Of a stretch of 33,096 nucleotides of DNA, positions 1 to 33,096 are shown in pieces. The stretch lies in contig JAESQX010000032.1 in NCBI GenBank assembly GCA_016764875.1, positions 1-33,096 on the forward strand. The letters are read 5' to 3'. The DNA is from Gammaproteobacteria bacterium (GTDB lineage Bacteria; Pseudomonadota; Gammaproteobacteria; Pseudomonadales; Pseudohongiellaceae). The position numbers and the translations under genes were made by a program. The notes beneath the pieces are model-generated. The model saw only the letters and a list, made by a program, of their open reading frames with translations. It was not told the origin of the DNA and did no database searches. Position 1 is the stretch's first letter; each line of letters begins with the position of its first letter.

Positions 1-2
1 AA

Positions 3-1628
<1,626 letters not shown>

Positions 1629-1655
1629 CAAGAATGTTGTCGCCTCATTGACACA

Positions 1656-1690
1656 CTTCGTGCCTATCACACTGGGTGATAGGCACGAAG
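1656..1690. terminator. Perfect 15-bp hairpin downstream of icd
   Basis: CTTCGTGCCTATCAC-actgg-GTGATAGGCACGAAG; no clear U-tract follows. Confidence 0.6.
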
Positions 1691-2038
1691 ATCCGTTCCC
1701 TCGAAGGATAAAGCTTTACTGATTGCCCTGATAGTAATAAGGGGGGTGAGATGCGACCTTACTTCGCCTGACGGCCTCAACATTTCCCCACGTCGACCAG
1801 AGAGAAACAGGGCCATCCCGGTCACGCAAACAAATCCAGATAAGTAACCATGTCCAGACGCGCCGACGTATATCACTCATGATATTCTCCCTGACGGCTA
1901 TTGATAAATACAATGCTACTGATGACTGGAAATAGGTCAACTTTCCAACGTCAGTCGATGCCTTTCGTCGAGAATGCAATCAACAATGAAAGCAGATTAA
2001 CTCAATTGGAGCACTGTTGGACTATACAAACAAATCAA

Positions 2039-2062
2039 GGAGATGCTGCAGGCAGCATCTCT
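2039..2062. terminator. Hairpin between icd and ccdB
   Basis: GAGATGCTGC-AG-GCAGCATCTC followed by TTTATT on +; lies just downstream of the ccdB stop on the - strand. Confidence 0.55.
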
Positions 2063-2075
2063 TTATTAAAAAGGG

Positions 2076-2393
2076 TTAAATGCCAGTAATAGCCAGATCA
2101 AGTGCTGCAATAAGCTCATCACGTAAATGTAACAATGTACCAACTGGATTTTTCAAAGAATTTTTAGGCATAGATGCAATTTGCGGAATCAAAACTAATA
2201 AGTTTTTACCTTCAAATTTAATCTTAGGTGTTAGACCTTTCAGTTCTTCATTTCTAAACTTTTTAGCATCACCCAAGGGCACAACAATTCTAGTAGTAAT
2301 ATCTTCTATCAAGCTATGTTGCATATCCAAAATAAAGGGGTAAGCATTTCGTGTTTGTTTGCTTGGGTTTGCATATACATCAAATTGTGCCAT
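2076..2393 (-). CDS. ccdB: CcdB family toxin
   Basis: 105 aa MAQFDVYANPSKQTRNAYPFILDMQHSLIEDITTRIVVPL...LAITGI; CcdB-like length, N-terminus and terminal GI. Directly downstream of a CcdA-like ORF. Confidence 0.88.
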   Translation of the reverse strand: MAQFDVYANPSKQTRNAYPFILDMQHSLIEDITTRIVVPLGDAKKFRNEELKGLTPKIKFEGKNLLVLIPQIASMPKNSLKNPVGTLLHLRDELIAALDLAITGI

Positions 2394-2638
2394 TAAAAAT
2401 TCCTGTGCTCATCAGCAAAAAGTCCATTTTTTTCAACAAAATCATTGTATGCCTTTATGGCGCGTTTATTCTCTTTTGCCCACTTGTCCGCTTCATTTTC
2501 AGCAAGCTTTGCCCTTAAGGCCTGCTCTAGAGTTGCAGAGAGGTTAATGTTTAACGCTTTGATCCTTATGAGTAAGTCACTGTTTAAGCTAAGATTTGTT
2601 GGTTTTTTTGGAGCATTTAAATCGTATAATGTTTGCAT
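2393..2638 (-). CDS. ccdA: CcdA family antitoxin
   Basis: 81 aa; PTNLSLNSDLLIRIKALNINLSATLEQALRAKLAE (RHH-like) and C-terminal W..ENKRAIKAYNDFVEKNGLFADEHRNF typical of CcdA. Overlaps the ccdB start. Confidence 0.88.
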   Translation of the reverse strand: MQTLYDLNAPKKPTNLSLNSDLLIRIKALNINLSATLEQALRAKLAENEADKWAKENKRAIKAYNDFVEKNGLFADEHRNF

Positions 2639-2653
2639 ATAATCACCATTGCA

Positions 2654-2673
2654 ATGCGCATAGATATACGCAT
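2654..2673. promoter_or_regulatory. Candidate palindromic operator upstream of ccdA
   Basis: ATGCG-(N10)-CGCAT inverted repeat about 16-35 bp upstream of the ccdA ATG; RHH antitoxins usually autoregulate. Confidence 0.3.
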
Positions 2674-2695
2674 AATGCTAGCACCCCACATTTAA

Positions 2696-2902
2696 CAAGG
2701 CAAGCAAGCTGACAAAGGAATTATAATTACAACGGGCAGGTTTACAGTAGAAGCCAAACGAGAAGCGGTACGTGATGGAGTGCCGCCGATAGAGTTAATA
2801 GATGGAGAGCGCCTTGTAGCACTTTTCGAGAAGTATAAACTCGGACTCAAACCAAAAGTGGTTTACGATGTTGTTCCAGGCTTCTTCGATAACTTTAAGT
2901 AA
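2696..2902 (+). pseudogene. C-terminal remnant of an Mrr-like restriction endonuclease
   Basis: Open frame without a suitable start: QGKQADKGIIITTGRFTVEAKREAVRDGVPPIELIDGERLVALFEKYKLGLKPKVVYDVVPGFFDNFK*. Resembles the Mrr catalytic-domain end (ADKGxxITTxxFTxEA...). In-frame TAA at 2693-2695; N-terminal part missing. Confidence 0.75.
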
Positions 2903-2904
2903 AC

Positions 2905-2982
2905 GTGTAACAAGGCACTCAACTTGATCGCCAAAAGTACTGTTTTGCTACGCTACACGCTGTTTTTGTCGGCAAGTTACCC
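2905..2982 (+). other. attC-like imperfect palindrome (putative integron recombination-site relic)
   Basis: GTGTAAC...GTTACCC ends, 78 bp, internal AACTTG/CAAGTT arms, starts 2 nt after the Mrr-remnant stop. The 3' box departs from GTTRRRY. Confidence 0.3.
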
Positions 2983-3007
2983 ATGGTCATTCTTGGCTTA
3001 AGGTTCT

Positions 3008-3838
3008 TTAATAGGGTTTGATATCAGGGCTACTGTTAAACTTTTTCACAAATTTAAGCATCAAGGAGGTTGGTAAAAACGGAACGATATAAGACATCAC
3101 TTTAGTGGACGCACCAGGGGTAGATAGTGACTTGCCCTTTTTGAAATCTGCATAGGCCCCTTCGATTACTTCTTCAGCACTCATAAACTTTGTGCCTTTG
3201 GCTCCTCCAATCAGGGCATTTTTATTCTCAGCCGTTTCCTGAAATTTGGTGGCAGCGACACCTGGGCAAAGCGCCATTAAACTGACACCGGAACCTTTAA
3301 CTTCTTCATTAACCGATTCAGTAAACGATTTCACATAAGATTTACTGGCAAAGTAAGTCGCCATATAAGGACCGGGCAGGTATGCAGCCATGGAGGCCAC
3401 GTTAAGAATTTTTCCTTGCTTGCGGGCAATCATGTCTTTTAAAAATAATTTGGTCATGTGGGTTACAACAACAACGTTAAGTTGTACCAGGTTTAAATCT
3501 TTTTGTGTTTCAATTTCCGAAAACTGACCGTAGGTTCCAACGCCGGCGTTGTTAACCAGGATATCAATTTGAATAGTGTTATCCAGCATCTGTTGATGAA
3601 TTTCATCCGGTGCAGATGGTGAGAATAAATCTTTGACCAGTACAAAAATTTTAATACCGTATTTAGATTTAAAGTCTGTAGCAATTTCATTCAGTCTATC
3701 TTCACTTCGTGCAACCAGCACGAGGTTGTATCCGTCCTCAGCGAATTTTTTTGCGAGTTCGTAACCAAACCCCCAGGAAGCGCCGGTAATCAATACGGTT
3801 TGGTTGGTTTTCTTTGTAGTTTCCATAATAGCTGCCAT
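3008..3838 (-). CDS. SDR family NAD(P)-dependent oxidoreductase
   Basis: TVLITGASWGFGYELAKKFAEDGYNLVLVAR, LVNNAGVGTYG, catalytic YFASK; METTKK is a likely alternative start. Confidence 0.9.
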   Translation of the reverse strand: MAAIMETTKKTNQTVLITGASWGFGYELAKKFAEDGYNLVLVARSEDRLNEIATDFKSKYGIKIFVLVKDLFSPSAPDEIHQQMLDNTIQIDILVNNAGVGTYGQFSEIETQKDLNLVQLNVVVVTHMTKLFLKDMIARKQGKILNVASMAAYLPGPYMATYFASKSYVKSFTESVNEEVKGSGVSLMALCPGVAATKFQETAENKNALIGGAKGTKFMSAEEVIEGAYADFKKGKSLSTPGASTKVMSYIVPFLPTSLMLKFVKKFNSSPDIKPY

Positions 3839-4264
3839 ATATGTATGCCATGAAATTGTTGAGTGTCTGAACCAGAAACGTAAAGGAAGGATAAAGGCTA
3901 TCTCTATTTAAAGCCACGCATTCTGTATTGGAGAAGCTCATCCAGCTATTATGACTGTTCCGAAATTCCCTGGAAATCCCCACGAAATTAACCAATCTCA
4001 TGGTTACTTAAGCGACCTTCTTTTCTGCATAAGCCCCTCCCCTTTATCAGGTGATAGTATCGCCCGGAATCGAGCAGCCAAAATCACTTTGTCGCCAAAC
4101 CCCGCGATTGCTGGGATTGTTTCAAGCACTTGCGTAACAACCTTGGAATAGGGCAAACTGATCATTCGATCCCGAATTCGTCTGGAACAAAGAGTATTTC
4201 CGAGGACAAATATTTACAAAAATTAATCTTTCTCATTTAATTGAAAATTAAGGGGCAGGCCAAC

Positions 4265-5707
4265 ATGACAAGTTTCGACAAATTTTATATCAACGGTGAG
4301 TGGACAGCGCCCTGCGGAAGCGGTGAGATCGAGGTAATCAACCCCTATTCAGATGAGACGGTAGGTACAGTACCGGCAGGTAATGAGGAAGACGTCAACA
4401 AGGCAGTTGCCGCCGCAAAAGCCGCTTTTCCCTCTTGGTCAACAACTTCGGTTGAGCATCGTGCAGAGTTGTTGGATAAACTGGCCGCGGGACTTGCCGC
4501 CCGCGAAGCGGAAATCGGCTCACTGATCTCTCAGGAGATGGGTATGCCGGTAACCATGGCTACTATGGTACAAGCAGGCATGGCAATTAATACCATGAGA
4601 ATGGCTTCCACCGTTCTTCGCGACTACGATTTTGACGAAGAGATTGGTGAATCTATCATCACCCGTGAACCCATAGGTGTTTGTGCGTTCATTACACCCT
4701 GGAATTATCCGCTGTATCTGATCATTGCCAAAATGGCACCCGCACTCGCAGCCGGCTGCACCATGGTATTGAAACCCAGCAGTGATACTCCTCTCAATGG
4801 TTTCGTATTAGCAGAAGTGCTCGATGAAGTGGGCTTTCCACCGGGCGTGTTTAATCTGTTCAGTGGTTCCGGTTCGGTTGTTGGTGAAAGCCTGTCCGGT
4901 CATCCGGACATCGATATGGTCTCTATTACCGGCTCCACCGAAGCCGGTGCACGAGTTGGTGAAAATGCGGCCAAAACCATAAAACGGGTGCACCAGGAAC
5001 TGGGTGGAAAATCACCTAACATCATTCTTGACGACGCCAACTTCCCAGCTGCCGTAGCCGCTGGTGTGCAGGGTGTAATGATGAACTGTGGTCAAACCTG
5101 TGCCGCACTGACGCGTATGCTCATTCCGGAACAACGCAAGGATGAAGCGATTGCAATAGCCAAAGGGGTTGTCGAGCAAATACAGCTGGGTGACCCATCC
5201 AAAGAGGGCATGCACCTTGGACCGGTTTCATCCAGGAAGCAGCAAAAAACCGTGGTTGACTATATAAAGAAAGGCATCGAAGAGGGTGCAACTGTGGTTA
5301 TTGGTGGGCCTGAATACCCGGATGGAGTAGAAAAAGGCGCCTTTGTAAAACCTACGATTTTTGCCGATGTAACCAACGATATGACTATCGCGCAGGAGGA
5401 GATTTTTGGCCCGGTTCTATGCCTCATAACTTTTAAGGATGACGATGATGCGGTGGCGATCGCTAACGACAGCCCTTATGGGCTTTCCGGTGCGGTGTGG
5501 TCGGGTGACGTTGATCGCGCCATGCGTGTCGCCAGGAGAATGCGCACGGGTCAGGTTGCAATCAATGGCGGCAACAGAAATATGTTGGCTCCCTTTGGCG
5601 GGTACAAGCAGTCCGGGAATGGTCGTGAACTGGGTAAATACGGTTTGGAAGATTACCTTGAAATCAAAGCCCTTAATAAACCGGCCGCTGCCCCAGCCGG
5701 AGCATAG
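4265..5707 (+). CDS. Aldehyde dehydrogenase family protein
   Basis: [81 protein letters not shown] at 4265 preferred over the upstream TTG at 4241. Confidence 0.95.
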
Positions 5708-5719
5708 GAGCCAATAAAG

Positions 5720-5784
5720 GCCATCAGCAAATGGACAAATTGTGGACACCCACAAAAATAATCCGCTAACTGATGGCTTTTATT
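5720..5784 (+). terminator. Nested terminator-like hairpin after the aldehyde dehydrogenase gene
   Basis: GCCATCAG(5720-5727)...CTGATGGC(5770-5777) followed by TTTTATT; inner hairpin TTGTGG-ACAC-CCACAA. Confidence 0.55.
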
Positions 5785-5875
5785 AAGACTGAATTAGGAG
5801 TAATGAGCAGGGCGCCGCGATGCGCGCGCCGAACTGGCCAAATTGACCAAATTAATAGTGCAATTACGAATTCAG

Positions 5876-6355
5876 TCACTGGGGTGGTTCGGAAACCAGT
5901 ATCCCAAAGGCATCGATCTCAATCAGCACCCGTGTCCACCGGGTAAGGTCAGAAACCGGCATGTCCTGGGCATCGTGATAACCTGCCGCGAACACTCTTA
6001 CCGCCTTGGTTGATTGGTCTGGCAGAATCACGTCTTGTGAATCGAATCCCTGGGGTATGGAAATAGTGATTACTTCCATACCGCTTTGATCGTTTTTCAG
6101 CAAATCGTATTTCTGGGAATACCACTCCCCTTTCAGTGTTGGCAACTGCTCGGCCAATTGCTGGTCATACACAAAAACCAGGTCTACCTCGGTGATCACA
6201 ATTGCGTTGTAGTCCAGTCGCGATAAAATTTTTATGGAGCTGATTCCATTGTCAGCGATCGCAGCGGGCGTAATCGCAAAACACAGCAAACTCAGTAGCC
6301 AGATGATTGTCTGCGAACTAGGAGGATTGGGTTTTGAGGAGGTCACGGTTAACAC
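5876..6355 (-). CDS. Hypothetical exported protein
   Basis: 159 aa with N-terminal hydrophobic segment IIWLLSLLCFAITPAAIA (signal-peptide-like); no family recognised. Confidence 0.6.
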   Translation of the reverse strand: MLTVTSSKPNPPSSQTIIWLLSLLCFAITPAAIADNGISSIKILSRLDYNAIVITEVDLVFVYDQQLAEQLPTLKGEWYSQKYDLLKNDQSGMEVITISIPQGFDSQDVILPDQSTKAVRVFAAGYHDAQDMPVSDLTRWTRVLIEIDAFGILVSEPPQ

Positions 6356-6614
6356 AGATTATCTGCTTGTAATTAGTCCAACACGGATGCGGTCAATTTT
6401 ACCTACATACAGCAGAATTGAAATATAGGCAGACAAATATATTTCCCTATTCCCTTGTTTTAATTAGGGATATTAAAATAAGCATAAAAGCAGTGAACTT
6501 CTGGAGTGACGGCCCGCAGGCAAAACCGGGAACCGTAACAAGCGTCCCCGGTTTATCATTCTACCTTTATGCTCGCCCTCTAATCAGACGATTTCTTAAC
6601 TCGCTATCTGGGAG

Positions 6615-7880
6615 TTAGTTGGTGACAGACTCAAGTTTCTCAGGTGCCACTAACCACTCGCGTCCTTTCAACATGGCATGCCAGTATATATCCGGTAGAA
6701 TTTTTGATTTCAGTAGCCACGCCATACGGGTCGGTTTATTGCCTTGTAAAAGCCATTTGGGGAAAGTTGGCAACAGTTTGCCGCCGTAGCCAAACTCCGC
6801 TAGTACAATCTTGCCCCGCTCCACGGTAAGTGGGCAGGAACCATAGCCGTTATAGCCACAGCTGGGCTGTTGCTTATTGAATACATCGATGATGTTCTGG
6901 GCAACTACGGGAACCTGCACGCGTACCGCTGCCATGGTTTTCGCATTGGGCGTGTTCATCACGTCACCCAGCCCCCAGATATTGTTGAACTGTTTGTGAC
7001 GCAGGGTGTACTGGTCAACATCCAGCCAGCCACCGGCATCCGCCAGGGCACTGTGCTTGACGAAATCTGGTGCGCACTGCGGTGGGCAGACATGAATCAT
7101 GTCGAATTCTTCTTCGGTGATCTGCTCTTCGCCGGCCGCGTTGGTTGATTTGAAATAGGCTTTTTTATTTTCACCGTCAATCTTGAACAGGGTGCTACTG
7201 AAGTGGACATCTACCTGGTATTTTTCTATATAGGACTGTAGCGCTGGAACGTACTCTGCCACGCCGAACAATACCCCTCCGGCATTGTGAAACTCTACAT
7301 CTATGTCCTTTAGCGCCCCTGTTTTCGCCCAGTGGTCTGATGACAGGTACATGGCTTTCTGAGGTGCTCCGGCACATTTGATGGGCATGGGGGGCTGGGT
7401 AAACAGAGCCTTGCCCTTTTTCAATTGTTGCACCAGTTTCCAGGTATAAGGTGCCAGGTCGTAGCGATAGTTCGATGTCACTCCATTTTTGCCAAGGGTT
7501 TCAGGCAGACCTTCAATCTGTGCCCAATCCAGTTTCAGGCCAGGTGCCACGATCATCTGCTGGTAATAAATATCACCTCCGCCGGTGAGCTGAACTTTGT
7601 TCTGTTGCGGATTAAATCCCGTTACTGCTTCCTGTATCCAGGTCGCTTTTGCTGGTATCAGTTTGGCTGATTCGCGTCGAGTTGCACTGGCATCAAACAC
7701 TCCTCCGCCCACCATGGTCCAGCCGGGTTGGTAGAAATGTTCCTTGGCCGGATCGATGATGGCTATTTTTAGTAATTTATTGCGCTTTAACAGGCTATTG
7801 GCTGCAGAGATACCGCCAGCGCCAGCGCCTACAATTACAACGTCGAATTTAGGGATTTCGGATATGGAATTATTTTGCAT
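6615..7880 (-). CDS. sqr: Sulfide:quinone oxidoreductase (type II-like flavoprotein)
   Basis: FDVVIVGAGAGGISAANSLL; YQPGWTMVGGG; KCAGAPQKAMYLSSDHW and YNGYGSCPLTVERGKIVLAEF resemble the two redox-Cys motifs of type II SQR; C-terminal GLGDVMNTPNAKT. Confidence 0.9.
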   Translation of the reverse strand: MQNNSISEIPKFDVVIVGAGAGGISAANSLLKRNKLLKIAIIDPAKEHFYQPGWTMVGGGVFDASATRRESAKLIPAKATWIQEAVTGFNPQQNKVQLTGGGDIYYQQMIVAPGLKLDWAQIEGLPETLGKNGVTSNYRYDLAPYTWKLVQQLKKGKALFTQPPMPIKCAGAPQKAMYLSSDHWAKTGALKDIDVEFHNAGGVLFGVAEYVPALQSYIEKYQVDVHFSSTLFKIDGENKKAYFKSTNAAGEEQITEEEFDMIHVCPPQCAPDFVKHSALADAGGWLDVDQYTLRHKQFNNIWGLGDVMNTPNAKTMAAVRVQVPVVAQNIIDVFNKQQPSCGYNGYGSCPLTVERGKIVLAEFGYGGKLLPTFPKWLLQGNKPTRMAWLLKSKILPDIYWHAMLKGREWLVAPEKLESVTN

Positions 7881-7926
7881 TGTTAAGTCCTCAATATTCA
7901 GGGTGGCCTTGTTAACTGATTAAACA

Positions 7927-7944
7927 TTGCAGGGAGTGTGCCAA
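7927..7944 (-). promoter_or_regulatory. Sigma-54 (-24/-12) promoter of sqr
   Basis: Minus strand TTGGCACACTCCCTGCAA: GG-N10-GC spacing, close to TGGCAC-N5-TTGCA; 47 bp upstream of the sqr ATG and divergent from a sigma-54 activator gene. Confidence 0.8.
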
Positions 7945-8068
7945 TCTTTGGAATAGTGGTTATCCCGTTGATATCACTAAAGATAATATAATGTGAAAAA
8001 GATTTTGAGTAGCCGCGCATTGACTTTCAGTGATTTTATTGTCATTTTCGTCAGGATTATTGTTAATA

Positions 8069-8443
8069 ATGGCAGCGACTATGGAAGTTATCAAAACTGA
8101 TCGTCACACGTTACCAATGGCACTCTCAAACATGCTGGAAGGATACGACTGTCCAGCCATTTTGGTGTCTATGGATTACGAGATACTCGCCACCAATAGC
8201 CTGTACCAGGACACTTTTGGTGAAATAGATATTCAGGCAGAACGACGCTGTTTCGAGGTTTCCCACGGTTACAAGGTGCCGTGCGATCAGGCCGGAGAGG
8301 ACTGTCCTCTGAGCGCGGTACGTAAGTCCGGCAATCGGGAGCGAGTGCTACACGTGCATCAGACCCCGCGGGGGAAAGAGCATGTAGATGTAGAAATGTT
8401 GCCAATCAATGGCGAAGCAGGAAACCTGGCCTTCTTTGTGTAA
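8069..8443 (+). CDS. FisR-like regulator, N-terminal PAS-like sensor part (ends at an in-frame TAA)
   Basis: PAILVSMDYEILATNSLYQDTFG (PAS-like), RRCFEVSHGYKVPCDQAGEDCPL Cys triad. Same frame as the downstream AAA+ ORF, interrupted only by TAA 8441-8443. Confidence 0.75.
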   Translation: MAATMEVIKTDRHTLPMALSNMLEGYDCPAILVSMDYEILATNSLYQDTFGEIDIQAERRCFEVSHGYKVPCDQAGEDCPLSAVRKSGNRERVLHVHQTPRGKEHVDVEMLPINGEAGNLAFFV

Positions 8444-8455
8444 CTACTGAGGCCA

Positions 8456-9454
8456 GTGCCTCTGGCCAGTGGCCTGGTGAATGAAAAGGAATTTGTTGGT
8501 AACAGCGCGGCCTTTAACAAGATGCTCGGCAGGGTTGCCAGGGTTGGCTCCACCGATGCTTCGGTATTGTTGCTGGGAGAATCCGGTACCGGCAAGGAAT
8601 TAGCCGCCCGGGCCATTCATCTGGCCAGTAAAAGGAAAGACAAACTGCTGGTTACCCTGGAGTGCGCGGGTCTCACCGAAGCGCTGTTTGAAAGTGAATT
8701 GTTTGGTCATGTTAAAGGAGCCTTTACCGGGGCCCAGTCCAACAAAAAGGGGCTGGTGGAACTTGCCGATGGCGGTACTTTATTCCTCGACGAAATCGGC
8801 GACATTCCGCAATCAATGCAGGTCAAACTGCTGCGCTTACTGGAAAGCGGCACCTTTCGCCGGGTTGGCAGTGCCGAGGTTCAAAGTGCAGACTTTCGCC
8901 TGATTTGTGCTACCCACAAGAACCTGGCACAAATGGTAGAAGAAGGTAGCTTCAGAGTGGATCTTTTCTACCGTATTAACGTGTTCCCCATTCACCTGCC
9001 CTCCCTTGAGCAGCGTAAGGAAGATATTCCCCTGTTGGTGGAAACTCTGCTGGCCAGGATGACCCCCGGGAAAGAATATCAACTCACCGAATCCGCCATG
9101 CAACTGCTGATGAAGCTGCAATACCGGGGAAACATAAGGGAATTACGCAACTTGCTGAACCGGGCCCTGGTGTTTGCAGACACCAATATGATTGACCAGG
9201 CCGTGCTGGAAGAGTGCCTGGAAGGTGAAATTGTCGTTCACAGCGAAGTGCCAGATGAAGCTCCGGCTCCCCGGATGGAGGAAAACACACAAGCTGGCTC
9301 AAATGGGCAGAGGCCCTGGGCGGACCTCAAGACTAACGAGCTGAATTACCTCAATGCGTTGCTGCAAGCCAATGGCAATGACAAGGCGAAAGCCGCGAAG
9401 GTAGCGGGAATTAGTGTGCGTTCTTTGTATCGTAAACTGGAAGAATTGAAATAA
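8456..9454 (+). CDS. Sigma-54-dependent AAA+ activator with Fis-type HTH (continuation of the FisR-like ORF)
   Basis: [18 protein letters not shown] (Walker A), [15 protein letters not shown] (GAFTGA loop), [13 protein letters not shown] (Walker B), C-terminal [23 protein letters not shown]. Confidence 0.93.
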
Positions 9455-9504
9455 AGGGAGTTCATTGATTCAATTACGTTGTCATACTCCTGCTGGTGCC
9501 ATGA

Positions 9505-10080
9505 CTATTCTCCAAAACTGATGGTGCGGTAACGAAAGGCCTTGATTGATTCGCTCCAGTAATCTTTGCCCATCCCTGCTTTTAGTTTCAGATGTTGTAA
9601 AAATTCCTTCCGGTCCGGTAACTGTTCCCACACACTGGGTAGGAAAGTACTGCGGTAGTAGCCGTCTTCAATAACAATACCGTCAATGTGGGGCTCAATG
9701 GCCTCCAACAGTTCGCTTTGACAGGAGAACGTGATCGGCTCCCGAGGGGTAAGCACCGAAATTTCAATGTGTATCTCACTTAACTCATCGCCGCTTACCT
9801 GCGGAAAGCGCGTATCGCGAAAGGCGGCGGCGAAGGCATTATCAGCCACATCACGTATTAGCGGTTGATGGGCATTCAGGGTGCCGACGCAGCCGCGCAG
9901 GTTTTTTTGCTTGTGCAAAGTAACAAAAGCAGCCCCGGGACGGAGTAGCTCATTATGAAATTCCTTGTCTACCACTGTTACCGGGGCGCCCTTGAGTACG
10001 CCGTGTTCAATGGAGCGCCGGGCCAGTTGTAGCAATTGGCCCTTTTGTATCTGGCCAAGCTGGTTATCGATAAACGGCAT
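9505..10080 (-). CDS. amrA: AmmeMemoRadiSam system protein A (AMMECR1 domain)
   Basis: FVTLHKQKNLRGCVGTLNAHQPLIRDVADNAFAAAFRDTRFPQVSGDEL is typical of AMMECR1; overlaps the Memo gene. Confidence 0.92.
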   Translation of the reverse strand: MPFIDNQLGQIQKGQLLQLARRSIEHGVLKGAPVTVVDKEFHNELLRPGAAFVTLHKQKNLRGCVGTLNAHQPLIRDVADNAFAAAFRDTRFPQVSGDELSEIHIEISVLTPREPITFSCQSELLEAIEPHIDGIVIEDGYYRSTFLPSVWEQLPDRKEFLQHLKLKAGMGKDYWSESIKAFRYRTISFGE

Positions 10081-10855
10081 AGCTTCCGTACCCCACAACC
10101 TGGTCACGTGTGCCTGCTGTGTCGCCCGAATTTCTCAGATCCAGGGTGCTCACAGTCAAGCCTTTTGAGCGGGCCAGTTTCAGTAGCCCATTCAATGGGT
10201 GGCAACCGCAGGCCTGCTCTCCTACAATGGTGTCGCTCAAATGCGTTATAAGTTCACTGGTGTCGCTGTCGGATGATTTTGCCGCTGTATAGGGAAGGAA
10301 GTGACTCAGGTCGGAACTGATAACGATCAAAGTCTCTTCCCCACCCCAGAGCTGTTCCAGCACGGTCGCCACTGTTTCTGAATCGGCATGACCCACCACC
10401 AGAGGTATCAGCACAAAGTCATCGAGCACCCATTGCAGGAAAGGCAATTGAACTTCCAGGCTGTGTTCCCCGGCATGGGCATCATCTCTTAAAACAACTC
10501 CCGGCAGGCCCGATATGGAGTTGATTGCACCCTGATCCACCGGAATATCCCCCAGCGGGGTGCGAAAGACTTTACTTTTGGGTGCGGCCATACCAGTGAG
10601 GGGGACATGGTGACTGGGACCGAGCAATACTACGCGCTTGATTTGATGCCGGCGTGGCTCTAACAGTTTGTAGGCTGTTGCGGCAACGGGGCCGGAATAA
10701 ACGTAACCTGCATGGGGAACGATCAACGCTTTGATTGCAAAAGGATCAAGCGCCGGACTGTCGGCATCTTCGAGCATATTACCCAAGTCCAGTCGCAATC
10801 GATCCGGGCTGTCCTGGTAAAATGTTCCTGCTACTGCAGGCTGCCTGACTTCCAT
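10064..10855 (-). CDS. amrB: AmmeMemoRadiSam system protein B (Memo-like)
   Basis: MEVRQPAVAGTFYQDSPDRL...IVPHAGYVYSGPVAATAYKLL...VVLLGPSHHVPL...ISSDLSHFLPYTAA, typical Memo family. The ORF track extends upstream, but ATG 10855 is the homologous start. Confidence 0.93.
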   Translation of the reverse strand: MEVRQPAVAGTFYQDSPDRLRLDLGNMLEDADSPALDPFAIKALIVPHAGYVYSGPVAATAYKLLEPRRHQIKRVVLLGPSHHVPLTGMAAPKSKVFRTPLGDIPVDQGAINSISGLPGVVLRDDAHAGEHSLEVQLPFLQWVLDDFVLIPLVVGHADSETVATVLEQLWGGEETLIVISSDLSHFLPYTAAKSSDSDTSELITHLSDTIVGEQACGCHPLNGLLKLARSKGLTVSTLDLRNSGDTAGTRDQVVGYGSYAVYR

Positions 10856-10914
10856 CGTTGCACCTCTTATGCCCAAGGTCGGGAAGTAATCCTCGGAACT
10901 GTTGTACATTGAAT

Positions 10915-10956
10915 AAGAATGATTAACCCCTATATTGTACTTAACTAATCGTTCTT
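10915..10956. promoter_or_regulatory. Inverted repeat between divergent amrB and amrS (candidate operator)
   Basis: AAGAATGATTA(10915-10925)...TAATCGTTCTT(10946-10956), 10 of 11 positions complementary. Confidence 0.4.
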
Positions 10957-10971
10957 CAAGAGGGGAATGAA

Positions 10972-12057
10972 GTGCAAGACTCACCACCGGTAATCCACCC
11001 CACCAAATACTGGCACCGGTGCGATGACGGTAGACTACAATGTGATCTGTGTCCACGCTATTGCCGGCTGCGGGAAGGCCAGCGTGGCCTGTGTTATGTT
11101 CGTGGACGCGAGCAGAACGAAATCGTGCTTTATAGTTACGGGCGTTCAAGTGGCTTTTGTATAGACCCCATAGAGAAGAAGCCCCTCAATCATTTTTATC
11201 CTGGCAGTTCGGTTCTTTCCTTTGGCACAGCAGGCTGCAATCTGGCCTGCAAGTTTTGTCAGAACTGGGATATGAGCAAATCGAGGGAGATGGACACATT
11301 GGCCGATCAGGCTATGCCGGAAGAATTGGCCAATACGGCAAAACGATTACAGTGCGATAGCATTGCCTTTACCTACAACGATCCCATCATCTTCCTGGAG
11401 TATGCGGTAGATACAGCACAGGCCTGCCGCGAGCAGGGTATACATTCTGTAGCTGTCAGTGCGGGATATATTACTGCCGCACCCAGGGAATTATTTTTCA
11501 ACAATATTGACGCGGCCAACATAGACCTCAAGGCATTCAACAGCCGCTTCTACAAAAAACTCTGTGGCGGGGAGCTGGAAAATGTATTGGAAACCCTGCA
11601 ATACATAAACCAGGAAACTGATGTCTGGTTGGAAATAACCACGCTGTTAATTCCCGGGCAGAATGACTCTGAAAAAGAACTGCATGCCATGACGCAGTGG
11701 ATATCAGATAAGCTGGGCGATGATGTGCCTCTGCACTTCACGGCCTTTCACCCTGACTGGAAAATGCAGGATATAAAAGCCACCCCTCACGATACCCTGA
11801 TCCGGGCCAGATCCATTGCTATAGACAATGGCCTGAATTATGTCTACACAGGCAATGTTCATGATCCGCAGGGAAGCAGCACCTACTGTCCCAACTGCAA
11901 AAGCAGAATTATTGAACGAGACTGGTATGAGCTGGGTGAGTGGGGCCTGAATGACAAGGGGCAGTGTTCTCATTGTGACACCCCGATTGCCGGCCGCTTT
12001 GCCGCCAGACCCGGAGACTGGGGAGCCAGGCGGGTTCCCATACGTATATCAGCCTGA
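10972..12057 (+). CDS. amrS: AmmeMemoRadiSam system radical SAM enzyme
   Basis: CDLCPRYCRLREGQRGLCYVR, radical SAM CNLACKFCQNW, C-terminal YCPNC...CSHC zinc ribbon; GTG start. Confidence 0.93.
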   Translation: MQDSPPVIHPTKYWHRCDDGRLQCDLCPRYCRLREGQRGLCYVRGREQNEIVLYSYGRSSGFCIDPIEKKPLNHFYPGSSVLSFGTAGCNLACKFCQNWDMSKSREMDTLADQAMPEELANTAKRLQCDSIAFTYNDPIIFLEYAVDTAQACREQGIHSVAVSAGYITAAPRELFFNNIDAANIDLKAFNSRFYKKLCGGELENVLETLQYINQETDVWLEITTLLIPGQNDSEKELHAMTQWISDKLGDDVPLHFTAFHPDWKMQDIKATPHDTLIRARSIAIDNGLNYVYTGNVHDPQGSSTYCPNCKSRIIERDWYELGEWGLNDKGQCSHCDTPIAGRFAARPGDWGARRVPIRISA

Positions 12058-12098
12058 TATTTCTTGTTCGCAACAGTCAAAAGCGCATCAGTGCAGTT

Positions 12099-12584
12099 TC
12101 AATTGGGTTTCTTTTCCAGCAGCTGGTCTTCGGCAAGTAACCGAATGAGCGCTATGGCATCAATGTCTACTTGCGTATAGGCTGATTTTAAATGTTCACT
12201 CACCAGTTGACCTTCCCGGCTGTCTTCCAGATTACGGCGATAAATGAATCTGACGAAAAGATAGCCGCTGGCCGGTTCTTCAATTGAAGTGATACTCTCA
12301 ACATAGATTGATTGATCATTACCCGATGTGATGGTCTCAATTTTTTCCTGGTGTGTAAGGGAAACCTGTTCGCAAAACTCGGAGTCACCGGCTTGAATAA
12401 AACGCATGAAACCCTCGTCAGTAACCTGTTCAATACGACAAGATAGCGAGCTGTTGAATTTGCCAGGATCTCTTGCCCTCAATAGCAACCCCTCCCACAA
12501 CTGTTGGCGATTCAGGAGCTTGATGTGGCTGCTTTGGGGGTCGTTAATTTGTACTATGTGCTCAAATTCCAGCAAGATAATCAC
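12099..12584 (-). CDS. DUF1857-like (SRPBCC-type) protein
   Basis: LEFEHIVQINDPQSSHIKLLNRQQLWEGLLLRARDPGKFNSSL resembles DUF1857. The ORF reaches 12707; GTG 12584 is a plausible start. Confidence 0.65.
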   Translation of the reverse strand: MIILLEFEHIVQINDPQSSHIKLLNRQQLWEGLLLRARDPGKFNSSLSCRIEQVTDEGFMRFIQAGDSEFCEQVSLTHQEKIETITSGNDQSIYVESITSIEEPASGYLFVRFIYRRNLEDSREGQLVSEHLKSAYTQVDIDAIALIRLLAEDQLLEKKPN

Positions 12585-12707
12585 CGATAAATTGTTTCGA
12601 GTGACAATATAAAGATTAGAATGTGGATTGGCCAGAGTGGTCATATAATTAATCAGAGGTTCCTTGGCTATTGTCGTTCTAACAGTCAACTTCAGGTAAA
12701 ACATCAT

Positions 12708-13436
12708 ATGGTCAACCAGATGCTCCCCGATAAAGAGGTGATTCTAAGTGCCCGGAAGCTGTGCAAGGTTTACCTCATGGGTGAGGTGACGGTTAACGCC
12801 CTGAAGAATGTTGACCTTGATCTGTACAAGGGAGATTTGACTGTTCTTCTGGGTGCTTCGGGCAGTGGCAAATCTACCCTGCTTAATATCATTGGCGGCC
12901 TTGACGTGGCGAGCAGTGGTAGTGTGTTTTACCTTGATCAGGATTTGAGCAAACTCACTGATAGAGAACTGACAAATTATCGACGCCTTAATGTAGGTTT
13001 TGTATTCCAGTTCTATAACCTGATTTCCAGCCTTACCGCACGGGAGAACGTGGCCCTGGTAACGGATATTTCGATCGACCCTATGACCCCGGAAGAAGCG
13101 CTGGAGTTGGTGGGGTTGCAAGGTCGCATGGATCATTTTCCATCTCAGCTTTCCGGCGGTGAACAGCAACGAGTCGCGATAGCCAGAGCAATCGCCAAGC
13201 GGCCAAAAATTCTTTTGTGTGATGAACCCACCGGTGCCCTGGATGTTAAAACAGGAAAGCTTGTACTGTCGGTTCTGGATCAGGTAAATCGGCAGACTGA
13301 AACCACCACTGCGATCATCACCCACAACGTCGCCATAGGTGGAATGGGTGATGTTGTAATCAGGATGAGCAGTGGCGAAGTGGTTGAGCGGATTGAAAAC
13401 GAAACCCGTACCAATGTTGAAGAAATCGAATGGTAG
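12708..13436 (+). CDS. ABC transporter ATP-binding protein (MacB/LolD-like)
   Basis: [20 protein letters not shown] (Walker A), [35 protein letters not shown] 12708 ([10 protein letters not shown]) likely. Confidence 0.93.
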
Positions 13437-13442
13437 CGTTGC

Positions 13443-15806
13443 ATGTTGGCTATAAACAAAAAGCTGGTTAGAGAGTTGTGGCACCTGAAGGGTCAGGTCG
13501 CTTCTATTGCTCTGGTGGTTGCCTCCGGGATTATGTCGGTGGTCACCATGCGGGGCAGCTACGATTCACTGGTGAGTGCACAGCAGCAATACTACAGTGA
13601 ATCTCGATTTGCCGATGTTTGGGCTCCCCTGGTGCGGGCACCGCTGGCCCTGGTGTCCAAACTTGAAGCCATACCCGGGGTTGATGCGGTGGATACCAGG
13701 GTTACCTTTCTCGCTACCCTGGATCTGGATGACAGTGGTATCCCCGCCCAGGGCAGGTTTGTCTCCCTGCCCGAGATTGGTCATCCCAAGCTCAACGATA
13801 TTGTGGTTAGGGAAGGTCGCTATATCGCCGTTGGGGCCCCTGATGAGGTTATTATCAGTGAAAATTTTGCCCTGGCAAGAAACTTTGTGCCGGGTGACAG
13901 GATCAAGGTCATTATCAATGGTCGGTCCCGGGAACTGGATATTGTTGGAACTGCCATATCACCAGAGCATAGTTACGCGGTTCCGCCTGGTTCTTTGTAT
14001 CCGGAAGATGATCGCTATGGAATTCTCTGGGCCAGCCGCGAAATTCTTGGCCCGGCGTTTGATATGGACGGCGCTTTCAACGAAGCCTTTGTCACCCTGA
14101 CCCCGGATGCAAATCCTGCGGCGGTAATCGATGCCATTGATACCATCCTTGATCCCTATGGCGGGCTGGGGGCCTATCCGCGCGAGGATCAGGTGTCTCA
14201 CCTGATATTGCAATCCGAACTGGATTCCAATCGGGTAACCGGAGCCATTATTCCCTTAATATTTCTCGGTGTGGCGGTGTTTCTGCTTTACCTGGTTCTG
14301 GGACGATTGATCTCTACCCAGAGAGGAGAGATTGCCATCATGAAGGCATTTGGTTATTCGGACCGGGAGGTAGGCGCCCATTTTTTAATGTTCGCGGTTG
14401 TCGCTGTACTGCTTGGCGGGGTAATCGGAACCATAGGCGGGCTATTTCTGGGGGATGCTTATATTGGTGTGTACGACCAGTATTTCGATTTGCCTGGGCT
14501 GGAATACCAGTTAACGCCATCGCTTTTGTTCTTTGCTTTTTCCGCCTGTGTGTTAGGTGCCATTGGTGGTGCCGTGGCAGCTGTGCGTCGGGCCGTACTA
14601 TTACCACCGGCGGAAGCAATGCGACCGGAAATGCCGGCTACATTCAAGCCTGGTCCGATGGAGCAAATCGGCTTGGGTTATTTACTTGGAGCTACAGGGC
14701 GGATGATATTGCGTAACCTGGAGCGAAAGCCGGTGCAGAGTTTTTTTTCCTCTCTGGGGGTTGCATTGTCGGTGGCAATTCTCACCATCGGTTTTTTTAT
14801 GTTTGACAGTATCAATTATATGGTGGATTTACAGTTTCGACAGATTCAAAGGGAAGACGTGACTCTTACGTTTCGAGAAATTTTGCCCGATAGGGTTCGC
14901 TACGATTTAAATCATTTGCAAGGTGTGAACCGGGTTGAAACCTATCGTGTTCTTCCCGCGCGACTTCGTTTCGGACATTTGGAAAAAGAAGTAGTTATTC
15001 AGGGAATGGAGCCCTTCGGGAGACTGCGAAGAATTGTTAATTCAAAGGGATACGAAATTCCGGTTCCGTCCTCGGGGCTTGTTATCAGTTCCCTCCTGGC
15101 TCAGCGTCTGAAAGTAACTAGTGGCGATGAAGTAATTGTTGAAATTCTTGAAGGTAAACGGAATAAGACCCAAGCGGTTATCACTGGAGTCATTGAAGAC
15201 TTTCTGGGTTTGTCGGCCTATATGAGTATAGATGCCCTATGGAGCCTTAGTGGTGAGCCCAATGTGGTTTCCGGGGCGTACCTTGCCATAGACGGTCAGC
15301 GTGTTGATGATCTTTACGCCGAGTTAAAAGAGGTCCCCGCCGTAACCGGTGTGGCTTCACCGGCAACCATGCTGGAGTCTTTTGAGGAACAACTGGCCCG
15401 GGGGATTCTGATCGGGGCTGGATTTTTACTTGGATTTGCCTGCGTTATTGCCGTGGGAGTTATTTATAACGCGGCCCGAATATCGCTTTCGGAACGTGGG
15501 CGTGAGCTTGCAAGCCTGCGGGTGATGGGATTTCAACGTCGTGAAGTGGCAATATTATTACTGGGAGAACAGGCCGTGATTACTCTGTTTGCCATTCCCC
15601 TTGGCTGGCTAATAGGCTACGGACTTTGCTACGTAATCACCGCCAGTTTGCAAACGGATATATACCGGATACCCTTTATCGTTGAACCGCGAACCTATAT
15701 ATTGTCAGCTATGCTGATCGTTATTGCGGCCGTTGCCAGTGGTTTGGTCGTACGGAGAAGACTTGATGGGTTTGCGCTGGTAGAAGTATTAAAAACGCGG
15801 GAGTGA
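13443..15806 (+). CDS. ABC transporter permease, FtsX/MacB type (two FtsX-like modules)
   Basis: 787 aa; membrane segments near LIFLGVAVFLLYLVLGRLISTQRGEIAIMKAFGYSDREV and again ISLSERGRELASLRVMGFQRREVAILLL. Follows its ATPase by 6 nt. Confidence 0.9.
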   Translation: MLAINKKLVRELWHLKGQVASIALVVASGIMSVVTMRGSYDSLVSAQQQYYSESRFADVWAPLVRAPLALVSKLEAIPGVDAVDTRVTFLATLDLDDSGIPAQGRFVSLPEIGHPKLNDIVVREGRYIAVGAPDEVIISENFALARNFVPGDRIKVIINGRSRELDIVGTAISPEHSYAVPPGSLYPEDDRYGILWASREILGPAFDMDGAFNEAFVTLTPDANPAAVIDAIDTILDPYGGLGAYPREDQVSHLILQSELDSNRVTGAIIPLIFLGVAVFLLYLVLGRLISTQRGEIAIMKAFGYSDREVGAHFLMFAVVAVLLGGVIGTIGGLFLGDAYIGVYDQYFDLPGLEYQLTPSLLFFAFSACVLGAIGGAVAAVRRAVLLPPAEAMRPEMPATFKPGPMEQIGLGYLLGATGRMILRNLERKPVQSFFSSLGVALSVAILTIGFFMFDSINYMVDLQFRQIQREDVTLTFREILPDRVRYDLNHLQGVNRVETYRVLPARLRFGHLEKEVVIQGMEPFGRLRRIVNSKGYEIPVPSSGLVISSLLAQRLKVTSGDEVIVEILEGKRNKTQAVITGVIEDFLGLSAYMSIDALWSLSGEPNVVSGAYLAIDGQRVDDLYAELKEVPAVTGVASPATMLESFEEQLARGILIGAGFLLGFACVIAVGVIYNAARISLSERGRELASLRVMGFQRREVAILLLGEQAVITLFAIPLGWLIGYGLCYVITASLQTDIYRIPFIVEPRTYILSAMLIVIAAVASGLVVRRRLDGFALVEVLKTRE

Positions 15807-15813
15807 ACGTTTA

Positions 15814-16998
15814 ATGGCAAAGCTACCAAAATGGTTGGGAATATTCCTGCTTTTGGCCGTTATTGTGTCGCTTGCTTATGTATTGCAGCCCGAACCTGTA
15901 GTAGTTGATGTCGCTCAGGTGGAGCGCAGGCCATTTGCTGAAACCGTGGAAGACCAGGGCCGTACCCGGGCGCGTAACCCCTTTAATGTCGCTTCTCCTA
16001 TAGCCGGGCGGTTACTACGGCCGCAACTCGATGAGGGTGATCGGGTATCAAAGGGCCAGGTTATTGCGCAGATTGCTCCCAGTCCCTCGGATCAGAGAAC
16101 ACAGGCATATGCCGAGGCCGCCCTGGTGTCGGCACAGGCACGTCTCAGCGCTGCTGAAGCTGGGCTCAGTGAAGCAAAGAGCGCCCTGAGCCGAACAACA
16201 AGGGAACTGGAAAGGCGTGAAGAGTTATTTAGAAGTGATTTAACCAGCGCTGAAGAAGTAGAAGCTTTCCGGCAACAGGGAGAAAGTGCAAACGCCGGTG
16301 TAACCACGGCGGAGTCCTCCTTGCGAACAGCACTTGCTGATATAGAAAGCGCCAGGACTCTTTTGATAGGAAGTGATTCTTCAGATCAGGATTCGATTCA
16401 GATACTGGACATTACATCCCCCTCGGATGGAACTGTTTACAAAGTGTATGAAGAAAACGAACGGGTTATTCAGGCTGGCGCCATATTGTATGAAATTAGC
16501 AATCAGGACCGCCTGGAAGTTGTAGTGGATTTACTGACCCAGGATGCCGTGCGAGTTGAGCCTGGCGACACGGTGAGAATTTCGGGCTGGGGTGGAGACC
16601 GAATCATTGATGGGGTAGTTCAATACATTGAACCGGAAGCTTTTACCAAGGTGTCCGCCCTTGGAGTAGAAGAACAAAGGGTGAACGTAATCACTGAACT
16701 GCTGAATGTGCCGGAAAACATTGGCGCAGAATATCGAGTGGAAGTATCCATCGTAACCTGGCAGGGTCTTGACGTTTTGACAATTCCCACCAGTGCGCTT
16801 TTTCAGCGCTCAAGCGGTTGGAATACGTTTGTTGTAAAAGATGGAGAAGTGGTGTTGCAATCACTGTTTATTGGCTATCGTGGTCGCGAATATACTCAGG
16901 TCATTGATGGTGTAAATGAGGGTGACACAGTAGTGATTTTTCCGTCAGACCTCATTAATGAGGGGACACATGTCACTTTTCAGGATCGGGCTTATTAA
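15814..16998 (+). CDS. HlyD-family periplasmic adaptor subunit
   Basis: N-terminal TM, ARNPFNVASPIAGRLLRPQLDEGDRVSKGQVIAQI lipoyl-like half, coiled coil, DITSPSDGTVYKVYEENERVIQAGAILYEI second half. Confidence 0.9.
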   Translation: MAKLPKWLGIFLLLAVIVSLAYVLQPEPVVVDVAQVERRPFAETVEDQGRTRARNPFNVASPIAGRLLRPQLDEGDRVSKGQVIAQIAPSPSDQRTQAYAEAALVSAQARLSAAEAGLSEAKSALSRTTRELERREELFRSDLTSAEEVEAFRQQGESANAGVTTAESSLRTALADIESARTLLIGSDSSDQDSIQILDITSPSDGTVYKVYEENERVIQAGAILYEISNQDRLEVVVDLLTQDAVRVEPGDTVRISGWGGDRIIDGVVQYIEPEAFTKVSALGVEEQRVNVITELLNVPENIGAEYRVEVSIVTWQGLDVLTIPTSALFQRSSGWNTFVVKDGEVVLQSLFIGYRGREYTQVIDGVNEGDTVVIFPSDLINEGTHVTFQDRAY

Positions 16999-17037
16999 GG
17001 AGTCGTCGCCGACGGAGCGTCGTAATAAACCACCGGA

Positions 17038-18126
17038 CTAAGCAGCGACTTCCTTCCAGACGAAGTATCTGGTTGCCGCAATAAAGCTAATTACAATCCA
17101 GACTATCATTCCAATCATGTCCGGTACTATCTGCAGCAGATTTGCCCCATTATTGGCTATTTCTCGGAGTGCGTTAGCAACAAAACTGAGGGGTAACACT
17201 GACGCTAAAGGTTGGGCCAGGGCCGGCAGGGAATCGATGGGGTAAAAAATACCAGAGAGAAAAACCTGAGGGAATATTACCAGATTGCCGATGGCCTGAA
17301 TCGACTGCTGGGTTTTAGCAATACTACCAAGCAGAAACCCAAGGCAAAGAAATATAATTGCGCCCATAATGATGACACTATAAAGAGAAACATAGCTGCC
17401 CAGGATTGAAACATCGAGAAAAAATATCGCCACAAGCAGGAGCACCGTTATTTGCATTACGCATAAGGTGATTCTGGACATGACAATTCCAATTATAAAA
17501 TCCCTGGGTTGAAGTGGAGTCACAAACAGCCGTTTCAATATTCCCTTGCGCCGGTACTCCACAATGTTAAAACCACTTCCGGAAATGGATACCTGCATAA
17601 GGGTAAAAGCCAGCAGGCCCGGAATTAGAAAATCAAGATAACGCTGTGAACGTGCACGAACGTCTTCGATCGCCAGAGAAAACAGCGGCTCGGAATTACG
17701 TAGCTGCCTCTCCACTACGAGTAGAGTTTGTTCCAGCACCGGCATAATCAGTCCTAACTGATTTACCTGTGCTGCATCAACCAGTAAACGCAATTCCACC
17801 TCGGTATCTGTTGCTCTAAACTCCCGTGGCAAAACTAATACCATGGTGGTGTCACCTTCGATGAGGGAAGCTCGAAGCGACTCTTCTATTCCCTCAGTTA
17901 CGCTGAACAATGAATTTTCTTCGAGAATATCGATAAAATCCTGCGATAAGGGGCCGGGTGCATTATTTACTATACCAATGGGAATGGGATCCTGGTTCTG
18001 ACTACCGACAAAGCTGAAAACCACCATGAATACGATCGGGAAGAACATGCTGAAAAATATTGCCTGACGATCACGCAGAAAAATTTTTGTCAGGGCGTTG
18101 GCTATAGTGAGTGGTAAGGAATTCAT
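17038..18126 (-). CDS. ABC-2 type transporter permease
   Basis: FFSMFFPIVFMVVFSFVG; C-terminal membrane block with FPQVFLSGIFYPIDSLP, typical of ABC-2 membrane proteins. Confidence 0.9.
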   Translation of the reverse strand: MNSLPLTIANALTKIFLRDRQAIFFSMFFPIVFMVVFSFVGSQNQDPIPIGIVNNAPGPLSQDFIDILEENSLFSVTEGIEESLRASLIEGDTTMVLVLPREFRATDTEVELRLLVDAAQVNQLGLIMPVLEQTLLVVERQLRNSEPLFSLAIEDVRARSQRYLDFLIPGLLAFTLMQVSISGSGFNIVEYRRKGILKRLFVTPLQPRDFIIGIVMSRITLCVMQITVLLLVAIFFLDVSILGSYVSLYSVIIMGAIIFLCLGFLLGSIAKTQQSIQAIGNLVIFPQVFLSGIFYPIDSLPALAQPLASVLPLSFVANALREIANNGANLLQIVPDMIGMIVWIVISFIAATRYFVWKEVAA

Positions 18127-18131
18127 GGCAA

Positions 18132-18896
18132 CTATACCTTTAGTCCGTGACCGGTCAGTTCCAGGAAGACATCTTCCAGGCTACCGTGTAACGCGGCAGC
18201 CGGTGGCTCCGGCGCGTAGTTGAGAATTAGCTGCTGCGGGGTGTCCTCGGCGATAAGCTTGCCATGGTCCATAATAGCTATGCGCTGACACAAGAATTCT
18301 GCCTCCTCCATGTTATGGGTAGTCAAAACAATGGTCATACCCGAATTGTTAAGCTCCTTCACCAGGTCCCAAAGATTTCGTTTTGCATGGGGATCAAGGC
18401 CGGTGGTGGGCTCGTCCAGGAAAAGAACTTTAGGGATGTTTACTAGAGCACAGGCTATGGAAAAACGTTGTTTCTGACCACCGGATAAATTGGCTGGTTT
18501 GGCTTTGGCTTTTTCTTGCAGATGAACCCGGCCTAATAGTTCAACAGCATCAATTTTCTGACCGTAAAGGGAAGCAAAGAGGCTGATTAATTCAACCAGC
18601 GAAAGATTATCGAAATATTCATTGGCTTGCAGTTGCACGCCAATAATTTTTTTTACTTCGAAGGGGTTCTTGTTTACTGAAATGCCACCGATGATGGCTT
18701 CTCCCTCATCAATGTCGGTGAGGCCTTCCAGCATTTCCAGGGTTGTGGTTTTTCCTGCACCGTTTGGTCCAAGGATACCGTAGATCTCTCCGGCTTCAAT
18801 CTGCAATGAAATATTGTCTACAGCTCTAAAAGTCTCTGACTTGTTTTCCGGTTCCGGATAATTCTTTACTAGATTGTGAACTTCAATGATGGGCAC
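18132..18896 (-). CDS. ABC transporter ATP-binding protein
   Basis: GILGPNGAGKTTTLEMLEGL, LSGGQKQRFSIACALVNIPKVLFLDEPTTGLD. Confidence 0.94.
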   Translation of the reverse strand: MPIIEVHNLVKNYPEPENKSETFRAVDNISLQIEAGEIYGILGPNGAGKTTTLEMLEGLTDIDEGEAIIGGISVNKNPFEVKKIIGVQLQANEYFDNLSLVELISLFASLYGQKIDAVELLGRVHLQEKAKAKPANLSGGQKQRFSIACALVNIPKVLFLDEPTTGLDPHAKRNLWDLVKELNNSGMTIVLTTHNMEEAEFLCQRIAIMDHGKLIAEDTPQQLILNYAPEPPAAALHGSLEDVFLELTGHGLKV

Positions 18897-18944
18897 TGAT
18901 GTCGCTTCCTGAGAGAACGACAGTATGATAACCGCAGCGAATTG

Positions 18945-19223
18945 TTAATAGTAGTAGTGATGTCGGGAGTGTGGCCTAAGCGGTGCCAGAAAAAAATAAA
19001 GAATCCAGGCAAACCATGACAGGCAGACTATGGCCAGAATCCAGCAGAATTTCTCCCCCCGGCTGGTTTTGTCGGATGAGGCAATGATAAGGATTGGTAA
19101 CAGCCAGATCAGGAACACAGCCCCTGCAGTAAGCAGGGCAAAGCCAATACTCACTATCGGGATCAAGGCTATGGCCGCAATTACCAACAATATTACTATT
19201 AAGATATTTGAAAGAATTCTCAT
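18945..19223 (-). CDS. Small hypothetical membrane protein with PLDc_N-like SDK motif and HHYYY tail
   Basis: 92 aa, three hydrophobic segments, SSDKTSRGEKFCWILAIVCLSWFAWILYFFL. Confidence 0.6.
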   Translation of the reverse strand: MRILSNILIVILLVIAAIALIPIVSIGFALLTAGAVFLIWLLPILIIASSDKTSRGEKFCWILAIVCLSWFAWILYFFLAPLRPHSRHHYYY

Positions 19224-19765
19224 CCGGGTTTCCTCTGCGCTGCCCCAGATAGGCTGAAAGAATCAGCTTCTAGGTATATTTGATTGCTATCCCTAATAAT
19301 AAAGCTAGATTCGTGCCAGGAATAATTCGTATATATATCAATGTGATACTAATATTAAAGAGAAGTTTGCCAGCCAATAACGCTCGATTGACCTATTAGT
19401 GGTAAAAAACGCTAATCAACGGCGAAGCCTGGCTACAGGTTTTATCGTTTTCGTGTAAGCGATTTCTCGAGTTACACAGCGAGCCCACAGCTAATATTGG
19501 TTCCCCACAGGCATTTACAAGGTGTATAATTCCAGTGTTTTGTGTCGGGTCGGCCTTTGATTATGCTCGTAAAGGTAACGGTAGTACGCCCCGGTTAATG
19601 TTTGGATCAAAAAGAGAAGCGGTTTCCATTTCCTTTCTGATATTGCAGTAGAAGTAAGCCTTGCAGGTTCTTCTAGTCAAATTTATATACAAGCCATAAA
19701 GTGAGACTCATGCACTCTGAAATCTTATTACAGCCTGTTTTGCAGGCCCGGCGGAGGTGGTTCCG

Positions 19766-22300
19766 ATGAGGGCTATTTCCAAAATTGGGGTTGGCACCAC
19801 TGGCGCGGCCATTTTTATCATAGGCATCGCCGTCTGGGGAGTAAGCACAACATACAGCCCGGCCCATGGGGCGTCCTCCTCGGCAGAACCGTTCGCGGCT
19901 TCTGATATGCAGGACGTGGTGAATTCTTATTGCCTTTCCTGCCACAATGATGCGCTGGCCACCGGCAATTTTTCCCTGCAGAGCATCGACTTTAACAACC
20001 CTGGCAATCATGCCGAGGCATTGGAAAAAGTAGTTAAAAAATTGCGGGCTCACATGATGCCACCGTCGGATATGCCGCGTCCGCCCTTCGAAACCTACGA
20101 AATAATGACCACCTGGCTGGAAACTGAACTTGATCAAGCCTGGGCAGCGAATCCGAATCCAGGGCGAATAACACCGCTGCACCGGATGAATCGCTATGAA
20201 TACAACAATACTGTTAACGACTTGCTGGGTCTCGATGCTGACGTAATGGCACTGCTACCGGGGGATCCAACGGCAGATGGCAGTTTCGATAACATAGCGT
20301 CAGCTCTGCCTTTTTCCACGGCGCACATGGAACGCTACATGTCTGTTGCCCGCCAACTGACTCGCCTGGCTACCGGTTTGGCACCACTTAATCCCACTGT
20401 TACAACGTACGAAATTCCCCTGTATATGAACCAGAACTGGAGACAGAGTGACGACATGCCCTTTGGTTCTCGTGGAGGAATTGGGATAACCCATAATTTT
20501 CCGGTAGACGGTGAGTACATGGTACGGGTTCACCTCGAAACCAACTACCAGGACTACATCAAGGGACTGGGATGGCCGCAGCAACTGGAAGTGCGCCTTG
20601 ACGGGCGTTTGCTGGAACGATTTTCCATTGGTGGTGAGGCTCCTGGAACCCCTACACCACTGAGCTTTAGTGGCACCGGTGAGCCCGGCACTATCGACTG
20701 GGAACAATACATGATTACCGAGGCGGGAGAAGGTCTGGAAGTTCGGATTCCGGTGCAGGCGGGGCCAAGGTTGGTAACCGTATCCTATGTAAGGCAGCAA
20801 CTGGAGCCGGAAGGCGTTCCACAGCCGGTTCAGGGGGGAAGGCTGCGTGCCAATAGCGAAGCCTATCTCGATAATCAGAAGGTTCACGCAGTGGAAATCG
20901 GTGGGCCTTATACGTCGGTTTCCGCTTACAGCGACTCACCCAGCCGGCAAAAAATATTTTCCTGCTATCCACAGCAGCAGGCTGAAGAGCAGGCCTGTGC
21001 CAACGATATTCTGTCAGGCATGGCGCGACGTGCTTATCGACGTTCGGTGACTGAAGATGATATGCAGTTACTGCTCGAATTTTTCAGCCGGGGCCGTGAA
21101 CAGGGAGGTAGTTTCGACGCCGGGATTCAGTTTGCATTGGAGTACATGCTTAGCGACCCTGACTTTTTGATCCGCAGTTACAGCGATCCAGCGGATCTGG
21201 CGGCAGGTGAAGTTTTTGAACTCAGTAATCTGGAACTGGCTTCACGGCTGGCATTCTTTCTATGGAGTGCCGCACCTGATGATACCTTGCTGGAACTGGC
21301 AGAACAGGGACAGCTTACTGATCCGGTTATTTACGAGCAGCAGGTTCGTCGAATGTTGGCGGACTCCCGTGGTGTTTCAACTCTGGTGGAAGACTTTGCC
21401 GCCCAATGGTTAAATCTGCGACGCCTGGATGAAGTACAGGTTAATTCAGTGGTATTTCCCAATTATGATATGAGCCTGATTGAGGCATTTGGTCAGGAAA
21501 CCCAATTGTTTATTGCTGATACTCTGGAGTCCGATACCAGCGTGATGGAGCTTCTGGGTGCAAACTACACTTATTTGAACGAGCGGCTCGCCAACCATTA
21601 TGGAGTGGAAGGAATCTATGGCAGTCGGTTCCGTAAAGCAACATTACCGAATTCCAACCAACGCGGCGGATTACTGGCTCAGGGTGCGTTGCTCACAGTA
21701 ACTTCCTATCCGGGGCGAACTTCTCCGGTGCTGCGGGGGAAATGGCTGCTGGATAACATGCTGGGCACGCCGCCACCACCACCACCAGCTAACGTACCTA
21801 TCCTGCCAGATGCTGAAGAGGGAGAAGTGCCTACTTCAATCCGTGAAAGGCTGGCCCGTCACAGGCAGGATCCGATTTGCTTTACCTGCCATACGGTCAT
21901 CGATCCCATAGGTTTCGCTCTTGAAAATTTTGATGTGATTGGTGGTTGGCGCGATTTTGATGAAGTGGGAAATCCGGTTGATCCTAACGGGAAATATCCA
22001 GGTGGGGTGGAGTTTACAGGATACGCAGATCTACGTGACTGGATGCTTGGTAGGCCGCAACGTTTCGCCCACACACTGACGGAAAAATTAATGACTTATG
22101 CCCTGGGGCGTCGGGTCGACTACTATGATCAACCCATGGTTCGACAAATTGTACGGGATGCGGAGGCTGAGAATTACAGCTGGTCTTCACTGGTTTTGGG
22201 CATAGTGGAAAGCCCGGCATTTTTAATGAGTATCACTAGTTCTGATACTTCCGTAGCAGGGAATGGGGTAGGCAGTAGTACCCGAAACACAACTGAATAA
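19766..22300 (+). CDS. DUF1592 domain-containing secreted protein with CxxCH motifs (planctomycete-type cytochrome-like family)
   Basis: CLSCHNDA near the N-terminus, LHRMNRYEYNNTVNDLLGL, GTPPPPPPANVPIL, ICFTCHTVIDPIGFALENFDVIGGWR. Confidence 0.9.
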   Translation: MRAISKIGVGTTGAAIFIIGIAVWGVSTTYSPAHGASSSAEPFAASDMQDVVNSYCLSCHNDALATGNFSLQSIDFNNPGNHAEALEKVVKKLRAHMMPPSDMPRPPFETYEIMTTWLETELDQAWAANPNPGRITPLHRMNRYEYNNTVNDLLGLDADVMALLPGDPTADGSFDNIASALPFSTAHMERYMSVARQLTRLATGLAPLNPTVTTYEIPLYMNQNWRQSDDMPFGSRGGIGITHNFPVDGEYMVRVHLETNYQDYIKGLGWPQQLEVRLDGRLLERFSIGGEAPGTPTPLSFSGTGEPGTIDWEQYMITEAGEGLEVRIPVQAGPRLVTVSYVRQQLEPEGVPQPVQGGRLRANSEAYLDNQKVHAVEIGGPYTSVSAYSDSPSRQKIFSCYPQQQAEEQACANDILSGMARRAYRRSVTEDDMQLLLEFFSRGREQGGSFDAGIQFALEYMLSDPDFLIRSYSDPADLAAGEVFELSNLELASRLAFFLWSAAPDDTLLELAEQGQLTDPVIYEQQVRRMLADSRGVSTLVEDFAAQWLNLRRLDEVQVNSVVFPNYDMSLIEAFGQETQLFIADTLESDTSVMELLGANYTYLNERLANHYGVEGIYGSRFRKATLPNSNQRGGLLAQGALLTVTSYPGRTSPVLRGKWLLDNMLGTPPPPPPANVPILPDAEEGEVPTSIRERLARHRQDPICFTCHTVIDPIGFALENFDVIGGWRDFDEVGNPVDPNGKYPGGVEFTGYADLRDWMLGRPQRFAHTLTEKLMTYALGRRVDYYDQPMVRQIVRDAEAENYSWSSLVLGIVESPAFLMSITSSDTSVAGNGVGSSTRNTTE

Positions 22301-22380
22301 GACGCGCCAGAATGGCCTTGAAAGGGCCAGCTGGTGAATATTTTACCTTCGCATGATGGCAAAGGGTTAAAAAGAGAGGC

Positions 22381-23733
22381 GTGAACGAAATGAAGAACAG
22401 GACTCAAACGGTTAATTTTGTTACCGGCAAGGCGATTTCCAGACGCGCTGTTCTGCGGGGCGCTGGAGCGGCTCTGGCGCTTCCGATGCTGTCCGCCATG
22501 ACACCGGCCTTTGCCAAAGGTGGGGGGCCGGCACCGATTCATCGATTCCAGACTGTCTATGTGCCAAATGGTATGGCCATGGACTATTGGACGCCCAAGA
22601 AGTTCGGGCGCGATTTTGAGATTACCCCGATTTTAAAACCGCTGGCTAAGTTCAAGGAACAGATGCTGGTGTTATCAGGACTCAATGCGAACTGGAATGT
22701 AGCTCACGCGGGTGCCGGGGGCTCCTTTCTGACCGGTGTTACCCACGGCGGGCGCAACGAGGTTGAAATTCTGGCTGATATATCACTGGATCAGCTGCTT
22801 GCCGAGAAGCTTGGCAAACAGACTCAATTGTCATCACTTGAGCTTTCTATGGACGCGCCGGCTCTCGCCGGTGCCTGTACGGTTAACCTGAGTTGTGTTT
22901 ATACCCATACTCTCTCCTGGCGTGGCCCAACAGAGCCTCTGCCAATGGATCACAATCCACGGTCTGTATTTGAGCGCCTGTTCGGCGATAGTGGTAGTAC
23001 GGCCCGTAATGTGAGGGAAGACAGACTAAGGCAACAAAGCAGTATTCTCGATGCGGTGCTGGATAAATTATCAAGCATGGAGAATAAGCTTGGTGCTGAG
23101 GACCGCCACTTGATGAACAGCTATACAGAATCGGTTCGAAATGTAGAGCGACGTATTGAGAAAGCCGAGGAACAGATTGATATGGAATTGCCGGAGATTG
23201 CGCAACCCCCTGGAGTGCCACCGGATTATGCTGAGCATATGGAGATCATGCAGGATCTACAGGTACTGGCTCTGCAAACAGACTTAACTCGCGTCATCAC
23301 TTTCATGATGAGTAAGGAGCAAAGTGCGCGGCCTTACCCACAGATTGACGTACCAGATGCTCATCATCCGCTGTCCCATCACAATAATAATTCACAGCTG
23401 GTAGAAAAGATGTCCAGAATTAATACCTACCACACAACACTGTTTGCCAGTTATCTCAATAAGCTTGCTGCGATCGAGGAAGGGGACAGCAATTTGCTTG
23501 ATAATATGACGATTCTTTACGGTGCCGGTCTTTCCAACAGTACGGTTCACTCGGGGACGGGTCTACCATTGTTGCTGATGGGTGGTGGAGCTGGCTGGCT
23601 GAAAGGCGGCCAGCACTTGGAATATAAGAATCAGCCGACAATGGCAGATTTGCATCTGACAATAATGGATAAATTCAATTATCCAATAGACAAAATTGGT
23701 GGCAGCACCGCCCCGCTTCCCATCGCAGTATAG
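22381..23733 (+). CDS. DUF1552 domain-containing protein with Tat-like signal
   Basis: ISRRAVLRGAGAALALPMLSAM twin-arginine leader; VYVPNGMAMDYWTPKKFGRDFEITPILKPL...VLSGLNANWNVAHAGAGGSFLTG. Confidence 0.88.
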   Translation: MNEMKNRTQTVNFVTGKAISRRAVLRGAGAALALPMLSAMTPAFAKGGGPAPIHRFQTVYVPNGMAMDYWTPKKFGRDFEITPILKPLAKFKEQMLVLSGLNANWNVAHAGAGGSFLTGVTHGGRNEVEILADISLDQLLAEKLGKQTQLSSLELSMDAPALAGACTVNLSCVYTHTLSWRGPTEPLPMDHNPRSVFERLFGDSGSTARNVREDRLRQQSSILDAVLDKLSSMENKLGAEDRHLMNSYTESVRNVERRIEKAEEQIDMELPEIAQPPGVPPDYAEHMEIMQDLQVLALQTDLTRVITFMMSKEQSARPYPQIDVPDAHHPLSHHNNNSQLVEKMSRINTYHTTLFASYLNKLAAIEEGDSNLLDNMTILYGAGLSNSTVHSGTGLPLLLMGGGAGWLKGGQHLEYKNQPTMADLHLTIMDKFNYPIDKIGGSTAPLPIAV

Positions 23734-23745
23734 AAAGGATTTACC

Positions 23746-25134
23746 ATGATTACCCGTTGGCGAAATTTGTTTCTCATTGGCTCCTTGCTATTTGCAACCC
23801 AAGGCATCAGCCAGAATATGCCACCCCTGGTGGCTGCTGCAAAAAATGCAGACTGGGAAACCGTACAGACATTATTGGCTGATGGGCTGGAGCCTGATGT
23901 AGTCTATGGTGACGGCACATCAGCCTTACATTGGGCCAGCTACCGGGATAGCATCACCGGTGCTCAGCATTTGATTGATGCGGGTGCCAATGTCAATGCC
24001 GTAACTGACCTTGGCGTAACGCCATTGTGGCTCGCGGCCGAAAACCGCAATGGTGCTATGACTAAAGTGCTGTTGCAAGCGGGTGCAGATCCTGAGATAG
24101 CACTAGTGTCTGGTGAAACCATTGTGATGACAGCCGCTCAGGCTGGCAACGGAGACATGGTCAGGCAGTTGCTTGCTGCGGGTGCCGACCCCAACGCCGC
24201 TGTGACCAGAGATCAGACCGCACTGATGTGGGCGGCAGGCCAGGGCCACTCTGGCGCGGTTGAAGCATTACTGGATTACAAAGCTGACGTGCATGCCCGG
24301 TCATTGGTGCGAACGCAGTATACCAAGTCAGAAAAAGAACAGGATAGCCATCCTGCCTACAAAGTGTGGATAGAACAGGGAGGCAATACCCCGTTAATAT
24401 TTGCTGCCAGGTCAGGCGATCTGAGATCGGCTCAATTGCTGGTTGAGGCCGGAGCAGGCGTCAATGATTTATCCGCATTCGGTACCAGTCCGGCCATAAT
24501 GGCTGTACATGGAGGAAATGCGGAGCTACTGGAACTTCTGTTGGAAAATGGGGCCGATGCTGATTCAGCAGAAAGTGGCCATACAGCTCTTCACGCCGCG
24601 GTACTGCGTGGGAACTATGAGGCAGTAAAAGTTCTTCTAGATCATGGTGCTAATTTGGAGGCTACGGTACAAGGCGGTACGCCTACGCGTCGACAATCAA
24701 AGGATTACAATTTCCATGATGCCCTTATAGGTTCAACGCCATTATGGCTAGCTGCAAGATTTTCAGAACCACGAATTATGGAAGCACTTCTTGAGGCTGG
24801 CGCCGATCCAATGACGACTAACAATATGCATTATCCAGCGGATAATCGTGGAGAATATTTCATTGCCGAGGAAGGAGAAATCTCCTTGTTAATGGCCGCT
24901 GTGGGCATGGGTCACCGACGTCTGCGAGTTAGCTGGGGCACTCCTGAGCGACGAGCTGGTCAAACTCAGACTGCGGAGTCCCTGGTTCTCGATTCTGTTA
25001 AGATTGCAGTTCAGGCAGGCGTAAATCTAAATCTGGAAGACGCATCGGGAGAAACTACTCTCGAATATGCCAAAGATCGTGAGTACGAATCCGTGGTGTC
25101 GTTTCTGCTTCAAGCAGGTGCCACAGAGAACTAA
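23746..25134 (+). CDS. Exported ankyrin repeat protein
   Basis: Signal-like N-terminus; repeats such as TPLWLAAENRNGAMTKVLLQAGADPE and TALHAAVLRGNYEAVKVLLDHGANLE. Confidence 0.93.
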   Translation: MITRWRNLFLIGSLLFATQGISQNMPPLVAAAKNADWETVQTLLADGLEPDVVYGDGTSALHWASYRDSITGAQHLIDAGANVNAVTDLGVTPLWLAAENRNGAMTKVLLQAGADPEIALVSGETIVMTAAQAGNGDMVRQLLAAGADPNAAVTRDQTALMWAAGQGHSGAVEALLDYKADVHARSLVRTQYTKSEKEQDSHPAYKVWIEQGGNTPLIFAARSGDLRSAQLLVEAGAGVNDLSAFGTSPAIMAVHGGNAELLELLLENGADADSAESGHTALHAAVLRGNYEAVKVLLDHGANLEATVQGGTPTRRQSKDYNFHDALIGSTPLWLAARFSEPRIMEALLEAGADPMTTNNMHYPADNRGEYFIAEEGEISLLMAAVGMGHRRLRVSWGTPERRAGQTQTAESLVLDSVKIAVQAGVNLNLEDASGETTLEYAKDREYESVVSFLLQAGATEN

Positions 25135-25165
25135 ATCTCCCCCGGCAAAAAAACACAGAAATTAT

Positions 25166-25190
25166 CCGGTTTAGCCCAAAGTTAAACCGG
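25166..25190. terminator. Hairpin after the ankyrin gene
   Basis: CCGGTTTA-gcccaaagt-TAAACCGG, 8-bp perfect stem. Confidence 0.5.
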
Positions 25191-25306
25191 CTAGTTGCTG
25201 CTCCTACCTGCGTATTTATCACTTCCTGATTCTGGTATCACGCCGAAAGTTAAGCCATACTCGCTTTCAGAATTCGGGTCATTCTGGCGAGCACTCTTAA
25301 AGAGGT

Positions 25307-25828
25307 TTGATAGTGATAGCTTTACGCATTCAAACAACTTTATGGATAGCATTTCTAGGTTATTACTGCGTGATCAATTATTCTGCAGGCTCCGGTTCCT
25401 GGGATAGTGAGTACGCTACTCAAGTCGCTCTACTTGTTTTTGTCACGGCCGTATTTCCATATTATCTGACGCGATGGCTCACTGGTAACCTGGTTAAATC
25501 GTATTTATGGTTTGAAGCGTTATTTTTGCCAGTTGTATTTTGTGCAATAGGCTATGCCCTTTTCTATTATCTACAGTTGGGCCCGTGGTTCGTTGAGGTC
25601 ACCTTGGTTCAGGTATTACTGCGTAGTTTCTTCCCGGGGATTGTTATCTCAATCCTGCTGTTATTGCCAGTAATGGCGACAAGAGATGATGAACACGTCA
25701 GAGCAGAAGATCGCAGGGTGGAAGATAGAAGAAAAACCCAGCGTAGAGCCAGCAATCAAAGGGAGGCAAGTTGGACCGGAGAACGGCGCAAGATACAGGA
25801 TCGCAGATCGGTAGATCGAAGACGATAA
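25307..25828 (+). CDS. Hypothetical inner-membrane protein with Arg-rich cytoplasmic tail
   Basis: Several hydrophobic segments, then RAEDRRVEDRRKTQRRASNQREASWTGERRKIQDRRSVDRRR; start uncertain (GTG). Confidence 0.6.
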   Translation: MIVIALRIQTTLWIAFLGYYCVINYSAGSGSWDSEYATQVALLVFVTAVFPYYLTRWLTGNLVKSYLWFEALFLPVVFCAIGYALFYYLQLGPWFVEVTLVQVLLRSFFPGIVISILLLLPVMATRDDEHVRAEDRRVEDRRKTQRRASNQREASWTGERRKIQDRRSVDRRR

Positions 25829-25859
25829 CAGGTGCCATCCATCGCTAGAAATACGGACT

Positions 25860-28430
25860 ATGACTGACTCATTAAGTAAAACTTTTGAAGAACTGATTGA
25901 CCTCAAATACCAGCTGTATAACGGCTTGTTTCTGACTTTGCCCCTGGATGCCGTCCAGCAGACAGGTTTGCTGTTACCACTACTTGAAGTCGCCTGCCAC
26001 GAGGGACTTGCCGAGGGTAAGGATCCAGGCACTATCATTGACGATTTTTTTAAAGTTCATAAACCGGATTTCACCGAATCCGAGCGTGCCAATTTTTTGT
26101 TCAAGGTTATCCAGTACGTGGAAAGACAGGTTGTACTGATGGATGCGCTAGAGGATGCGGCCTATTCAAAAATACACCAGGTGGATAAGCTGAATGTACT
26201 GCAGCGGATTCTCGATCGCGTCGAAGCAGATAATCTGGGTGATAAACTGTCTGAAATTCTGCAGAAATTTGGCATAAGGGTAACCCTTACTGCCCATCCA
26301 ACCCAGTTTTATCCAGGGTCTGTACTGGCCATAATCAATGATCTTACCCGGGCTATTTCCCGCGGTGACATTTCAAGTGTCCGCGAAATACTACAACAAT
26401 TGGGTAATACCCCGTTCTTTCAAAAGGACAAGCCGTCCCCCTACGATGAGGCAGTGCTACTGACCTGGTACCTTGGAAATATATTTTATCCGGTAATGGG
26501 CAAAATAGTGGATAAGCTGGCAGAGGGCTACCGGGAGGAAATCAGAAACAACCCCCACATAATGACTATTGGCTTCTGGCCTGGTGGTGACAGAGACGGC
26601 AATCCCTATGTTACGGTCGATACCACACTTCGGGTGGCCGCCAAGTTACGTTATTCCATTGCCGAGTGTTATCACAAGGATATAAGAGAACTGAAACGCC
26701 GACTGACGTTCTCCGGTATCCATAGCAAACTGGAAGAAATAGAGAAAAAGTTACACCAGGAACTTTCCGAGACCAGTCCAGTTTACACTCTGAGTACTTC
26801 TGTGTTTATTGCAGCACTCAACGAGATTGAAGAGATACTGCTCGAAAGACACCAGGGCCTTTACCTTAAACAGCTACGATCATTCCGCCGTAAGGTGAAT
26901 CTTTTCGGTTTTCATTTTGCGAGCCTGGATATTCGTCAGGACAGTCGGGTTATTGGTCGTGCTTTGGACGAAGTGTTTGATCGCAATCCTGCGTTGATTA
27001 ACAGCACATTCAGGGGCGAGATCGAAACCCAGCAGCTTGAGACATTGTTTACCGTAAGGGGCTCGGCCGATATCGATTCATTTTTGGATCCGGTGTTGCA
27101 GGATACCCTGAGATCATTTTCGGTAATCGATGATATTCAATCTGTAAATGGAGAACAGGGATGTCATCGCTACATTATAAGTAATTGTCATGGCCCTGTT
27201 GATATTGCCAGCGCCTATGCTTTGTTTCAGCTTTGCGGATGGAAGGACAAACCCCTTAGTGTGGATATAGTACCTTTGTTTGAATCGGTCAATGACTTGT
27301 ACAAGGCCGGCGATTATATGCAAAGTATTTATGCCAATCGAATCTATCGGCAGCACTTGAGTCGCCGTGGTAATCAGCAGACCATCATGTTGGGATTTTC
27401 AGATGGCACCAAGGACGGTGGTTACCTGATGGCAAACTGGGCAATATATCGTGCCAAGGAAGAACTCACGGCAGTGTCTCGGGCAGCAGGAATAGAAGTC
27501 ATCTTCTTCGACGGGCGGGGTGGTCCGCCGGCCCGGGGTGGTGGCAGTACTTACCTGTTTTATGCCGCCTTGGGCAAGAAAATTGAAAGCGACCAGATTC
27601 AAATGACCGTACAGGGTCAAACTGTCAGCTCCCACTATGGCATCAAACAAGCCGCTCAGCACAATCTGAGTCAATTATTGGCGGCGGGTCTGGAAAATAA
27701 TCTCTATGACCGACCGGAGCGGGAACTTGACGAAGCCCAGCGGCAGTTAATTGAATCCCTGGCTGTGAATAGTTTCGAAAAATATCAGTCTCTTAAACAG
27801 CATGAATTATTTCTGCCCTACCTGGAAGAAATGAGTACGCTGAAATATTACAACATGGCCAACATTGGCAGCCGTCCCGCACGGCGGGGCAATGCCGAAG
27901 AATTACGCTTTGAAGATCTGCGAGCCATTCCTTTTGTTGGTGCCTGGGCGCAACTAAAGCAGAACGTGCCTGGCTATTATGGGCTTGGTAGCGCTCTCAA
28001 AGCGCAGGAACAAGCAGGTCATCTGAATGATTGTATCGCCCTTTACAACGAGTCCGGTTTTTTCCGCGCGCTCATCGCTAACGCTATGCAGAATCTGGCG
28101 AAGTCCAACTTTGAATTGACTCGTTATATGGAGGCGGATGCCAGGTTCGGTGATTTCTGGCGCATGTTGTTCAATGAATACGTATTGACCCGAGATATGG
28201 TTTTGAAAATAGCTTCCCAGCAAGTGTTGCTGGAAGATAATCCGCGGGCCCGGCTCAGCATCGAGCTGCGGGAAAGAATAGTATTACCTCTTTTGATTAT
28301 TCAGCAGGGGGCACTGATGAAATCTCATCAGCTACAGCAGGAAGGAATTGAAAACCAACAGGCGCTGTACGAAAAAATGATCGTCCGGTCGCTCTATGGC
28401 AACATAAATGCTTCGCGCAACTCGGCGTGA
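25860..28430 (+). CDS. ppc: Phosphoenolpyruvate carboxylase (divergent type)
   Basis: LTAHPTQFYPGSVLAII, GFWPGGDRDGNPYVT, GFSDGTKDGGYLMANW, FFDGRGGPPARGGGSTYLF, NIGSRPARRGN. Confidence 0.9.
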   Translation: MTDSLSKTFEELIDLKYQLYNGLFLTLPLDAVQQTGLLLPLLEVACHEGLAEGKDPGTIIDDFFKVHKPDFTESERANFLFKVIQYVERQVVLMDALEDAAYSKIHQVDKLNVLQRILDRVEADNLGDKLSEILQKFGIRVTLTAHPTQFYPGSVLAIINDLTRAISRGDISSVREILQQLGNTPFFQKDKPSPYDEAVLLTWYLGNIFYPVMGKIVDKLAEGYREEIRNNPHIMTIGFWPGGDRDGNPYVTVDTTLRVAAKLRYSIAECYHKDIRELKRRLTFSGIHSKLEEIEKKLHQELSETSPVYTLSTSVFIAALNEIEEILLERHQGLYLKQLRSFRRKVNLFGFHFASLDIRQDSRVIGRALDEVFDRNPALINSTFRGEIETQQLETLFTVRGSADIDSFLDPVLQDTLRSFSVIDDIQSVNGEQGCHRYIISNCHGPVDIASAYALFQLCGWKDKPLSVDIVPLFESVNDLYKAGDYMQSIYANRIYRQHLSRRGNQQTIMLGFSDGTKDGGYLMANWAIYRAKEELTAVSRAAGIEVIFFDGRGGPPARGGGSTYLFYAALGKKIESDQIQMTVQGQTVSSHYGIKQAAQHNLSQLLAAGLENNLYDRPERELDEAQRQLIESLAVNSFEKYQSLKQHELFLPYLEEMSTLKYYNMANIGSRPARRGNAEELRFEDLRAIPFVGAWAQLKQNVPGYYGLGSALKAQEQAGHLNDCIALYNESGFFRALIANAMQNLAKSNFELTRYMEADARFGDFWRMLFNEYVLTRDMVLKIASQQVLLEDNPRARLSIELRERIVLPLLIIQQGALMKSHQLQQEGIENQQALYEKMIVRSLYGNINASRNSA

Positions 28431-28493
28431 TATCGAGGGAGCAGTTGAGAGTATTATTGATCTTGCAGGTTTGCGTTAAATTTTGAGGTTGGT

Positions 28494-28736
28494 ATGTCTG
28501 AGATTGAGTTTTCCAAAGAAGAAGAGCAAGTACTGGTTGAAAAAATCAGAACCTTTTTCGAACAGGAGCTAAACCAGGAACTTGGTCAGTTCGACGCTAA
28601 TTTCCTGCTGAATTTTATTGGCAAAGAAATCGGCTCCTATTTTTACAACCGGGGATTATATGACGCACAGGCAGTAATGCAGAGTCGAATCGACGGGATA
28701 ATGGAAGCGATTTACGAAATTGAAAAAACCGTATAG
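28494..28736 (+). CDS. DUF2164 family protein
   Basis: 80 aa; IEFSKEEEQVLVEKIRTFFEQELNQELGQFDANFLLNFIGKEIGSYFYNRGLYDAQ. Confidence 0.82.
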   Translation: MSEIEFSKEEEQVLVEKIRTFFEQELNQELGQFDANFLLNFIGKEIGSYFYNRGLYDAQAVMQSRIDGIMEAIYEIEKTV

Positions 28737-28852
28737 TTATTACCAGTCAATTTTGGAGTCCCTCCCCACTTTAACAGTTTTAGAACCTCACAATGTTTAC
28801 GCGGGTCGTCTGGGTTCAATTTGTTTATTAGTGCTTTGTCTCATTCGTCTTT

Positions 28853-29845
28853 TTAGTCTGGTAACAAATGGCGGGGAATCATAATTTGTTGCTCCCGGTA
28901 ATAGCGAATTGCTCCCGGGTGTAAAGGAAAGGTTACGCCTTTAAGCGAGTCTTCGAGCCTCATTTCTTTAGTGGCGCTATGGATTTCCTGCAATGTTGCC
29001 AGGTTGTCCCAGAGCATTTTGGTGAACTGATAAACGATTTCTTCATCCACATCATCGCGAACTACCAGTATATTGGGGCTGGAAGCAGTGGTAATCTTTT
29101 CATCCTGGTAAGGGTAAGTGCCCGGCTCCAGATCATAAAATTCCCATAACTTGTTCTTTTGATTAATAGCCTGCAATTCTTCTTCACTGAAACCGAGAAT
29201 CGTCATCTTTTTACCCATCTGGGCATAGGCCTGAGTAATGGCAGCCACTGGCGGACCCGCGGGAATATTCATACCCACAACATTGCCATCCTGGAAAGCG
29301 CTGGCTGAAGCACCGTAGCCCATGTAGGCTATATTGAGTTTTTCAGCGTAGTCGATTCCCAGGGCATCCAAAATATAAAAACCAGTTTGCTCAGCCCCTG
29401 AGTTCCGTGCGCCTATAACATAACGGCGTCCATTCAGCTGATTCAGATCCATCATCGTACCTTCACTCGCCAGTTCAGAAAGCAGCACGAAGTGCTCAAC
29501 GTTGGGCCACAAGGCACTGACACTGCGCAGGTAGGACTGAGGTTTTTTAACAGGCCCTTCACCATCCCAGGCCCATGCGGCAAACACACCCAGGAGAAGG
29601 CCGAACTGTGCCTGCCCATCTCGCATCAGCTTAACGTTTTCCATGGAACCGGCGGAGCTGATGGCGGTGAGGGAGAAATTTTTCTCTTGTTCAGCTGTTA
29701 CCAGCGTAGATAGGGCTACGCCCACTGGATAGAAAGTGCCGCCGGTAGTACCCGTGGTAAGCACATAGGTTCTGCTCGAACCTGCTTGATCTGAACAGGC
29801 CGCGAGCAGTGTTAATAAAAGGAGTGTGGAAATCAGTTGCCGCAA
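28853..29845 (-). CDS. TAXI family TRAP transporter solute-binding protein, lipoprotein form
   Basis: Lipobox LLAAC; YVLTTGTTGGTFYPVGVALSTLV; AISSAGSMENVKLMRDGQAQFGLL. Confidence 0.85.
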   Translation of the reverse strand: MRQLISTLLLLTLLAACSDQAGSSRTYVLTTGTTGGTFYPVGVALSTLVTAEQEKNFSLTAISSAGSMENVKLMRDGQAQFGLLLGVFAAWAWDGEGPVKKPQSYLRSVSALWPNVEHFVLLSELASEGTMMDLNQLNGRRYVIGARNSGAEQTGFYILDALGIDYAEKLNIAYMGYGASASAFQDGNVVGMNIPAGPPVAAITQAYAQMGKKMTILGFSEEELQAINQKNKLWEFYDLEPGTYPYQDEKITTASSPNILVVRDDVDEEIVYQFTKMLWDNLATLQEIHSATKEMRLEDSLKGVTFPLHPGAIRYYREQQIMIPRHLLPD

Positions 29846-29875
29846 ATTACAATCTTCCCGGTTGTTAATAGTCTG

Positions 29876-30676
29876 CTAAAACGCGTCGTAGCCCTCGGTG
29901 AGTTCAATATAGACACCCGCTGGATCAGTAATAAAAGCGGTCTTCAGACCAATGGCTGGTATTTCGCGAAACGGTACCGCAAATTCAATGCCTTTTGCTT
30001 CCAGTTCTTTACAGAATGCCTCCAGGTCTTCGAACTCAAATCCTATATGATCAATGGCAGCACCCCGGGTGGCAGCTCGTGGGGAATCGGAATTACTAAA
30101 ACTCAGGTTCATGCCCGGTGCGTTGGTCGTGGTGGTGATTCTGCCTCGGGGACGCTCTTCAAGTGAGAAAATATCGGTATACCACTGCAACAATTCTTTA
30201 TACTGATCGGTAAAAAAATGTATATGATAAGCCATTATCTCAACGTGAAGGGCTTGATCCTCCTGTAGCTCAACGTAAATATCATCAGGCATCATCACAT
30301 AGGCGTTCTTTTGCCCTTCGGCACCAATAAATTCACTTCCCACCTCGTAACCAGTGGTGCGCCATTTGGCCAGGAAGGTTTCCATGTTACGCACTTTAAA
30401 ACCAAAGTGATCCATTACGGTGCCCCGGGAGCCACCGGAAGGTTCCCGCGCTGCCAGCGCGACTAACATGTTGGGTAAACGTATGGCGGTTAAAGGACCC
30501 TTTTGTACTACCACGCCGTCGAAGTGTTCTACCCATAGTTTTTTATGTAGTTCGATGTCAGAGACATTGAGATGCACATGGCCATAGGTCAGCCCGGCCG
30601 CATTAGGTACCGCCAGTTGGCCGAATGCCGGAGTAATGGAAACAAGGGTAATAATTAGAGCGAGCAGTTGTTTCAT
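29876..30676 (-). CDS. VOC (glyoxalase/dioxygenase superfamily) protein, two modules, signal peptide
   Basis: YGHVHLNVSDIELHKKLWVEHFDG, VMDHFGFKVRNMETF and HIHFF...WYTDIFSLEERPRG...AIDHIGFEFEDLEAF...YIELTEGYDAF; hydrophobic N-terminus. Confidence 0.85.
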   Translation of the reverse strand: MKQLLALIITLVSITPAFGQLAVPNAAGLTYGHVHLNVSDIELHKKLWVEHFDGVVVQKGPLTAIRLPNMLVALAAREPSGGSRGTVMDHFGFKVRNMETFLAKWRTTGYEVGSEFIGAEGQKNAYVMMPDDIYVELQEDQALHVEIMAYHIHFFTDQYKELLQWYTDIFSLEERPRGRITTTTNAPGMNLSFSNSDSPRAATRGAAIDHIGFEFEDLEAFCKELEAKGIEFAVPFREIPAIGLKTAFITDPAGVYIELTEGYDAF

Positions 30677-30944
30677 GTGTTGGTTTCCTTAGGATTGCCG
30701 TACAGCAAAGCGGACATTTGTATCTGTAGGTATCATATACGCAGCATATCGGGAGTTTCCCCTGGCGTCCATTTGTACATCTGCAGGGGCAGGTATTTCG
30801 CCGACGGCCATCTTGGATTTTCGAAAAAATGCTGTTTATTATGACGTGGCCCTGGTTTCCTGCACAGGCGCTTTTATTTTTTAATAGGCATAATGGTGCC
30901 GGCAACAACGCGCTGAATAAAAGAAAAACACGAGGAGAATTCCA

Positions 30945-31739
30945 ATGACTGATAGTGAAGCTCGCAGTGGTACAACCGCACTCATTTTAAATATTGCCGT
31001 TTCTATTGTCGCGATAGCAGGGGTGGGGATAGGTTTATATGCCCTGGCTGGCCCTGTGGGTGTCTGGCTTGGTCAATGGAATTTCAGCCGTGGCTTTGAC
31101 ATGTTGAGGACTGTAAACAGTTATGCAGACTGGATAGCCGGCATCGGGTTGCTGGTCACCCTGGCTGCTTTCGCGGGGGCCAGGCTGGGCCGTGTGGGAA
31201 ACAGTACAAAACTGGCTGGTTTCGCGCTGGTGGGTACGTTATCTGCTGCATTGGCTTTTTTCGTACCAGAAGGTTTTCGACCACCGGAAGGTACCCCACC
31301 CATCCATGACATAACCACCGATACCAGCAATCCCCCTGTTTATGTTGCCATCGCGCCAATTCGAGCCGACGCCCGAAATTCCATGGAGTATGGCAGTGGC
31401 AACAATATGACGCCGGAAAAGCTTGCCGCTGCGCAACAGGAAGCTTATCCGGATATCGTGCCCCAGCGTTTTAGTGAAGAGGCTGAGGTGGTCTATGATC
31501 GAGCCCTGGCTGCAGTGGAATCCCTGGGCTGGGAACTCGTTGCCGCTGTTCCTGAACAAGGGCGTATTGAAGCCACTGACACCACGTTCTGGTTTCGTTT
31601 CAAAGATGATGTGGTCATCTATATCACCCGCGAAGGCGATGAAACTATTCTTAATGCAAGGTCGCTATCACGGGTGGGCGTAGGCGATGTTGGAAAAAAC
31701 ACGGCAAGGCTACGAGAGTTTTTTGCCCTGCTGCGATAG
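30945..31739 (+). CDS. DUF1499 domain-containing membrane protein
   Basis: N-terminal TM segments, then IHDITTDTSNPPVYVAI...VYDRALAAVESLGWELVAAVPEQGRIEATDTTFWFRFKDDVVIYI...ARSLSRVGVGDVGKNTARLREF. Confidence 0.85.
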   Translation: MTDSEARSGTTALILNIAVSIVAIAGVGIGLYALAGPVGVWLGQWNFSRGFDMLRTVNSYADWIAGIGLLVTLAAFAGARLGRVGNSTKLAGFALVGTLSAALAFFVPEGFRPPEGTPPIHDITTDTSNPPVYVAIAPIRADARNSMEYGSGNNMTPEKLAAAQQEAYPDIVPQRFSEEAEVVYDRALAAVESLGWELVAAVPEQGRIEATDTTFWFRFKDDVVIYITREGDETILNARSLSRVGVGDVGKNTARLREFFALLR

Positions 31740-31742
31740 CTA

Positions 31743-31782
31743 GGCAACGGGCTCTGCAAATAGAGCCCGAAGAGCATTGCCG
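31743..31782. terminator. Hairpin after the DUF1499 gene
   Basis: CGGGCTCT-gcaaat-AGAGCCCG (31748-31769), with outer GGCAA/TTGCC extending it. Confidence 0.55.
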
Positions 31783-31829
31783 GTAGATGGCTTTAACAGG
31801 GAATTGGCGTCGTGTGCGTATTCAACTGT

Positions 31830-32273
31830 TCAGAGTAATCCCCAACGCATGAATAAATCGCCATCACCAACGATGTAACGGACTACGTCCAGAGAATCGA
31901 TAATAAGAGATAGTCCGGATATCAGCAGGTAAAAATGTATGTATTTGCCATATACGCTGGCAAAGCCAATAATTTTGCGTCGCATAAGTACCCATATAAA
32001 GGGACCACTCCAGCCAATCACGTGTGCCAGACCTAATAAACGTACATAGCCGAATTGTGCGTACAACAAGTTTAATATCATTGCCGCGACAAAGAAGCCG
32101 GGGATTATGGCGAGACATTCTTTTCGAATTATCCAATTGCCATTGTCCCTGCCAACAATAAATAGCACAGCACCCAGTTGCGCAATGACCAGTACCATGA
32201 CCCAAGCTTGTAACCACATTGGTTCAGTGGCAATCGCCTCGCCCAGAGTGGCGGGTATTTCTAGATTATCCAT
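31830..32273 (-). CDS. Hypothetical integral membrane protein
   Basis: 147 aa, four hydrophobic segments; no family recognised with certainty. Confidence 0.6.
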   Translation of the reverse strand: MDNLEIPATLGEAIATEPMWLQAWVMVLVIAQLGAVLFIVGRDNGNWIIRKECLAIIPGFFVAAMILNLLYAQFGYVRLLGLAHVIGWSGPFIWVLMRRKIIGFASVYGKYIHFYLLISGLSLIIDSLDVVRYIVGDGDLFMRWGLL

Positions 32274-32337
32274 TTTGGACCCTTTTTATTAGAATTTGAA
32301 TTGAAAATGTTCGGGTAAAACAGGCTGACAATTATAT

Positions 32338-32748
32338 TTAATAATTCCCGGAAGGAGAATTATTTTTTCTTTTCGGGAGAATCCAGAACCAACTGGCCAC
32401 AACTAAAGCGCCAAACACTGAATAGCACGCAACGAAAACCCAGGCAGGGGCCTCATAAAATAATAGTTCCCTTATCCAGAAGGATACAAACGAGCCAGTA
32501 TAAACAGTATCACCCGCCTGTGTTCTCAGGTCCATTTCCCAGGTAGTCAAAGGGCAGATCATCCCCAGCCAGGATTGCAGAACGACAATACCAATAGCAA
32601 CCAGGTGTAAAATTCTGAAACGGAAATTCCTGACCCAAGACCATTTCATTGCTCCCCCTATTAAAATTAGTATCAAACCAAACACAACAAAAGCTACAAA
32701 TAATGAATGCGCTACCAGAATTGCATCAGCTGCGAATAAAGTGATCAT
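32338..32748 (-). CDS. DUF2784 domain-containing membrane protein
   Basis: ADAILVAHSLFVAFVVFGLILILIGG...RILHLVAIGIVVLQSWLGMICPLTTWEMDLR. Confidence 0.82.
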   Translation of the reverse strand: MITLFAADAILVAHSLFVAFVVFGLILILIGGAMKWSWVRNFRFRILHLVAIGIVVLQSWLGMICPLTTWEMDLRTQAGDTVYTGSFVSFWIRELLFYEAPAWVFVACYSVFGALVVASWFWILPKRKNNSPSGNY

Positions 32749-32928
32749 GTCTTTAGTCAGGAACCGTCCGGGAACAAGTCGAATTACGTGTCTTAGCTTT
32801 GGTCAGTAACGTCAATATAATTGACAACTATGACAAATTACACAAGTGATACTGATTTAGAGCTATTGCACTATTCCGGGTTTGATAATAAATACTATAA
32901 AAACAAAGCGTTACAAATTCTAAAAAAC

Positions 32929-32944
32929 TGGCATGGCTTATGCA
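32929..32944 (+). promoter_or_regulatory. Sigma-54-like box
   Basis: TGGCATGGCTTATGCA: GG-N10-GC spacing, two mismatches to TGGCACRN4TTGCW. Confidence 0.4.
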
Positions 32945-33015
32945 ATACATATGGAGAGATTTGAATATAGTGGGCAATTGACAGTATTTTTGATTTATGG
33001 AAGGTGACAATTATT

Positions 33016-33057
33016 CGGGGGCCTGTTCCATATTGAATTCCGGGCCCCCGTTTTTTT
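33016..33057 (+). terminator. Strong intrinsic terminator in a 5' leader (attenuator or sRNA terminator)
   Basis: CGGGGGCC-(19 nt)-GGCCCCCG followed directly by TTTTTTT; ends 20 nt before ATG 33077. Confidence 0.85.
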
Positions 33058-33076
33058 AAATTTAGAGGAGCAGACT

Positions 33077-33096
33077 ATGACACACATCAAGAGCAT
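33077..33096 (+). CDS. Start of a truncated CDS (MTHIKS...)
   Basis: AGAGGAG ribosome-binding site 7 nt upstream of ATG; runs off the window edge. Confidence 0.5.

Follow-up and report, generated by a model that had tools for sequence, protein, structure and literature searches.

The closest described systems are the FisR-sigma-54 regulons for the oxidation of sulfide. In the FisR of Cupriavidus, Cys53 and Cys64 form a tetrasulfide link (PMC9495516), and the fisR of Acinetobacter baumannii lies back to back with a predicted sigma-54 promoter of the pdo/sqr genes (PMC7315123). The DNA analysed here is a stretch of 33,096 nucleotides (the window), which is the whole of contig C222 in a 2.75-Mb genome of 248 contigs. 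Its end probably carries a FisR/sigma-54 promoter of a small sulfide-response membrane protein, to which a terminator, most likely an unregulated one, has been added in this lineage only. The switch is very probably thrown by the sulfide-sensing activator FisR. The conserved part of the locus is not the striking terminator. The features concerned are the following:

32821 to 32836, plus strand: candidate FisR enhancer (UAS) TTGACAACTATGACAA, one mismatch from TTGTCA-N4-TGACAA
32929 to 32944, plus strand: sigma-54 -24/-12 promoter TGGCATGGCTTATGCA, its TGGCA and TGC unchanged across 22 loci, this one included; rpoN is in the genome
32955 to 33076, plus strand: predicted 5' leader of the small-protein mRNA, its +1 placed by standard sigma-54 spacing
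33016 to 33057, plus strand: intrinsic terminator CGGGGGCC...GGCCCCCG followed by U7, -21.4 kcal/mol, lineage-specific and identical in both assembled copies
33064 to 33070, plus strand: Shine-Dalgarno sequence AGAGGAG, 6 nt before the ATG, of the same type as in relatives
33077 to 33096, plus strand: start of a 29-aa single-TM protein (ATG 33077), the ORF continuing on contig C86 (L002, L003, L035)

The window closes with 267 bases (32830-33096) that are found again, at 99% identity and with three SNPs (32909, 32977 and 33007), where contig C86 of this genome ends, a sign of strain variation in the assembly. All three SNPs lie outside the box, the hairpin, the Shine-Dalgarno sequence and the 20 coding bases in the window; the palindrome at 32821-32836 lies only partly inside the overlap. 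In a reading frame ahead of the small ORF, the SNP at 33007 converts TGA to TGG. The preliminary description had an 'edge gene' here, and its ATG at 33077 and ribosome-binding site are confirmed. Read on through C86, however, this is no mere fragment but a complete ORF of 29 residues (MTHIKSMVFMMLVPLVTLFICWVVWINLI-stop), encoding a single-helix membrane protein whose N-terminus probably lies inside.

A sigma-54-like box at 32929-32944 had also been proposed, with a start near 32955, and both proposals have held up well. In a pattern scan of the window, TGGCAYG-N5-TGCW is matched exactly at this box and nowhere else, and TGGCATGGCTTATGCA shows the -24/-12 arrangement GG-N10-GC with TGGCAC/T...TGC. 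The whole genome holds seven matches (six loci plus the overlap copy) vs one for a reversed control pattern. Two of the other exact boxes precede glnK-amtB-like and nirB-like genes, as identified from their sequences; glnK-amtB and nirB are textbook sigma-54 targets. The genome also encodes RpoN (PF04552, E=7e-72). Among relatives, the box TGGCA[CT][GA]-N5-TGC precedes the ATG in all 21 intact loci examined, at a distance of 64-137 nt; the window's own distance is 148 nt, giving a range of 64-148 nt over all 22 loci. Transcription is predicted to start at about 32955, 12 nt past the -12 GC, so that an RNA running to the terminator would measure about 103 nt.

Upstream of the box lies a palindrome related to TTGTCA-N4-TGACAA, a motif derived in the present analysis from relatives and put forward as a candidate FisR site. 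Of 21 relatives, 18 have it upstream of the box with up to two mismatches, as against 0.28 expected in shuffles, and mostly at 101-152 bp. The window's copy, TTGACAACTATGACAA, sits 108 bp upstream of the box, within the 100-150 bp looked for in an enhancer. It is the window's sole site with no more than one mismatch (expected 0.1 per window and 0.001 locally).

Selection on the small ORF is evident: pS exceeds pN in every one of 231 pairs and dN/dS is about 0.1 in close pairs, which argues that the ORF is translated and selected. Profile searches (E up to 0.01, a few matches being weak) place homologues in 39 of 137 genomes of the same bacterial family, and no convincing homologue was seen outside the family among 295 genomes of the order. 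One 14-residue match in another family of the order (E=0.009) was set aside as unconvincing. Pfam has no matching model for 23 members (E up to 1), one irrelevant weak hit aside; nor has NCBIfam for the two members compared with it, and a phage search gave no match. Scanning a sequence collection with alignment A2 returned six named relatives and one probable chance hit (Methylorubrum). The six are uncultured Gammaproteobacteria/Pseudomonadales MAGs, e.g. UBA5078, SI074_bin35 and MH-Pat-SR, from environments that we take to be marine or symbiotic, partly on the strength of isolate names.

Two kinds of locus carry this ORF, one with a sigma-54 box before it and one, in a different neighbourhood, without (paralogues such as MIHVRHLVFLM...). 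The boxed ORF is usually divergent from fisR, a gene for a PAS-AAA+-Fis activator, and heads sulfide-oxidation genes: a Blh-like persulfide dioxygenase of the MBL type, a sulfurtransferase-SQR fusion and a SulP transporter. After the small ORF, five genomes have CydA and CydB at the front of the operon. In four genomes, the present one among them (G012, G067, G074 and G000), the ORF lies away from fisR with box and palindrome kept. In the window's genome it is detached from the sulfide genes, and on C86 is followed instead by genes for a His/Met-rich secreted protein and an alpha/beta hydrolase. Another genus, g2, has a divergent 33-aa homologue, MMKVKNMFLLMM...FPNPMM, after the fisR-divergent box in three genomes (L169, L171, L175). 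The small proteins would form an undescribed family, conserved at the start of sulfide-detoxification operons. They probably assist a membrane step, be it docking of SQR or bd oxidase or export of a sulfur anion.

Other arrangements were also seen. Many of the unboxed paralogues (L114-L127, L129-L133) have an upstream palindrome resembling GTGTCGC-n-GCGACAC, and they share a conserved neighbourhood of their own (clusters c0, c4, c5, c8 and c7). In genus g4/g7 (L179, L182, L185, L188) a peroxiredoxin-like gene directly follows the fisR-divergent box with no small ORF, and cydA comes next where the locus reaches far enough (L179, L182, L188).

FisR is a sigma-54 activator that senses persulfide, and proteins of its type were found in 53 of the 137 family genomes. 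They occur in every genome with a boxed ORF (23/23) vs one of the 11 whose only copies are unboxed paralogues (Fisher p = 8e-8, with no correction for kinship). All N-terminal domains checked carry three sensor cysteines at spacings of 11 and 7; the first of these spacings, 11 residues, is also that of Cys53 and Cys64 in Cupriavidus FisR (PMC9495516). Together with the conserved box and palindrome and the presence of rpoN, the co-occurrence with FisR gives strong support to the promoter half of the preliminary description. The window has a fisR of its own, far from the small ORF:

6615 to 7880, minus strand: sulfide:quinone oxidoreductase-like gene (sqr), divergent from fisR; it matches the type III SQR model NF049943 at E=3.5e-56, below the model cut-off
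7928 to 7943, minus strand: sigma-54-like box TGGCACACTCCCTGCA upstream of sqr, one mismatch to the strict pattern
8069 to 9454, plus strand: fisR homologue (PAS with C-x10-C-x6-C, AAA+, Fis HTH), the likely trans-activator, with an in-frame TAA at 8441-8443

The box before sqr and a weak UAS-like palindrome (8039-8054, three mismatches) between sqr and fisR point to sqr as a second target, suggesting that it is the other likely gene under FisR/sigma-54 control in this genome. The window's fisR encodes the AAA+ domain, the Fis HTH and all three sensor cysteines but is interrupted by the TAA, which falls between the cysteine sensor and the AAA+ domain; relatives read through at this point. The codon could reflect the assembly or a variant strain, the gene could be lost, or an activator lacking its sensor could remain. 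Because of it, activation in the present organism could be lost or altered, unless the TAA is an assembly or strain artefact, and it is the main caveat for regulation there.

The course of events that we consider probable can be set out as follows. Sulfane sulfur would cross-link the cysteines of FisR, which would then bind the enhancer-like site at 32821-32836 and activate RNA polymerase-sigma-54 at 32929-32944. Transcription would begin near 32955, yielding a transcript for the 29-aa one-helix inner-membrane protein, which in relatives stands first in operons that serve to oxidise sulfide (sqr, persulfide dioxygenase) and to respire in its presence by a sulfide-resistant route (cydAB). A strong intrinsic terminator would have arisen between promoter and ORF in the present lineage alone, ending a fraction of the transcripts and so lowering small-protein output without being regulated.

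The terminator reported before ATG 33077 and its ribosome-binding site is real, with the stability and U7 tract listed above. A standard terminator scan passes over it because its loop is long. When hairpins were defined by a T-rich tail and a stem of 7 or more with no fewer than 6 GC pairs, it was the only one on either strand of the window, and first-order Markov shuffles gave none. Conservation of the hairpin had been named as a point on which the preliminary description would stand or fall, and here it failed: the leaders of 21 intact relatives and of the three more divergent g2 homologues contain no GC hairpin with a U-tract. Leader sequence and structure are neither conserved nor alignable across genera, in a set of relatives that contains no second species of the same genus, and a DNA search with the leader in 57 relatives gave short, chance-level matches only. 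A loose small 'uORF', with an ATG near 32998 and no Shine-Dalgarno sequence, runs through the hairpin. Most likely the terminator acts in this lineage as a partial, unregulated damper of small-protein output, a role that would be minor.

Nevertheless, a terminator as strong as this (-21.4 kcal/mol, U7) could silence the small ORF almost wholly, and an alternative is that it is a silencing change in a lineage that is losing the system, with fisR stopped and the ORF separated from its operon. The in-frame TAA and the restriction of the terminator to this lineage are in keeping with such a loss, as is the lack of a close orthologue of the operon's dioxygenase (best 34% identity). The box, palindrome, Shine-Dalgarno sequence and ORF are nonetheless intact and carry none of the three SNPs (the palindrome being only partly in the overlap), and sqr persists with a box of its own. 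We regard loss of the system as unlikely.

Conditional attenuation, the first of two roles originally suggested for the leader, would have a ligand, a protein or translation set read-through via a terminator/antiterminator switch (stem TATGGAA/TTCCATA, 32997-33036 region). The terminator does precede the ribosome-binding site, a competing hairpin of -9.5 kcal/mol would occupy its 5' arm and could form before its 3' arm is made, and in the predicted fold the U-tract can pair with the Shine-Dalgarno sequence. However, 20-25% of shuffled leaders have a competing fold as stable (p about 0.25), so that the antiterminator is no better than chance; Rfam covariance models gave no hit in the leader at E up to 1; and a reading of the leader sequence found no ORF with a Shine-Dalgarno sequence and no regulatory codon run. 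With leader and hairpin absent in relatives as well, a switch of this kind is quite unlikely.

The second suggested role makes a sigma-54-driven sRNA of about 103 nt (32955-33057) the main product, the ORF being fed by read-through or from its own start. Promoter and terminator do frame such an RNA, and there is precedent among sigma-54-dependent sRNAs, namely GlmY and the Qrr RNAs, but relatives conserve the ORF and neither the leader sequence nor the terminator, Rfam is silent and an ORF with a perfect Shine-Dalgarno sequence follows directly; we judge it improbable. Absence of the terminator in relatives, a chance-level antiterminator and the lack of an Rfam match thus leave the conditional-leader/sRNA half of the original reading unsupported, whereas its sigma-54 half has strong support. 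Equally improbable is a combined reading, in which the 29-33 aa family is a dedicated FisR-controlled component of sulfide detoxification and the leader terminator of this lineage is in addition conditional on sulfide or redox state. A GlrR/GlmY-type sRNA was dropped, since the conserved item is the ORF and the adjoining regulator is FisR-like.

On the preferred reading, a FisR/sigma-54 promoter with a lineage-only, unregulated terminator, a gene that lacks annotation and is too small to be picked up by usual gene calling becomes tied to a defined stress response, that to sulfide/persulfide, and the bacterial family is given a testable enhancer motif for FisR. Should the small protein indeed help SQR or bd oxidase to work under sulfide, a widespread detoxification pathway would gain a membrane partner that has so far been missing.

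Three known systems invite comparison. The GlmY and Qrr sRNAs share with the present locus a sigma-54 promoter followed about 100 nt later by a terminator, but here no RNA is conserved and the conserved product is a protein. The small subunits of cytochrome bd (CydX, CydS and DUF2474-type) are likewise tiny single-helix proteins, and ours adjoins cydAB in five relatives; unlike them, it has no Pfam match to such families, precedes cydAB and is often found without it. The resemblance to the FisR-sigma-54 regulon of Cupriavidus pinatubonensis and Acinetobacter baumannii extends to the divergence of the relatives' fisR from a sigma-54 promoter of pdo/sqr genes and to a cysteine-bearing sensor domain with the spacing of Cupriavidus FisR. 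In contrast to that regulon, the target in the present genome lies a long way from fisR and its leader contains a terminator, a defined TTGTCA-N4-TGACAA palindrome stands before the promoter, cydAB or sulP is added in some genomes, and the first gene encodes a membrane protein of 29-33 aa.
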